The position numbers and the translations under genes are program-made. DNA of 64,000 bases from Rhodospirillaceae bacterium (lineage in GTDB: Bacteria > Pseudomonadota > Alphaproteobacteria > UBA6615): NCBI GenBank assembly GCA_002713365.1, contig PASR01000014.1, forward strand, positions 187,133-251,132, in the 5' to 3' direction. Positions 1-64,000 of the stretch are shown in pieces (the first letter of the stretch is position 1; each line of letters starts with the position of its first letter). The notes under the pieces were generated by a model. That model was not told where the DNA came from. It did not search any database and saw only the letters and a list, made by a program, of their open reading frames with translations.

Positions 1-204
1 TAGGGTTTAATTCTCTTTATAATAACCTAGTGCATTGTGCTGGAGGATGAAATCATTCTGGTTTGATATACCCGGGAAGTAAATCTAGAAAGAAGAGGGT
101 TTGTTTTGTATAGAGGGGCCAGCAATAATGGGAGTAATCGAATAAGTAAATCTAAAGTAGTGGAGATTTCATTGTACGATATAAAGTATGAGTTAGGTTG
201 AACA

Positions 205-1185
205 ATGGTGCAATTATCCGTACTTGACCTCGCGTATATTGGTGAAGGTTTTACGCCAGCGGACGCGTTGATGAACGCGCTAGACCTAGCACAACATGTC
301 GAGGCTTCTGGTTTTAAACGCTTCTGGATGGCCGAACATCATAATCTTTCGGGTATTGCTAGCGCCGCTACATCTGTTTGTATGTGTCATGTTGCAGGTG
401 GAACTAAGACTATTCGTGTCGGAGCCGGCGGAATTATGCTGCCTAATCATTCACCGATGATAATTGCTGAACAGTTTGGTACATTGGCGACATTGTTTCC
501 AGGACGTATTGATCTTGGCTTGGGTAGAGCACCAGGAACAGACCAGCGTACATTGCAGGCGTTAAGACGAGGTCCTGATTCTTCGGAATATTTTCCCCAA
601 GATGTGGTTGAGTTGAAAGCCTTGCTTGGTCCACCACAAGAGAATCAGAGCATACACGCTATCCCTGGAGAGGATACTAATGTACCGCTTTGGATTCTGG
701 GGTCTAGTCTGTTTGGTGCTCAACTTGCCGCTATGCTAGGTCTGCCTTTTGCTTTCGCGTCACACTTTGCGCCTCAAGCGCTTATGCAAGCAGTATCTAT
801 TTACCGTGAGAAATTTGAGCCATCCACTCAGCTTGCTAAACCTTATGTAATGATAGGTTGTAACGTTATTGTTTCTGATACTGAAGATAAGGCGAAGAAG
901 CTTTTTACGACACCACAACAAAACGTAATGAGAATGGTGCGTGGCACTAGAGGTCAGTTGCCACCACCGGTTGAAGACATTGAGAAAATATGGTCTCCAA
1001 TGGAAAAGGCTCAGGCATCATCTATGTTGGCCTGCTCTTTTTACGGGTCAACAGAGACGATAAAATCTAAGTTATCACCCCTCATTGAGGCTACGGGGGC
1101 GGATGAGCTAATGGTAGCGGCTGCAATATGGGATCATCCGTCGCGGGTACGTTCATTCGATCTATTAGCTCAGGCAATGATTTAA
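205..1185 (+). CDS. LLM-class flavin-dependent oxidoreductase (luciferase-like monooxygenase)
   Basis: The 326-residue product belongs to the bacterial luciferase-like TIM-barrel family, which uses reduced FMN or F420 to oxidise small organic substrates in the cytoplasm. Family marks are the AEHHN motif at residues 43-47, the GLGRAPGTD stretch at about 105-113 and the IMLPNHSP strand near 78-85. Overall it resembles the YhbW/MsnO8 type. The ATG follows an AGG-containing purine stretch. It is followed after about 60 bases by a CrtI-like FAD oxidoreductase on the same strand, so co-transcription is possible. The substrate cannot be read from the sequence. Confidence 0.9.
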
Positions 1186-1246
1186 ATTCAAAAGGATAAA
1201 ATTAAAAAAAAGTTTCATTCTAAAAAAATAATCTAAGGACAAGCTT

Positions 1247-2836
1247 ATGACAAAGTATGATGGAGTGATTATTGGCGCTGGCCATAATGGTCTTACTCTA
1301 GCTGCATATTTGTCGTTAGCCGGTCTTAAAATTGCAGTTATTGAAAGAAACTCGCAAGTTGGCGGAGGAACAAGCACTCAGGAGCCACTTCTTCCTGGTT
1401 ATCGCTTCAATCTGCACTCCAATTTCTTTATGGGCTTTGGAAATTCGCCTTTAATAAATGACTTACAACTGCATCGTTATGGATTTTCATATATTGAACC
1501 TTTAGTGCAGCAGGCTGCTACATTTCGTGATGGTTCGTGTGTCGTTATACATCAGGATTTAAATAAAACTTGTGATTCTCTCTCGAGATTTTCAAAAACA
1601 GATGCTGATACTTTCAGAGATTTGTATCACTTATATGCTGTGAAGATGAGGCCTCTGTTGGGTTCTATGATGTATAATGCACCGCTACCCATAGATCAAT
1701 TAAAGGATCGTTTGTCAGGACCTGAAGCAAAAGAATTTTTATCTCATGCAGAGCATGATTTGTTTAGTGTTGTAGAAAAATATTTTGTTGATGATCGTAT
1801 ACGCACTCTTTTTTCTTCATATATGCATGTAATCGCGACTGAAAACCAACCTGGCGCTGGTATGGTTTTTCCTGCTATTTTTTCTAATGTAATGGGTTTT
1901 ACGTTACCAGTGGGAGGAGCAGTATCCTTACCAAATGCACTTTTGCGTATCCTTGAGAAAGGAGGAGGAAAAGTATTTTTAGATAGTGATGTGCAAGAAA
2001 TAGGACTTAAAAATGGACGAGCAAGTAATGTTATCCTTGATGATAGTAGTGTGATCGAAGCTAACTATTTTGTGGCAAGTGCAATAGATGCTCCGACAAC
2101 AATGAATATGATTGGCAATGAATTATTTTCTGATGAAGTGCAAAAGAAATTAAATAATTGGCATTGGGGTAATCATAGTCTTGTAACTCTGCATTTAGCA
2201 TTACGTGATAGGCCGATATATAAATCGCGTGAATTTGACCCAGATATAGATTCTGCTTTTAATATATTTTTTGGAATGGATACTATAGAGCAGGTAAAGC
2301 AGTGTTTTAAACATTGTGAAGACAAACAATTTCCAGATGTATTAATGGGCAATGGGGCTTGTAACAGTTCCGTTGACTCTTCGTATGCTCCAGCAGGAGG
2401 CCATTCTGCTTTTTGGTGGCCTTTTGCTCCCTATGAAGTCGATGGATCAGCTCAAAACTGGGACGAACAAAATGATTATTACATGGAATGTATTTTAAAT
2501 GTTTGGCGTGAATACGCTATAAATCTTCAAGATGATAATGTACGAGGAAAGTTTTTGTTTACTCCTCTTGATGTTGAGCGTTTAAACATAAATATGCGAG
2601 GAGGTGCTGTCAGAATGGGTGCTTATATTCCGTCACAGCTTGGAATAAATAGACCCCATCCCGAACTTTCAAGCACTCGTACTCCTATAGAGGGTCTATA
2701 TTTATGTGGATCTTCTTCAGGCAATGGTGGAGGTGTAAATGGCGCCCCAGGTTATATTGCAGCAAATGCTATAACTGAGGATTTTAGTATAAATCGTCCA
2801 TGGAAACCTGTGGCATTACCTGAGTGGAAAAACTGA
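1247..2836 (+). CDS. CrtI/PYROXD2-type FAD-dependent oxidoreductase
   Basis: The 529-residue flavoprotein starts with a dinucleotide-binding Rossmann motif (G10-x-G12-x-x-G15, with the ribose-binding Glu at about residue 33). Near residues 483-503 it has the C-terminal GLYLCGSSSGNGGGVNG segment that closes the FAD site in the phytoene dehydrogenase/amine oxidase superfamily. A good AGGA Shine-Dalgarno lies before the ATG. There are no carotenoid synthesis neighbours (no crtB or crtE), and the length and C-terminus fit the broad PYROXD2-like group better than a true phytoene desaturase. The substrate is unknown. It shares an orientation and short gaps with the 3-hydroxyacyl-CoA dehydrogenase that follows, suggesting one catabolic unit. 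Confidence 0.88.
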   Translation: MTKYDGVIIGAGHNGLTLAAYLSLAGLKIAVIERNSQVGGGTSTQEPLLPGYRFNLHSNFFMGFGNSPLINDLQLHRYGFSYIEPLVQQAATFRDGSCVVIHQDLNKTCDSLSRFSKTDADTFRDLYHLYAVKMRPLLGSMMYNAPLPIDQLKDRLSGPEAKEFLSHAEHDLFSVVEKYFVDDRIRTLFSSYMHVIATENQPGAGMVFPAIFSNVMGFTLPVGGAVSLPNALLRILEKGGGKVFLDSDVQEIGLKNGRASNVILDDSSVIEANYFVASAIDAPTTMNMIGNELFSDEVQKKLNNWHWGNHSLVTLHLALRDRPIYKSREFDPDIDSAFNIFFGMDTIEQVKQCFKHCEDKQFPDVLMGNGACNSSVDSSYAPAGGHSAFWWPFAPYEVDGSAQNWDEQNDYYMECILNVWREYAINLQDDNVRGKFLFTPLDVERLNINMRGGAVRMGAYIPSQLGINRPHPELSSTRTPIEGLYLCGSSSGNGGGVNGAPGYIAANAITEDFSINRPWKPVALPEWKN

Positions 2837-2868
2837 ATTACTTTTATTAATAACGAAGAAGTTTTACT

Positions 2869-3810
2869 ATGGAAAAAATAGCTCTCATTGGTTCCGGCCT
2901 CATTGGTACTGGCTGGGGAATTGTGTTTTCTGAATCTGGACGTCATCCCGTTCTTTTTGATACCGATCGCAATGCTACAGATAAAGCTTTGATTGAAATA
3001 CAAGAAAGTCTTAATCATTTAAATGATTATGGATTAATTGAAGAGTCTCCTGAAAAAATTTTTTCGCGTATATCTACTTCTACCAGTATTGAGGATGCTG
3101 TTGATGGCGCTGTGCATGTTCAAGAAAGTATTCCTGAGCGTGCTGAATTAAAAAAAAGTTTATTTGAAAAACTTGATAAAATAGTTCCAGATGATGTTAC
3201 TATTGCAAGCTCAACTTCTACTATTCCTATTTCTTCATTTACTGAACATTTATCTGGCCGCGCTCGTTGTATTGTTTTGCATCCGGGTACACCTCCTCAC
3301 TTACTACGACTTGTTGAGATTGTTCCGTCGCCTTGGACTGCACCTGAGGTAATAACAAGTAGTAAAATTTTAATGGAAGAATGTAGGCAGGCGACTAGTG
3401 TTTTAAAAAAAGAAATTCAAGGATTTGTTCTAAATCGGATTCAGTATGCAGTAATTTCTGAAGTTTATCGATTATGGGAGGACGATGTAGCTGGCATCGA
3501 AGATATTGAAAAAACAGTTCGGGAGGCGTTAGGTCTGAGATGGTCTTTCATGGGCGCAATGGAAACTATTTCACTTAATGCTCCGGGAGGAGTGCCAGAT
3601 TATAATGAACGCTACGGAAATTGGGTAAATGAGATTAATGCCACACAGCAAGCACGGCCTTGGAAAGGAGATGCTATTAAGAGGTTGGATAATGAAAGGC
3701 TTAAAAGCGCGCCGGTAGTAAACAATAGTGATCGCAGAAACTGGCGGGACAAACGTTTGATGGCTCTGTTAGCCCATAAACGAGAGCGTTCTAAAATTGA
3801 AGGTGACTAG
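2869..3810 (+). CDS. 3-hydroxyacyl-CoA dehydrogenase family protein
   Basis: This is a 313-residue NAD-dependent dehydrogenase. The N-terminal Rossmann motif is GSGLIG at residues 8-13, with an acidic residue (Asp31) ending the second strand, which favours NAD. The family catalytic His-Glu dyad fits H138 and E150 in the LHPGTPPHLLRLVE segment. The C-terminal helical domain is single. Length and layout match the stand-alone members (lambda-crystallin, L-gulonate or L-carnitine dehydrogenase type) rather than the multifunctional beta-oxidation enzyme. It lies 32 bases after the CrtI-like gene. Carnitine dehydrogenase is one possibility, but the beta-keto acid cleavage genes of this window are about 47 kb away, so this is only a guess. 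Confidence 0.88.
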   Translation: MEKIALIGSGLIGTGWGIVFSESGRHPVLFDTDRNATDKALIEIQESLNHLNDYGLIEESPEKIFSRISTSTSIEDAVDGAVHVQESIPERAELKKSLFEKLDKIVPDDVTIASSTSTIPISSFTEHLSGRARCIVLHPGTPPHLLRLVEIVPSPWTAPEVITSSKILMEECRQATSVLKKEIQGFVLNRIQYAVISEVYRLWEDDVAGIEDIEKTVREALGLRWSFMGAMETISLNAPGGVPDYNERYGNWVNEINATQQARPWKGDAIKRLDNERLKSAPVVNNSDRRNWRDKRLMALLAHKRERSKIEGD

Positions 3811-3887
3811 TAGTTGCTAGAAAAGAATATCACAATTTAAGTTCTTCATTTAAGTGTAATAATAAAAGAAAATAAAATTAATGACTT

Positions 3888-4160
3888 ATGAAGATCAATA
3901 AGAGTTGGGTAATGAACAACTGGCACATCGACTACAAAGTAAAATATCACATCACCTTTGTACATACTGATGGAAGAACAGAGGTGGTGAATGATGAAAT
4001 GATTATTCACTCACGTTCCCCGAAACAAGCTGAAGAGATGTTGTGGTACCGATATGAAAATGGTGATGGTCCATTGATTGATATTCCTGATGGATGGTTA
4101 GGTAAAACCATTAGTAAAAAACTTGAGATTGATGAAATTATGAAAGTTTGGGAATACTGA
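3888..4160 (+). CDS. hypothetical small protein
   Basis: A 90-residue acidic and aromatic-rich protein (several Trp and Tyr) that I do not recognise. It has no signal peptide or membrane segment. Its middle part contains HTDGRTEVV and RSPKQAEEML, which look like a small mixed alpha/beta domain. An alternative ATG at 3912 (82 residues) has AGAG seven bases upstream, whereas 3888 has no visible Shine-Dalgarno, so the shorter form is as likely. It lies between the dehydrogenase and the metallo-hydrolase on the same strand with short gaps, consistent with one operon. A real gene is supported by its position and length, not by a known family. Confidence 0.6.
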   Translation: MKINKSWVMNNWHIDYKVKYHITFVHTDGRTEVVNDEMIIHSRSPKQAEEMLWYRYENGDGPLIDIPDGWLGKTISKKLEIDEIMKVWEY

Positions 4161-4195
4161 ACTGACAGTTTGCGAGGACATATGCAGAGGTTAAT

Positions 4196-5092
4196 ATGAA
4201 ACGCAAAATTGAAAAAACATGGAAAACTGGACTGATTGATATTGGCAATGACTGCTACGCTTATATCCAGACAGGAGGTCTGAATGTTTCTAATGCCGGC
4301 CTAGTTTTAGGTCCTGACTCTTATCTTGTGATAGATACACTATTTGTTAAACCTATGACTGAGGCCTTCAAAAGTTCTATCCTTAAAGTAACTGACAAAC
4401 CCTTGAATAGTATCATTTGTACCCACCACCATGCCGATCATACGCTTGGGCTCGCCTGGTTTCCTCGAGACATTCCAGTAATTGCTCACGAACACATGCG
4501 AGAACGAATGATACACGCTGGCTTAGATCTGGGTCATTTTCGTCAAGTTAACCCGGAATACGCAAAATATTTAAAAGATGTAAATCAGTTTTTTCCTACT
4601 CATACCTATAAGGGATCCATGACGTTGTACCTCGGCAATAGACGAATAGAACTGCACAATATGGGGCACACCCATTCCGTCGGCGACACTATGGTATATC
4701 TGCCCAAAGAAAAAATTCTTTATTCCGGAGATTTTTGTTTTAATTTTGTAACTCCGGCTACTTTTGATGCACATATAGGAAACTGGATAAATAAAGCAAA
4801 AAGAATTCTAAAGACTTTTCAAATAGACATAATCGTACCAGGCCATGGCCCCGTTGGAGACCGAGCAATACTCGAAGACATGGTTGATTATCTAAGTTTA
4901 GTAAAAAGACAATCTAAGAAAATGTACAAAGATGGTTTATCAGCCCAAGAAGCGGTAAAAAGAATAAGGCTAGGAATATACAGTGATTGGATAAAACCAG
5001 ACCGTGTTGAACAAGCAGTTCTAAAACTTTACAACGAATTTCAAGGTAAAGGAGAACAGGGTATATCTTTAGAATTAGCGAAGGGGGGATAG
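4196..5092 (+). CDS. MBL-fold metallo-hydrolase
   Basis: The 298-residue protein has the metallo-beta-lactamase signature H77-x-H79-x-D81-H82 (THHHADHTLG), a downstream zinc ligand in MGHTHSVGD, the bridging Asp in SGDFCFN and the last His in VPGHGP. The full set of dinuclear metal ligands is therefore present. An AGAGG Shine-Dalgarno precedes the ATG by five bases. There is no signal peptide, so it is probably cytoplasmic. It resembles the broad group that includes quinoprotein-relay SoxH/PqqB-like hydrolases; the substrate is not deducible. It closes the group of same-strand genes that starts at 205. Confidence 0.88.
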   Translation: MKRKIEKTWKTGLIDIGNDCYAYIQTGGLNVSNAGLVLGPDSYLVIDTLFVKPMTEAFKSSILKVTDKPLNSIICTHHHADHTLGLAWFPRDIPVIAHEHMRERMIHAGLDLGHFRQVNPEYAKYLKDVNQFFPTHTYKGSMTLYLGNRRIELHNMGHTHSVGDTMVYLPKEKILYSGDFCFNFVTPATFDAHIGNWINKAKRILKTFQIDIIVPGHGPVGDRAILEDMVDYLSLVKRQSKKMYKDGLSAQEAVKRIRLGIYSDWIKPDRVEQAVLKLYNEFQGKGEQGISLELAKGG

Positions 5093-5167
5093 ATGTGGCT
5101 CCGATAGAAAACGTGCTCGTCTATAACTATGAAGGTATCGCCTACTAGGTCGATGCTATCGTTTAAG

Positions 5168-5187
5168 ATTATTTCCATGGGAATAAT
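5168..5187. repeat. 20-bp near-perfect palindrome centred on CCATGG
   Basis: The arms ATTATT and AATAAT flank CCATGG. Nine of ten base pairs match and the remaining pair is T-G. It is the first of two adjacent palindromes and could be an operator half of a tandem site or an RNA hairpin. Confidence 0.6.
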
Positions 5188-5190
5188 AGT

Positions 5191-5218
5191 TTGATTATTT
5201 GATTAATCAGATAATCAA
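5191..5218. repeat. 28-bp near-perfect palindrome
   Basis: Thirteen of fourteen base pairs match and one pair is T-G; the centre reads TGATTAATCA. The length, the symmetry and a second palindrome three bases away suggest binding sites for a dimeric regulator. An AT-rich transcript hairpin is the alternative. Confidence 0.6.
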
Positions 5219-5250
5219 TTAATCGCCTAATAATTGACCCCGATTAAACT

Positions 5251-5272
5251 CTTGCTACGGAGCAAGCATTTT
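5251..5272 (+). terminator. candidate weak terminator hairpin
   Basis: The stem CTTGCT/AGCAAG has a four-base ACGG loop and is followed by CATTTT. The stem is short and the U-run is brief, and it lies about 160 bases after the metallo-hydrolase stop, so the assignment is tentative. Confidence 0.35.
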
Positions 5273-5328
5273 GTTGGTTTGTCGGATCCTTGCTGATATG
5301 ATGAAACCAGAGGCAGGGGTGATCGCAC

Positions 5329-5412
5329 ATGGATAAACTACTATTCTTCTATCAACATCAACGTAGCGATGAGGGTGTCTATGAGTTGTCAAAATATGTT
5401 CTTTTTGTGTAA
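5329..5412 (+). CDS. candidate 27-residue small protein or upstream ORF
   Basis: This ATG-to-TAA frame encodes a 27-residue peptide beginning MDKLLFFYQ and ending YVLFV. AGGGG lies about nine bases before the ATG. Its stop codon falls inside the left arm of the dyad that precedes the hydantoinase gene, so translation could affect that structure. There is no recognisable family. The frame could also be chance or a decayed gene fragment. Confidence 0.3.
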   Translation: MDKLLFFYQHQRSDEGVYELSKYVLFV

Positions 5413-5425
5413 CAAATGTGTTACA
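5408..5425. promoter_or_regulatory. 18-bp dyad upstream of hydantoinase gene (candidate operator)
   Basis: Perfect 7-bp arms TGTAACA and TGTTACA are separated by AATG. It is 71 bases upstream of the preferred ATG of the following gene. The form is typical of a site for a dimeric helix-turn-helix regulator, but no regulator gene is adjacent. Confidence 0.5.
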
Positions 5426-5496
5426 TCACTTTGTAAGTTATTGAAGTACAACACATTGTGTGTAATGTCGTTCAACAAAAGAATCATATAAAATCA

Positions 5497-8400
5497 ATGA
5501 CTTATGATAGTAAGTGGGAGTTCTGGATAGATAGGGGTGGAACATTTACGGATGTTGTAGCTCGTTGTCCAGATGGATCGCTTGTTACTCACAAACTACT
5601 GTCGGAGGATCCAGAGCATTACCGTGATGCGGCTGTACAAGGCATTAGATATGTACTGGGTCTTAAGGCCGATCAACCTATTCCTGCAGATAGTATTGCA
5701 GTGGTTAAGATGGGCACTACGGTGGCTACGAATGCCCTACTCGAAAGAAAAGGTGATAATACCTTACTTGCTATTACCAGCGGGTTTAGAGATGCTTTAC
5801 GCATTGGTTATCAAGCAAGGCCAAGACTATTTGATTGTAATATAGTATTACCAGAAATGTTATATGAAAATGTTCTGGAGGTTAATGAAAGAATTGATTC
5901 TCATGGTCAGATTTTAGAACCTTTTGATAACTTAACCGCACGTTCTGGATTGTTGAGAAGTTTTGAAAAAGGTGTTCGTGCAATCGCCATAGTGTTTATG
6001 AATGCTTATCGATATCCCCAGCATGAACTTGAAATGGCAAGGTTGGCTAGTGAAATTGGTTTTACTCAGATTTCAGTTAGTCACATGGTTAGCCCACTTA
6101 TAAAACTAGTTGGAAGAGGTGATACTACTGTTGTTGACGCTTATCTATCTCCAATATTAAGGCGTTATGTAGATGAGGTTGCTAGTGAATTGGGTGGCGT
6201 GAAGTTAATGTTTATGCAGTCGAATGGCGGTTTAACCAATGCTAAAATGTTTCAAGGTAAAGATGCTATTTTATCTGGGCCGGCCGGCGGAGTAGTTGGT
6301 GCAGTAGAGATTAGCTCTGAAGCAGGCTTTGATAAAATTATCGGTTTTGATATGGGAGGAACTTCTACGGATGTTACTCATTATGCGGGAGAGTATGAGC
6401 GCGCATTTGAGACGTTAGTTGCTGGTGTTCGGATGCGAGCACCTATGATGCAAATACATACAGTTGCCGCCGGAGGAGGTTCTATATGTGCATTCGATGG
6501 CTCACGTTACAGGGTGGGGCCGGAGAGTGCTGGAGCTAACCCTGGACCGGCGAGCTATGGCAAAGGGGGACCATTAACAGTAACTGATTGTAACGTCATG
6601 TTAGGTAAGCTTCAGCCGGATTACTTTCCTGCTATATTTGGTCCAAACCAAGATAAAGTACTTAACAAACAAATTGTTTATGAAAAATTTGAAACTTTAT
6701 CTAATAAAATACATTCTTCAACTGGTGATTCTCGTTCTCCGGTGGAGGTGGCTGATGGATTTCTGAAAATCGCTGTGGAAAACATGGCTAATGCTATTAA
6801 AAAGATATCGGTACAGCGAGGTTATGATGTAAGTGAATATAGTCTTTGCGCTTTTGGGGGGGCTGCTGGACAACATGCTTGTTTGGTAGCTGATGCTCTA
6901 GGAATGACTAACGTTATAGCCCACCCGATGGCAGGTGTATTGTCGGCTTACGGAATGGGTTTGGCTGATGTAAGGGCTCTACGTGAACAATCGGTTGAAA
7001 AACTCCTTACAAAAGATAACATCCGTGAAACCCAAGTTATACTTGATCGTTTATCAATAGAAGCAATAGAAGAAGTAAAGGCTCAGAGTGTAAGTGAAAC
7101 TAATATTGAAACTATATGTAACTTACATTTAAAATATGATGGTACTGATACATCACTCATAGTAAATTTTTCGTCTTTAGAATCAATGACGGAACAATTT
7201 CTGTTATTGCATAAACAACGGTATGCTTTTGTGATGCCTGATAGGCCGCTTGTAATTGAAACAGCTGCAGTTGAAGTTATTGCCGCTAAAGAAAAGGTGG
7301 AAGAAGTATCGTTTGCACAGAAGGCTAAAAATAAACAGCCAAAACCACTAACAAATGTGGAGGTTTATATAGACGGAGGGGAACGTAATACTCCAGTTTA
7401 TGATCGAAAATATCTTGACGCCGGAACAAAGATACAGGGTCCCGCCATCATTCAAGAAGCTGTTTCTACTATGGTTGTTGAACCGGGCTGGTGTGCTAGT
7501 GTAACAGATGAAGGTAATTTATTACTAAACCGCATTGTTCCACTTGAAAGAAAATCAGCTCCCGGAACTTCAGTAGACCCAGTTATGCTTGAGGTTTTCA
7601 ATAACCTCTATATGTCCATTGCTGAGCAGATGGGTTTTACTCTTCAAAATACGGCGCATTCAGTAAATATAAAAGAACGACTAGATTTTTCATGCGCCAT
7701 ATTCGATCCAGAAGGAAATTTAGTTGCTAACGCTCCCCATATGCCTGTTCACCTTGGGTCAATGAGTGAGAGTGTGCGTACCGTAATTCGTGAAAATCAC
7801 TATTCTATGCGACCTGGGGATGTTTACGTTTTAAATGCTCCATATAATGGTGGAACTCATTTGCCTGACGTGACTGTAGTTACACCAGTCTTTGGTGAAA
7901 AAGAACATGACATACTATTTTATGTTGGAAGTCGCGGTCATCATGCAGATATAGGAGGATTAACACCAGGCTCAATGCCGCCTCATAGTCAAATTGCAGA
8001 AGAAGAAGGTGTGTTAATCGATAATTTTAAGTTAGTTGATAGCGGTTACTTCTGTGAAACTGAGTTCCGCTCGTTATTAGAATCGGGACCTTACCCAGCT
8101 AGAAATATAGATCAAAATATAGCTGATGTCCGAGCACAAATTGCAGCTAATGAAAAGGGGGTAAGTGAATTAAGAAAAATGGTTGTGAATTACGGACTAT
8201 CAACAGTGCACGCTTATATGAAATATGTACAAGACAATGCTGAAGAATCAGTTCGTCGGGTGTTGGATGTGTTAAAAGACGGTGAGTTTATTTATCCTAT
8301 GGATGACGGAAACCAAATTAAGGTACGTGTAAGTATTGATAAAGAGGCTAGAAGAGCGACCGTCGACTTTTCTGGAACTAGCGATCAATTGGATAATAAT

Positions 8401-9114
8401 TTTAATGCTCCTTCTGCTATATGCCGTGCCGCAGTTCTATATGTTTTCCGTACGTTGGTTAATAAAGACATACCTATGAACGAGGGATGCCTAAAACCGA
8501 TCGATATAATAATTCCCGAAAATTCATTACTTTCACCACAATATCCTGCTGCAGTAGTTGCCGGAAATGTGGAAACGAGTCAGGCAATAACTGATAGTTT
8601 ATATGGCGCACTACGTGTCATGGCCGCAGCTCAGGGAACAATGAATAACCTTACATTTGGAAATGATAAATATCAGTATTATGAAACTATATGCGGTGGC
8701 TCCGGCGCTGGACCAAGTTTTCATGGAACCTCAGCAGTACACACTCACATGACCAACTCAAGGTTAACAGATCCTGAGGTGCTAGAACTGCGGTTTCCAG
8801 TAATGTTAGAAAATTTTGAGATTCGTAAGAGTTCTGGTGGTGATGGTTTATTTAGTGGAGGCAATGGTGTCGTAAGAAAGTTACGTTTTCTTGAAGATAT
8901 GCAAGTTATGATATTGTCTAGTCATAGAACGGTTGCTCCATTTGGACTTAATGGCGGAAATCCAGGTTCACTGGGACGTAATTGGATAGAGAGGAGTAAT
9001 GGAACTAAACAACAAATGACAGGCACCGATAAAGCTGACGTATCTCCTGGAGATAAAATTATTATTGAAACACCAGGTGGTGGTGGATACGGAAAATCAG
9101 ATATCAATAGCTAG
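5497..9114 (+). CDS. fused hydantoinase A/B (5-oxoprolinase-like) protein
   Basis: The 1205-residue protein joins HyuA and HyuB in one chain. The N-terminal part has the hydantoinase A motifs [10 protein letters not shown] near the start, GPAGGVVGA and [12 protein letters not shown], which form an actin-like ATP-binding fold. The C-terminal part from about residue 690 is HyuB, with [11 protein letters not shown] and [12 protein letters not shown]. This family opens cyclic amides with ATP; the fused order and length resemble the eukaryotic-type 5-oxoprolinase (about 1290 residues). The frame extends upstream to a GTG at 5458, but the DRGGTFTD motif sits close to the ATG at 5497, so I chose that. 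Hydantoin, 5-oxoproline and N-methylhydantoin cannot be told apart here, though a gamma-glutamyltransferase gene nearby makes 5-oxoproline attractive. Confidence 0.9.
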
Positions 9115-9329
9115 ATTTAGACTTAAGAATTTTAATGTAGAAATACATATGCATTTAATATGATTTAGCTTAGAGAATGTATAAATATTTTAGATATAAA
9201 TTTTTACTAATATTTTTTATTCATGCTAAATGATATTTGCGCTTACCACATAAACTAAAGATGATAAAAATTAATGCCGGTTTCTAAGGATAGGGTCAAA
9301 TCTCGTGTTGCACCTGATTAGGTTTTTTT

Positions 9330-10523
9330 GTGAATAATGCTAATTCTTCGCGCATACTTATCTTTATTCTTGCGGCTATAACTGCTTTGGGCCCAATGTC
9401 TATGCAGGTTTTTCTGCCTGCTTTACCGGCTATACAAGACGCTTTTAATGTTTCTCATATGCAGGCTCAATTAGTATTGTCGGCTTCCCTTGTTTCTATA
9501 GCTATTTCAGCCCTGGCTTATGGGCCTGCTTCTGATCGATATGGAAGACGTCCCGTTATGTTAATTGGTTTAACTATTTTTTTAATAGGTAGTGTGATTT
9601 GTGTTATATCAACATCAATATGGGTGTTGATTTTTGGACGTATTGTACAGGCAATAGGCGGTGCGTCAGGAATGGTGCTTAGTAGGGCAATCATACGTGA
9701 TTTATATGACCGTGAAACAGCTGCCAGAATGTTAGCATATATGGTGACGGTTCTAGTTTTTGCTCCAATGGTTGCCCCGGTGATTGGCGGAGTAATTAAC
9801 GATCTAGCAGGGTGGAGAGCAATTTTTTGTTTTACATGCTTAGTTGGATTAGCAGCTATAACATTAGCTTATCCAAAAGTTCCTGAGACTATGGTCAAGA
9901 CTACCCATGTCCAGTCACAAAGTGGAATGTTTATTCATTTTATTACACTTATTAAAATTAGAGAATTTCTGGCTTATGCTGGCCAATTAAGTTTTGGCCT
10001 TGGAATGTTCATGGGACTAATTGGTGGCGCGCCATTTGTGGTCATAAGAGTTCTGGGTAAAAGCCCGACAGAACTGGGCTTTCTATTATTAATATTATCT
10101 GCGGGTTTTATGCTTGGAACCTTCATTACGGCCAGAATAGGTGGGGGTGTTGGTGTAGACCGAATGATAAAATTTGGAAGTATTCTATCCGTTATTTCAG
10201 GAATAATCATGTTCATATTAGTATTAGCTGGTGAATGGACAGTTTGGGCTATATTTGTCCCAAGCACTGTTATGGCTTTTGCCAATGGTTTGATTATGCC
10301 CAACGCACAAGCAGCTGCAGTTAGTATTAATCCGCAGATAGCAGGCTCAGCATCAGGTTTGATGAGTTTTATGCAAATGATGACTGGTGCAGTATTTGCT
10401 CAAACAGTGGGTGTTATACAGGATGGCACTCCTTTGCCTATGGTTTTTGTAGTTACTATTGCAGCGCTATTGGGGTTCGCTTCAATTCTTTTTTTACCAA
10501 AGACAAAGATCTCAGAGAATTAA
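9330..10523 (+). CDS. Bcr/CflA-type MFS drug-efflux transporter
   Basis: The 397-residue, strongly hydrophobic protein has the twelve-helix major facilitator layout. The loop between helices 2 and 3 carries the family motif (GPASDRYGRRPVML), and helix 1 begins with the Bcr/CflA-like segment LGPMSMQVFLPALPAIQ. It begins at GTG; no better in-frame start exists before helix 1. The family exports bicyclomycin, chloramphenicol, sulphonamides and some natural metabolites such as cysteine. It is convergent with the gamma-glutamyltransferase gene. The substrate is unknown. A second Bcr/CflA paralogue lies near 59 kb. Confidence 0.88.
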   Translation: MNNANSSRILIFILAAITALGPMSMQVFLPALPAIQDAFNVSHMQAQLVLSASLVSIAISALAYGPASDRYGRRPVMLIGLTIFLIGSVICVISTSIWVLIFGRIVQAIGGASGMVLSRAIIRDLYDRETAARMLAYMVTVLVFAPMVAPVIGGVINDLAGWRAIFCFTCLVGLAAITLAYPKVPETMVKTTHVQSQSGMFIHFITLIKIREFLAYAGQLSFGLGMFMGLIGGAPFVVIRVLGKSPTELGFLLLILSAGFMLGTFITARIGGGVGVDRMIKFGSILSVISGIIMFILVLAGEWTVWAIFVPSTVMAFANGLIMPNAQAAAVSINPQIAGSASGLMSFMQMMTGAVFAQTVGVIQDGTPLPMVFVVTIAALLGFASILFLPKTKISEN

Positions 10524-10549
10524 AAAATTAATTTTTGAGAGTTTTATTC

Positions 10550-12328
10550 TTAATCGCCCTGAGCTTTGCCTTCACGACGTGGATCTGCAGCGCCATATAA
10601 ATTTTCTTTATCAATAGCAATGACGTGCAAACCGCTATTAAGATTTCGTTGACGTATTTTATGTCCGCGTTTGATTAGTGGTTTTGTAAAAGTGATTGCT
10701 TTTGTTTCAAGCTCAATTTCAGTATCAGTATTACGGTTGACTACGTGACCTAGGTTAATAGCTGTTTGTATGTCCAAGCCCCAGTCTAATACTGCAATAA
10801 GTGTTTGAGCTACATAGCTGATTATTCGACTACCACCTGGCGATCCAATTATTAAAATAAGATTACCTTCACGATCGAATACCATGGTTGGAGACATAGA
10901 ACTACGCGGTCGTTTGCCTGGTTGAACTCGGTTAGCAACTAGTTTGCCATCTATCTTAGGTAAAAATGAAAAATCTGTTAGTTCACTATTTAGTAAAAAC
11001 CCTCTTACCATTATTTGCGAACCAAAAGCTCCCTCAATGGTAGTTGTCATAGATACTGCATTACCTTCTTTATCTATAATTGAAATATGGCTAGTACCAG
11101 GCCTTCCAATTGATGAATCTGGAATATAACTAGACTTTGTTTTCTGTGGAAGGGCTCCTGCCATAGCGGGAACCGATATTGATGAACTTAAGTTAATTAG
11201 TTTTGCTCTCTCTGATAAGTAGGACTTATCGAGTAATGCACTTATTGGTACGGGTACAAAATCAGAGTCTGCTATGTAGAGTGCTCGGTCAGCAAAAGCT
11301 AGTTTCCCAGCTTCAATTATAATATGCCAGCTATCTATACTGTCCGGCCCGAGTTTTGGAAGATTAAAATTTTCTAGTATTCCAAGTATTTGTCCAATAC
11401 TAATAGCTCCAGAGCTTGGAGGAGGCATACCACATACTTTATATTTTCTATAGGTATGACATATAGGTTTTCGTTTTATTACTTTATAGTTTTTTAGATC
11501 TGATAACTTAAGTTTTCCCGGATTTCTGTTGTTGCTTACAACCTCGGTTATTATGTCTTTAGCTATTTCACCCTGATAGAATATCTGTGAGCCGTGATTA
11601 GCAATTTTAGATAAGGTTTCAGCAAAAATTCTATTTTTTATGACATCTCCTGGTCTAAGAGTTTTTCCTGAGGGAAAAAAATAGTCAGCGGAGGCTTTAT
11701 TCGTTTGTATCCTTTTTTTCCGTTTGCCTTTTAATGAATTTATTAGTCGAGTAGAGGCCGGAAAACCATTGTTTGCTATTGCTATAGCTGGTTGGAATAA
11801 TCTTGTCCAAGGCAAACGACCGTGAGCTTTATGTACTCGTTCTAAAAGAGCCAATGTTCCAGGAACTCCAACAGATCGACCACCTATAGCGGCATCATAA
11901 AATCTCATACTTTCTCCCTCAGAAGTTAAAAATAGTTTTTCTGTAGCTTCTGCAGGAGCTGTTTCACGTCCGTCATAGGTTAGAAGTTCTTTGGTTTTGC
12001 CATCTAAATACATTAGAAATGCACCCCCACCTATGCCAGAGCTTTGGGGCTCTACTAAGTTAAGAACTAATTGTGTGGCTATTGCCGCATCAACAGCCGA
12101 ACCGTTTTCTCTAAGCATCTCAATGCCTGCGGAAACAGCTGCCGGATGAGCTGCGACCACCATATGATTTTTAGCTTTAATAAGGTTTTGTGAAATTAGT
12201 TTATAACCATCTTCTGGTTGTAAGTCCTGGGAATATGCTGAAGAGGTTAAAAATAATGAAAACAAAATAACTTTGTAGAAAAAGTATTTAAGGTCTCTTA
12301 GGAAGTTTATATTTAAAAAGTCGTACAT
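10550..12328 (-). CDS. ggt: gamma-glutamyltransferase
   Basis: The 592-residue precursor hydrolyses or transfers the gamma-glutamyl group of glutathione. An N-terminal hydrophobic segment ending near SSAYSQ (about residue 34) is a signal peptide, so the enzyme should be periplasmic. The autoprocessing nucleophile is Thr412 in PGTSHIS, which begins the small subunit. Arg121 in RETAPAE and the GSPGGSRI loop near 496-503 bind the glutamyl carboxylate. The C-terminus ends with the typical ADPRREGKAQGD. All key residues are intact. It is divergent in function but close in position to the 5-oxoprolinase-like gene, suggesting gamma-glutamyl or glutathione salvage. Confidence 0.95.
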   Translation of the reverse strand: MYDFLNINFLRDLKYFFYKVILFSLFLTSSAYSQDLQPEDGYKLISQNLIKAKNHMVVAAHPAAVSAGIEMLRENGSAVDAAIATQLVLNLVEPQSSGIGGGAFLMYLDGKTKELLTYDGRETAPAEATEKLFLTSEGESMRFYDAAIGGRSVGVPGTLALLERVHKAHGRLPWTRLFQPAIAIANNGFPASTRLINSLKGKRKKRIQTNKASADYFFPSGKTLRPGDVIKNRIFAETLSKIANHGSQIFYQGEIAKDIITEVVSNNRNPGKLKLSDLKNYKVIKRKPICHTYRKYKVCGMPPPSSGAISIGQILGILENFNLPKLGPDSIDSWHIIIEAGKLAFADRALYIADSDFVPVPISALLDKSYLSERAKLINLSSSISVPAMAGALPQKTKSSYIPDSSIGRPGTSHISIIDKEGNAVSMTTTIEGAFGSQIMVRGFLLNSELTDFSFLPKIDGKLVANRVQPGKRPRSSMSPTMVFDREGNLILIIGSPGGSRIISYVAQTLIAVLDWGLDIQTAINLGHVVNRNTDTEIELETKAITFTKPLIKRGHKIRQRNLNSGLHVIAIDKENLYGAADPRREGKAQGD

Positions 12329-12417
12329 TAATCATAGATTACCTTAATTAATTCTATTACAAAGTTGGGTTAACCATAATATTTTTACTAAATACTGGGT
12401 TATAAGTTTATAAATCA

Positions 12418-12660
12418 CTATAATTTATGAATATTTTGTAAAACGTACACACGCAGTGCACTAGATAAGCTGCCTTTGCAATGCTGATCAATTTCCGTTA
12501 TTAGTTGATTAACTGATTTGTGCCGTTGTAAGGCCAAACTTCGTAATTTATCCCAGAAGATTGTTTCTAGAGAAACGCTAGTGCGATGCCCTGAAACGAC
12601 TACGGATCTTTTCTTTATAAGATCCTGATCATAGAGATAGTCAGTTACCTGTAAATTCAT
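12418..12660 (-). CDS. ribbon-helix-helix domain protein
   Basis: The 80-residue protein contains a ribbon-helix-helix segment of the RHH_4 type ([19 protein letters not shown] then [11 protein letters not shown]), a fold commonly used for DNA binding. I start it at the ATG whose last bases overlap the fumC stop as ATGA, which implies translational coupling; a longer in-frame start at 12693 would run 36 bases into fumC. Small RHH_4 proteins are found beside housekeeping genes in alphaproteobacteria, but their target is not known. It is the last gene of the sspB-fumC strand group. Confidence 0.75.
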
Positions 12661-14051
12661 TTTGGTTCTATCATGTATTCTGGTCTCACCCATTCATCAT
12701 ATTGTTCAGGCGTTAGTAGGCCTAATGAAATAGCTGATTCTTTTAGCGTAGTTCCATCTCCATATGCCTTCTTCGCGACTTTTGCGGCATTATCATACCC
12801 AATGTGGGGGTTTAATGCTGTCACTAACATCAATGACTGTTCCATTAGGAGATTAATATGCTCTTTATTGGCGATGATTCCATCAACACAGCGCTCTGCA
12901 AAACTACGAGCTGCGTCGCCAAGAAGTTGAATTGATTGTAGCAGATTATAAATTATAACAGGCTTGAACACATTTAGTTCAAAATGTCCGTTACTACCTG
13001 CAACAGTGACCGAAACATGATTACCCATAATTTGTGCAGCAACCATTGTAATTGCCTCAGATTGTGTTGGGTTTACTTTCCCTGGCATGATTGATGATCC
13101 TGGTTCATTGGCAGGTAATGTTAATTCCCCAATTCCACTGCGAGGACCTGAACCTAAAAGACGGATATCGTTAGCAATCTTCATAACTGCAGTTGCCCCG
13201 ACATTCAATGCACCTGAAACGGCAACAAGCGTATCATGAGCTGCTAGTCCAGCAAATTTATTAGGCATAGTTATGAAATTTTTTCCAGTTATATTACTGA
13301 CTTCTTCTGCGAATCTTTCGGAAAATCCGAGTGGCGCATTTAGGCCTGTTCCAACTGCTGTTCCCCCCTGAGCCAATTTAAGTAATTCAGGTATATGACG
13401 TCTTACTTCTTCTATTACATTATCTATTTGAGCAACGTAACCGGAAAATTCTTGTCCTAAAGTGAGTGGGGTTGCGTCTTGTGTATGCGTACGGCCGATT
13501 TTAATAACTTCGTTAAATTCTTTTTCTTTTTTTGATAGAGAAGTAGATAATTTTTTTAGCGAAGGTAACAGCTGATTTTCTATTTCTAACGCGCTAGAAA
13601 TATGCATAACTGCTGGAAAACTATCATTAGATGATTGGCTAAGATTGACGTGGTCATTAGGATGAACTGGTGATTTATCTCCTCTTTTACCACCAAGAAT
13701 TTCATTGGCCCTATTTGCTATGACCTCATTTGCATTCATATTAGTCTGAGTACCTGACCCGGTTTGCCAAACAACTAAAGGAAAATTATCGTCTAATTTT
13801 CCATCGATGATTTCTTGTGCAGCTTGATCAATTGCTAAAGCTAATTTTTTGTCTAGTTTCTTTAAGTCAAGATTTGCCCTAGCAGCGGCCTGTTTTTGAA
13901 TGCCAAACGCATGAATAAGTGATAATGGCATCTGTTCATTGCTAATTGGAAAATTTTCTATACTTCTTTGTGTTTGAGCTCCCCAATACTTGTTAATTGG
14001 TACTTCTATTTTGCCCATAGTGTCAGATTCGATTCGGGTGTTGGGAGCCAT
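12657..14051 (-). CDS. fumC: class II fumarate hydratase
   Basis: The 464-residue enzyme interconverts fumarate and malate in the citric acid cycle. It carries the aspartase/fumarase superfamily signature [11 protein letters not shown] around residues 317-327, the [14 protein letters not shown] active-site segment and [17 protein letters not shown]. Its length matches E. coli FumC (467 residues), a homotetramer without an iron-sulphur cluster. It follows sspB on the same strand after 90 bases and overlaps the ribbon-helix-helix gene by four bases. Confidence 0.97.
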
Positions 14052-14141
14052 TTTAACCTCTTTTAATAACTTCTGCTTTCTATATGAATGTGAATGCTAT
14101 GAGGTAACATCTTAAATTCTTATTGAGAAAAACATATGTGT

Positions 14142-14681
14142 TTATTTTTTACGAAATGTTTCTATACTTACTATTTCTGCACTTTTTTTAATGGTATTTT
14201 CGTCGCTATCATTATCTGCTTCTTTAATATTAGCTGTTGCCGGAATATTATCGCTTTTTATTTTATCTGATGGGTTTTGCTCATTTTCTTGAGAATTTGT
14301 GTTGAATTCTGAGCCTTGTGCCAAATCATTGGCTGAAAATTGAAGACCAAACTTAACGGATGGATCTACAAATGCCTTTAGCGCGGCAAACGGCACCGTC
14401 ATTTCAACAATTTTATTATCAAAACTTAAGCTGACGCTAAATTCAAAAACATTTACTCGTAAATTCCAATACTGGTGTTGTATTATTATGGTCATTTCAT
14501 CGGGATAACGCTCCAGTAAAAAGTCAGGCATAATGATCCCCGACGCACCGGTACGAAACGTGATATAAAAGTGATGATCCCCAGGAAGTCCATGCTCAAT
14601 AGTGTTTTCTAAGGCTCGACGAACTACGCCTCTTAAAGCATCTTCAACCATAAGGTCATATTTGAGAAAATTATTATTCAT
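14142..14681 (-). CDS. sspB: SspB, ClpXP adaptor for ssrA-tagged proteins
   Basis: The 179-residue protein matches alphaproteobacterial SspB. It has an N-terminal substrate-binding domain (residues 1 to about 115, with GASGIIMPDFLLERYP and MTIIIQHQYWNL) followed by a long acidic, low-complexity linker. The short C-terminal tail (SAEIVSIETFRKK) is the piece that docks on the ClpX zinc-binding domain in the family. SspB delivers tmRNA-tagged polypeptides to ClpXP. The gene for the tag RNA itself lies directly upstream on the same strand, an informative functional linkage. Confidence 0.9.
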   Translation of the reverse strand: MNNNFLKYDLMVEDALRGVVRRALENTIEHGLPGDHHFYITFRTGASGIIMPDFLLERYPDEMTIIIQHQYWNLRVNVFEFSVSLSFDNKIVEMTVPFAALKAFVDPSVKFGLQFSANDLAQGSEFNTNSQENEQNPSDKIKSDNIPATANIKEADNDSDENTIKKSAEIVSIETFRKK

Positions 14682-14769
14682 AGTGATGATGGAAGCGAAA
14701 TGTTTCCTTTACGTCAATGCCAATGATCATGATTATTTAAAAAAATATTAAATTATACCTGTATATCGC

Positions 14770-14803
14770 AAAAGTGGGGGGCTTCTGTTGCCCGGTGCCC
14801 CCC
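14770..14803 (-). terminator. hairpin at 3' end of ssrA (terminator or terminal helix)
   Basis: On the minus strand GGGGGGC pairs with GCCCCCC across a 14-base loop, followed by ACTTTT. It can serve as the terminator of the tmRNA precursor or as a helix of the mature coding piece; the two roles are not exclusive. Confidence 0.55.
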
Positions 14804-15031
14804 GAACCGCGCTTATCGACGCTTATTAGGCGGCAACAGCGGTGGGCTCAACATTATCGTTGGCACCTATAGTAATGGCCCGATAACGACGGTACCATGC
14901 CGAGTGAAAGTTAAACCTTTACGCGCGCGTCGATCCTATTTCACCCCCCTAAAAACTTCATACTAAAGACCAAATAAATTTGGTGGAGGTGCCGGGTACC
15001 GCCCCCGGGTCCGCATCGTTTATTATGTAGA
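14776..15031 (-). ncRNA. ssrA: two-piece circularly permuted tmRNA
   Basis: On the minus strand the acceptor piece comes first. It has a 5-bp T-arm stem CCGGG/CCCGG around the 7-base loop GGCGGTA, then CACCTCC, A and an encoded CCA ending at 14981. After an intervening segment of about 30 bases the coding piece begins with GGGGGTGAAATAGGATCGACG, whose first seven bases pair with CACCTCC (one G-U pair). The tag frame runs from the resume codon GCC at 14864 to TAA at 14826 and encodes ANDNVEPTAVAA, so with the tmRNA-borne Ala the tag is AANDNVEPTAVAA. CGC and GTTTA of the coding piece can pair with TAAAC and GCG before the T-arm. The ends are approximate. Confidence 0.92.
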
Positions 15032-15234
15032 ACGTTTATCACTATATCTGGGAAAACCCAGCAAAATATTTATAGTCAATAAATAAGCTTGAAGGAAGGG
15101 GTTCATAGGTTTTAAAACGTGATAATGTTTTCCACAGATATTACATTTTTATAATTAGATTTTAGAGATATAATATATTTGTGAAGGTGTGCTTAGTATA
15201 AAATTTCATACAAAAATCGATTGAGCTCATAAGA

Positions 15235-16029
15235 ATGCAACAATATTTAGATCTACTGAATCATGTGCGATATAACGGTGTTGAACGCCCAGATAGAACT
15301 GGTACGGGAACATTAAGTGTATTTGGAGCGCAGATTCGATTTGATTTATCAGACGGGTTTCCAATACTTACTACCAAACGACTCCACTTAAAATCAATAA
15401 TTTACGAATTACTTTGGTTTTTAAAAGGCAGCACTAATATATCTTATTTAAATGATAATGGCGTAACTATTTGGGATGAATGGGCCGATGAAAATGGTGA
15501 TTTAGGGCCTATATATGGTCATCAGTGGAGGTCTTGGCCAAACCCTGATGGCGGCAGCATAGATCAGATTTCCGCCTTGATTAACCAAATCCATGATAAT
15601 CCGGAATCTAGAAGGCTTATTGTTAGTGCTTGGAATGTTCCGGATATATCTACTATGGCTTTACCTCCATGCCATTGTCTTTTTCAATTTTATGTAGCTA
15701 AGGGAAAACTTTCTTGCCAATTGTATCAGAGAAGTGCTGATATTTTCTTAGGAGTGCCTTTTAACATTGCTTCCTACGCGCTTCTTACCTTAATGATAGC
15801 TCAGGTATCCGGACTTGAGCCAGGAGAATTTATCCATACTTTTGGTGATACTCATCTTTATTTAAATCATATTGAACAAGCTGAAGAGCAGTTGCAAAGA
15901 CCGCCATTAGGATTGCCAAAAATGTATTTGAATCCAAATATTGATAATATTTTTGATTTTGATTTTAGTGATTTTCAATTGGAAGGTTATAAGTTCCATC
16001 CGCATATTCCGGCTAAAGTAGCTGTTTAA
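15235..16029 (+). CDS. thyA: thymidylate synthase
   Basis: The 264-residue enzyme methylates dUMP to dTMP with methylene-tetrahydrofolate. It has the same length as E. coli ThyA and the catalytic Cys146 in [12 protein letters not shown], together with the RRLIVSAWN phosphate-binding arginines, the [13 protein letters not shown] segment and a C-terminal [10 protein letters not shown] tail. The next gene, dihydrofolate reductase, starts five bases later, so the pair regenerates folate as one operon. A TATAAT hexamer about 60 bases upstream may belong to its promoter, but no good -35 element accompanies it. Confidence 0.98.
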
Positions 16030-16034
16030 AGGCC

Positions 16035-16544
16035 ATGGGGTTTAGTATTTCGCTTATTGTTGCAGTTTCAGAAAATGGGGTTATTGGTCATAATGGGCGA
16101 TTACCTTGGCGCATACCTGAAGACCTTAAGCATTTTAAATCTATAACTATGGGTAAACCAATTATAATGGGACGGCTAACATTCGAGTCTATCGGTACTG
16201 CGTTAGAAGGTCGTCAAAATATTGTAATATCTCGATCAAAAGGAAACATTAATGATGAGGTTGAAGTTGCTTGCAGCCTTGATAAGGCTTTAGAGATAGC
16301 TGGTAGGGCTAAGCCTGAAGAAGTAATGATAATAGGAGGTGGTGAAATTTATAAACTAGCATTAAATAGAGCACACCGAATATATGTCACAGAAGTTCAC
16401 ATTGATGTTAAAGGAGATGTTAAATTTCCTAAACTGGAATCAAAATATTGGAGAGAAGTTTCCCGTAAGTTTATTCCTGCTGGAGGTAATACTCCTGGAC
16501 ATAGTTTCGTAGTTCTTGATCGTAATTCTTCAAATTTTCAATAA
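16035..16544 (+). CDS. folA: dihydrofolate reductase
   Basis: The 169-residue enzyme reduces dihydrofolate with NADPH. The N-terminal LPWRIPEDLKHFKSIT contains the acidic substrate-protonating residue and the Met20-like loop. KPIIMGRLTFESIG forms the NADPH-binding arginine helix and MIIGGGEIYKLAL the Gly-Gly turn. It is five bases after thyA, with AAAGG before the ATG. Together the two genes make dTMP and restore tetrahydrofolate. Confidence 0.96.
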   Translation: MGFSISLIVAVSENGVIGHNGRLPWRIPEDLKHFKSITMGKPIIMGRLTFESIGTALEGRQNIVISRSKGNINDEVEVACSLDKALEIAGRAKPEEVMIIGGGEIYKLALNRAHRIYVTEVHIDVKGDVKFPKLESKYWREVSRKFIPAGGNTPGHSFVVLDRNSSNFQ

Positions 16545-16588
16545 AAGGATACGCTTTTAAATTTAGTGTATTTAATAAAGAACTAGTC

Positions 16589-17692
16589 TTATTCCATGAT
16601 TATTTTAGGAGCTATGCGCGGTTGTTCACCAGACAAGGTATAGATAATTTTATTAGCTATTTGGCTGTAAATATTGGAGTAAGAACTTTCAGGTTGGCTA
16701 ATTACCACTGGTTCACCAATATCAGATTTAACTCTAATATCTAGTTCAAGTGGAATTTCTCCAAGAAAATTACAGTTGAGCTTTTCTGCTTCTATTTTAG
16801 CTCCTCCGTGTCCAAAAATGTCAGTTCTATGGCCGCAATTAGGACATAGAAAAGTACTCATATTTTCAATTATACCGAGTACTGGAACATTAACCTTTTG
16901 AAACATGTTAAGTCCTTTTCGGGCATCGATTAAGGCAATATCTTGCGGGGTTGATACTATGATAGCGCCAGCAAGAGGGACACGCTGTGCCATAGTAAGT
17001 TGAGCATCTCCAGTTCCCGGAGGCATATCCACAACTAAAATATCTATTTTACCCCAGTTTACATCTCTAAGCATTTGTTCCAAGGCACCCATTACCATAG
17101 GTCCGCGCCATATCATCGGTGTTTCTTCATCAATAAGAAAACCAATCGACATTAACTTTATTCCATGTTTTTCCATAGGTGCAATTTGTTTGTTTGGCAA
17201 AGGCTTTGGTTTTCCTTTAATGCCCAACATACGTGGGATGGAAGGTCCATAAATATCTGCATCTAACAAACCAACACTGAGACCGATCTTTTCCATAGAC
17301 AGTGCTAAATTTACTGCTGTGGTAGATTTACCTACTCCTCCTTTACCACTAGCAACAGCTACGATCCATTTAACGTCTGGTGCTAATTCCTTTTGATTAT
17401 TGGTTTCTTTTGGTTTTACCTTAGATTCAGAATTCGGAGCAGTTTTGTGAGCTGTAAGGGCTACTGTAGCAGTTGAAACCCCTGGTAAATCTAGAATTTT
17501 TACTTCTGCCGCTCGCCTAAGCGGTTCCATTATTTCTTTTTCGGAAGGATTAATTTCAATAACAAAACTTACATTTCTATCTTTTAAAATTAGGTTATTA
17601 ACCATATTTTTCTCTAGGATATTTTTATCCGTATTAGGGACATCTAATTCCGCAAGGGCAGCCCAAATATCGTCTTCCGAAATGGCTGTCAT
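16589..17692 (-). CDS. mrp: Mrp/ApbC-type Fe-S cluster carrier ATPase
   Basis: The 367-residue protein has an N-terminal MIP18/DUF59-like domain (about 1-80), a linker, and a ParA-like P-loop domain with the deviant Walker A motif GKGGVGKST at 116-124. A CxxC pair (CPNCGH, about 275-280) binds the bridging 4Fe-4S cluster in the dimer. Mrp/ApbC proteins carry Fe-S clusters to apo-enzymes. AGGAG lies about eight bases before the ATG. It is convergent with folA and divergent from hflK. Confidence 0.95.
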   Translation of the reverse strand: MTAISEDDIWAALAELDVPNTDKNILEKNMVNNLILKDRNVSFVIEINPSEKEIMEPLRRAAEVKILDLPGVSTATVALTAHKTAPNSESKVKPKETNNQKELAPDVKWIVAVASGKGGVGKSTTAVNLALSMEKIGLSVGLLDADIYGPSIPRMLGIKGKPKPLPNKQIAPMEKHGIKLMSIGFLIDEETPMIWRGPMVMGALEQMLRDVNWGKIDILVVDMPPGTGDAQLTMAQRVPLAGAIIVSTPQDIALIDARKGLNMFQKVNVPVLGIIENMSTFLCPNCGHRTDIFGHGGAKIEAEKLNCNFLGEIPLELDIRVKSDIGEPVVISQPESSYSNIYSQIANKIIYTLSGEQPRIAPKIIME

Positions 17693-17894
17693 ATTAGTAA
17701 ACTCCTATTTAGTATAAATATCTTCATTAAATTCATTGCTTATCTGGCAATAAACACAATATGGGTATGGTATAGGCTTTATAACACTCATTGAAAAGAT
17801 TAGGCTTTAGTTTCATCTATAGAATATATTATAATTTCAATTCCTATTCTATGGATGTAAAATTAGTGATTTAATACTGACAGGGGATTAACGG

Positions 17895-19028
17895 ATGTCG
17901 TGGAATAACCAAGGTAGTGGGGGCGGTGGCCCATGGGGCGGTGGCCCAAAAGGACAATGGCCTCCTAGCAGTGGAGGTGGTGGGGGTAGTGCCACGCCGC
18001 CAAATATAGAAGAAATACTGCGTCGTAGTCAGGATAAGCTAAAACGCTTTTTGCCGGGAGGCTTTGGAAGTGGCCGCTCTATTGCTCTTTTAATTGTGGG
18101 TTTAGTAGCTTTATGGTTAATGAGCGGGCTATATAGGGTTCAACCTGATGAGCAAGGTGTTGAGCTGCTATTTGGCAAATGGGACGGTGTTATTACAGAG
18201 TCTGGTCTTCACTGGCGCTGGCCTGCGCCTATAGGCGAAGTACAAACACCTAAAGTTACTGTAATTAATCGAGTTAATATTGGCTTTCAAGACAGTAGTG
18301 ATCTTGGAGGGCGTGTATCTGGATCTAGAGATGTTCCACGTGAAAGCTTAATGTTGACAGGAGATCAAAATATCGCAGATGTAGATTTTACAGTGCAGTG
18401 GCGTATAATTAACGCCGGTAATTATCTATTTAATATTCGTGATCCTGAGGCAACTGTTAAGCTTGTTGCTGAAAGTGTTATGCGTGAAGTTGTGGGACAG
18501 ACTAAACTTGATGATTTAATTACTACTGCACGTGAGCAAGTACAGGGACAGGCAAGAGTATTACTTCAGCAAGTGCTTGATGGGTACGGTGCTGGGATAG
18601 GTATAGAGCGTATTCAGCTGCAGCTGACTAGCCCACCTCCGCCAGTAATTGATGCATTTAATGATGTTCAACGGGCTCGACAAGATAAAGAAAGGCTTCA
18701 AAATGAAGCCGAAGCATACCAAAACAGAATAGTTCCAACTGCACGTGGTGAAGCGGCAAGTGTTATTGAGGAAGCTACAGCATACAAAGAGAGAGTTACC
18801 AAAGAAGCAGAGGGAGAGGGTGCTAGGTTTAAAGAAATCTATCAATCTTATCTTATAGCTCCAGATATAACACGAAGGCGTTTATATATTGAGACCCTAA
18901 GAGACGTTTTGAAGGAAGCAAATAAGGTGATTATTGATGAAGGAGCTGAAGGTGGGCAAGGCGTTGTACCCTATTTACCTCTCAACGAAATCAACCGTAA
19001 TCGTAATACCGATAGTGGAGGCCAATAA
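17895..19028 (+). CDS. hflK: HflK, SPFH protease-regulator subunit
   Basis: The 377-residue membrane protein has the Gly/Pro/Trp-rich cytoplasmic N-terminus typical of HflK (residues 1-35), one transmembrane segment at about 60-77 and a periplasmic SPFH/band-7 domain. The coiled-coil region rich in Glu, Arg and Ala follows (about 255-310). HflK and HflC form the ring that encloses and restrains FtsH. The stop codon overlaps the hflC ATG by one base (TAATG), so the two are translationally coupled. An AGGGG Shine-Dalgarno supports the start. Confidence 0.96.
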   Translation: MSWNNQGSGGGGPWGGGPKGQWPPSSGGGGGSATPPNIEEILRRSQDKLKRFLPGGFGSGRSIALLIVGLVALWLMSGLYRVQPDEQGVELLFGKWDGVITESGLHWRWPAPIGEVQTPKVTVINRVNIGFQDSSDLGGRVSGSRDVPRESLMLTGDQNIADVDFTVQWRIINAGNYLFNIRDPEATVKLVAESVMREVVGQTKLDDLITTAREQVQGQARVLLQQVLDGYGAGIGIERIQLQLTSPPPPVIDAFNDVQRARQDKERLQNEAEAYQNRIVPTARGEAASVIEEATAYKERVTKEAEGEGARFKEIYQSYLIAPDITRRRLYIETLRDVLKEANKVIIDEGAEGGQGVVPYLPLNEINRNRNTDSGGQ

Positions 19029-19930
19029 TGTCAAGAGTTAAGTTAGCAATATTTGGTGCCATCATTATTGCGCTAGGTATTATTATTAGTGTTTCTGTAT
19101 TTACAGTCCGTGAAACGGAGCAGGCCTTGGTTTTGCAGTTTGGACAATGGAAACGTACAGCTTCTGATCCTGGTATACAGTTTAAATGGGCTTGGCAGAG
19201 CGCTCAAAAATTTGAAAAGAGAGTGTTGAGCGTAGATCCGCCGGCGGAAGAAGTACTGTTAAGTGATCAAAAGCGTATTTTAGTTGATGCTTTTGCACGT
19301 TATAAAATTAAAGACCCCTTGAAGTTTTTTCAAACGGTTCGTACAGAATCAACTTTTCAAAACAGGTTTGGTAATATTCTTACCTCAACGGTGAAGGAGG
19401 TAGTTGCTCAGCAGGCTCTTGAGGATATGTTATCTGAGAAGCGAAACTCAATAATGGAAACAATACGAGATAGCGTTGCTAAAAACTCTGTTAGTTTTGG
19501 AATCGAAGTTGTTGATATACGTATTGGGAGGTCTGAATTGCCTGAAGCAGTCTCTCAGAACGTATATGATCGTATGCGTACTGAGAGAGAACGTGAAGCT
19601 AACTTGCTGCGTGCGGAAGGTGAAGAGAATGCAAGGCGTATACGTGCCACTGCAGATAGGCAACAAGTTGAGATTGTTGCTGAGGCAGAACGAGAAGCAC
19701 AAGTTTTAAGAGGTAATGGTGACGCCGCACGTAATGGTATTCTTGGTGAGGCTTATGGCAAAGATCCTGAATTTTTTGAGTTTTTTAGATCTCTTGAGGC
19801 ATATCGGGAGACTTTTTCAGATCCCGGTACTACTATGCTTTTAAAGCCTGATAGTGACTTTTTTCGTTACTTTGGTGATGTCGGTGGATTGCCTGAAAGA
19901 AGATCCTCGGGAGCTACAAAAAGAAAATAG
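19028..19930 (+). CDS. hflC: HflC, SPFH protease-regulator subunit
   Basis: The 300-residue partner of HflK has an N-terminal transmembrane segment (about 7-25) and a band-7 domain beginning at VFTVRETEQALVLQFGQW. A charged helix containing RTEREREANLLRAEGEENARRIRATADR forms the coiled coil of the HflKC cage. HflC restrains FtsH proteolysis of membrane proteins. The order hflK-hflC-degP is common in alphaproteobacteria and groups envelope quality-control genes. Confidence 0.96.
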   Translation: MSRVKLAIFGAIIIALGIIISVSVFTVRETEQALVLQFGQWKRTASDPGIQFKWAWQSAQKFEKRVLSVDPPAEEVLLSDQKRILVDAFARYKIKDPLKFFQTVRTESTFQNRFGNILTSTVKEVVAQQALEDMLSEKRNSIMETIRDSVAKNSVSFGIEVVDIRIGRSELPEAVSQNVYDRMRTEREREANLLRAEGEENARRIRATADRQQVEIVAEAEREAQVLRGNGDAARNGILGEAYGKDPEFFEFFRSLEAYRETFSDPGTTMLLKPDSDFFRYFGDVGGLPERRSSGATKRK

Positions 19931-20263
19931 AGATATATGATTTGTATTTAATTGTTTTTCTATGTTAGGGCTATGCATTGGTTGTAAATTATTTAGGCAG
20001 AGTTTTGTTAATCTTAGATTTTAAGCCTGCCTAAATAATTTAAGTGAGTATTTCTTTGTTAGATTTGTCGCGGTAAAGCCTGAGTCGTGCCCTAATTCAA
20101 ACATATTAGAAATCTAAATTAGCCTTACTAAATATGGGATTAATAACTTAGTGCTTTTTGTGCATTATTCTAAGTAGTTATATTTTAACTTGGCAAGTTA
20201 GCTAGGAAAATTACAAAGTAAATTAGTTTGATAATTAGTTTATTAATAGGAGAAATGAAAAAA
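19931..20263. other. intergenic region between hflC and degP
   Basis: About 330 AT-rich bases without a convincing open frame. They contain a 16-bp perfect inverted repeat, listed separately, and the degP ribosome site AGGAGA at 20248-20253. A degP promoter is expected here, but I could not pick one with confidence. Confidence 0.6.
19985..20042. repeat. 16-bp perfect inverted repeat with 26-base loop
   Basis: The left arm, ending in TTTAGGCAG, and the right arm, beginning with CTGCCTAAA, are complementary over sixteen consecutive bases. As RNA it would form a strong stem after hflC, perhaps a processing or stabilising hairpin or a terminator without a clear U-run. As DNA it could be a protein site or a remnant of a small repeat element. 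Confidence 0.7.
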
Positions 20264-21772
20264 ATGCTGTCCAGACAAACCCATGATGTTCATAGGTCTT
20301 TTAAGAAGATGGTCAAAATTAATTTTTGTCTGAGCTCCTATTTGTGGATATCATATTTTATAGTTGCTCTTACTTTATTTGCACTGCCTGTTAGCGCCAG
20401 ATCAACTCCTGATTCATTTGCTGATTTAGCGCAGAAACTCTCGCCAGCAGTAGTTAATATATCGAGTTCACAATTAATTAGCAAAAACCCTAGACAAGGA
20501 CTTCCTAAAGCTCCTCCAGGTTCTCCTTTCGAAGATTTTTTTAAGGAATTTCTTGAAAAAAATAGGAAGGATGGAGGACGTCGTCAGGCGACTTCTTTGG
20601 GTTCCGGTTTTATAATTGATAAATCAGGTTTTGTTGTAACCAATAATCATGTGATTGCAGAAGCAGATGAAATTAAAGTTAAGCTGCATGATGATAGTAT
20701 TCACGTTGCAAAATTAATAGGACGAGACCCTAAGACTGATTTAGCCTTATTAAAAATTGAACCTAAGAAAGACTTGCCTTTTGTTAGCTGGGGTAACTCT
20801 AAGTCTGCAAGGGTGGGTGATTGGGTTCTCGCCATAGGGAATCCATTCGGACTTGGTGGAACCGTAACAGCAGGTATTATTTCCGCAAGACAAAGGGATA
20901 TTAGACAGGGGCCCTATGATAGTTTTTTACAAACTGATGCTTCTATTAATAGGGGAAATTCTGGCGGGCCTATGTTTAATATGAGAGGCAAGGTAATTGG
21001 TGTTAATACTGCTATATTCTCTCCAACTGGAGGAAGTGTGGGGGTTGGGTTTTCTATTCCATCTTCTATTGCTAAGAGTGTTGTAGCTCAATTGAAAGAG
21101 TTTGGTCGTACTAAACGAGGCTGGCTTGGAGTTAGGATTCAAGAGGTTACTTCTGAAATAGCTGATAGCTTGGGTCTTGAAAAAACTACAGGCGCACTTG
21201 TTGCAGAGGTTTCAGTTGGAGGACCTGCAGAGAAGAGTAATATTTTAGCAGGAGACGTAATTTTACGGTTTGATGGTAAGACAGTTCAACAGATGCGCGA
21301 TCTTCCAAGAATAGTTGCTGAAACTAGAATTGGAAAACCAGTAAAGGTTGATGTTTGGCGAAAAGGTAAGCGGCAGATTATTAATGTACTTGTAGGAGAG
21401 CTGGAAGAAGAGAAACCCGTTCTGAGTGCTACATCTCCTGCAGAAAGTTCTGGTAAGCCTAAAAACAGCGAAATAGAATCAATTGGTTTGGCGGTTACTG
21501 AAATTACAAAATCAATGCGTGAACAATATAATGTACCAGATGATATAAGAGGTGTATTGGTTACAGGTGTTGTAGCTGGATCAGGATCAGCTGAGAAAGG
21601 TCTTAAGCCTGGTGATATCATTGTAGAAGTAAATCAGGAAGAGGTTTCTCTCCCTGGTCAGATAACCGCAAAAATAAATCAAGCAATAAAAAATGGTCGA
21701 AATTCTATACTGTTATTAGTGAATCGTAATGGAACTTTAAGATTTCATGCAGTACGTATCGATAAGAACTAA
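20264..21772 (+). CDS. degP: Do-family periplasmic serine protease/chaperone (DegP/HtrA)
   Basis: The 502-residue protein degrades or refolds damaged envelope proteins. An N-terminal hydrophobic segment ending at ALPVSARS is a signal peptide. The trypsin-like triad is intact: His129 (TNNHVI), Asp159 (DLALLKI) and Ser233 (NRGNSGGPM). Two PDZ domains follow (RGWLGVRIQEV and the ESIGLAVTEI region). Three starts are possible. AGGAG is eleven bases before the ATG at 20264 and only two before the ATG at 20255, while the upstream TTG at 20228 has no ribosome site, so 20264 is preferred. It follows hflKC. Confidence 0.93.
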   Translation: MLSRQTHDVHRSFKKMVKINFCLSSYLWISYFIVALTLFALPVSARSTPDSFADLAQKLSPAVVNISSSQLISKNPRQGLPKAPPGSPFEDFFKEFLEKNRKDGGRRQATSLGSGFIIDKSGFVVTNNHVIAEADEIKVKLHDDSIHVAKLIGRDPKTDLALLKIEPKKDLPFVSWGNSKSARVGDWVLAIGNPFGLGGTVTAGIISARQRDIRQGPYDSFLQTDASINRGNSGGPMFNMRGKVIGVNTAIFSPTGGSVGVGFSIPSSIAKSVVAQLKEFGRTKRGWLGVRIQEVTSEIADSLGLEKTTGALVAEVSVGGPAEKSNILAGDVILRFDGKTVQQMRDLPRIVAETRIGKPVKVDVWRKGKRQIINVLVGELEEEKPVLSATSPAESSGKPKNSEIESIGLAVTEITKSMREQYNVPDDIRGVLVTGVVAGSGSAEKGLKPGDIIVEVNQEEVSLPGQITAKINQAIKNGRNSILLLVNRNGTLRFHAVRIDKN

Positions 21773-21830
21773 TGAAAATCATTACTTAATTTAATTATTG
21801 TAAAAGATTAGAGTTTATGAGGGTTATAAT

Positions 21831-23105
21831 TTGACACATACAAGTGATACAACTGTTTATCATTCGCGTCTAATTTATCCCTTTCAAGGGTTACGACCCC
21901 AGACAGAATCAGTTGATGAGGTCGCAGCACCGCCCTATGATGTTTTATCTAGTTCTGAAGCTCGTCTACTAGCACATGATAAGCCGCTAAGCTTTCTTCA
22001 CATATCAAAACCGGAAATTGATTTACCAGAAGGCACTGATCCATTTTCTAATGCTGTTTATGAAAAGGGTGCAGAAAATATATGCAGTATGCTTGAATCT
22101 GGGGTCTTAGTTAAAGATAAGAATTCTTGCTATTATATTTATAGATTAGAAACTGAAAACCACAGGCAAACCGGGTTGGTAGGTGTTGCTCCTATAAGCG
22201 CCTACGATGAAAATCGTATTCGAAAGCACGAATTTACACGGCCAGATAAAGAGACTGACCGGGTAAAACAAATCGATTATGTTAATGCACAAACCGGACC
22301 TGTGTTACTGGTACATCGACCCTCAGAACCTATTTCTATGATTTTACATGAAATTACTATGGGGCCATCACTTTATGAGGTTGAGTTAAGTGATGGAGTT
22401 AAACACTCATTATGGCTTGTTGAAGATAGTGCAGTTAAAAGCCGTATAGACACAGCTTATGAAGATTTGGATTGTTTATATATAGCTGACGGTCACCATC
22501 GCTCGGCTGCTGCTTCGCGGGTATGTGATATTAGACGAAGTGCTAATCCTAATCATAATGGCAGCGAGGCTTATAATAGGTTTTTGATTGTGGCTTTTCC
22601 ATCTAATGAATTACAAATATTAGATTATAATCGTATTGTTCTCGACTTGAATAATCTATCTTCGGATAACTTTCTCGATCGATTAAATAAAGATTTTGAG
22701 GTTATACATTCTGATCATCCAGTAAAACCCAATTGTCGAGAAGTTTTTGGTATGTATTTAGAAAAGAATTGGTATAAACTTAAATTACGTGTATCTCCTC
22801 GCAGAGAAATATCTATTATAGAGCAGTTGGACGTCCGTATATTATCTGATCGTATATTAGAGCCAATACTAGGGGTTGGTGACTTACGTACCGATCCACG
22901 CATTAATTTTGTGGGAGGTGTTCGCGGTCTTGAAGAACTAGAACTAAGCGTTGATAGTGGAAAATGGGAAGTTGCATTTTCTCTTTTTCCAACAGAGATA
23001 GAAGATTTAATGACTGTTGCTGATATAGGCGAAGTGATGCCACCAAAATCAACTTGGTTTGAACCTAAGCTTGCTGATGGATTAGTTTCATACCCTATAG
23101 AATAA
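21831..23105 (+). CDS. DUF1015 family protein
   Basis: The 424-residue protein is a full-length DUF1015 member, recognisable by FQGLRPQTESVDEVAAPPYDVLSS near the N-terminus and the IADGHHRSAAASRV motif around residues 220-233. The family is widespread and its biochemical role is not settled. The GHHR motif resembles ParB/SerK-like nucleotide-handling folds, which is only an analogy. It starts at TTG, supported by GAGGG seven bases upstream. It lies between degP and miaA with short gaps; no partner is evident. Confidence 0.88.
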   Translation: MTHTSDTTVYHSRLIYPFQGLRPQTESVDEVAAPPYDVLSSSEARLLAHDKPLSFLHISKPEIDLPEGTDPFSNAVYEKGAENICSMLESGVLVKDKNSCYYIYRLETENHRQTGLVGVAPISAYDENRIRKHEFTRPDKETDRVKQIDYVNAQTGPVLLVHRPSEPISMILHEITMGPSLYEVELSDGVKHSLWLVEDSAVKSRIDTAYEDLDCLYIADGHHRSAAASRVCDIRRSANPNHNGSEAYNRFLIVAFPSNELQILDYNRIVLDLNNLSSDNFLDRLNKDFEVIHSDHPVKPNCREVFGMYLEKNWYKLKLRVSPRREISIIEQLDVRILSDRILEPILGVGDLRTDPRINFVGGVRGLEELELSVDSGKWEVAFSLFPTEIEDLMTVADIGEVMPPKSTWFEPKLADGLVSYPIE

Positions 23106-23131
23106 ATTAATCTCTATGGAGATATTAGCCT

Positions 23132-24076
23132 ATGAAGCAGTCCCCGGTCATTGTGATTGGTGGGCCGACTGCCTGCGGCAAGTCTGGCCTGGCTCTTGCT
23201 ATTGCAGAAAATTTTGATGGTATTATAGTTAATGCTGACGCAATTCAGGTCTATCGTGACTTAAGAATTCTCACAGCTCGTCCTACTGAAGATGAAGAAA
23301 AAAGAATACCCCATCGTTTATATGGAATTTTAGATGCTAAAGAGAGCTGCTCTGCGGGGACCTGGCAAGCTTTGGCTTTGAAAGAGATTGAAAATATTCA
23401 AAATATTGGGAAACTGCCAATTATTGTAGGAGGAACAGGCTTATATCTAAAAGCTTTAACTGAAGGAATTGCTCCAATCCCTAAAATACCTCTTTCAGTT
23501 CGTAAGTCAGTGCGTGAGTTTTATTCTGAGGTGGGAAAAGCAGAATTTTACACCCAATTTACAAAAAAAGATCCAATTACGGCTGCAAGGATTCAACCCA
23601 ATGATGCGCAACGTCTTATGAGAGCTTGGGAGGTAATGGAGGCGACAGGTAAATCAATTTCATTATGGCAAGAAGAAAAAATGCAGTCACCCAACTTGAA
23701 GTTTACTATGGTTGTCGGCACACCACTACGCGAAACTTTGTACGCGGCTTGTGATAAAAGAATTTTCAATATGATCTCTGATGGGGTTCTGGAAGAGGTT
23801 AAGGCATTAATGATACGCTTTCAAAATGAAAAGTTTAATAATCTTCCAGTATTTAAAGCTATTGCGTTTAAGGAGTTCTCTTCCTATTTAGCTGGAGACA
23901 CTACTCTTGATATAGCGATTACTAAAGCACAACAACAAACTAGAAGATATGCTAAACGACAGATGACGTGGTTTAGGAATCAAACCAATATTGAGGCAGG
24001 CAATAAAAAAAGAAATGTAAAGGTTTTGAAATATTCTTACTTGAATCATGATAAAATCATTTCAGATATATCTTGA
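23132..24076 (+). CDS. miaA: tRNA dimethylallyltransferase
   Basis: The 314-residue enzyme adds a dimethylallyl group to A37 of tRNAs that read codons beginning with U. The N-terminal P-loop GGPTACGKSG, the NADAIQVYRDL segment that holds the catalytic Asp, and GGTGLYLKAL are typical; the C-terminal part has RRYAKRQMTWFRNQ, which contacts tRNA. GGAG precedes the ATG. Its position immediately upstream of the acetolactate synthase genes is a common alphaproteobacterial arrangement. Confidence 0.96.
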   Translation: MKQSPVIVIGGPTACGKSGLALAIAENFDGIIVNADAIQVYRDLRILTARPTEDEEKRIPHRLYGILDAKESCSAGTWQALALKEIENIQNIGKLPIIVGGTGLYLKALTEGIAPIPKIPLSVRKSVREFYSEVGKAEFYTQFTKKDPITAARIQPNDAQRLMRAWEVMEATGKSISLWQEEKMQSPNLKFTMVVGTPLRETLYAACDKRIFNMISDGVLEEVKALMIRFQNEKFNNLPVFKAIAFKEFSSYLAGDTTLDIAITKAQQQTRRYAKRQMTWFRNQTNIEAGNKKRNVKVLKYSYLNHDKIISDIS

Positions 24077-24279
24077 CAACAAAATATTTGTTATTATGTT
24101 GCGTGCCGGTGTTGAGCAATGGTTTGGATAGTTAGCCAATTTGATGACTTCTGATGGTGTAATATTAATTTCTAGGTTAGAAGTTTTATTGTAATATCTA
24201 ATGCCTATTATAAATATTTGATGGGATACTGAGGTGGGTCAATATTTTTGGGCTTTTTTAAGTAATATTGTTGGTGTAG

Positions 24280-24288
24280 TGGTATAAT
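24280..24288 (+). promoter_or_regulatory. candidate extended -10 promoter of ilvB
   Basis: TGG-TATAAT is a consensus -10 hexamer with the extended TGn element, 65 bases before the ilvB ATG. No good -35 hexamer is seen 16-18 bases upstream, which extended -10 promoters can tolerate. The 277-base leader shows no valine, leucine or isoleucine codon run. Confidence 0.42.
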
Positions 24289-24353
24289 TATCTTTACGAC
24301 AGTTTTTGTTAAATTTGGAATCTTTCGGTGAATATTTTGAAAGGTAGTATGGG

Positions 24354-26123
24354 ATGTCTGAAAATCGTATGTCAGGCGCTGAAATAGTTATAAAAGCGCT
24401 TGCCGATCAAGGTGTTGAAGTTATATTTGGTTATCCTGGTGGTGCAGTATTACCATTGTATGATGCAATTTTTAAACAAAATAGAGTAAAGCATATTTTG
24501 GTGCGTCATGAACAAGGTGCTGTTCATATGGCTGAGGGATACGCCCGGTCGACTGGTAAAACTGGCGTGGTACTAGTCACGTCAGGACCAGGAGCTACTA
24601 ACGCGGTAACTGGTTTAACCGACGCTTTGATGGATAGTGTGCCCTTGATATGTTTAACTGGACAAGTTCCTACGCACCTAATTGGTAATGATGCTTTTCA
24701 AGAAGCAGACACTACAGGCATAACAAGACCTTGCACTAAGCATAACTATTTAGTTAAAGATGTAGCAGACTTACCTTCTGTTATGCATGAAGCTTTTTAT
24801 ATAGCTGCATCTGGGCGACCAGGGCCAGTAGTTATAGACTTACCAAAGGATGTTCAATTTGCTGAGGGTGAGTATATTGGACCTGAAAAGGTTGAACAAC
24901 GACATTATCAGCCACAAAAAACTGGAGATCCACAGAGCATTAAAGAGGCGGTCGATTTAATAGCTAAGGCTAAGAGACCAATATTTTATATTGGAGGAGG
25001 TTGTATCAACTCTGGAATAGCTTCTTGTAGAGCTGTAACTGAGTTGGTCAAGCTCACTGGCTATCCGGCAACTACCACTTTGATGGGATTAGGGGCAATT
25101 CCATCATCATCACCACAGTGGTTGGGAATGCTGGGTATGCATGGAACTTACGAGGCTAATCTAGCTATGCATGGGTGTGATGTCATGATTGCGGTTGGCG
25201 CTAGATTCGATGATAGAGTAACTGGTCGAATTGATGCTTTTTCTCCAGGGTCTAAAAAAATACATATTGATATTGACCCAAGCTCCATTAACAAAAATGT
25301 TGCAGTAGATATACCTATTATTGGAGATATTGGATCAGTAATTAGTCAAATGCTGGATGTATGGAAAAAGAAATCTCCTAAAATAGATGGTAAAGCAATA
25401 GAAAATTGGTGGAAACAATTAGACGAATGGAGATCCGTTGATTGTTTGCAATATGAGCAAGGCTCATCACCCAAAGATTCTATTAAGCCGCAATATGCAA
25501 TTCAAAGATTATATGAGCTTACTAAGGATCGTGAGACTTTTATTACCACAGAGGTTGGTCAGCATCAAATGTGGGCGGCTCAATTTTATAAATTTGAAGA
25601 ACCAAATCATTGGATGACTTCTGGCGGTCTTGGAACAATGGGTTATGGGCTGCCGGCAGCAATTGGCGTTCAGGTTGCTCACCCAGATAAGTTGGTTGTG
25701 GACATTGCTGGCGAAGGTTCAACAATGATGAATATACAGGAATTGGGAACTATGGCCCAATACAACTTACCAGTTAAGGTTTTTATCATTAATAACGAAT
25801 GGCTTGGAATGGTACGTCAATGGCAAGAATTGCTTCATGGTGGAAGATATGCTGAATCATACTCAGCAGGTTTACCAGACTTTATTAAACTTGCTGAATC
25901 TTATGGAATGACAGGGTTACGAGCAACACAACCTGATCAAGTTGATAGTGTCATTGCTCAGATGTTGGAAACGCCTGGACCAGTAATAGTGGATATGGTT
26001 GTTTCAAAGGAAGAAAATTGCCTGCCTATGATCCCTGGAGGAGCAGCCCATAATGAAATATTACTGGGTCTTAATGAACATGAAGAACAGACACAATCTG
26101 AAGATGGAATGGTACTGGTATAG
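24354..26123 (+). CDS. ilvB: acetolactate synthase large subunit
   Basis: The 589-residue ThDP enzyme condenses pyruvate with pyruvate or 2-oxobutyrate in valine, leucine and isoleucine synthesis. The catalytic Glu lies in RHEQGAVHMAEGYARSTG, the FAD-binding middle domain follows, and the ThDP-Mg motif is GEGSTMMNIQELGT. The C-terminus has the family MVRQWQELLHGGRYAESY segment. The regulatory subunit gene begins 44 bases downstream, followed by ilvC, forming a biosynthetic operon. Confidence 0.97.
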   Translation: MSENRMSGAEIVIKALADQGVEVIFGYPGGAVLPLYDAIFKQNRVKHILVRHEQGAVHMAEGYARSTGKTGVVLVTSGPGATNAVTGLTDALMDSVPLICLTGQVPTHLIGNDAFQEADTTGITRPCTKHNYLVKDVADLPSVMHEAFYIAASGRPGPVVIDLPKDVQFAEGEYIGPEKVEQRHYQPQKTGDPQSIKEAVDLIAKAKRPIFYIGGGCINSGIASCRAVTELVKLTGYPATTTLMGLGAIPSSSPQWLGMLGMHGTYEANLAMHGCDVMIAVGARFDDRVTGRIDAFSPGSKKIHIDIDPSSINKNVAVDIPIIGDIGSVISQMLDVWKKKSPKIDGKAIENWWKQLDEWRSVDCLQYEQGSSPKDSIKPQYAIQRLYELTKDRETFITTEVGQHQMWAAQFYKFEEPNHWMTSGGLGTMGYGLPAAIGVQVAHPDKLVVDIAGEGSTMMNIQELGTMAQYNLPVKVFIINNEWLGMVRQWQELLHGGRYAESYSAGLPDFIKLAESYGMTGLRATQPDQVDSVIAQMLETPGPVIVDMVVSKEENCLPMIPGGAAHNEILLGLNEHEEQTQSEDGMVLV

Positions 26124-26167
26124 GCTAGTAATACTTTCTTATTCCGTTTTATAAGTACGAGTGTAAA

Positions 26168-26683
26168 ATGAAAAATAATATTGAACGACATGTTCTGGCA
26201 GTACTAGTTGATAATGAACCTGGCGTATTAGCTAGAGTTGTTGGTCTATTCTCAGGTCGCGGCTATAATATTGAAAGTTTAACTGTTGCTACGGTAAGTG
26301 AAGATGATTCATCTTCAAGAATAAATGTAGTGACATCGGGTACTCCAATGATTATTGAGCAGATTAAGGCACAGTTGGAACGCTTAGTTCCTGTACAAGA
26401 GGTTAATGATTTAACAGCTGAGGGACCTCATGTTGAACATGAGTTTATATTGATAAAAATTACTAATACCGGTCCCGAAAGGCTAGAAGCCTTGCGTATT
26501 GCCGATATATTTCGTGCTAGAGTTGTCGACACAGCGGTAGATTCTTTTGTTTTTTCTATAAATGGTTCACCTGAAAAAATTGAGAGTTTTTTAGAGTTGA
26601 TGCGTAATCTTGGAATGGTTGAAATTGCTCGATCAGGAGTTGTTGCGATAAAACGTGGAGAAAAAAGAATAGATAATGATTAA
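26168..26683 (+). CDS. ilvH: acetolactate synthase small (regulatory) subunit
   Basis: The 171-residue subunit binds valine and tunes the large subunit. An ACT domain occupies the N-terminus (HVLAVLVDNEPGVLARVVGLFSGRGYNIESLTV, with the Gly and Asn residues that contact valine). A second ferredoxin-like domain (about 80-160) ends in RSGVVAIKRGE. The length matches IlvH/IlvN3-type full-length regulators. It lies between ilvB and ilvC. Confidence 0.96.
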   Translation: MKNNIERHVLAVLVDNEPGVLARVVGLFSGRGYNIESLTVATVSEDDSSSRINVVTSGTPMIIEQIKAQLERLVPVQEVNDLTAEGPHVEHEFILIKITNTGPERLEALRIADIFRARVVDTAVDSFVFSINGSPEKIESFLELMRNLGMVEIARSGVVAIKRGEKRIDND

Positions 26684-26777
26684 TTTTTTTTAAGTCATTT
26701 TAAAGTCCGCGTTGGCAAATGGTACTTCGACATGTAAATAACATTTATTATTGAACATTTAGATTTAAAAATTATAA

Positions 26778-27821
<1,044 letters not shown>

Positions 27822-28167
27822 ATATTTATAGGTATAAGGTAATAAATTTAACTATAAAAAAAATAGATATTTTCGTATTTATTATATTTTATAGGCATAA
27901 TTTTTAATAAAATCATTGCGGTAAACAATAAAAAGGGCCTAGAACTAAGTAATTAATATTAATTTTTTGATAAATTGCTTACTTAGTATTTGCATGTTTA
28001 AATTTTTATGGGTTAGTGGTTGAGTAGATTTATGACTAACTCAGATGAACTTAGATAAGGAATTATAGAGATTGCGTCATTTATTTGCGGGGTATGAAGT
28101 GAATAGATTTTCGAAAATTTTTTTCTATTCCATATTAATAAGTAGGTTTTTTTATTTTACGAAGAAG
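27822..28167. other. intergenic region between ilvC and the leuA leader
   Basis: This AT-rich stretch holds a 9-bp inverted repeat (listed separately) and a T-rich tract near 28131-28156. I see no reliable promoter. The short frame at about 28031 (nine codons from ATG) has no ribosome site and is not annotated. Confidence 0.55.
27944..27987 (+). terminator. candidate ilvC terminator hairpin
   Basis: ACTAAGTAA and TTACTTAGT are complementary over nine bases around a 26-base AT-rich loop. There is no strong U-run after the stem, so a processing hairpin or operator is possible. Confidence 0.35.
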
Positions 28168-28209
28168 ATGTTCAGCGGCAGCTTTAGTCAACGACTTAGG
28201 TGCCCCTAA
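28168..28209 (+). CDS. candidate leuA leader peptide (13 codons)
   Basis: The frame ATG to TAA encodes MFSGSFSQRLRCP. A GAAGAAG purine stretch lies directly before the ATG. The last sense codon is Pro with Cys before it, a slow termination context that arrest peptides such as TnaC also use. Its codons 5 to 13 and the stop supply the left strand of three helices in the following nested hairpin, so ribosome position on this frame would decide which helices form. It lacks a leucine-codon run (only one CTT), so a classical leucine attenuator is not indicated. Evidence is structural only. Confidence 0.45.
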   Translation: MFSGSFSQRLRCP

Positions 28210-28273
28210 ACATCATTGTAACCCATAGTATTGGGTTATCATTTTTAGGGGGAGTCGTTACGAGCGCTAAAGT
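28181..28273 (+). promoter_or_regulatory. nested hairpin in leuA 5' leader
   Basis: Four coaxial helices are visible, outermost first: CTTTAG (28182-28187) with CTAAAG (28267-28272); AACGACT (28190-28196) with AGTCGTT (28253-28259); CCCCTAAA (28203-28210) with TTTAGGGG (28244-28251); AACCCA (28220-28225) with TGGGTT (28232-28237). The 3' side ends 28 bases before the leuA ATG, and no U-run follows, so control of translation start seems likelier than termination. I could not match it to a known RNA family. Confidence 0.6.
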
Positions 28274-28300
28274 TAACGAACCTAAATTGGAACTGGACCA

Positions 28301-29896
28301 ATGACTGCCAAAGATATTAAGTCAGTAAATTCTGCGCCTCAATTAGAAGGTAATAATAAGAACTACGTACGTATTTTTGATACCACCTTACGTGATGGTG
28401 AGCAATCTCCTGGCTGCTCTATGAATTTAGAGGAAAAAGTGAGAGTTGCTTTAATGCTTGAAGAGATGGGTGTCGATATAATCGAGGCGGGTTTTCCTAT
28501 CGCATCAAATGGTGATTTTGATTCTGTAAGAGAAGTAGCTAATGCTGTTAAAGAAAGTAGCGTTGCTGGTTTGGCTCGTGCTTCAGTAAATGACATAGAT
28601 AGGGCTTGGGAAGCGTTAAAGGGAGCAGCAAGACCTCGTATACACACTTTCTTATCTACTAGCCCTTTGCACATGAGGGTGAAACTTCAGATGGATCCAG
28701 ATGAAGTTCATCAGGCTATAATTGATAGTGTAACTCATGCGCGTAATCTATGCCCTGATGTAGAGTGGTCTCCTGAGGACGGCTCTCGTACGGAACATGA
28801 TTTTTTATGCCGTGTTGTAGAAAGTGCTATAAGAGCTGGAGCAACTACCATTAATATTCCAGATACTGTTGGTTACGCCGTACCTGATGAATTTGCAGAT
28901 TTGATTTCTATGCTATTCAATAGAGTTCCTAATATAGATAAAGCTATAATATCTGTACACTGCCATAATGATTTAGGACTTGCGGTAGCCAATTCCTTAG
29001 CTGCTGTAAATATGGGGGCCAGACAGATTGAATGTACCATTAATGGAATAGGGGAAAGAGCTGGAAACTGCGCACTAGAAGAAGTGGTTATGGCTTTAAG
29101 AACACGACCTGATTCTATGCCATATGCTACCGGAATAGATACCACTGTTATAACTCGTGCCAGCCATTTAGTTTCAACCATTACAGGGTTTTCTGTTCAA
29201 CCTAATAAAGCAATTGTTGGGGCAAATGCCTTCGCCCATGAAGCAGGAATACACCAAGATGGAGTGCTTAAAGACGCACAGACCTATGAAATTATGACTC
29301 CTGAATCTGTCGGTTTAACCCATTCTAATCTCGTAATGGGAAAACACTCAGGTAGCCATGCTTTTCATGAAAAGTTGAAAGAATTAGGGTATGGGGACTT
29401 GGGGCAAAACGCTGTAGCAAATGCTTTTCAACGCTTTAAAGAGTTAGCAGATAAAAAGAAGGATGTTTTTGACGAGGATATCGTGGCCTTAGTTGATGAT
29501 ACAATACAACATGATAGTGATCGTATAAAATTTATATCATTGCAGGTTGTAGCCGGATCAAAGGGACCACAAACTGCCGAATTAGAGCTTGAGATTGATG
29601 GAAATATTATAGCTACTAAAGCAGATGGAAATGGACCAGTTGATGCAAGTTTTAAGGCTATTAAGGAGCTTTGTCCCCATATAGCTACACTACAATTGTA
29701 TCAAGTCCAAGCCGTAACTGAGGGAGCGGATGCTCAAGCCGATGTTACGGTAAGATTAGAAGAAAATGGAAAAACAGTTAACGGACAAGGCGCTGACGCT
29801 GATACTTTGGTTGCGTCGGTGCGTGCTTATTTGCACGCTCTTAACAAATTAAATATCAAAAGAGAAAAGACTGCACCAGAAGCACTTACTGCATAG
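28301..29896 (+). CDS. leuA: 2-isopropylmalate synthase
   Basis: The 531-residue enzyme condenses acetyl-CoA with 2-oxoisovalerate, the first step to leucine. The HMGL-like TIM barrel begins at RIFDTTLRDGEQSPGCSM; the metal ligands include HCHNDLGLAVANS. A GANAFAHEAGIHQDG segment and a C-terminal LeuA dimer regulatory domain (from about residue 390) follow, so leucine feedback inhibition is expected. The length is of the long regulated type. It follows the ilv genes, completing the route to leucine precursors, but has its own structured leader. Confidence 0.97.
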   Translation: MTAKDIKSVNSAPQLEGNNKNYVRIFDTTLRDGEQSPGCSMNLEEKVRVALMLEEMGVDIIEAGFPIASNGDFDSVREVANAVKESSVAGLARASVNDIDRAWEALKGAARPRIHTFLSTSPLHMRVKLQMDPDEVHQAIIDSVTHARNLCPDVEWSPEDGSRTEHDFLCRVVESAIRAGATTINIPDTVGYAVPDEFADLISMLFNRVPNIDKAIISVHCHNDLGLAVANSLAAVNMGARQIECTINGIGERAGNCALEEVVMALRTRPDSMPYATGIDTTVITRASHLVSTITGFSVQPNKAIVGANAFAHEAGIHQDGVLKDAQTYEIMTPESVGLTHSNLVMGKHSGSHAFHEKLKELGYGDLGQNAVANAFQRFKELADKKKDVFDEDIVALVDDTIQHDSDRIKFISLQVVAGSKGPQTAELELEIDGNIIATKADGNGPVDASFKAIKELCPHIATLQLYQVQAVTEGADAQADVTVRLEENGKTVNGQGADADTLVASVRAYLHALNKLNIKREKTAPEALTA

Positions 29897-29945
29897 GTGT
29901 AACCCCGTAACCGTGTGGTTTTTAAGCCAGTAAACGAGGCGATAA

Positions 29946-30989
<1,044 letters not shown>

Positions 30990-31027
30990 TATGCATGAAC
31001 GAATCGTAATTATTTTAAGGAAGGGTT

Positions 31028-31945
31028 GTGGCTAAGCGCAGTGCCAAAGTAAGTATAGCTGGAATGGTACTTCCCGTTCGTTTGTGGACTCAAAGATTTG
31101 CATTTTTGGGCTTAGTGTTACTATCGCTTACACTTATGCTCTTTAGCAGAGCAGAGATATCTAGCGTTAGTCAGGTTAGATTAGCTATCGTTGATCTTGT
31201 TACTCCAGTGATATTTGTTTTTAGCAAGCCAGTTCAGGCAATGGAGGGACTCGTTTCTAATGTGGAGAGGTTGTTTTTTCTTAATCAAGAAAACCAGAAT
31301 CTTCGTGAAAGTAATGCAAGATTGATACAATGGGTGGAAGAAGCGCGAAAATTAAATATTGAGAATGCTACGTTGCGTGCACAACTCGAATATGTACCTG
31401 ATAAGCGCTCACAATTTGTTACTGCTCGTATTGTTGCGGATACGGGAGGTGCATTTTTTCATTCCTTATTGATAAATGCTGGTGCACGTCAATTTGTTCG
31501 TAGAGGACAAGCGGTTGTATGGCAGGGTGCACTAATTGGACGGATAGCTGAGGTTGGCAATAGAACATCTCGAGTTCTGTTGATGATAGATATAAATTCA
31601 CATATACCTGTTATGGTTGAATCTACTAGTGATCGAGCGATCCTCGCAGGCAATAATACCTCACGACCCGTATTAGAGTTTTTACCTGATAATTCTCCTA
31701 TTTCAAGAGGAGATCGAATTGTTACATCGGGTCACGGAGGAGTTTATCCCCCTGGTCTGGTAGTGGGTACTGTAGCACAGGCAACTGATAGTACAGTTAG
31801 CGTAAAACCATTTGTAGATTGGTCTAAGTTAAATCAGGCAGTAATACTAGATTATGGACTTGATGGAATATTACCTCCGCCTGAACGAGTCCCAACTAGT
31901 GCTTTGCAGACTGAAGTATCTTCGGATTTAAAAACAAAACAATGA
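31028..31945 (+). CDS. mreC: rod shape-determining protein MreC
   Basis: The 305-residue inner-membrane protein has one N-terminal transmembrane helix (about 24-41), a coiled coil near 75-120 (RLFFLNQENQNLRESNARLIQW) and a periplasmic beta domain that ends around residue 285. It starts at GTG after AAGG. Its last codons overlap the mreD start by four bases (ATGA). MreC links PBP2 to the MreB filament. Confidence 0.94.
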   Translation: MAKRSAKVSIAGMVLPVRLWTQRFAFLGLVLLSLTLMLFSRAEISSVSQVRLAIVDLVTPVIFVFSKPVQAMEGLVSNVERLFFLNQENQNLRESNARLIQWVEEARKLNIENATLRAQLEYVPDKRSQFVTARIVADTGGAFFHSLLINAGARQFVRRGQAVVWQGALIGRIAEVGNRTSRVLLMIDINSHIPVMVESTSDRAILAGNNTSRPVLEFLPDNSPISRGDRIVTSGHGGVYPPGLVVGTVAQATDSTVSVKPFVDWSKLNQAVILDYGLDGILPPPERVPTSALQTEVSSDLKTKQ

Positions 31946-32469
31946 ATTTTCTTTCTGATTTTGCATGGTTAATACGTTATCTTCAGAGTGCCATACCAAT
32001 AGTTATAACTTTATTTTTTGTTCTTCTTGGTCAGTTACAAATGCCTTTGCAATATTTGAGTGATATAATTACTGGTTTTGCAGTTATTTCAATTTATTAT
32101 TGGGTTATGTTTAGGCCTGAACTTATGCCTATTATATTTGTTTTTTTTCTAGGTATTATCCAAGATTCATTGTCAGGCGCTCCGCTTGGACTTAACTCAC
32201 TTGTTTACTTGTTTATACATGCCCTGGTCTATAATCAGCGCAGGTTTATAGTTGGAAAATCTTTCTGGTTGTTTTGGGGGGGATTCGCCATAGTTTTAGT
32301 ATTGGCAGTATTTTGCACATGGTGCTTGGCGTCAATAGTGCGAGGGTCGTACCTTGCTCCAGAAGCTGCAGTTATAGGTCTTATTATGACTATAATTATG
32401 TTTCCTGCTATCGTTTGGCTATTAGGTAATACGCAGAGAAGATTTATTGGGTCGGCAAGGTTCTACTAA
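31942..32469 (+). CDS. mreD: rod shape-determining protein MreD
   Basis: The 175-residue protein is almost wholly hydrophobic with five or six membrane helices, consistent with MreD, an integral partner of MreC. The GIIQDSLSGAPLGLNSLVYLF segment matches the family. The ATG overlaps the end of mreC and the TAA overlaps the ATG of mrdA by one base, so the three genes are translationally coupled. Confidence 0.9.
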   Translation: MNFLSDFAWLIRYLQSAIPIVITLFFVLLGQLQMPLQYLSDIITGFAVISIYYWVMFRPELMPIIFVFFLGIIQDSLSGAPLGLNSLVYLFIHALVYNQRRFIVGKSFWLFWGGFAIVLVLAVFCTWCLASIVRGSYLAPEAAVIGLIMTIIMFPAIVWLLGNTQRRFIGSARFY

Positions 32470-34355
32470 TGCTAAATCGTGGAGAAGATCAGTACCGTGT
32501 ATTTTCTCGCAGGGCAGCAATACTGGTGGGAGGTAAAGCCGCTTTATTATCTGCTCTAATCGGGCGTATGTATTATTTGCAAGTTATTGAAGCTGATCGT
32601 TATCAGTTAATGGCTGAAGAAAACAGAATAAATCTTCGACTTTTAACCCCTTCACGGGGACAAATTTTTGATCGTTTTGGTGTCCCGCTGGCCATTAATC
32701 AGCAGAATTATCAAGTTCTAATAAAATCAGAAAACAATCCAGATATTGAAAAAACATTAACTCATTTAGGGCGTTTAATCCCTCTATCTGCTAATGATCG
32801 TAAGCGTATTTTAAAAGATGTTTCTCGTAAAAGGAAATTTGTGCCTGTCTTGGTGCGGGAATATTTAGAATGGGAGGATGTAGCTAGAATTGAGGTAAAT
32901 GCTCCAGATCTACCGGGTATTACCATTGAGTCAGGTTCACTGCGGTTCTATCCACAAGGTGAAGCGGCTTTTCATGCCTTGGGCTATGTTGGAGCTGTTT
33001 CACCTAAGCATAAAACAGGCGATAGATTGCTCGAACTACCAGGTTTTAAAGTTGGCCTAAGTGGTGTTGAGCAAACTTTTGACCTTGCCTTGCGCGGTAA
33101 AGCTGGTTCCAGCCAGCTTGAAGTTAATGCACTTGGCAGAGTGATTAGGGAGTTAGATAGAAAAGAAGGAAAAACGGGACAGAATATAGTTCTTACTATT
33201 GATACTTCTCTGCAAAAACAGGCAATGAAGGCGCTGGAAGGTAAGACAGGCTCGATAGTGGTTTTGGACGTTCATACGGGAGCGACTATGGTTCAGGCTT
33301 CTAGTCCCAGCTTTGATCCTAATAACTTCACTAATGGTATTAGTGAGAATGAGTGGAAAGAACTGTCTGAAGATGAACGCGCTCCTCTTCGTAACAAAGC
33401 GATTGCAGGAGAATATGCTCCGGGATCAACCTTTAAAATGATTGTTGCTCTGGCTGCTTTAGAGGCAGGAATAATAAATAAAAATACATCATTCTTTTGC
33501 TCTGGAAGTTTAACATTAGGTGATGGTAAATTTCATTGTTGGAAGAAACATGGACATGGCTTAACAAACCTAAAAAAAGGTATTGCTCAGTCATGTGATG
33601 TTTATTTCTATGAGCTTTCAAGGCGCGTCGGTATAGATAGAATAGCTATAATGGCTAAACGGTTTGGGCTAGGACAAAACTTAGACCTCGATATTCCTGG
33701 CTCTAGACCAGGTTTAATTCCCAACAAAGCATGGAAGAAGGCTGCTATCGGAAAGTCATGGGTAAGGGGGGAAACATTATTAGCAGCAATTGGACAAGGT
33801 TTTGTTTTAACTACCCCTATGCAACTTGCAACAATGGTGGCTCGCCTAGCCAATGGGGGTAAAGCCATTACTCCGTTTGTTGCACGTGATATTATTTCTA
33901 GGAATAAAATTATAAGCCGTACAGATTTGCCTGCTTCTGATATGGGTTTAAATCCTAATCACCTTAGGATGGTACTTAAATCCATGGAAGCGGTAATAAA
34001 TAATCAATGGGGTACAGCCTATCGTGCAAGGATTATGGTGCCTGGTATGGGAATGGGGGGTAAAACTGGTACTTCTCAAGTACGAAGAATTACGCAGGCT
34101 GAAAGAGATTCGGGTATAATAAAAAACGAACAACTACCATGGAAACGTCGTGATCATGCTTTGTTTGTTGGTTTTGCTCCTATCGTGTCTCCCCGTTACG
34201 CTATATCAGTAGTGATTGAACATGGAGGCGGTGGTCCAAAAATCGCTGCGCCGATAGCCCGCGATATAATGGTAGATACCTTGAATAGAGATCCGGCCGG
34301 TCAGGCCCCCGGCGCTGATGTTGCTGAGTGGCAAACAGTCCCAAAAGAGGCTTAG
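32469..34355 (+). CDS. mrdA: penicillin-binding protein 2 (elongation transpeptidase)
   Basis: The 628-residue class B penicillin-binding protein cross-links peptidoglycan during elongation. It has an N-terminal membrane anchor (about 14-32) and a dimerisation domain beginning LLTPSRGQIFDRFG. Its transpeptidase domain contains the nucleophile Ser320 in STFK, SCD near 374 as the SxN-type motif and KTGT near 533. It is coupled to mreD by a one-base overlap, and rodA follows immediately. Confidence 0.96.
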   Translation: MLNRGEDQYRVFSRRAAILVGGKAALLSALIGRMYYLQVIEADRYQLMAEENRINLRLLTPSRGQIFDRFGVPLAINQQNYQVLIKSENNPDIEKTLTHLGRLIPLSANDRKRILKDVSRKRKFVPVLVREYLEWEDVARIEVNAPDLPGITIESGSLRFYPQGEAAFHALGYVGAVSPKHKTGDRLLELPGFKVGLSGVEQTFDLALRGKAGSSQLEVNALGRVIRELDRKEGKTGQNIVLTIDTSLQKQAMKALEGKTGSIVVLDVHTGATMVQASSPSFDPNNFTNGISENEWKELSEDERAPLRNKAIAGEYAPGSTFKMIVALAALEAGIINKNTSFFCSGSLTLGDGKFHCWKKHGHGLTNLKKGIAQSCDVYFYELSRRVGIDRIAIMAKRFGLGQNLDLDIPGSRPGLIPNKAWKKAAIGKSWVRGETLLAAIGQGFVLTTPMQLATMVARLANGGKAITPFVARDIISRNKIISRTDLPASDMGLNPNHLRMVLKSMEAVINNQWGTAYRARIMVPGMGMGGKTGTSQVRRITQAERDSGIIKNEQLPWKRRDHALFVGFAPIVSPRYAISVVIEHGGGGPKIAAPIARDIMVDTLNRDPAGQAPGADVAEWQTVPKEA

Positions 34356-34359
34356 AATC

Positions 34360-35511
34360 GTGTCACGTATGACAGAATTTGGAAGCTCCGATAAGACATA
34401 TATGGAAAAGATTTTTCAGCTCAATTGGCAGATAGTATTGATTATTTTTCTAATTGCAGGTGTTGGATTTTCTATGTTGTATTCAGCTGCAAGCGGAGAT
34501 TTAAGTCCCTGGGCTTCCCGCCAAATGTTACGTTTTGGTATTGGCGTGATATTAATGTTAATTATATCCATAATAGATATAAGATTCTGGCTTAAAATGT
34601 CTTATGCACTTTATGGGATAAGCTTTATTTTATTAGCTACGGTCGATGTGCTTGGTTCTGTAGCCATGGGAGCGCAACGCTGGTTAGATCTCACTTTATT
34701 CCAGTTACAACCATCAGAAATTATGAAAATTGTAATGGTTATGGCCTTAGCCAGATATTTTCATGGCCTAGAAGTAGGTGACGCCGGGAGGGTGCGCTAT
34801 TTAGTAATCCCTTTAATATTAATTTTAGCACCAGTTGCATTGGTATTACGACAACCGGATTTAGGAACCGCTGGAGTACTAGGTTTAATTGGCGCTGTTA
34901 TGCTTTGGTTGGCTGGTATAAGAGTATGGCAATGCCTTATTTTTAGTTTTTCTTCGATTGCGGCTATCCCCATCGGATGGCAATTTCTACATGAGTATCA
35001 AAAACAAAGGATTTTAACATTTCTCAATCCTGACTTGGATCCATTAGGGTCTGGTTATAATATAATTCAATCAAAAATAGCTATGGGATCTGGAGGGTTA
35101 TTCGGTAAAGGGTTTATGGAGGGGACCCAGAGTCACCTAAATTTTTTACCAGAAAAACAAACAGACTTTATTTTTACTATGCTAGCTGAAGAGTTTGGTT
35201 TTATTGGTGGTACAACATTAATTGGACTTTATGCTCTATTAATTAGCTATTGTATTTTCATATCTTTCAGTTGTCGTAGTCAATTTGCACGCTTGTTATC
35301 TATGGGCTTGGTTGTGAACTTTTTTCTATATTTATTTATTAATATGGCAATGGTAATGGGACTTTTACCAGTGGTTGGCGTTCCTTTACCACTTATCTCA
35401 CATGGAGGTACGGCAATGCTTACTGTACTTATTGGATTTGGCTTAGTAATGAGTTCTGGTATCCATAAGGGGGTTTATATAAATCGTCGCGGTGCCTCTT
35501 TGATAATGTAG
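34360..35511 (+). CDS. rodA: RodA, SEDS peptidoglycan glycosyltransferase
   Basis: The roughly 383-residue polytopic protein belongs to the SEDS family and polymerises glycan strands with PBP2. Family segments are GAQRWLDLTLFQLQPSEIMK, RQPDLGTAG with the catalytic Asp region, GSGGLFGKGFMEGTQSHLNFLPEKQTDF and a C-terminal GLVMSSG. The frame stays open from an ATG inside mrdA at 34318, but a GTG five bases after the mrdA stop has AGAGG nine bases upstream and is preferred; an ATG at 34369 is the alternative. It is the last gene of the elongation operon. Confidence 0.94.
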   Translation: MSRMTEFGSSDKTYMEKIFQLNWQIVLIIFLIAGVGFSMLYSAASGDLSPWASRQMLRFGIGVILMLIISIIDIRFWLKMSYALYGISFILLATVDVLGSVAMGAQRWLDLTLFQLQPSEIMKIVMVMALARYFHGLEVGDAGRVRYLVIPLILILAPVALVLRQPDLGTAGVLGLIGAVMLWLAGIRVWQCLIFSFSSIAAIPIGWQFLHEYQKQRILTFLNPDLDPLGSGYNIIQSKIAMGSGGLFGKGFMEGTQSHLNFLPEKQTDFIFTMLAEEFGFIGGTTLIGLYALLISYCIFISFSCRSQFARLLSMGLVVNFFLYLFINMAMVMGLLPVVGVPLPLISHGGTAMLTVLIGFGLVMSSGIHKGVYINRRGASLIM

Positions 35512-35527
35512 AAAGGTATAATACCTA

Positions 35528-35556
35528 TCGACAGTCTTAAGTCTCTTTGTTATATC
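35528..35556 (+). promoter_or_regulatory. candidate promoter of tRNA-Lys
   Basis: TCGACA (-35, five of six consensus bases), a 17-base spacer and TATATC (-10, four of six) end 15 bases before the mature tRNA, which would leave a short 5' leader for RNase P. Confidence 0.45.
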
Positions 35557-35571
35557 CGTTACTCCTAAGAT

Positions 35572-35647
35572 GGGCCGTTAGCTCAGTTGGTAGAGCGGGT
35601 GACTCTTAATCACTAGGTCGAAGGTTCGAGCCCTTCACGGCCCACCA
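35572..35647 (+). tRNA. tRNA-Lys (anticodon CUU)
   Basis: The 76-base gene folds into a complete cloverleaf. The acceptor stem GGGCCGT pairs with ACGGCCC and the discriminator is A, with an encoded CCA. The D-arm is GCTC/GAGC. The anticodon stem GGTGA/TCACT encloses the loop CTCTTAA with anticodon CTT, and the T-arm GAAGG/CCTTC encloses TTCGAGC. It decodes AAG. A T-rich tract follows about ten bases downstream and may terminate transcription. Confidence 0.97.
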
Positions 35648-35741
35648 TTTAAGTTTTTTATTATTTCTTAAGATCATAGTTTATTACAGAATTTACTAAA
35701 TATTGATTTAACTAAAGTAATATTTTTAGGAAAATAAATTC

Positions 35742-36440
35742 ATGTTTACCGAAACTATTAAATTAAATCTCACAGATGGACAGATGAGTGCCTACATAGC
35801 ATATCCTGAAAAGTCTCCTATTGGAGCTGTTATTGCAATAATGGAGATATGGGGAGTTAATAATACTATGAAGGCTCACGCTCTTGAATTTGCTGAGGCA
35901 GGTTATATTTGTTTGGTCCCAGATCTATTCTGGAGACTTGGCCCTGATATTATTTTAGATGCAGATAATCCGAATGATTGGATGTTGTCATTAGACCGCT
36001 ATTTTAATTTTGATTATGATTTAGGGGCTAAGGATATGGAAGAAACTATGGAGTACTTGCGAAAACTAGATGTTTGTAACGGTAAGGTTGGAGCAGTGGG
36101 TTATTGCCTGGGTGGAAAAATGTGCTACTTGTTATCTTGCCGAACTAATATTGATTGCGCAGTTGCTTACTATGGAACTTACATCGAACACGCAATTTCG
36201 GAAGCATCTCAACTGAGCCAACCTTTTATGTTGCATCAGGCTTTAGCAGATACTTGGGTTCCACCTGCTATATGTAAATTTATTGAAGAAAAAATTAGCT
36301 ACAAGTCCAATGTAGAAATACATAAATACCCTGAAGCAGAGCATGCCTTTGCAAGGCATGGTGCAGAATCTTATTCGAAGGAAGAAGCTGATCTTGCTTT
36401 AGAACGGTCAGTTTCTTTTTTGGATATTCATCTAAAGTAA
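35742..36440 (+). CDS. dienelactone hydrolase family protein
   Basis: The 232-residue alpha/beta hydrolase has the dienelactone hydrolase catalytic set: the nucleophile Cys122 in VGYCLGGKM, Asp in ALADTWVPP and His in AEHAFARHG near the C-terminus. The family opens dienelactone in chloroaromatic breakdown and also includes general carboxymethylenebutenolidase-like esterases. AGGA lies about nine bases before the ATG. No other aromatic ring-cleavage gene is beside it, so the true substrate is open. Confidence 0.9.
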   Translation: MFTETIKLNLTDGQMSAYIAYPEKSPIGAVIAIMEIWGVNNTMKAHALEFAEAGYICLVPDLFWRLGPDIILDADNPNDWMLSLDRYFNFDYDLGAKDMEETMEYLRKLDVCNGKVGAVGYCLGGKMCYLLSCRTNIDCAVAYYGTYIEHAISEASQLSQPFMLHQALADTWVPPAICKFIEEKISYKSNVEIHKYPEAEHAFARHGAESYSKEEADLALERSVSFLDIHLK

Positions 36441-36487
36441 TTTTACTTTTATCTGATTTTAGAAGACTAAACAAAGGGAGGTTGGCT

Positions 36488-36787
36488 ATGTTAGGGGGTA
36501 TAGTAAATTTGTTTTGTAAATTATTTGGTTTAAAATTAGATAAAGTAGTAAATAACAAAAATGAAGCAAGTTGCCTATATAAGGGGTATACGATTTATGC
36601 TAAGCCACAAAAGGAAGGTGTTCAGTGGTTAACAGCTGGGGTAATAATTAGAACAGATAATATGGTAGTAAAAGAACATAAATTTGTTCGAGCTGACTTT
36701 CATGCTAACCGAGATACTGCAATTGAATTCTCTATATCTAAAGCACAACAAATAATTGATTTAGAAGGTGATAAAATATTTAATTAA
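36488..36787 (+). CDS. HlyU-family small protein
   Basis: The 99-residue protein contains the HlyU-type domain (YKGYTIYAKPQKEG, then VVKEHKFVRADFHANRDTAIEFSISKAQQIID). In Vibrio, HlyU regulates a haemolysin gene, but most family members in alphaproteobacteria are uncharacterised and lack that context. The ATG is six bases after GGGAGG; a TTG at 36482 directly abuts this sequence and is unlikely to be the start. It may be co-transcribed with the dienelactone hydrolase. Confidence 0.75.
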   Translation: MLGGIVNLFCKLFGLKLDKVVNNKNEASCLYKGYTIYAKPQKEGVQWLTAGVIIRTDNMVVKEHKFVRADFHANRDTAIEFSISKAQQIIDLEGDKIFN

Positions 36788-36808
36788 GTGAAGTATAAAA
36801 TATATTAA

Positions 36809-37606
36809 TTATTTTTTTCGGTTAGTTTCAAGCCTAGCTAACAAAGCATCTATGGCTTGGTCATGTTCTTCTGTATGGTGAGCTATTGCCTGAAAGGCAG
36901 CAGACATTTCTAATAATGTATCTAACTTTACATGCGCTCCCTCACGCATGAGTTTTTTAGCCATCCTTAATGAATGCACTGGATTGGCCGCCATGCGATT
37001 GGCTAAATCAATTGCTTCATCCAACAATTTATTATCTTGTACAACTTTTGATACTAGCCCGCAATTTAGCGCTTCTATTGCCCCTATAGTATCTCCAGTG
37101 AAAGTTAACTCAGCAGCCTTTGATTGGCCTATTAGGCGAGGTAGAAGCCAGGCTCCCCCATCACCTGGAATTATACCAAGTTTCACAAAACTTTCTGCAA
37201 ATTTTGCCTTCTCTGAAGCTATTCTAATATCACACATACAGGCTAGATCTAAGCCTGCTCCAATGGCAGCACCATTAACCGCTGCTATAGTTGGAACATC
37301 CAAATTGTATAGGCTAAGCGGTATATTCTGGATATCATGACGGTAATTATTTCTTATTTGATAGGGGTTCCCATTTGAAAGCCCTTTGCGGTCACGCATA
37401 TCTTTTACGTTACCTCCCGCACTAAATGCAGATCCGGAACCGGTTAAAATTACAACTGAAACACTTTCATCTTTTTTTATTCGCTCACAAACATCAACAA
37501 AGGCTTGGAATTGTCCATCACCTGAAAGCGCATTGCGTTCTTCTGGGCGGTTCATAGTTAATGTAACTATTGCATCTTTTTGTTCATATTTTATAAAGTT
37601 AGTCAT
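36809..37606 (-). CDS. enoyl-CoA hydratase/isomerase family protein
   Basis: The 265-residue crotonase-fold protein has the oxyanion-hole segments AFSAGGNVKDM and NGAAIGAGLDLACMCD and the catalytic region FAESFVKLGIIPGDGGAWLLPRLIG. The first catalytic Glu position is kept (Glu in AESFVK), while the second Glu site holds Asp (PGDGG), as in many non-beta-oxidation crotonases. GGAG lies before the ATG. It is divergent from the acyl-CoA dehydrogenase pair; joint catabolism of an acyl-CoA is likely, substrate unknown. Confidence 0.9.
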   Translation of the reverse strand: MTNFIKYEQKDAIVTLTMNRPEERNALSGDGQFQAFVDVCERIKKDESVSVVILTGSGSAFSAGGNVKDMRDRKGLSNGNPYQIRNNYRHDIQNIPLSLYNLDVPTIAAVNGAAIGAGLDLACMCDIRIASEKAKFAESFVKLGIIPGDGGAWLLPRLIGQSKAAELTFTGDTIGAIEALNCGLVSKVVQDNKLLDEAIDLANRMAANPVHSLRMAKKLMREGAHVKLDTLLEMSAAFQAIAHHTEEHDQAIDALLARLETNRKK

Positions 37607-37707
37607 GCTTATCTCCGGAATATTTAGGATTAATTAGCACATTCTTACTATTCGTCTAAGTTATAAGTGTAGTAATTAAAATTGTATTTATTAGAGAGAG
37701 TAACTTT

Positions 37708-38853
37708 ATGCAGGCATTTAATCTGGATTTGTGTGATTTACCACCTGGAGTGGATGTTTTACGGGAAGAAGTTCGTTCATTTCTTTTTGAAACATTAGGC
37801 TCCTACTCAAAACCTAATCGTGCTCGTTCTTGGTCAGCATTTGATGCTGACTTTAGTGGTAGGCTAGGTGATAGGGGTTGGCTAGGTATGACTTGGCCAG
37901 AACCTTATGGTAGTTCCCGCAGCGCATTAGAACGCTACATTGTTATAGAAGAGTTATTAGCATTTGGAGCACCTGTTGCAGCGCACTGGATTGGAGAACG
38001 TCAAAGTGGCCCTTTATTACTTAGGTTTGGTAGTGATAAACAGCAAGAAAAATTGTTGCCTGGTATTGCGAGTGGTAAAAGCTTTTTTTGTATTGGCATG
38101 AGCGAGCCAAACTCAGGATCTGATTTAGCATCAATAAATACTCATGCAAAACGTGATAATGATGGATGGGTGGTTAACGGACAAAAAATATGGACTACGT
38201 ATGCGCAAAAGTGCCATTACATGATTGCTCTTGTACGCACTAGTGGTTCTGTAAAAGATCGGCATGATGGTCTCTCACAACTTATAATTAACCTACGTGA
38301 TCCGGGTATTACCATTTCGCCTATTCGTAATATGATTGGTGATAAGGAATTTAACGAAGTTAAATTTGATAATGTTTTTGTTTCTGATTCGATGTTAGTT
38401 GGTGAAGAAGGTAACGGATGGCAGCAAGTAATTGCTGAATTAGCATTTGAACGTAGTGGTCCAGATCGCTTTCTAAGCGCTTACCGACTTATGGTTGAAC
38501 TGATTCGTATGTTTCACAAAACCGAAGATAAACATGCAGAAGTTGCTATTGGTCGATTGACAGCACATCTTGTTACATTAAGACAGATGTCACTTGCAGT
38601 TGCTGCTGTTCTTGAAACAGGTGAGCAGCCCACTATAGAAGCTACAGTAATTAAGGACCTCGGTGTAGCATTCGAACAATTAATACCTGAAATAGCCCAT
38701 GATTTAATTAATGTTGCGCCGAATATACTGCATGGAAGTGATTATGAAAAATCACTAGCATATATACAGCAAGCTTGTGTTTCTTTTTCTTTGAGGGGTG
38801 GAACAACAGAAATATTAAGGAGTGTTATTGCAAGAGGCCTAGGTTTAAGATGA
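37708..38853 (+). CDS. acyl-CoA dehydrogenase, subunit A of a paired enzyme
   Basis: The 381-residue flavoprotein shows the acyl-CoA dehydrogenase fold, with GMSEPNSGSDLASI in the FAD-contacting strand, KIWTTYAQ and a C-terminal FSLRGGTTEILRSVIARGLG. The downstream acyl-CoA dehydrogenase gene overlaps it by four bases (ATGA). Adjacent unequal acyl-CoA dehydrogenase genes often encode alpha2-beta2 enzymes that act on bulky acyl-CoAs, as with the FadE pairs of steroid side-chain breakdown. That pairing is an inference from the layout. Confidence 0.9.
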   Translation: MQAFNLDLCDLPPGVDVLREEVRSFLFETLGSYSKPNRARSWSAFDADFSGRLGDRGWLGMTWPEPYGSSRSALERYIVIEELLAFGAPVAAHWIGERQSGPLLLRFGSDKQQEKLLPGIASGKSFFCIGMSEPNSGSDLASINTHAKRDNDGWVVNGQKIWTTYAQKCHYMIALVRTSGSVKDRHDGLSQLIINLRDPGITISPIRNMIGDKEFNEVKFDNVFVSDSMLVGEEGNGWQQVIAELAFERSGPDRFLSAYRLMVELIRMFHKTEDKHAEVAIGRLTAHLVTLRQMSLAVAAVLETGEQPTIEATVIKDLGVAFEQLIPEIAHDLINVAPNILHGSDYEKSLAYIQQACVSFSLRGGTTEILRSVIARGLGLR

Positions 38854-39917
38854 CTGAAATAAGTAAAACTTTAGCTGAGACCTGCGATCGATTGTTTTCT
38901 AATTTAATTAACAATGATGTGCTAAGGGAAACTGAATTAGCTGTATGGCCTGATCCTATATGGCAACAAATAGAGGAGAATGGACTTACTTTTGCTATGG
39001 TAAATGAAAATCATGGTGGTTCAGGGATAAAGTGGATAGATTGTTTTCAAATTATATATTGGTCAGGGTATTATTCAGTTCCGGTGCCGCTCGTTGAGAC
39101 CATGGTTTCAAGTTGGTTTTTATCGCAACATAATCAAGCACCTCCTAAAGGAGTAATTACATTTTTTTGTGATGGTAAGCCACTAGACCTTATTGAATCA
39201 AATAATAGCTATAAAATATCTGGTATTATTGAACGTATTCCGTGGGGTGCTTCAGCAGACTATGTTTTGGCAGAAGCCTATAACAGTAATAAGCAGGTGT
39301 ACGTTCTACTCGATGCTAAAAAATCTAAAATCGTAAAAGATAAAAATATTAGTGGTGAGTCAAGAGATTCAATGACATTTGATAAAGCGTCTCCAATGAC
39401 TGTAATAGATATTTCTGACGCTTTCAGGTCAAACTCACTATTAGTCTATGCTGCGCTAGCTCGTTCAGTCCAAATGTCTGGAGGAATTTCAGCTATACTT
39501 GATAATTGTATTAGTTATTCTAGAGAACGTGAACAATTTGGACAGCCTATAGCAAAGTTTCAGGCTATTCAGCACCAGCTTGCAATCTTAGCAGCTGAGG
39601 CTGCAGCTGCTAAGATTGCATCCCAAATAGCATGTAGAGCAGCCGATTTAATAGATGTGAGTTCTGGTCTAGAATTTGAGGTGGCCACAGCTAAAATTCG
39701 TGCTGGAGAATCAGCAGGATTAGCAGCTTCTATTGGTCATCAAGTTCATGGAGCTATAGGATTTACAGATGAATATAGCCTTCATTATATAACTCGACGA
39801 CTGTGGTCATGGCGTTCTGAGTATGGTTCAGAAAGTTATTGGGCACGAAGAATGGGAAAAGAAGTTATAGCTGGAGGTGCTGATAACCTCTGGGCAGATA
39901 TAACAGCCCGATTATAG
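38850..39917 (+). CDS. acyl-CoA dehydrogenase, subunit B of a paired enzyme
   Basis: The 355-residue acyl-CoA dehydrogenase has the C-terminal helical domain with SYSREREQFGQPIAKFQAIQHQLA and QVHGAIGFTDEYSLHYITRRLWSW. The middle beta domain is short and divergent. The ATG chosen overlaps the upstream stop as ATGA; a longer in-frame start at 38775 would lie inside the previous gene and has no support. Being shorter and divergent from its neighbour, it fits the second subunit of a heteromeric enzyme. The FAH-family gene follows after 17 bases. Confidence 0.88.
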   Translation: MTEISKTLAETCDRLFSNLINNDVLRETELAVWPDPIWQQIEENGLTFAMVNENHGGSGIKWIDCFQIIYWSGYYSVPVPLVETMVSSWFLSQHNQAPPKGVITFFCDGKPLDLIESNNSYKISGIIERIPWGASADYVLAEAYNSNKQVYVLLDAKKSKIVKDKNISGESRDSMTFDKASPMTVIDISDAFRSNSLLVYAALARSVQMSGGISAILDNCISYSREREQFGQPIAKFQAIQHQLAILAAEAAAAKIASQIACRAADLIDVSSGLEFEVATAKIRAGESAGLAASIGHQVHGAIGFTDEYSLHYITRRLWSWRSEYGSESYWARRMGKEVIAGGADNLWADITARL

Positions 39918-39934
39918 GATTTAGAGGGAATTAA

Positions 39935-40777
39935 ATGAAAATTATAAGTTTCAGAGATAAAAAGGGTGAGTCATTTGGCATAGTCGATGGTAATGGAAGA
40001 ATTGTCGATGTTGGACGTAAATCACCATACTCGAGCATTCGTGACGCTCTAAAGGCAGATGCCTTAGAAGAGTTAGCAAAAATCGCGGCTGATGAGGTGC
40101 CTACAACTGGCATGGGTGATATAGAGCTCCTGCCGGTAATTCCAAATCCAGATAAAATAATTTGTGCTGGTCTAAATTATAAGGATCATGCAGAACAATT
40201 TACCGATGAAATGCCTGAAAACGTTACTTTATTTAGTCGACTTAATAATACATTGGTAGCTCATGGTGATCCTATTATAAGACCTCAGATCTCGTCTAAT
40301 TTTGATTTTGAGGGTGAACTTGCTTTAATTATAGGTAAAGGCGGGCGTCATATAACTGAAGTAGATGTCTTATCCCATATTGCCGGTTATACTTGTTTTT
40401 TGGATGGCAGTGTTCGTGACTATCAACGTCATTCACTCACTGCAGGTAAGAATTTTTACCGGACTGGCCCATTAGGTCCTTGGATGGTTACGGCAGACGA
40501 AATACCTGATCCAACTAAATTAGTGTTGACGACGCGTTTAAATAATAAAGTTGTTCAAAAATGTTCTACTGGCTTAATGATATACTCCATACCTGAAATA
40601 GTATCGTATATTTCAGATTTTACACCTTTAGAACCTGGCGATGTAATTGCAACTGGAACGCCCGCAGGAGTTGGAAATGTAAGAAGCCCAAAATTATTTA
40701 TGAAAGCGGGTGATATTATAGAAGTAGAAATTACTGAAATTGGTAAATTAAGTAATACTGTAATTGATGAGCAATGA
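39935..40777 (+). CDS. fumarylacetoacetate hydrolase family protein
   Basis: The 280-residue protein has the FAH catalytic domain: ICAGLNYKDHAEQ, the metal-binding Glu residues in FDFEGELALIIGKG, the Asp in FLDGSVRDYQRH and GDVIATGTPAGVG. Members hydrolyse fumarylpyruvate, acylpyruvates or decarboxylate oxaloacetate. Its close packing with the paired acyl-CoA dehydrogenases suggests a shared catabolic pathway. GAGGG lies before the ATG. It is convergent with the M14 peptidase gene. Confidence 0.92.
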   Translation: MKIISFRDKKGESFGIVDGNGRIVDVGRKSPYSSIRDALKADALEELAKIAADEVPTTGMGDIELLPVIPNPDKIICAGLNYKDHAEQFTDEMPENVTLFSRLNNTLVAHGDPIIRPQISSNFDFEGELALIIGKGGRHITEVDVLSHIAGYTCFLDGSVRDYQRHSLTAGKNFYRTGPLGPWMVTADEIPDPTKLVLTTRLNNKVVQKCSTGLMIYSIPEIVSYISDFTPLEPGDVIATGTPAGVGNVRSPKLFMKAGDIIEVEITEIGKLSNTVIDEQ

Positions 40778-40793
40778 TATAGATAACATTACT

Positions 40794-41930
40794 CTATCTT
40801 AGGTCTTCTACGATAGCTGCGATAGCTTCAATATGAACGGAACCAAATTTTTTTGATCTGTCAGGAGACCAGCCGAAAATAGGGTCAGGATTATTGTCGT
40901 TATCTTTAAACGGCATTTCTAAAGTTAAGGCAAGGCAACCAAACTTCTCTGCAATATAGTTGGCACACATCGATAAATTACCTTTTCCTGGAGGACTAGC
41001 TGGATATCCGTGCTCCGTCTGAAATTCATTACTAGATTCTAATAGAGCTTTTTCAAATTTTAACTTTAATGACTTTTGTCTTTCGTTTAATGAAGGTATT
41101 CCCATCATGCCTGTAAGAAAATTGTAGGGAAGGGCCTCGTCACCATGAACGTCTAAACAAAAATCAACTCCAGTTTCCAACATTTTTTTTCGAACCAGAA
41201 AAACTTCTGGGCTTCTTGCCATGCTTGGTGATAGCCACTCCCGATTAAGGTTTGTTCCGACAGCATTAGTTCGAAGATGACCACGTTTAGTTCCGTCAGG
41301 ATTCATGTTTGGAATTAGATAAAAAACTATTTTTTCTAATATTTCTGCGCTTAGGTTATCGTCAGAGAAAATTAGTCGCTCAAGTAGACCTTCCATCCAC
41401 CATTCGGCCATACTTTCCCCGGGATGTTGCCGGGCTATTATCCAACAGACTCTTTTATTAGGTCCTTCTTCACCAATTCTCACAAGGTCAATGTCTTGGC
41501 CATCAAGCGTTTTTCCAAGAACCGAAATTTTAGCCTTTGTTGATTGTTGAATCATGGCAATTAGATCATTATGACGCTCAGTGGTGTAGGGAGCAAAATA
41601 TGCAAACCAAACAGAATCAGTTTTTGGTGTATACTCAAATGTTAAAACCCCATCTATAAAATTAGTTTTTATCCTTCTCCAATCTTTTTTATTTTCAGAT
41701 GCTACTGCTTTATAATTTGTCCAGCCTTTCGTATAAGCAGATCCGCTGGCATTAGTTATATGAAGTTTACACTCTTGATCTCTCGCGCCACTCAAACGAA
41801 AATAAAACCATTGATAGAAATCAGAATTATGATCTTTCAGTATCTCTAATTGTATATTATCTGATGAATCTGCAGATAAGCATGAAATGTTACCACTATC
41901 AAAAGCACTACTTATTATAAAGGGGGGCAT
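40794..41930 (-). CDS. M14-family metallocarboxypeptidase (cytosolic carboxypeptidase-like)
   Basis: The 378-residue protein has an N-terminal beta-sandwich domain of the cytosolic carboxypeptidase subfamily (about 1-125). The zinc carboxypeptidase domain follows, with ARQHPGESMAEWWMEG supplying the first His and Glu ligands and LDVHGDEALPYN the second His. NPDGTKRGHLRTNAVGTNLNREW gives the substrate-binding Arg and Asn residues. There is no signal peptide, so the enzyme is cytoplasmic. Eukaryotic relatives trim glutamate from tubulin; the bacterial substrate is unknown. Confidence 0.9.
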   Translation of the reverse strand: MPPFIISSAFDSGNISCLSADSSDNIQLEILKDHNSDFYQWFYFRLSGARDQECKLHITNASGSAYTKGWTNYKAVASENKKDWRRIKTNFIDGVLTFEYTPKTDSVWFAYFAPYTTERHNDLIAMIQQSTKAKISVLGKTLDGQDIDLVRIGEEGPNKRVCWIIARQHPGESMAEWWMEGLLERLIFSDDNLSAEILEKIVFYLIPNMNPDGTKRGHLRTNAVGTNLNREWLSPSMARSPEVFLVRKKMLETGVDFCLDVHGDEALPYNFLTGMMGIPSLNERQKSLKLKFEKALLESSNEFQTEHGYPASPPGKGNLSMCANYIAEKFGCLALTLEMPFKDNDNNPDPIFGWSPDRSKKFGSVHIEAIAAIVEDLR

Positions 41931-41943
41931 ATTATTACTTTCA

Positions 41944-42996
41944 CTAAGGTATAATGTTAATGTCGCGTAGCTTTTGTATTTGGTTTGTTATAGTAGTTTC
42001 GGTGTCTAGTGAATTATTCCATCCTGCTTGTCTTATTTTTGTAATACTAGACATTTGATCGTAGCCGTTACCTAATGCCATATCTAAATAATCCCAGTTA
42101 GTTAGTTCTGCTAGAGTGTAGTTTTGAAGGTCATATGTTCTCACTATCTCTGACCAAATCGCTTCTTTATCAAGCATTACCTCTTTTAAAGGCAATGTTT
42201 GAACTGGTCCTATCTCCATGTCGAAAAAAGATGCAATGCTTGGCCAAACTTGGTTCCACCGAAAAAAATCACCATTACTTATATTATAGGCTTCATTGAC
42301 TGCATTAGGAGTGGTGGCGGCCCAGTACATGCCGTCAGCTAGTAATTCAGTATCAATTATATTATATAGGCAATCGTAAAACTCTTGTGTACCTGGCCAG
42401 CGTAATTGTAGACCCAAGTGCTTTGAAATAACGGCATAAAGAACTATTCCAGTCATTAAATTCATTCTGCCGCCTATGGAAAACCCCCATATTCCATGCG
42501 GTCTTAGTGCTGACCAGTTCCATGCCTTTTCTTTTTGCCTTTTCTTAATCCAATCTTCTTGTGCGTGATAGAAATTTTGAACTAGCGGTCGGGGGTCATC
42601 TTCTTTCGCTGGTGTTTTATAAGGACCCAAGTAGCTTCCATACCACTTGGCACCATGCATTAATTGTACATGCTCTAATCTATTATTTACTGGTTCTAGT
42701 GTGTCCAAAAGGTTAGTCAACATTGATACATTTGGCTTTATTTCTGCTTCAACTGAGTTTCGTGGAGCATAGGCACAAAAAAAGACATGGGTAGTTTCAG
42801 CTAGGTGCTCAGCAATACTATTGCATTCAGATTTGTTAAGTAAATCTACTGAAAGAAATTTTGCATTACTATTATAGTTCGATGGTCGGCGTGACAATCC
42901 TATAATATTCCAATCGGGATTATAATCTAGATATTCTATAATTGCTCTGCCGGTAACACCTAGCGCTCCTGGCACTAGTGCAGTTTTTTTTACCAC
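41944..42996 (-). CDS. PRISE-like SDR reductase, copy 1
   Basis: The 350-residue extended short-chain reductase has the N-terminal dinucleotide motif GALGVTG with LSRRPS after the second strand (NADPH preference). It also has the PRISE signatures: a catalytic Lys in MHGAKWYGSY and a catalytic Tyr in NFYHAQEDW. PRISE enzymes (progesterone 5-beta-reductase/iridoid synthase-like) reduce activated enones in 1,4 fashion. The adjacent gene is a clear paralogue with the same layout and C-terminal DINIIP-like ending, so the pair arose by tandem duplication. Confidence 0.85.
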   Translation of the reverse strand: MVKKTALVPGALGVTGRAIIEYLDYNPDWNIIGLSRRPSNYNSNAKFLSVDLLNKSECNSIAEHLAETTHVFFCAYAPRNSVEAEIKPNVSMLTNLLDTLEPVNNRLEHVQLMHGAKWYGSYLGPYKTPAKEDDPRPLVQNFYHAQEDWIKKRQKEKAWNWSALRPHGIWGFSIGGRMNLMTGIVLYAVISKHLGLQLRWPGTQEFYDCLYNIIDTELLADGMYWAATTPNAVNEAYNISNGDFFRWNQVWPSIASFFDMEIGPVQTLPLKEVMLDKEAIWSEIVRTYDLQNYTLAELTNWDYLDMALGNGYDQMSSITKIRQAGWNNSLDTETTITNQIQKLRDINIIP

Positions 42997-43011
42997 TATC
43001 TTCTCCTATGC

Positions 43012-44061
43012 CTAAGGAATAATCTTTTTGTCTCTCATGTATTGCAGTTGGTGGGTTATAGTATCTTCTGTATCAAGTACCTCATGCCAACCAGCTTGAC
43101 GAATTTTTGTTAAGCTAGACATTTGATCAAACCCATTACTAAAGGCGTAGTCCATAAATTGCCATGTAGCTAAGTCATTTATAGTATAGGTATGGAGTTG
43201 GTTTTCCTCACAAATTTTGGCCCATATTGATTCTTTTTCTGACATGACTGTCTCTAAATTCAAATTTTGTATAGGGCCTACTTCCATATCGAAAAACTCT
43301 GCTATGCGCGGCCACAAATGACACCATCTTGTAAAATCGCCATTAGTTATATTAAATATTTCATTCTCTGCTTCTTTTGTAGTAGCTGTCCAAATCATAG
43401 CTCTTGCAAGCAAGCTGACGTCTACTATTTGATAGACTGCGTTATATAGGGCAGGAGTTCCAGGAAATTTTAATGGTAGGCCAGCATATTTTGATAATGT
43501 TGCATATACGGCAATTGATGTAAGCATATTCATCTCGCTACCAATCGAAAATCCCCAGACACCATGTGGAAGCAAAGCTGACCACGTCCAGGCCTTACCC
43601 AGTTGTTTTTTAGCAAGCCAGTCATGCTGTGCGTAATAGAAATTAGGCGGCATATGTCTAGAGTCGGTTTCTTTTGCCGGGGTTTTATATTGCTTGCCAA
43701 ACTGCACACCGTACCATTTTGCTCCAAGCATTAATTGTACGTGTTTTAGATTGGGTGCAATCTGTTCTATAGTTTCGACTAGATTTTGTAACATAGCCAG
43801 GTTAGGAGCGACCTCTTCACTAAATGTTTTTCGAGCTGCATAGGGGGTGAAAAATATGTGCGTAACGCTTTTGAGCATTGCAAGTTTAGTTTTACACTCC
43901 TCTAAGTTAAGTAAGTCTAGAGATATAAATTCAGCAGTTGTTTCAAAGTCTGGCTTTCTTCTAGACAAACCATAAACTGACCATTCTGAGTTGTTTTCTA
44001 AGTTTTCAACAAGAGAGCGTCCTATGACACCTAGGCCTCCAGCTATTAGTGCGGTTGGCAT
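43012..44061 (-). CDS. PRISE-like SDR reductase, copy 2
   Basis: The 349-residue paralogue of the next gene on this strand keeps GGLGVIG, LSRRKPD, LGAKWYG and NFYYAQHDW, so both catalytic Lys and Tyr are present. Only 15 bases separate the two genes. Differences in the loops near residues 115-130 and in the C-terminal third suggest different substrates or a heteromeric enzyme. It is divergent from an alkylglycerone-phosphate-synthase-like gene with about 100 bases between, which could share control. Confidence 0.85.
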   Translation of the reverse strand: MPTALIAGGLGVIGRSLVENLENNSEWSVYGLSRRKPDFETTAEFISLDLLNLEECKTKLAMLKSVTHIFFTPYAARKTFSEEVAPNLAMLQNLVETIEQIAPNLKHVQLMLGAKWYGVQFGKQYKTPAKETDSRHMPPNFYYAQHDWLAKKQLGKAWTWSALLPHGVWGFSIGSEMNMLTSIAVYATLSKYAGLPLKFPGTPALYNAVYQIVDVSLLARAMIWTATTKEAENEIFNITNGDFTRWCHLWPRIAEFFDMEVGPIQNLNLETVMSEKESIWAKICEENQLHTYTINDLATWQFMDYAFSNGFDQMSSLTKIRQAGWHEVLDTEDTITHQLQYMRDKKIIP

Positions 44062-44165
44062 TATTTTATGATCTCCTAAGAATATTCTATTACTCGGTCT
44101 TCTTTATATTATTAATGTAAGCTATTAAAAGGGAATATAGCGGCTTTAAATTTGAAAGGCGAACA

Positions 44166-45761
44166 ATGGTTAGTCAAAGAATGAAATATTGGGGTTGGGG
44201 CTATGAAAATAATGGCCTTAATAAGAATCAGGTGCACAGCCTTATAAAAATTCTAGCCCAAGATTTTGGTGTTCTAGCAAGTAGTAATATTAAGAAACCT
44301 GAAGTTTCTGATATTAAATTACATAAACCAAAACTGATACCACCCGATAGTCTTCTTAAATTTTGTACAAATGAGCCATATGAAAGAGTTCTGCATAGCT
44401 TTGGACAATCACAGCCGGATTCAATTCGTATATTTGATGGGGATTTTAAACACGCTCCTGATGTTATTGCCTATCCAGAACGATCTGATCAAATAAATGC
44501 AATTTATGATTGGGCAAGTGGGGTAGGTGCAGCGATAGTGCCTTATGGGGGTGGTTCGTCGGTTGTGGGCGGAGTTACCCCGGATATTGAGGGTCATTAC
44601 AAAGGTACGGTGATGGTTAACATGACAAAATTGAATAAAGTCCTTGAAGTTGATGAAACCTCTCGTGCTGCACTAATTCAAGGGGGCGCAAAGGGACCTG
44701 AATTAGAAAATCAGTTAAAGCCCTATAATCTAACCCTTCGTCATTTTCCTCAATCATTTGAACATTCAACTCTGGGTGGTTGGATCGCTACTCGATCGGG
44801 TGGTCATTTTGCTACTCTTTATACTCATATTGATGATTTGGTAGAGAATATCACATCAATCACGCCTTCTGGTTGTTTTGAATCGCGTCGATTGCCTGGA
44901 TCAGGTTCTGGACCTAGTCCTGATAGGTTTATTATGGGAACTGAAGGGGCTTTGGGCATTATTACTGAAGCATGGGTTCGCTTGCAGGGCCGTCCCGTTT
45001 TTAAATTAACTGCTGGGTTTCGTTTTGCTAAATTTTTAGATGCATCTCTTGCCGTGCGATCTATCTCTCAGTCAGGTTTGTTTCCAGCAAATGTAAGAAT
45101 TGTTGATGCTACAGAACTACAAGTAAATGGAGCTGGTGACGGGACTTATACATTAATGGTAGTTTCGTTTGAATCATCAGATCATTCAGTTGAACCATGG
45201 ATGAAAAGAGCTGAGGAATGTTGTCTTGATCATGGTGGAATAATAGATATTGATTGGCGAGAAAATCCAGATACAAATTTGAAGGGAGCGGTAGGTGCTT
45301 GGAGAGACGCATTCATTCGCATGCCCTATAATCGTGAGAATTTAACACCTCGTGGAATTATTTCTGATACTTTTGAGACAGCTATAACTTGGGACAAGTT
45401 TGAAGAATTTTATTGGGCAATTAAAGATGCTACGCAACAAGCGATTAGAGATGTTACAGGCCAAAATGGTGCTGTTTCATGCAGATTTAGCCATGCTTAT
45501 CCTGATGGGCCTGCGCCATATTTTGCATTTCACTGCACAGGGAAGCCTGGAGGCATGCTTGAACAGTGGAAGGCAATAAAATATGCAGCATCTGAAGCTC
45601 TTATTAAAAACGGTGGCACTATTACGCATCATCATGCTGTAGGACGAGATCATCAAAAGTGGTATGAGAAACAACGACCAAAATTGTTTGGTCATATACT
45701 TAAGGATGCAAAAAACCGTCTCGACCCAGATGGTATTATGAACCCAGGTGTGGTGGTTTAA
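44166..45761 (+). CDS. FAD-binding oxidase, alkylglycerone-phosphate synthase-like
   Basis: The 531-residue flavoprotein of the VAO/PCMH family starts MVSQRMKYWGWGYE, like alkyl-DHAP synthases. It holds the FAD-binding segments PYGGGSSVVGGVTPD and GWIATRSGGHFATLY. A C-terminal ITHHHAVGRDHQKW supplies the His cluster found in the AGPS active site, and DPDGIMNPG closes it. AGPS makes ether lipids in eukaryotes; bacterial homologues often oxidise or transfer other acyl or hydroxy acid substrates. Ether-lipid formation is therefore possible but not shown. Confidence 0.86.
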   Translation: MVSQRMKYWGWGYENNGLNKNQVHSLIKILAQDFGVLASSNIKKPEVSDIKLHKPKLIPPDSLLKFCTNEPYERVLHSFGQSQPDSIRIFDGDFKHAPDVIAYPERSDQINAIYDWASGVGAAIVPYGGGSSVVGGVTPDIEGHYKGTVMVNMTKLNKVLEVDETSRAALIQGGAKGPELENQLKPYNLTLRHFPQSFEHSTLGGWIATRSGGHFATLYTHIDDLVENITSITPSGCFESRRLPGSGSGPSPDRFIMGTEGALGIITEAWVRLQGRPVFKLTAGFRFAKFLDASLAVRSISQSGLFPANVRIVDATELQVNGAGDGTYTLMVVSFESSDHSVEPWMKRAEECCLDHGGIIDIDWRENPDTNLKGAVGAWRDAFIRMPYNRENLTPRGIISDTFETAITWDKFEEFYWAIKDATQQAIRDVTGQNGAVSCRFSHAYPDGPAPYFAFHCTGKPGGMLEQWKAIKYAASEALIKNGGTITHHHAVGRDHQKWYEKQRPKLFGHILKDAKNRLDPDGIMNPGVVV

Positions 45762-45892
45762 AAAAAATAAAGTTAGTATTATTTATAGTATTTTGAAATT
45801 ATAAATAAATAATAAGACCGTAATCTAAATGGCATAAAGTATAAACAATATAAGTTCGTTAAGTTAAAATAAATAAAATAGGGATAAGTATA

Positions 45893-48064
45893 ATGGCAGA
45901 CCGGATTGAAGCTGGCTCACTCAGAGTTGATAAAGAACTATATGATTTTATTAATGATTTTGCTTTACCGGGAACAGATATTAAATCTCAGGAATTTTGG
46001 CATGGTTTTGAAAAAATTGTTAACGAACTAACACCTATAAACAGAAATTTATTGGCTAAACGGGATGAACTACAAATAAAAATTGATGCCTGGTATGAAG
46101 AACATCGTGGCGAAACATCAGATCTAGCAGCTTATAAACTATTTTTAAAAGAAATTGGTTACTTAGTGGAAGAAGGTGAAGAATTTACAGTAACAACTAC
46201 CAACATTGATACTGAAATTTCTCAAATAGCTGGTCCGCAGTTAGTAGTTCCAGTAACAAATGCACGTTATTCGCTTAATGCAGCTAATGCACGCTGGGGA
46301 AGTTTGTATGACGCTCTTTATGGAACTGACGCTATACCAGAGTTAGATGGAGCTGAGAGGAGCAGTGCATATAACGAAGTGCGTGGGGCTGCTGTTATTA
46401 AATTTGCTAGAGATTTTATTGATTCATCTGCACCGCTTTTAAATGGTACTCATCATAACGCAGTATCTTACAGTATTAAGAATAGTCAGCTAGCTGTAAC
46501 GTTAGATGATGGTACAATTAGTTATTTGTCTGAACCCGAAAAATTCATTGGTTATCAAGGAGAACAAGATTCCCCTAAATCAGTTTTGTTAAAAAATAAT
46601 AACCTTCATTTTGAAATCTCAATTAATAGGGATCATGTTATTGGCAAAGATGATCCTGCTGGGGTTAGTGATGTTATTGTCGAATCAGCAATAACTACAA
46701 TAATGGATTGTGAAGACTCTGTTGCTACAGTTGATGCTGAAGACAAGGTTGTTGCGTATCGCAACTGGTTAGGATTAATGAGAGGGGATTTATCAGAGAC
46801 ATTTGATAAAGAGGATAAAACTATAAAACGTTCTTTAAACCCCGACCGTAAATATATTTCCTCTGATGGTTCAGAACTTGTATTACAGGGCCGCAGCCTA
46901 ATGCTAATCCGTAATGTTGGTCATCTTATGACTAACCCAGCTATTTTAGATAATGATGGTAATGAAGTTTATGAAGGTATTCTTGATGCCATGATTACTT
47001 CTATGATTGCTATTCATGACCTAAAGCAAGGGAAAAACAGCAGAACCGGTTCGGTATATATAGTTAAACCAAAGATGCATGGACCGGAAGAGGTTGAGTT
47101 TACCAACCAGATGTTTACAAAAATTGAAGAAGTTTTAGGCCTAGATTCTTTTACTCTTAAGATAGGTATTATGGATGAAGAGAGAAGAACAACAGTAAAC
47201 TTAAAAGAATGCATTAGAGCGGCTAAAGATCGGGTATTTTTTATTAATACAGGATTTCTTGATCGAACAGGAGATGAGATGCATACGGCCATGGAAGCAG
47301 GGCCAATGATAAGAAAAGCAGACATGAAGTCTGCCGTTTGGATACAAACCTATGAGGATTGGAATGTAGATATTGGCCTAAAATGTGGCCTTCCGGGCCG
47401 TGCGCAGATTGGTAAGGGCATGTGGGCCATGCCAGATTTGATGGCTGATATGCTGGATACTAAAATTGGCCATCCTCAGTCAGGTGCTAATACAGCCTGG
47501 GTGCCTTCTCCTACTGCAGCGACACTTCATGCCACGCATTATCATCAGGTTAATGTAGTAGAACTTCAAAAGAAACTTTATACAAGGTCTCAAGCTAGTT
47601 TGGATAACATACTGACAATTCCATTATCTGAACGTCCAAATTGGCCTGAGAATGAAATACAACAAGAACTTGATAATAATGCCCAAGGAATACTTGGTTA
47701 TGTAGTTCGTTGGATAGATCAGGGAGTCGGTTGTTCAAAAGTTCCTGATATTAATAATGTAGGGTTGATGGAAGATCGTGCTACTTTAAGAATTTCAAGC
47801 CAACATATAGCCAATTGGTTGCGCCATGGTATTTGTAGTGAAGAACAGGTAGTAGAAACATTTCAGCGTATGGCAGCAGTTGTTGATAAACAAAATACTA
47901 ATGACCCGCTTTATAACCCAATGGCTCCTAATTTTGATAATAACATAGCTTTTCAAGCAGCATGCGACCTAGTATTTAAAGGCCGTGAACAGCCAAATGG
48001 TTATACAGAACCAATTTTACATTCACGTCGCCAGGAGGCTAAGGCAAAGCAATCGGCAATATAG
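45893..48064 (+). CDS. glcB: malate synthase G
   Basis: The 723-residue enzyme has the same length as E. coli GlcB and condenses glyoxylate with acetyl-CoA. Recognisable segments are [25 protein letters not shown] (Mg-binding Glu and Asp), RGRSL-like [34 protein letters not shown] and the [14 protein letters not shown] stretch. Isocitrate lyase is not in the window, so glyoxylate may come from glycolate, purine or other sources. The succinate-semialdehyde dehydrogenase gene follows after 80 bases. Confidence 0.97.
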
Positions 48065-48145
48065 ATAAATTAATTAGTTTATAATCGGGTTAATTAATAA
48101 TCGTGAAAAATAGCTATTGGACTTTAAACTCGTGGGAGAAGAGAT

Positions 48146-49597
48146 ATGCAATTAGCTGACTCTAAACTATTTCGCCAAAAATGTTATGTAAATGGGGATT
48201 GGATAGACGCCGATGATGGAAATACTATTGATGTGACTAATCCAGTTGATAACTCGATAATAGGTACTATTCCTAAATTAGGTTCTGAAGAAACAAGGCG
48301 TGCTATAGAAGGTGCTGAAAAAGCACAAAGGAATTGGCGTCAATTAACCGGTAAAGAACGCTCTACAATATTAAGAAACTGGTATAATTTGATGATGGAG
48401 AACCAAGAAGATCTTGCCATCTTGATGACAATTGAACAGGGGAAACCACTAAACGAATCCCGTGGAGAAATCTTATATGCTGCATCTTTTATAGAGTGGT
48501 TTGCAGAAGAGGGAAAACGAGTCTACGGAGATACAATACCAGGTCACCAACGTGATAAACGTATAGTAGTACTTAAAGAACCAATAGGAGTTTGTGCAGC
48601 AATTACTCCATGGAATTTTCCTTCTGCTATGATAACTCGTAAAGCAGGACCGGCACTTGCTGCAGGCTGTTCAATGGTAGTTAAACCGGCTACTTCCACT
48701 CCATATTCTGCGCTAGCCATGGCCGAATTAGCAGAAAGAGCGGGTGTTCCTCCAGGTGTCCTAAGTGTTGTTACAGGTGGATCTTCAGATATTGGTGGAG
48801 AGTTAACCTCAAACCCAATTGTTCGAAAACTTACTTTTACTGGTTCCACAGAAGTAGGCAGAAAACTAATTGAACAATGCGCTGGTACTATTAAAAAGGT
48901 ATCTATGGAACTTGGAGGAAACGCACCTTTTCTAGTTTTTGATGATGCTGACCTTGATGAAGCTGTTGAGGGGGCAATGGCATCTAAATATCGCAATACC
49001 GGTCAAACTTGTGTCTGTGCAAACCGTATTTTAGCTCAAGACGGTATATATGACGAATTTACAGAAAAACTAGCTGATGCAGTTAAAAATCTTAAGGTAG
49101 GAAATGGTTTAGAAGATGGTGTAACACAGGGCCCGTTAATTGATATGGCTGCTGTTGAAAAAGTAGAACAACATATTACTGACGCTGTTTCTAAAGGCGC
49201 ACGGATTGTAGTTGGAGGAGATCGCCATGCAATGGGTGGTACATTCTTTCAGCCTACATTATTAGTAGATGTAACACCTACGATGGAAGTCACGCGAGAA
49301 GAGACTTTTGGGCCGTTAGCTCCTATATATAGATTTAAAACTGATGAGGAAGGAATTAAACTAGCTAATGATACTGAATTTGGCTTAGCTGCATATTTTT
49401 ATGCTAGAGATGTTAATCGAATTTGGAAAGTCGCAGAAGAACTAGAATCTGGAATTGTTGGCATAAATACTGGTCTTATTTCTACTGAAGTTGCACCATT
49501 TGGTGGGGTTAAAGAATCAGGTATTGGTCGCGAAGGCTCTCACTATGGCCTTGATGATTACCTCGAGATTAAATATTTATGTTACGGCGGTATTTAG
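48146..49597 (+). CDS. gabD: NAD(P)-dependent succinate-semialdehyde dehydrogenase
   Basis: The 483-residue aldehyde dehydrogenase matches GabD (482 residues in E. coli). It shows ITPWNFPSAMITRKAGPALAAG, FTGSTEVGRKL, the general-base Glu in MELGGNAPFLVFDDAD and the nucleophilic Cys in GQTCVCANR. It oxidises succinate semialdehyde to succinate, linking 4-aminobutyrate or 4-hydroxybutyrate use to the citric acid cycle. Glutarate semialdehyde is an alternative substrate. GGGAGAAG supports the start. Confidence 0.92.
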   Translation: MQLADSKLFRQKCYVNGDWIDADDGNTIDVTNPVDNSIIGTIPKLGSEETRRAIEGAEKAQRNWRQLTGKERSTILRNWYNLMMENQEDLAILMTIEQGKPLNESRGEILYAASFIEWFAEEGKRVYGDTIPGHQRDKRIVVLKEPIGVCAAITPWNFPSAMITRKAGPALAAGCSMVVKPATSTPYSALAMAELAERAGVPPGVLSVVTGGSSDIGGELTSNPIVRKLTFTGSTEVGRKLIEQCAGTIKKVSMELGGNAPFLVFDDADLDEAVEGAMASKYRNTGQTCVCANRILAQDGIYDEFTEKLADAVKNLKVGNGLEDGVTQGPLIDMAAVEKVEQHITDAVSKGARIVVGGDRHAMGGTFFQPTLLVDVTPTMEVTREETFGPLAPIYRFKTDEEGIKLANDTEFGLAAYFYARDVNRIWKVAEELESGIVGINTGLISTEVAPFGGVKESGIGREGSHYGLDDYLEIKYLCYGGI

Positions 49598-49636
49598 CGA
49601 CCAAGGAAAATAATTAAAGGAATACATAGCATATTT

Positions 49637-50536
49637 TTATTCTGCGGCGGCTCCTAGTTTATCAAGTTCAAGAATCTGACGAGCTTCATTAACGCTAGCT
49701 GGATATTCCCCTATAGCTTCAATTATTTTGACAGCTCTTTCAACCAGAGGTGTATTTCCAGGGGTGAGAACGCCTCGGGATAGGTATAGGTTATCCTCCA
49801 TACCGACGCGCACATGTCCTCCCAATACCACTGCTGCAGCTACCATAGGAAATTCTAATCGAGAAATACCAAAGGCAGCCCATTTGGCATTGCTAGGTAG
49901 CTGATCTCGCATTAATTGCATTGATTCCATAGTAGCTCGACCCCCCCAGGGAATTCCAAGGCAAAGTTGAAATAAGGGATTAGGATCAGTTATTATTCCT
50001 CTATTACACATATCAGAGGCTTGCCACAGCTGTCCTGTATCGAAAACCTCCATCTCAATTTTGACACCGATTTTTTGAATTAAGCCCGCCATTTTTTCTA
50101 ACATCGCTTTAGTATTAGTTACCGCAACATCAGAATAGTTCATTGTCGTGACGTCTAAGGTACATAAATCTGGTTTATTTTCGTATATATGTTGAACCCT
50201 TTCCTCGGCACTACTTAGAGCACTTCCACTAATAAAATTATGGGGAGAATCAGTTTCGACCGCAAGAATTCCGCCAGGCCCGGTTGTTAAATTTATAAGA
50301 ATTGGACAACCGGCGTTCCTTAATCTATCTACTACCTCCTTATATAACTTGGGATCCATACTAGCTTTTGCCGTTTTGGGGTCACGCACATGGATATGGG
50401 CTATTGATGCACCTGCATGGTGTGCGGAGATTGCTTCATTAGCGATTTCTTTGGGGGTAACAGGAACAGCCGGATTCATATGTTTTGTGTCTGATCCACC
50501 TGTTATGGCGCAAGAGATAATAACTGGACGTGCCAT
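49637..50536 (-). CDS. beta-keto acid cleavage enzyme (BKACE/DUF849), copy 1
   Basis: The 299-residue TIM-barrel protein belongs to the family that condenses a beta-keto acid with acetyl-CoA and splits it into acetoacetate and a new CoA ester; Zn is bound by the HIH pair in IAHIHVRDPKT and a C-terminal Glu. Other marks are INLTTGPGG and LCLGIPWGGRATME. The founder acts on 3-keto-5-aminohexanoate; others act on dehydrocarnitine and diverse keto acids. A paralogue lies 44 bases upstream on the same strand. Confidence 0.9.
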   Translation of the reverse strand: MARPVIISCAITGGSDTKHMNPAVPVTPKEIANEAISAHHAGASIAHIHVRDPKTAKASMDPKLYKEVVDRLRNAGCPILINLTTGPGGILAVETDSPHNFISGSALSSAEERVQHIYENKPDLCTLDVTTMNYSDVAVTNTKAMLEKMAGLIQKIGVKIEMEVFDTGQLWQASDMCNRGIITDPNPLFQLCLGIPWGGRATMESMQLMRDQLPSNAKWAAFGISRLEFPMVAAAVVLGGHVRVGMEDNLYLSRGVLTPGNTPLVERAVKIIEAIGEYPASVNEARQILELDKLGAAAE

Positions 50537-50580
50537 CAGCTTAAACCCTTTCTCTTTTAATTATTTATTAGAGAATTTTA

Positions 50581-51489
50581 CTATTCTGCTGCATTCCTAG
50601 AGTTATTACTTGTTGTTATTCCAAATATATCTCTTGCTTCTGCAGGGGTAGCAACTGTGTCTCCCAGTAATTCAATGATTTGAACTGCCCGGTCTACGAG
50701 TTGAGCATTACCTGAAGCTAATTCACCGCGTTTAATATAGAGGTTATCTTCTAAACCAACACGCACATGACCACCCAGAATAGCGGCTGAGGCAACCATT
50801 GGGAACTCAAACCTTGAAATACCAAATGAAGCCCATAATGCATTTTCAGGAAGCATATTACGCATTAGTGTCATTGCTTCAGCTGTAGCTGGTGCTCCCC
50901 AGGGAATACCTAAGCATAGTTGATACAAAGGATTTGGATCTTTTATCACGCCGGTTTTTACTAGATGGTTAGCTAAACTAACGTGGCCAACATCGAATAC
51001 TTCGAGTTCGGGCTTAACGCCTGCAGATTGTATTAGAGAAGCCATTTCTTCTAACATTTCAGGAGAATTTACCATTGGGCGATCTCCAAAATTCATTGTA
51101 GCTACATCTAGAGAACAAATATCCGGTTTATTTTCTAATACATGTATAACCCTCTCTTCAGCAGTTTTCATTACGCTTCCTGGCCCAGGCTCTAATGGAG
51201 TTTGTATATTCACGTCCAAGCGAGCACCTGGCCCTGTTGTAAGGTTTATCACCACATCACAATTTGCGTCACGTATACGCTTAACAACATCCGCATAATA
51301 AACCGGATCCATGCTAGCTTTTCCAGTTTTTGGGTTTCGGACATGTATATGGGCAACTGCAGCCCCTGCCTTATGCGCAGCAATAACTTCATCTGCAATT
51401 TCTTTTGGGGTAGAGGGAACGTTAGGGTTCATACCCTTAGTATCTGCGCCACCGGTAACTGCACAACTAATGATAATTGGACGAGCCAT
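50581..51489 (-). CDS. beta-keto acid cleavage enzyme (BKACE/DUF849), copy 2
   Basis: The 302-residue paralogue keeps the family marks VAHIHVRNPKTGKASMDP, VINLTTGPGARL and LCLGIPWGAPATAE. It differs from its neighbour in the loop around residues 95-110 and at the C-terminus, so either substrate range differs or the two act as a hetero-oligomer. The identity between them looks to be well above half by eye. Both start after purine-rich ribosome sites, and the pair is probably one operon with this copy first. Confidence 0.9.
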   Translation of the reverse strand: MARPIIISCAVTGGADTKGMNPNVPSTPKEIADEVIAAHKAGAAVAHIHVRNPKTGKASMDPVYYADVVKRIRDANCDVVINLTTGPGARLDVNIQTPLEPGPGSVMKTAEERVIHVLENKPDICSLDVATMNFGDRPMVNSPEMLEEMASLIQSAGVKPELEVFDVGHVSLANHLVKTGVIKDPNPLYQLCLGIPWGAPATAEAMTLMRNMLPENALWASFGISRFEFPMVASAAILGGHVRVGLEDNLYIKRGELASGNAQLVDRAVQIIELLGDTVATPAEARDIFGITTSNNSRNAAE

Positions 51490-51709
51490 AATTCACATCT
51501 CCTAGTCATATTTTCTTTAATTATGAACTTATATCTCTGTATAGACTATTAGGGTCTTTGCATTTGAACAAGTCAGCGTGAATAAAAGTGCTTATTGAAT
51601 ATACTAGCTATACAAAACCTCGACAAATAATTATGAAAAACTATTAAAATAAACTAATAACTTGTTATGATTTTAATATAATAGGTTACTCACATTTTGG
51701 GGAAAGATA

Positions 51710-52690
51710 ATGGTCAAAGCAATGCGAATACATAAATTTGGTGGACCAGAAGTTCTCAAGTGGGAAGATGTTGATTTATCTGAACCAGGACCAAGTGAGC
51801 TATTGATTAGACATAATGTAACCGGGTTTAACTTTCTTGATATTCAAGTAAGAAAAGGAGCTTATCCTGTCTTACCTAAACTACCTGCGGTGTTAGGAAC
51901 TGAAGCTGCTGGAATTGTTCAACAAGTAGGCAAAGAAGTTAATAATTTTTCTGTGGGTCAAAGAGTTGCATATGCGTCAACCTACCCTGGGGCATACTCT
52001 GAAGCTCGTTTAATTGAGGCCTCGAATGTAGTTGCTTTGCCAGATAATATAACATTTGAAGAGGCTGCAGCCAGCTTGCTTAAAGGTATGACTGCTGAAT
52101 ATCTAGTAAATAGGTGCTATTCAATTGCTGCTGGTGAAGTAGCGATAGTACATGCAGCAGCCGGAGGAGTTGGTTTGTTTTTGTGCCAGTGGCTTAAGGA
52201 TAAAGGAGTTACGGTTATTGGTACTGTTGGTTCTGATGAAAAAAAGACTACAATTCTTAATAATGGTGCTACTTACGCGGTTAACTATCGTAAGGAGAAT
52301 TTTAATGAAGTAGCATTGGATATTACTAATGGTCTGGGAGTTCATGTCGTATATGATTCTGTTGGCCCTGATTTATATATTGAATCAATAAATAGTTTGC
52401 GGCCGCGTGGTTACATGGTGAATTTTGGAAATTCCTCTGGACCTCTAGCACCTATAGATTCTGTTGAGCTTAATGTGAAAGGCTCGTTATTTTTTACTAA
52501 GGCGTCTATGCGTTTTTATCAGTTAAACCGGCAAGAGCTAGAAGATAGTGCTACTTCTTTATTTAATATAATAGGCCGCGGCGCTGTTAAACCTTTTATA
52601 GGTCAGCAATATAAACTGGCTGATGCAGCTCAAGCCCATAAAGATGTTGCTGAACGCCTTACAGTAGGATCAACTATATTAACTATTTAA
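51710..52690 (+). CDS. zinc-independent quinone oxidoreductase (MDR family)
   Basis: The 326-residue medium-chain reductase resembles NADPH:quinone reductase (QorA). It has IHKFGGPEVLKWEDVDL at the N-terminus, AAASLLKGMTAEYLV, the NADPH-binding HAAAGGVGLFLCQWLKDKG motif and YDSVG downstream. The cysteine zinc ligands of alcohol dehydrogenases are absent. It reduces quinones or enones one electron at a time. It is divergent from the BKACE pair and convergent with mntR, eleven bases apart. Confidence 0.92.
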   Translation: MVKAMRIHKFGGPEVLKWEDVDLSEPGPSELLIRHNVTGFNFLDIQVRKGAYPVLPKLPAVLGTEAAGIVQQVGKEVNNFSVGQRVAYASTYPGAYSEARLIEASNVVALPDNITFEEAAASLLKGMTAEYLVNRCYSIAAGEVAIVHAAAGGVGLFLCQWLKDKGVTVIGTVGSDEKKTTILNNGATYAVNYRKENFNEVALDITNGLGVHVVYDSVGPDLYIESINSLRPRGYMVNFGNSSGPLAPIDSVELNVKGSLFFTKASMRFYQLNRQELEDSATSLFNIIGRGAVKPFIGQQYKLADAAQAHKDVAERLTVGSTILTI

Positions 52691-52701
52691 ATGCTATTTT
52701 A

Positions 52702-53181
52702 TTATCTGCTATTAATAAACTTACTAAATGCATTTAGGGTTTCTTGGCTGACATAATGTTCAATACCTTCTGCATCCAACTGAGCGTTACGTTCGGTAAC
52801 TCCTATAGCTCTCAAAAAATCTAATACTATCTTATGTCTTTCTCTTGATGTATTCGCTAAGTTTTCGCCATCTGGGGTAAGAAAAATTGATCGGTAAGGG
52901 CGTGTATGAACTAGACCATCTCTTTGAAGACGCTTAATAATTTTGTTTACAGTAGCATGTGAAACTCCAAATCGCTCTGCTAAATCAACTATCCTAGCTT
53001 CACCATAAGCGTTAATTAAATCATCTATCATTTCTACATAGTCTTCCGCTTTTTCTGTTTGCTGGGCTGTTCTAACACGTTCAAACTGTGCGGCTTGCAG
53101 ATTGGCCTCTATCATTTTATTTGGTGTTTCAGAGGAGGTGTCATCTGATTTATCTTTTGTCTTTTGTGCGCTTTTGTTCAT
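52702..53181 (-). CDS. mntR: manganese-responsive transcriptional regulator MntR
   Basis: The 159-residue DtxR-family regulator aligns with E. coli MntR: a charged N-terminal extension, then DYVEMIDDLINAYGEARIVDLAERFGVSHATVNKIIKRL as the winged-helix DNA-binding domain. RERHKIVLDFL and DAEGIEHYVSQETL carry the His and Glu metal ligands. With Mn(II) bound such proteins repress manganese importers. It is the last gene of a three-gene operon, three bases after the ZIP transporter stop, so it probably represses its own operon. Confidence 0.93.
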   Translation of the reverse strand: MNKSAQKTKDKSDDTSSETPNKMIEANLQAAQFERVRTAQQTEKAEDYVEMIDDLINAYGEARIVDLAERFGVSHATVNKIIKRLQRDGLVHTRPYRSIFLTPDGENLANTSRERHKIVLDFLRAIGVTERNAQLDAEGIEHYVSQETLNAFSKFINSR

Positions 53182-53184
53182 GAA

Positions 53185-54339
53185 TTAGACCTGAATCAGA
53201 AATGCGGTAGTGTACATTACCAAGATTCCCATACCAAAACCAGCGAAAGCGTTACTTACTATAAACTTATCACCTAAATTAACTCTCATAACCCATATTG
53301 AACGAGTCACCTCAATTATAACTTGAGCTATTGCGCCTGCAGCAATGCCAAAGAATAGTGCATTCCAATGTGGAGCAAAGGTAAAAGTCCCTATCCATGT
53401 TCCTGCTATTGCAGGAAGCCCAGCCAAACATAACCAGCATAAAAGCATCCCAAAGGTTACTTTTTGTTTTGTAATTGGGGCTATTATCGCTACCCCTTCT
53501 GTAAGATTATGTATAGCAAACCCAATTAATAACATACTCCCTAATGCAGCATTTCCCAGAGATAAGGCGGCACCTATCGATAGTCCCTCTCCAAAATTAT
53601 GTAAGCCAATGCCAATTGCTAACCAAGTCGCTAGTATAATACCGTCAGTTGAAGGTTTTGATCGCCAACTTATAGCTAGAATGCCTAGAAATGTAAGTAC
53701 ACTCGCAAGTAAAACACTTAAACTTCCTTGGAATGCATTTGCAGATATTTTTGTGAGCTCAAGGCCCTCTTCTAAGGTATCAACAAATAAATAACCTAGT
53801 AGTCCAATTGTTAGCGACATAAAAAATACAATGCTATTATCACCTATTAAGCGTAAGAGAGGCAAAGATAACATTCCTAGTGTAATTGGGATTACCCCAA
53901 CGCATATCCCAATGAGCGCTAGACTAAATAAGGTTTTTTTATTTGGACTAGGCGCCTTATATGCAACGTCAATTGTGTAATCATACGTTGCTCCAGTACT
54001 TGACAGAAAAAGTAGATGGTGTGTTTCGTTCTGTACCCAAGGATAGGGTATTAATATCTTTGCTGTAGCTAACTGATTTATTGGTCCTTCAGGTATTTGC
54101 CGAAAATTCCAAAAGGCCCCATCAACTTGTACTTGAGAAATTTTTATTGGTTCACGGCCGTTTCCTCTGACATAGGCAGTAAAACCATCAGGGCCGGAAG
54201 TTACTCTTTCAATTATAAGCGATTCTTCCGGAGGCAGATTGTTATCAAAATCATCTAGTGGATTAAATACGTATATCGCTAAGCTGATTACACCTAACAT
54301 TATTAAAACAACAAAAAATGCAATACGATTATAAACCAT
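53185..54339 (-). CDS. ZIP-family metal transporter with periplasmic N-terminal domain
   Basis: The 384-residue transporter has an unusual N-terminal extension: a membrane anchor at about 5-25 and a roughly 100-residue periplasmic, beta-rich domain (about 40-127). The ZIP core follows, with the metal-binding HNFGEG at 247-252 and HNLTEG at 277-282. ZIP proteins import divalent Zn, Fe or Mn. The ATG overlaps the stop of the oxidase gene by one base, and mntR follows three bases after its stop, so manganese or iron import is the most likely role. The extension could receive metal from the oxidase. Confidence 0.9.
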   Translation of the reverse strand: MVYNRIAFFVVLIMLGVISLAIYVFNPLDDFDNNLPPEESLIIERVTSGPDGFTAYVRGNGREPIKISQVQVDGAFWNFRQIPEGPINQLATAKILIPYPWVQNETHHLLFLSSTGATYDYTIDVAYKAPSPNKKTLFSLALIGICVGVIPITLGMLSLPLLRLIGDNSIVFFMSLTIGLLGYLFVDTLEEGLELTKISANAFQGSLSVLLASVLTFLGILAISWRSKPSTDGIILATWLAIGIGLHNFGEGLSIGAALSLGNAALGSMLLIGFAIHNLTEGVAIIAPITKQKVTFGMLLCWLCLAGLPAIAGTWIGTFTFAPHWNALFFGIAAGAIAQVIIEVTRSIWVMRVNLGDKFIVSNAFAGFGMGILVMYTTAFLIQV

Positions 54340-55427
54340 TAGACGACCTCAAACATGCTCATCCAGCCTAGCTCAGCAAACTCACTTTGATGTGCGTGGA
54401 ACATGTAATGTCCTGGTTCATGATTACTAAAAGACATTTCTATAATGCCTCTTTGGGCTTGGCATTGCATTACTGTATCAACTTTATTGAGAGTTGGTGT
54501 TAGTGTGGTTCCATGGTCAAAATAGTCAAAGAAATTTCCATGAATATGAAACGAGTTTATTGGATCGAATTCAGTTACGTTAATTAAATAGATGCGAACT
54601 GGACGTTGTTTATCTATTTTGATAGGTCTTTTGCTATATTCATGAGCTATAGTATTTACAGCATAAATTTCATTCTCTTCATCAAAGTTGGTATCAAACG
54701 CATTCATTACCATTACTAGTTCTTGCCAATGCATGTTCTCATCTGTTCCTAGCTGACGGGATAATGCAGTAGTAGTATTTTGTGGATGAAGTTTGGGGTC
54801 AGGGTCTACAATAAAAGCTCCGTAAAGGCCTTTGTGAATATGGCGTTTAAGTGGTGCAACATGGCAATGATATAGATGACATCCAAATGGGTCTGCCCTA
54901 AATTCGTAGACAAACTCTTCTCCTGGATCTACTAAACCAGCTCCGGATATGCCATCCATCTTAGCACTATGAATTCCATGAAAGTGCATTGAGTGGGGAT
55001 GACTGCCCATGTTAATAAACTTGATTTGCAGAAACTCGCCTTCGGTAGCTCGTATTGTCGGACCCGGTACCCTGCCATTATAAGTCCAGGCAGGAAAAAA
55101 CACCCCAGGAGCAATTTCAATTTCGGTGTCAACTGCTATAATTTCGAATTTACGAATAGTTTTGCCAGCGCTATCTTTTTCAACCGTGCCAGTTTCCCAA
55201 TCAGTCAGCAAATTATGTGGATCAAATCCATTACGCAAATGATCAACGTTTCCTACGGTGGTCATACCACCTGCGTGAGCGAGTGGACTCTTACATATAG
55301 ATTTCGGATCTGCTGGATTGTCAGCACTAGTGTTGGTGCTGCTAAATAAGGGAACTAAAGGTAACAAAGCACCAGCCCCGAGAAAAGATCGACGATTAGA
55401 TACATTTTTAAACAATTTAGAAATCAT
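54339..55427 (-). CDS. two-domain multicopper oxidase (Tat-exported, laccase-like)
   Basis: The 362-residue protein has a twin-arginine signal (NRRSFLGAG at 11-19). Cupredoxin domain 1 supplies H148-x-H150 and H187-C188-H189, and domain 2 supplies H294-x-H296 and H344-x-H346, so a full trinuclear copper cluster can form between subunits. The type 1 site is in domain 1: H145, C188 and H196, with Leu201 where nitrite reductase NirK has Met, a change linked to high-potential oxidases. It is therefore an O2-reducing oxidase rather than a nitrite reductase; Mn(II) or Fe(II) oxidation is inferred from its ZIP and MntR neighbours. Confidence 0.9.
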   Translation of the reverse strand: MISKLFKNVSNRRSFLGAGALLPLVPLFSSTNTSADNPADPKSICKSPLAHAGGMTTVGNVDHLRNGFDPHNLLTDWETGTVEKDSAGKTIRKFEIIAVDTEIEIAPGVFFPAWTYNGRVPGPTIRATEGEFLQIKFINMGSHPHSMHFHGIHSAKMDGISGAGLVDPGEEFVYEFRADPFGCHLYHCHVAPLKRHIHKGLYGAFIVDPDPKLHPQNTTTALSRQLGTDENMHWQELVMVMNAFDTNFDEENEIYAVNTIAHEYSKRPIKIDKQRPVRIYLINVTEFDPINSFHIHGNFFDYFDHGTTLTPTLNKVDTVMQCQAQRGIIEMSFSNHEPGHYMFHAHQSEFAELGWMSMFEVV

Positions 55428-55504
55428 TTTTTTTAAATACTCTGAATATAGTTCAATTTAATCATTAATTAATGTTTGATACAGTTTAATATTAAAGCAT
55501 TACC

Positions 55505-55533
55505 ATTAAAGTATAGCCATGGCTACATCTCAA
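55505..55533 (-). promoter_or_regulatory. promoter of the oxidase-ZIP-mntR operon
   Basis: On the minus strand TTGAGA (55533-55528, five of six -35 bases) and TTTAAT (55510-55505, five of six -10 bases) are exactly 17 bases apart, about 78 bases before the oxidase ATG. The spacer holds the candidate MntR operator. Confidence 0.65.
55513..55526. promoter_or_regulatory. candidate MntR box in the promoter spacer
   Basis: ATAGC-CATG-GCTAC has the half-site and four-base spacing of the E. coli MntR box core (ATAGC-N4-GCTAT), and TAGCCATGGCTA is a perfect 12-bp palindrome. Bound MntR would cover the stretch between -35 and -10 and block transcription when manganese is plentiful. Confidence 0.65.
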
Positions 55534-55615
55534 TGAATGGTTTTATATTAAAATTTTTAATAAAGAAATTTATTTAAACTTTAAAAAGTAATTTTAGGGT
55601 GTTTAATTAATGTAC

Positions 55616-56575
55616 CTAATGCACCTTTTCTCTCTTACCTGAGACAAGAGAGCGTTCAATAGCTGCAAGTACAGCAACATCATGTATCATTTGTTCATTA
55701 GTAAATTTATAATCATCAGTGCCCGCAATAGAATCAGCAAAACCTTCCATATTAGCTTTAACTGGATTAATTGCTGATACTTTTTTTAACTCAGGGTTTC
55801 CGTCGACCATACAAATTTCAATTTTATCATGGTCTACTACTTTGACCCAACCTTCTGAACCGTAAACATTAAGCATTCTGCTACTTGGAGTTACCATTAT
55901 GTTGCCTATGTAAGCGCTAGCGCCGCATTCAAAAGTTAGTAATGCTGAAGCTGAATCAAGAGCTTGTATTCTATCTAGAGCTTGTGCATACACCTCACTA
56001 ACAGGCCCTAAAAAAGAACTAAATAAATCTATATAGTGACTACCCATATGGTAGAGGCCGCCTCCCGGTGCTTCTTTAGGATCATGTCTCCAGCTAACAA
56101 AACCAGAAAGGGTGGAATGGCTAGTGTTTCCTTCTAAATGCATTATCGTACCAAGTTGATTAGAATCAATCATCTTTTTGATTTCAGTTTGAGGGGCCGC
56201 GTATCTTTGGTTATGTCCTAAACCCAACTTAATACCCGCTTTTTCTGCCGCTAGTACCGATTTTTCGGCATCTGATTTATTTAGAGCGAATGGTTTTTCT
56301 GTAAATACGTGTTTTCCTGCTTCTGCTGCTGCTATAATTTGTTCTGTATGAAGGCTATGTGGGGTCACCAGAACAACAGCATTTACATCAGGGTCATCAA
56401 GTGCGTCTTGATAATTTGCAGTTAATTTTAGTCCTTGTTCAGATGCATAATCTTTTGAGCCTTCTGTATTAAGGTCAATAACTCGAACAATTTTTACTTT
56501 ATCACTTTTGTTATGTATTGCATCTATGTGGGTACGGCCCCACCAACCTAGCCCTATTATAGCTATATTTAGCAT
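55616..56575 (-). CDS. Gfo/Idh/MocA-family NAD(P)-dependent oxidoreductase
   Basis: The 319-residue protein has an N-terminal Rossmann fold (MLNIAIIGLGWWGRTHIDAI), the family motif EKPFALNKSDAEK near residue 94-106 containing the catalytic Lys, and a C-terminal alpha/beta domain with GGGLYHMGSHYIDLF, whose His is the usual proton carrier. The upstream TTG at 56587 lies inside the ribosome site; the ATG at 56575 has GAGGA about five bases before it and is preferred. Members oxidise sugars, inositols or pseudopeptide substrates. The true substrate is unknown. Confidence 0.9.
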   Translation of the reverse strand: MLNIAIIGLGWWGRTHIDAIHNKSDKVKIVRVIDLNTEGSKDYASEQGLKLTANYQDALDDPDVNAVVLVTPHSLHTEQIIAAAEAGKHVFTEKPFALNKSDAEKSVLAAEKAGIKLGLGHNQRYAAPQTEIKKMIDSNQLGTIMHLEGNTSHSTLSGFVSWRHDPKEAPGGGLYHMGSHYIDLFSSFLGPVSEVYAQALDRIQALDSASALLTFECGASAYIGNIMVTPSSRMLNVYGSEGWVKVVDHDKIEICMVDGNPELKKVSAINPVKANMEGFADSIAGTDDYKFTNEQMIHDVAVLAAIERSLVSGKREKVH

Positions 56576-56804
56576 TTTCTTCCTCAAATAATAATTTTAG
56601 TAGCTATGACTATGCTCAAATCATAATATTATAGCTGCACACCTAATATACTGACTACAAACTAACTCTACTTTATTATAAAGTATTAATAAGATAATAA
56701 TTAATATATAGTAATCAATTTTTGTTATGGCAGAAATGTCTAGCTTTTACTTCTGTTAATTAGCGGATGATATAAATAAATTAAGTTGCTGTTGGAGTGA
56801 TTAG

Positions 56805-57836
56805 ATGAAATTTGGGTTATTTGGTAGTGCGCAGGCAAAGCGTGGTGGTGGTCCTGATGTAGATAGTGCTAAAGGTTATCATGATTGGCTAGAATTCAAC
56901 ATAGAGGCAGAAGCACTTGGTTATCATAGTGCATTTGCAGTTGAACATCACTTTACTGGCTTTGGGCAAGTATCGGCTACTATAAATCTGCTAACTTATT
57001 TAGCCGCACAGACAACAACTTTGCGACTGGGCACGGCAGTCATGGTATTGCCTTGGCATAATCCAGTATTACTTGCAGAACAAGCTGCTACTCTAGACCT
57101 TCTATCTGGTGGCCGGTTAGACTTTGGTGTTGGAAAAGGATATCGGTATAATGAATTTGAAGGGTTTGGGATACCCATGGAAGAAGCTGGGGAGCGTTTC
57201 GAGGAATCTCTTGATGTTTTAATACGCGCTTGGACTAAAGATGAGCCATGGTCGCATAAAGGTAAATTTTGGAATTTTAAAGATATCATTGTTGAACCAC
57301 CAACGATACAAAAACCACATCCGCCATTCTGGATGGGTGCAGGTAACCCCAAAACAATTGATGGTGTAGCGGCTCGAGGTTGTAACCTATTGTTAGATCA
57401 ATTTGCTCCAGTAAAAGTTATACTTGAAAGAATTGAAATGTTTCGCAATGCCGTTGAAAAGCGAGGCAGAATATTTAATCCTAATGAGGTGGGGGTAGCT
57501 CGAGGTCTTTATGTAGCTAAGGATTTTTCTGACAGAGATTCAGCAATTGAAAGACGTATTGCCGCTCGTGCCAGAGTAGATAATTTAGCTCAGAGACCTG
57601 ACGGCGCTAATAAATCATCGATAATGTCTTACGATGATACTGCTGAGACAGCTATGGAGGCAGCTCTTTTTGGAACAGTTGATGAAATTACTGAAAAAGT
57701 ATCGAAGTTAAGAGAGGGTGGTGTACGCTATTTATTGTTATCTGATGGTGGCTCAGGAATTGAAGGGTTACGCAAATTTTCACGCGAAGTTATGCCAGTT
57801 TTTATTGATAGTGATACAGCAGAGGCTGCAGAGTAA
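56805..57836 (+). CDS. LLM-class flavin-dependent oxidoreductase
   Basis: The 343-residue luciferase-like monooxygenase shows MKFGLFGSAQ at strand 1, FAVEHHFTGFG, LRLGTAVMVLPWHNPVLLAEQ and GRLDFGVGKGYRYNEFEGFG. It belongs to a different subgroup from the first window gene, with the AEHHN-like motif written VEHHF. GGAG lies about eight bases before the ATG. It is divergent from the Gfo/Idh/MocA gene. The substrate is unknown; alkanesulphonate-, nitrilotriacetate- and F420-linked relatives exist. Confidence 0.9.
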   Translation: MKFGLFGSAQAKRGGGPDVDSAKGYHDWLEFNIEAEALGYHSAFAVEHHFTGFGQVSATINLLTYLAAQTTTLRLGTAVMVLPWHNPVLLAEQAATLDLLSGGRLDFGVGKGYRYNEFEGFGIPMEEAGERFEESLDVLIRAWTKDEPWSHKGKFWNFKDIIVEPPTIQKPHPPFWMGAGNPKTIDGVAARGCNLLLDQFAPVKVILERIEMFRNAVEKRGRIFNPNEVGVARGLYVAKDFSDRDSAIERRIAARARVDNLAQRPDGANKSSIMSYDDTAETAMEAALFGTVDEITEKVSKLREGGVRYLLLSDGGSGIEGLRKFSREVMPVFIDSDTAEAAE

Positions 57837-57924
57837 TAAAATTGACCAGCCTTAGATAAGCATATTTACAAGGATAGCGTATTTTCTTTCCCAAAATATT
57901 AGGTTTATATAAATAAAATATGTA

Positions 57925-58335
57925 TTATTTAGGCTTTGGTAGTTTTACTTCTTTTTCTATTGTTGGACCTCCAGCTTTTACCCACGCACTAAAACCACCA
58001 GCCATGTGAGAAACAGGTGATAAACCCATTCGATGAACTGACTGTGCTGCCAATGCAGAACGCAAGCCACCAGCACAGTAAAAAATAAACTTTTTTCCGG
58101 AGTTAAAGTCTGCACGGTGGTAAGGACTATCTGGATCCACCCAAAACTCTAACATGCCGCGCGGGGCATGCATGGCTCCAGGTATAGTACCCTCGCGCCA
58201 TAATTCACGAATATCACGTATGTCTACTAATACCACTTCCGGATCTTTTCTTAATTGAATTACATCCTCTGCTAGTAAGGTTTCAATTTCTTGTTCTGCC
58301 TCTTCGCAAAGCTCTTTTATACCTTTAATAATCAT
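57925..58335 (-). CDS. rhodanese-like domain protein
   Basis: The 136-residue single-domain protein has the rhodanese active-site loop C87-AGGLRS in FYCAGGLRSALAAQ and the preceding VVLVDIRDIRELWREGTIPGAMHAP segment. Such proteins transfer sulphane sulphur or act in redox and sulphide detoxification. There is no signal peptide. The loop has six residues, as in sulphurtransferases rather than Cdc25-type phosphatases. It is alone on its strand, with 90 bases to the next gene. Confidence 0.88.
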   Translation of the reverse strand: MIIKGIKELCEEAEQEIETLLAEDVIQLRKDPEVVLVDIRDIRELWREGTIPGAMHAPRGMLEFWVDPDSPYHRADFNSGKKFIFYCAGGLRSALAAQSVHRMGLSPVSHMAGGFSAWVKAGGPTIEKEVKLPKPK

Positions 58336-58425
58336 CTATATTTTATCCATTTATTTTCTATTAATTTATCAATTTAAAATAAGTAAAATTAATTTTCTAG
58401 GGCAGTATATTTTATAACTATTAAT

Positions 58426-59622
58426 TTAATTTTTTTTCTTAATTGAATAAAAAACTATTAAAATACCGATTAGAGTCGCAATTGAAAGTACTACTAATGT
58501 TATAGCATACGGTTTTATAGTATTGGTTGGTAACGTACTAATTAATAAAGCCACTATTGCACCAGTTCCTAGTTGACAGAACCCAGCGAACGAAGCTGCT
58601 GTACCTGCAATTCTTCTATCTACGCTAGCGGCGCCAGCCATAGCGTTAGGAAATATAATGCCATTTGAAAATGCATAAAGTATCATTGGAAATAATATTG
58701 CCCATAAAGATGTTAAAGGCGAAAGTATCAGAAACATTATTGAAGCTCCTATTCCTAAAATAGCACCCCATAATAATGTATGATTAATACTTATAAATGA
58801 GATCATTTTGCTTGCCACATAATTACCAGCAGGAAACTGAAGAGTAATTAACATTAGCAAAATGCTGAATAATATTGGTGCTAAGCCCATGTTCTCAATA
58901 ATTAGGCTGGGTCCTACTGCTAGAAATCCAAAAAATCCGGATGTACCTGCTGCAAAAGCGAGTGTATAGCCAACATAAATGCGCGAAGATAGCAAACGCC
59001 CATATCGCACAAATATATCAGACCAACTTGCGGTATTACCATCATTTTCGAGTGGACGTGTTTCTTTAAGTACAACCAAAGTCCATAGCCCCAAAAGACA
59101 TGTAAATAACGTAAGGAAAGCAAATATTGAACGCCACCCAAAAATAGCGTCTAAAACTCCGCCTATAATTGGGGCTGTTAACGGAGCAATTGATTGAATC
59201 ATAGCCACAAGCGCCATCATTCTAGCTGCTTCGTTTCCTTCATAAACATCTTGTACTATAGCTCGAGGCACTACCAGTGTTGCACACCCCCCTAAAGCTT
59301 GCAGAATACGAGCTATAATTAGAAGCTCTATGCTTGGAGCAAAAGTGGCTCCTAGACTGGCAATTCCTAGAAGAATTAGACCGCTAAAAATGACTGGTCG
59401 GCGGCCAATTTTATCTGAAAGGGGACCAATAAATAGTTGTGATGTAGCAAATACAATTAGAAAAATTGAGACTGTAAGTTGAGCTACTGCATAGCTAGTA
59501 TTAAAGTCATGTGAAATCGTAGGTATGGATTGCACATGAATACTTAATGCTAATGGACCAGAGGCAGCAAGAGACCCTAATAGAATGGTTGAGGGTCTTA
59601 TATTTTTATTATGAAATATCAC
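58426..59622 (-). CDS. Bcr/CflA-type MFS drug-efflux transporter, second paralogue
   Basis: The 398-residue protein has twelve predicted helices and the major facilitator motif in FIGPLSDKIGRRPVIFSG after helix 2. SIHVQSIPTISHDFNTSYAVAQL near the N-terminus and the ARILQALGGCATLVVPRAIVQDVY helix match Bcr/CflA transporters. It probably exports a toxic compound or a metabolite by proton antiport. It resembles the transporter near 9.3 kb but is not a recent copy by eye. Confidence 0.88.
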   Translation of the reverse strand: MIFHNKNIRPSTILLGSLAASGPLALSIHVQSIPTISHDFNTSYAVAQLTVSIFLIVFATSQLFIGPLSDKIGRRPVIFSGLILLGIASLGATFAPSIELLIIARILQALGGCATLVVPRAIVQDVYEGNEAARMMALVAMIQSIAPLTAPIIGGVLDAIFGWRSIFAFLTLFTCLLGLWTLVVLKETRPLENDGNTASWSDIFVRYGRLLSSRIYVGYTLAFAAGTSGFFGFLAVGPSLIIENMGLAPILFSILLMLITLQFPAGNYVASKMISFISINHTLLWGAILGIGASIMFLILSPLTSLWAILFPMILYAFSNGIIFPNAMAGAASVDRRIAGTAASFAGFCQLGTGAIVALLISTLPTNTIKPYAITLVVLSIATLIGILIVFYSIKKKN

Positions 59623-59650
59623 GGATAGTATTTAGTAAAGCTACGTTAGT

Positions 59651-60058
59651 TTATGGCATGTCGCTGAAATATTCAGCTGCACCGCCTTCAAGCTTATTTT
59701 CATCAACTTCAAATAGTTCAAGAAGTACATTATCTGGAGCAGGGCACATTATATATTTCCATGCCCCAAAGTCATGAATGTTGCTGCGAAATTTGATGCC
59801 GGAATCAGTTAACTTTTTTGCTAGTTTTTCAAGATTATCAGTCCTAATTCCTAAGTGATGAACAGCGCCTTTACCATCATCACGCAAGCTTTGTTCATAA
59901 AAGTGTATTCTGCCACTTCCTACACGCATGAAAATATTACGAGCTCCACCAAAATCGCCATCATATATTACTATACCTCCAAGCATATCGCGCCACCAGT
60001 TTATGGTCGTATTTATGTCTTTGGTAAATAAATGCACGTGATGAAAATGTTCAACCAT
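59651..60058 (-). CDS. VOC-family (glyoxalase-like) protein
   Basis: The roughly 135-residue protein begins MVEHFHHVHLFTKDINTTINWWRDMLGG, which is the first beta-alpha-beta-beta-beta module of vicinal-oxygen-chelate proteins, and has a second module with VHHLGIRTDNLEKLAKKLTDSGI and a metal-type Glu in VLLELFEVDE. A longer frame from 60130 is possible, but the ATG used here has AGGA eight bases upstream and gives the usual family start. The substrate is unknown: dioxygenase, epimerase and resistance proteins share this fold. Confidence 0.85.
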   Translation of the reverse strand: MVEHFHHVHLFTKDINTTINWWRDMLGGIVIYDGDFGGARNIFMRVGSGRIHFYEQSLRDDGKGAVHHLGIRTDNLEKLAKKLTDSGIKFRSNIHDFGAWKYIMCPAPDNVLLELFEVDENKLEGGAAEYFSDMP

Positions 60059-60218
60059 TTGAAAAATCCTGGTATTTGTTATAGTTAGCACAAACCCTAA
60101 ACTACCCCTACTATTCAACAGAACAAGCATGGTGGTTTTTAAAACTAAACTATCATATTTATATTACTGCTGGACTAGTGTTGATTGTTAACAGTGAGAC
60201 AAACTAAGAGTCTAGAGC

Positions 60219-61103
60219 ATGATTGATTCAAAGTTACATTATTCTAAAAAATCTATCACAGTAAAAGATAGAAAAATGGCATTTATTGAAATTGGTACAG
60301 GTGATCCTATAGTTTTTATTCACGGCAATGCAAATTCATCCTACATGTGGAGAAATATATTACCCTATATGGAAGATTTGGGGCGGCTAATTGCTATTGA
60401 TAATATAGGTCAAGGTGATTCTGATAAGCTTCCGGAATCTGGTCCTGGATCATATACGTTAGCAGAGCACCAAATTTATATAAATGGAATAATGGATGCT
60501 TTGAATATTAACAAAAATGTGACTTTGGTAATGCACGATTGGGGAGGGCCTCTTGGTTTAACCTGGGCACGTTCTAATTCTCAGTATATAAAGGGACTCG
60601 TTCATTGCGAGATAGTTGTAGGTAATCATTCCAGTTATGATGAATACCCAGATAGTCATGGTGAGCGTCTTAAAAGAGTTCGCGGGCAAGATGGCGAAGA
60701 ATTGGTAATGACAGATAACTATTTTATTGAAAAAATATTTACTGGTGGAGTAATTCGTAATATTGATGACGAGACTATGGCTGAAATCCGTCGGCCTTAT
60801 GAAGGGTCTCGAGAGAATCGTCGACCAACATTAACATGGCCTCGACAGATACCCATTGAAGGTAAACCGAAAGATGTTGCTGACTTAGTAAATAAACTGT
60901 CTTTGTGGATGACTGAGAACAATATACCTAAGCTATTTATTCGTGCTGAACCTGGTCAAATTTTATTTGGTCGCGATTTAGAAATTATTGATTCTTGGAC
61001 TAATCAGAAAACCGTTACTGTACATGGTTTGCATCATCCTCAAGAAGATTCACCTGATGATATAGGGGTTGCATTGAGAGACTGGTATAAATCAATTAGT
61101 TAG
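60219..61103 (+). CDS. haloalkane dehalogenase (HLD-II-like alpha/beta hydrolase)
   Basis: The 294-residue enzyme aligns with the DhaA/LinB group. The nucleophile Asp107 with halide-binding Trp108 is in VMHDWGGPLG, the second halide-binding Asn37 is in IHGNANSSYMWRN, the acid Glu131 is in HCEIVV and the base His272 is in GLHHPQEDSPD. The whole HLD-II catalytic pentad is thus present, arguing for carbon-halogen bond hydrolysis rather than epoxide or ester hydrolysis. The next two genes follow on the same strand with short gaps. Confidence 0.9.
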   Translation: MIDSKLHYSKKSITVKDRKMAFIEIGTGDPIVFIHGNANSSYMWRNILPYMEDLGRLIAIDNIGQGDSDKLPESGPGSYTLAEHQIYINGIMDALNINKNVTLVMHDWGGPLGLTWARSNSQYIKGLVHCEIVVGNHSSYDEYPDSHGERLKRVRGQDGEELVMTDNYFIEKIFTGGVIRNIDDETMAEIRRPYEGSRENRRPTLTWPRQIPIEGKPKDVADLVNKLSLWMTENNIPKLFIRAEPGQILFGRDLEIIDSWTNQKTVTVHGLHHPQEDSPDDIGVALRDWYKSIS

Positions 61104-61133
61104 TTTTTTATGGAAAAATAGCTGAGTATTAAT

Positions 61134-62042
61134 ATGATCAATCATGAAAAAGTTTGGGAAGAAATACATTATTATTCTGACGGCCTGAAAATTTCTGGAT
61201 TTTTATATAAACCTAAAGATTGGAAGCAAGGTGATCCTGATCGTCCTGCCATAGTAGTTTTACATGGTTATAGTGGTATGAAAGATGTTTATGGAATGGA
61301 TGTACCGCATTGGTTATGGGACGCTGGGTACTTTGTTTTATCTTGGGATTATCCAGGTTTTGGAGTTAGCGAAGGTGAACGTGGTCGTCACCGGCCACTA
61401 GAGCAGGCTCAAGCAACGTATGATTCAGTAACATACCTGGAAACTGTTGATGGGGTTGACCCTAGCAGAATTGCTTATTATGGCTCCAGCTGGGGAGGGG
61501 CTAATGCTATATGGTGCGGCGCTTTTGACGAAAGAGTTAAAGTTATTGTATCCGCTGTAATGGTTTCTGATGGAGAGAGATGGATGCAAAGTGTTCGTCG
61601 TCCTCATGAATGGCAAGCATTTGTAAAACAGATTAAAGATGCTGAAAGAAAACGAGTTCTAACCGGAGAGAAAACGACTGCTCCATTGGGTGATATTATG
61701 TTATTAGACCCTCATACGCGTGATGTCATTGAGAATTTTCATTCAAAAGATCATCGTTTTAACCCTGAATATGATTTAGAAAGTGCTGCTGCCTGTTGGC
61801 GCTATAAGCCGGAGTGGGTAGCCCATCGCATTTCGCCACGACCAGTGCTTTTGGTCTATTCTGAGTTTGATATGTTGGTTCCGGTTAACGAGCAATTAAA
61901 ATGTTATGAAGCCTTAGGGGAACCCAAAAAATTAGTTAAAATACCTAATGCTCAACATTACGATTCTTACTATATGACTAATCCTGAACTGCATGAAATT
62001 CAGAAAATTGAAGTTCTGGAATGGTACGCTAAATATCTTTAG
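61134..62042 (+). CDS. alpha/beta hydrolase family protein
   Basis: The 302-residue serine hydrolase has a lid-poor fold with VVLHGYSGMKDVYG (oxyanion region), the nucleophile Ser119 in GSSWGGANA, an Asp in VYSEFDMLVP and a His in PNAQHYDSYY. It resembles the dienelactone/acetyl-xylan esterase-like or peptidase S9-like hydrolases. It lies 30 bases after the dehalogenase and only a few bases before the ThDP enzyme gene, suggesting an operon for a halogenated or ester compound. The substrate is not known. Confidence 0.87.
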   Translation: MINHEKVWEEIHYYSDGLKISGFLYKPKDWKQGDPDRPAIVVLHGYSGMKDVYGMDVPHWLWDAGYFVLSWDYPGFGVSEGERGRHRPLEQAQATYDSVTYLETVDGVDPSRIAYYGSSWGGANAIWCGAFDERVKVIVSAVMVSDGERWMQSVRRPHEWQAFVKQIKDAERKRVLTGEKTTAPLGDIMLLDPHTRDVIENFHSKDHRFNPEYDLESAAACWRYKPEWVAHRISPRPVLLVYSEFDMLVPVNEQLKCYEALGEPKKLVKIPNAQHYDSYYMTNPELHEIQKIEVLEWYAKYL

Positions 62043-62060
62043 GTTTAAGTGGAGAATAAT

Positions 62061-63722
62061 ATGGAACGTACAGGTGGACAGGTTTTAGTAAAGGCCTTGG
62101 AGCTTAATGGTATTAATACAGTTTTTTGCGTTCCTGGGGAAAGTTATCTTGGAGCACTTGATGCGTTTTATGATGTACGTGATTCTATACGAGTCATTAC
62201 TTGTAGACATGAAAGCGGTGCATCCTATGCAGCTGAAGCACATGGAAAATTAACTGGTGAGCCAGGAATTGCATTTGTTACAAGGGGTCCTGGTGCCTGT
62301 AATGCAAGCATTGGTGTGCATACAGCTTTCCAAGATTCCTCTCCCATGATACTTTTTATAGGTCAGGTCCCGCGAGATTTTAGGGGTCGTGAGGCTTTTC
62401 AGGAAATTGATTTTACTTCCATGTACCAACCTTTATCTAAGTGGGCAGTCGAAGTTGAAGATCCGAAGCGGTTACCTGAAATTATTGCTAGAGCATTTGC
62501 TGTGGCCAAAGGTGGTCGCCCAGGTCCAGTGGTAATTTCATTGCCAGAAGATATGCTTGTTGAGAAAGTAAAAGTTGAAGACGCTTTAGCTGCTGAATTA
62601 CCACACCCTGAGCCAGCAGATAATGATCTTAAAACCCTTAGCGATATGATGTCAGACGCAAATAAGCCGCTTGTTATATTCGGCGGTGGTGGCTGGACAG
62701 AGGAATCAGTAGAAGACCTGGAGGCTTTTTGCGAAGGAAATAGTTTACCTGCTATTGCTTCATTCAGAGTTCAAGATATTTTTAACAATGATCATCCAAA
62801 TTTTATAGGTGAACTTGGTTACAACACAAACCCAAAATTAGCGCAACGCGTAAAGAATTCAGATTTTATTTTAGCTATTGGCGCAAGGTTAGGAGAGACT
62901 GCAACGCAGGCATATACGTTAATTAAGGCTCCCAAGCCTGAACAAAAGCTAGTTCATGTTTTTGCAGATCATACAGAGCTCGGTCGTGTATTTCAGGCCG
63001 ACCTCTTAATAGCTTCAGACGTTTCGGCATTCGTTAGTTCTGTTCGAAGAAATATTCAGGTGGATTCTAGTAAATGGGTTTCATGGCTAACAGAAGGTCG
63101 GTCAGATTTTGATGAGTGGACCGTACCTGGAAAATATCCAGGATCATTGAATCTTGCTGAAGCATTTTTGGCACTGCGTGATATTTTACCTAATGATGCA
63201 ATTATAACTACAGATGCTGGTAATTTTGCAGGATGGATAAGTCGTTTTTTTAAATTTCGAAAATATAGAACTTTGCTTGGCCCAACAAATGGATCTATGG
63301 GATACGGCATGCCAGCAGCTTTAGCAGCTAAGGCCGAGAGACCCGAACTACCGGTTATATGTTACGCAGGTGATGGAGGTATTTTAATGACCGGAAATGA
63401 GTTGGCAACAGCCGTTCAGAATGATCTAGCTGTTGTACTTATTATTGCTAACAATAGTATGTATGGAACAATACGGATGCATGAGGAAAGAGAGTTTCCA
63501 GGCAGAGAAATTGCTACACAGCTGCAAAACCCTGATTTTGTAAGCTGGGCTGAATCCTTCGGTGCACTAGGTGAACGCGTTACTAAAACAGATGAATTTA
63601 GGCCGGCAGTAGAACGTGCTTTAGCAGCAAACTGTCCTTTTGTTATTGAGTTAATTCTCGATCAAGAGCTAATTTCTAGCAATATTACCTTAACGCAATT
63701 ACGAGCCCAGGTACAAAAATAA
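62061..63722 (+). CDS. ThDP-dependent acetolactate-synthase-like enzyme
   Basis: The 553-residue protein has the ThDP layout: catalytic Glu in CRHESGASYAAEAHGKL, a central domain with FGGGGWTEES, and the ThDP-Mg motif in YAGDGGILMTGNELATAV near residue 435. It resembles acetolactate synthase/oxalyl-CoA decarboxylase/benzaldehyde lyase-like relatives without a small subunit gene, so a catabolic carboligase or decarboxylase is likely. The ATG at 62061 has GGAG six bases upstream; the GTG at 62049 overlaps that site. The assignment to one reaction is open. Confidence 0.88.
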   Translation: MERTGGQVLVKALELNGINTVFCVPGESYLGALDAFYDVRDSIRVITCRHESGASYAAEAHGKLTGEPGIAFVTRGPGACNASIGVHTAFQDSSPMILFIGQVPRDFRGREAFQEIDFTSMYQPLSKWAVEVEDPKRLPEIIARAFAVAKGGRPGPVVISLPEDMLVEKVKVEDALAAELPHPEPADNDLKTLSDMMSDANKPLVIFGGGGWTEESVEDLEAFCEGNSLPAIASFRVQDIFNNDHPNFIGELGYNTNPKLAQRVKNSDFILAIGARLGETATQAYTLIKAPKPEQKLVHVFADHTELGRVFQADLLIASDVSAFVSSVRRNIQVDSSKWVSWLTEGRSDFDEWTVPGKYPGSLNLAEAFLALRDILPNDAIITTDAGNFAGWISRFFKFRKYRTLLGPTNGSMGYGMPAALAAKAERPELPVICYAGDGGILMTGNELATAVQNDLAVVLIIANNSMYGTIRMHEEREFPGREIATQLQNPDFVSWAESFGALGERVTKTDEFRPAVERALAANCPFVIELILDQELISSNITLTQLRAQVQK

Positions 63723-63738
63723 AATTGAGAGATTCCCT

Positions 63739-64000
63739 ATGGGTCTAAAAAAGAAAAAAGCTATTTTTCTTGATCGCGATGGAGTGATTAATGTTGATAG
63801 TGGCTATATATGGAGAATTGAAGACTTTGTATTCTATGAGGGCGTTTTTGAAGCTTGCAGATACGCTCGTGAATTGGGCTATGTTTTAATTGTAGTTACT
63901 AACCAGGCTGGCATTGGTCGGGGCATTTTTAGCGAGTCAGACTATCAAAATCTAACTTCGTGGATGTGCAGACGTTTTGCCGATCATGATATAGAATTAG
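63739..64000 (+). CDS. HAD-family histidinol-phosphatase/GmhB-type phosphatase (partial)
   Basis: The frame runs off the window end after 87 codons. It begins with a Lys-rich stretch and AIFLDRDGVIN, with the nucleophile Asp12 and acid Asp14 of the HAD motif DxDG, then VVTNQAGIGRGIF, typical of D-glycero-D-manno-heptose 1,7-bisphosphate phosphatase (GmhB) and the histidinol-phosphatase subgroup. GAGAG lies before the ATG. If GmhB, it feeds heptose for lipopolysaccharide. The C-terminal zinc ligands cannot be checked. Confidence 0.75.
   Translation, partial: MGLKKKKAIFLDRDGVINVDSGYIWRIEDFVFYEGVFEACRYARELGYVLIVVTNQAGIGRGIFSESDYQNLTSWMCRRFADHDIEL

Follow-up and report, generated by a model that had tools for sequence, protein, structure and literature searches.

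The window, by which we mean the whole 64-kb stretch of DNA that was analyzed, carries leuA downstream of genes for the large and small subunits of acetolactate synthase and for IlvC (assigned by sequence only). Ahead of leuA lie a short open reading frame and a set of nested helices, here called P1, P2, and P3, whose coordinates are collected in Table 1.

Table 1. Features of leuA and its leader in the window
Feature	Coordinates	Strand	Basis or remark
AAGGA, Shine-Dalgarno-like sequence of the long leader frame	28057..28061	+	Sequence; relatives have GAAGGA or GGGGAG at a similar distance
Probable full leader frame LRHLFAGYEVNRFSKIFFYSILISRFFYFTKKMFSGSFSQRLRCP, TTG start, 45 codons plus TAA	28072..28209	+	Start inferred; length as in relatives
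13-codon ATG sub-frame MFSGSFSQRLRCP-stop	28168..28209	+	Sequence; about 90 bases before leuA
Control-codon core CAA CGA CTT A, 5′ strand of P1	28189..28198	+	Family consensus CTN CGA/CTN CTT A
P2 hairpin, 5′ arm CCCCUAAACAU, holding the Pro codon and stop	28203..28213	+	Covariation in alignment A1
P3, inner stem inside the P2 loop	28218..28239	+	Weak U-run after it in the window haplotype only
P2 hairpin, 3′ arm AUUUUUAGGGG	28241..28251	+	Covariation; T28243 opposes C28211 as a mismatch (the other haplotype has G)
CGCUAAAGUU, where relatives have the 3′ strand of P1, CACCUAAGUC	28265..28274	+	Comparison with L002 and L006
P1 3′ strand in the predicted window fold (ACCUAA..UUG..ACUGGA), reaching the leuA Shine-Dalgarno region	28280..28297	+	Minimum-energy fold, predicted only
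leuA, 2-isopropylmalate synthase (TIGR00973 type)	28301..29896	+	ATG at 28301

A sequence-only reading of this DNA had pointed to a 13-codon frame and, before leuA, to a nested hairpin whose 5′ side the frame overlaps. Both the frame and the hairpin are real, as judged from the sequence, from the covariance model described below, and from the fold of positions 28150-28330, which has an energy of -48.5 kcal/mol (z -2.98) that none of 200 shuffled sequences equaled. The ATG at 28168 is immediately preceded by a Shine-Dalgarno-like GAAGAAG, at a poor spacing. Frames of exactly 45 codons that begin with GTG and close with the same end motif are present in several genera (genomes L002, L006, L008, L010, and L032), with Shine-Dalgarno sequences spaced similarly to that of the long frame in the window. 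Given these relatives from other genera, what was read as a 13-codon frame is probably the last part of a longer one of 45 codons that starts at TTG 28072. The leader also lacks a strong terminator, as had been remarked. The outer hairpin is indeed without a U-run, but this does not hold for the inner stem, which is followed by CATTTTTAGG and was scored as terminator-like (one found versus 0.2 expected); its U5 run is weak, and the other haplotype has CATGTTTAGG instead.

Relatives share an upstream motif, CTNCGACTTAnnnGCCCCTGA...TCAGGGGA, which precedes leuA in register with an open frame. A covariance search, which had been suggested as a check, bore out the existence of a family: a model built from 33 sequences (alignment A1, window included) with one helix, P2, matched 130 of 385 alphaproteobacterial genomes, or about one-third of the sample, mostly once per genome. 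The same model, of which the window row is itself one of the 33 sequences (the rest being mostly relatives), recovered the window site in a genome-wide search at E 2.4e-10, and hence far beyond chance. A gene for LeuA follows 134 of the 135 matches that were examined, in two cases at a distance of about 400 bases, and the 135th match is inside an unrelated coding region. In a phylum-wide sample all matches but one weak one fell within the same class, the Alphaproteobacteria. A few copies precede a LeuA of the non-orthologous TIGR00970 type rather than the TIGR00973 type, and since the element is found before two LeuA families it evidently tracks the step in the leucine pathway and not a single gene lineage. 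It was absent upstream of leuA in both sampled congeners of the window organism (L004 and L005). At the corresponding site, L004 carries another short frame that is rich in Leu, MLLALFNLAFVF-stop, which in L005 is without an ATG. In the HIMB59-like genomes L069, L071, and L072, leuA comes almost directly after ilvC, with no leader.

What distinguishes the frame in relatives is its content of leucine. It is Leu-rich and ends in L-(R/L)-L-x-x-P-stop, so that the earlier remark that there is no leucine-codon run is correct for the window copy but not for the family. With the invariant CTT/CTA as codon 0, Leu makes up 25% of codons -3 to -12 in the frame, as compared to 4% and 10% in the other two frames (131 loci), and none of the 131 loci has a stop codon in this part of the frame. 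Codon 0 specifies Leu in all of them, and codon -2 does so in 116 of 131. At codon -2 the amino acid is constant while the third base is free, all four CTN synonyms being in use (CTT 57, CTG 31, CTA 11, and CTC 9, or 108 of 122). The family, therefore, has what is expected of a leader attenuator, namely, a Leu-enriched frame of the translated type before a leucine gene. Because leucine alone is conserved at the level of the peptide, charged leucyl-tRNA is the likely signal, and not a metabolite that is sensed directly, the possibility raised earlier.

The leader RNA of the family contains two helices overlapping the control codons, neither of which could coexist with a ribosome stalled there: P1, whose 5′ strand is the Leu-codon core itself, and P2, whose 5′ arm follows. 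P2 (CCCCUGA/UCAGGGG) is a covarying hairpin with a 5′ arm that coincides with the Pro codon and stop. In alignment A1 pairing reaches 93.9%, and there are 17 double-change cells where shuffles give 5.0; slid controls do far worse. P1 joins the core to a partner located just upstream of or on the ribosome-binding site of leuA. In A2, a small alignment restricted to close relatives, it is 80% paired with few double changes, and we therefore turned to wider tests, in which cores were paired with their own or with swapped spacers (the spacer being the sequence between P2 and leuA), the third base was followed, and k-mers were counted. All three support P1, although the relatedness of the sequences is only partly removed in the own-versus-swapped and shuffle tests. 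Thus, the core pairs better with its own spacer than with those of other loci, with a z of -11 exactly on CTN-CGA-CTT-A versus only about -1 to -3 when the core is slid further upstream along the leader; own-spacer pairing is also significant in the Shine-Dalgarno window. Of 26 spacers that contain GTCG, 19 continue with a base complementary to the third position of the CTN codon, where 8.0 would be expected. Finally, the spacer 5-mers that are most in excess, when counted without reference to the core, include TCGAA, AAGTC, TAAGT, CCTAA, CACCT, AGTCG, and CGAAG, all seven of which fall within CACCTAAGTCGAAG, to which CTTCGACTTAGGTG is the reverse complement. At least five P1 pairs are present in the ensemble folds of 112 of 122 loci, their partners falling between -38 and -8 relative to the leuA AUG, a stretch that includes the Shine-Dalgarno sequence.

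From the frame with its Leu codons, the two helices, and the linkage to leuA, all of which emerge from comparison among relatives, we infer a leucine leader-peptide attenuator of leuA that is conserved in the Alphaproteobacteria and has a translational output, a reading to which we assign a probability of about two-thirds. When leucyl-tRNA is plentiful, the ribosome would finish the frame and leave, allowing P1 and P2 to form; the sequence at the leuA ribosome-binding site, or directly ahead of it, would then be paired and translation of leuA reduced. When leucyl-tRNA is short, the ribosome would stall at the Leu codons, P1 could not form, and leuA would be translated. The earlier proposal of a leader-peptide switch, with the hairpin opened by a ribosome that occupies the frame, thus fares well as a reading. 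Modeling favors translational control: with a ribosome placed on the Leu codons, opening positions -35..-15 relative to leuA costs 3.3 kcal/mol less (0.3 for a control placement) and opening positions -14..+2 costs 2.1 kcal/mol less (0.8 for the control). These opening energies were taken as the read-out in place of the unpaired probability of the Shine-Dalgarno sequence, the mean of which changes little more with the modeled ribosome than in the control. A ribosome modeled at the stop codon relieves pairing as well; this and the small change in unpaired probability count against the reading.

The main rival to translational control is transcriptional control by the same leader: formation of P1 and P2 would promote pausing or Rho-dependent termination within the spacer, and a stalled ribosome would prevent it. 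It would suit the window, where the hairpin is preceded by a predicted frame of the translated type and is without an intrinsic terminator, and where one haplotype has the weakly terminator-like inner stem. In the relatives L212 and L157 a U-run directly follows P2 (TTTTTTTT and TTTCTTTTT, respectively), and P2 may in these cases be an intrinsic terminator. About 130 bases before leuA in L065 is an apparent classical leucine attenuator, consisting of MNSLLTLLRLTLIPASGG-stop followed by a GC-rich hairpin and its U-run, which suggests that terminator and terminator-less designs have been exchanged. These three genomes indicate that a transcriptional output is evolutionarily close. All told, we consider it unlikely. 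A U-run follows P2 in only about three of 129 loci and is missing from about 126, which argues against a classical terminator attenuator, in which an intrinsic terminator precedes the structural gene; and the concentration of P1 partners in the Shine-Dalgarno region and just ahead of it points to the initiation of translation. Less probable again is that the RNA is read by a trans-acting factor, whether a protein or another RNA, and not by a ribosome on the Leu codons. CUUA (conserved at 100/100/93/100%) and the almost invariant CCCC/GGGG arms are held more constant than Leu coding or pairing alone would demand, and a protein was favored by the authors who described the actinobacterial LEU element (PMC1262725). 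Against such a factor stand the strong in-frame enrichment of Leu, the lack of stop codons, and the retention of Leu through synonyms at codon -2. Two further positions are explained neither by the Leu codons nor by P2: the A after the control CTT (CTT+3), which is invariant (100%), and the G before CCCC (CTT+7), which is 86% conserved.

The sequence-only reading had favored an arrest of the nascent peptide at Arg-Cys-Pro-stop in the manner of TnaC, perhaps with a metabolite sensed directly, and this we now regard as highly improbable. Its attraction is that Pro occupies +3 in 124 of 129 loci, with a stop at +4 in 120. But an alignment of the upstream regions, which had been called for in search of the peptide and of compensatory changes, brought out the Leu motif, the Pro-stop, and covariation in P2 and not a conserved Cys, which is found in just 38 of 129. 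The conserved arrest residues of a TnaC-type leader are wanting before the Pro-stop: R, T, S, and I make up most of the residues at +1, residue +2 is R, C, S, or G, and the upstream peptide is unconserved apart from leucine. Pro is exchanged for Leu or Ser in five loci, and the stop is displaced in nine. The Pro-stop itself is explained by P2, the CCC-UGA of whose 5′ arm encodes it, and in several relatives in which Pro has become Leu (CTC) the helix is kept by a G-U pair. As judged by these comparisons, then, a Cys-Pro-stop arrest peptide is not what selection maintains.

As to the copy in the window itself, it is a divergent and partly eroded member of the family, and its response to leucine may be weak or absent. 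Its core has CAA (Gln) in place of the usual Leu codon at -2, leaving one Leu codon among the last three. P1 has an energy of -9.8 kcal/mol, as compared to -16.5 to -21.8 in the relatives that were checked, and the modeled switch is nearly nil, the opening energies changing by no more than 0.4 kcal/mol with a ribosome at the -2 site. CGCUAAAGUU still pairs with GACUUAGGUG at nine of ten positions, several of them G-U. The entire 64-kb window recurs in the assembly at C9:140-64140 with 99.88% identity (78 differences), and this overlap between the end of contig C12 and the start of C9 seems to represent either a pair of strain haplotypes or an assembly join left unresolved. A second genomic copy of leuA was considered as a duplication and rejected, the whole window being repeated at that identity. 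Three of the 78 differences (28218, 28238, and 28243) lie in a 26-nt span of the hairpin in the leuA leader, and one of them breaks or restores a pair of P2, the same T completing the U5 run after the inner stem. That the element is eroding or vestigial here and exerts no real leucine control is a possibility that we place only somewhat below even, and it is compatible with the attenuator reading for the family. The Gln codon, the weak P1, the P2 mismatch in one of two haplotypes, and the lack of the element in both sampled congeners speak for it; the intact CGACTTAGGTGCCCCTAA, the preservation of most of P2, the strength of the genome-wide match, and the shifted P1 partner predicted near the Shine-Dalgarno sequence speak against.

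How does the element compare with known leaders? Among 4227 Rfam 15 models, searched with E up to 1 against the window region and eight relatives, no relevant match was found. In the classical leu attenuator of enterobacteria (Rfam Leu_leader), the Leu codons are in a short leader peptide and the RNA adopts mutually exclusive structures. Like it, the alphaproteobacterial element has Leu codons that overlap exclusive structures and, presumably, leucyl-tRNA as its signal; unlike it, most members have no intrinsic terminator and the Leu codons are themselves a strand of the switch helix. TnaC of the tna operon is alike in that a Pro codon adjoins the stop of the leader frame, and it differs in the ways set out above and in that the control codons here are Leu. 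A leader peptide for alphaproteobacterial ilvB has been reported (Vitreschak et al. 2004, as cited in PMC1273637), and in Caulobacter crescentus an ilv leader attenuator combines Ile/Val codons with a rho-independent terminator at the ilv genes (PMC4117421). These resemble the leuA element in being leader-peptide controls over genes for branched-chain amino acids within one class of bacteria, but the C. crescentus leader serves ilv genes instead of leuA and has the terminator that the leuA element is without. The closest parallel comes from Actinobacteria, whose LEU element (Seliverstov et al. 2005, PMC1262725) is a leuA leader with no terminator and with Leu codons that pair to the Shine-Dalgarno sequence of leuA; a pseudoknot is predicted, and the mutation data cited there do not fit classical attenuation (PMC1262725). 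Here too the leader is terminator-less and the Leu codons form the base-stem strand whose partner, at -38 to -8, takes in the Shine-Dalgarno region. The inner part differs, being in our model a plain CCCCUGA/UCAGGGG hairpin that contains the stop codon (P2/P3). The likeness in logic is evident, and common descent is only a possibility. We found no description of the alphaproteobacterial leuA element in the open papers that were searched, a set to which Vitreschak et al. (2004) did not belong, and absence from that literature is not proof of novelty. It is a speculative idea, and a rather doubtful one, that the element is an uncatalogued, class-wide, terminator-independent leucine regulator in which the control codons are the switch strand and CUUA and CCCC/GGGGA are additionally recognized by the ribosome or a factor, possibly a counterpart of the LEU element shared by two LeuA families.

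Because the Leu codons double as a strand of the switch helix, the choice among synonymous codons is constrained by RNA pairing. If our reading is correct, a single leader-peptide switch, neither represented in Rfam nor a classical attenuator, sets leucine synthesis in a large share of the Alphaproteobacteria. The window organism would then have one worn copy of this switch, in a genus from which the element seems to be vanishing. Finally, the likeness to the actinobacterial LEU element would offer a testable route to a mechanism of leuA leaders that has long been unclear.
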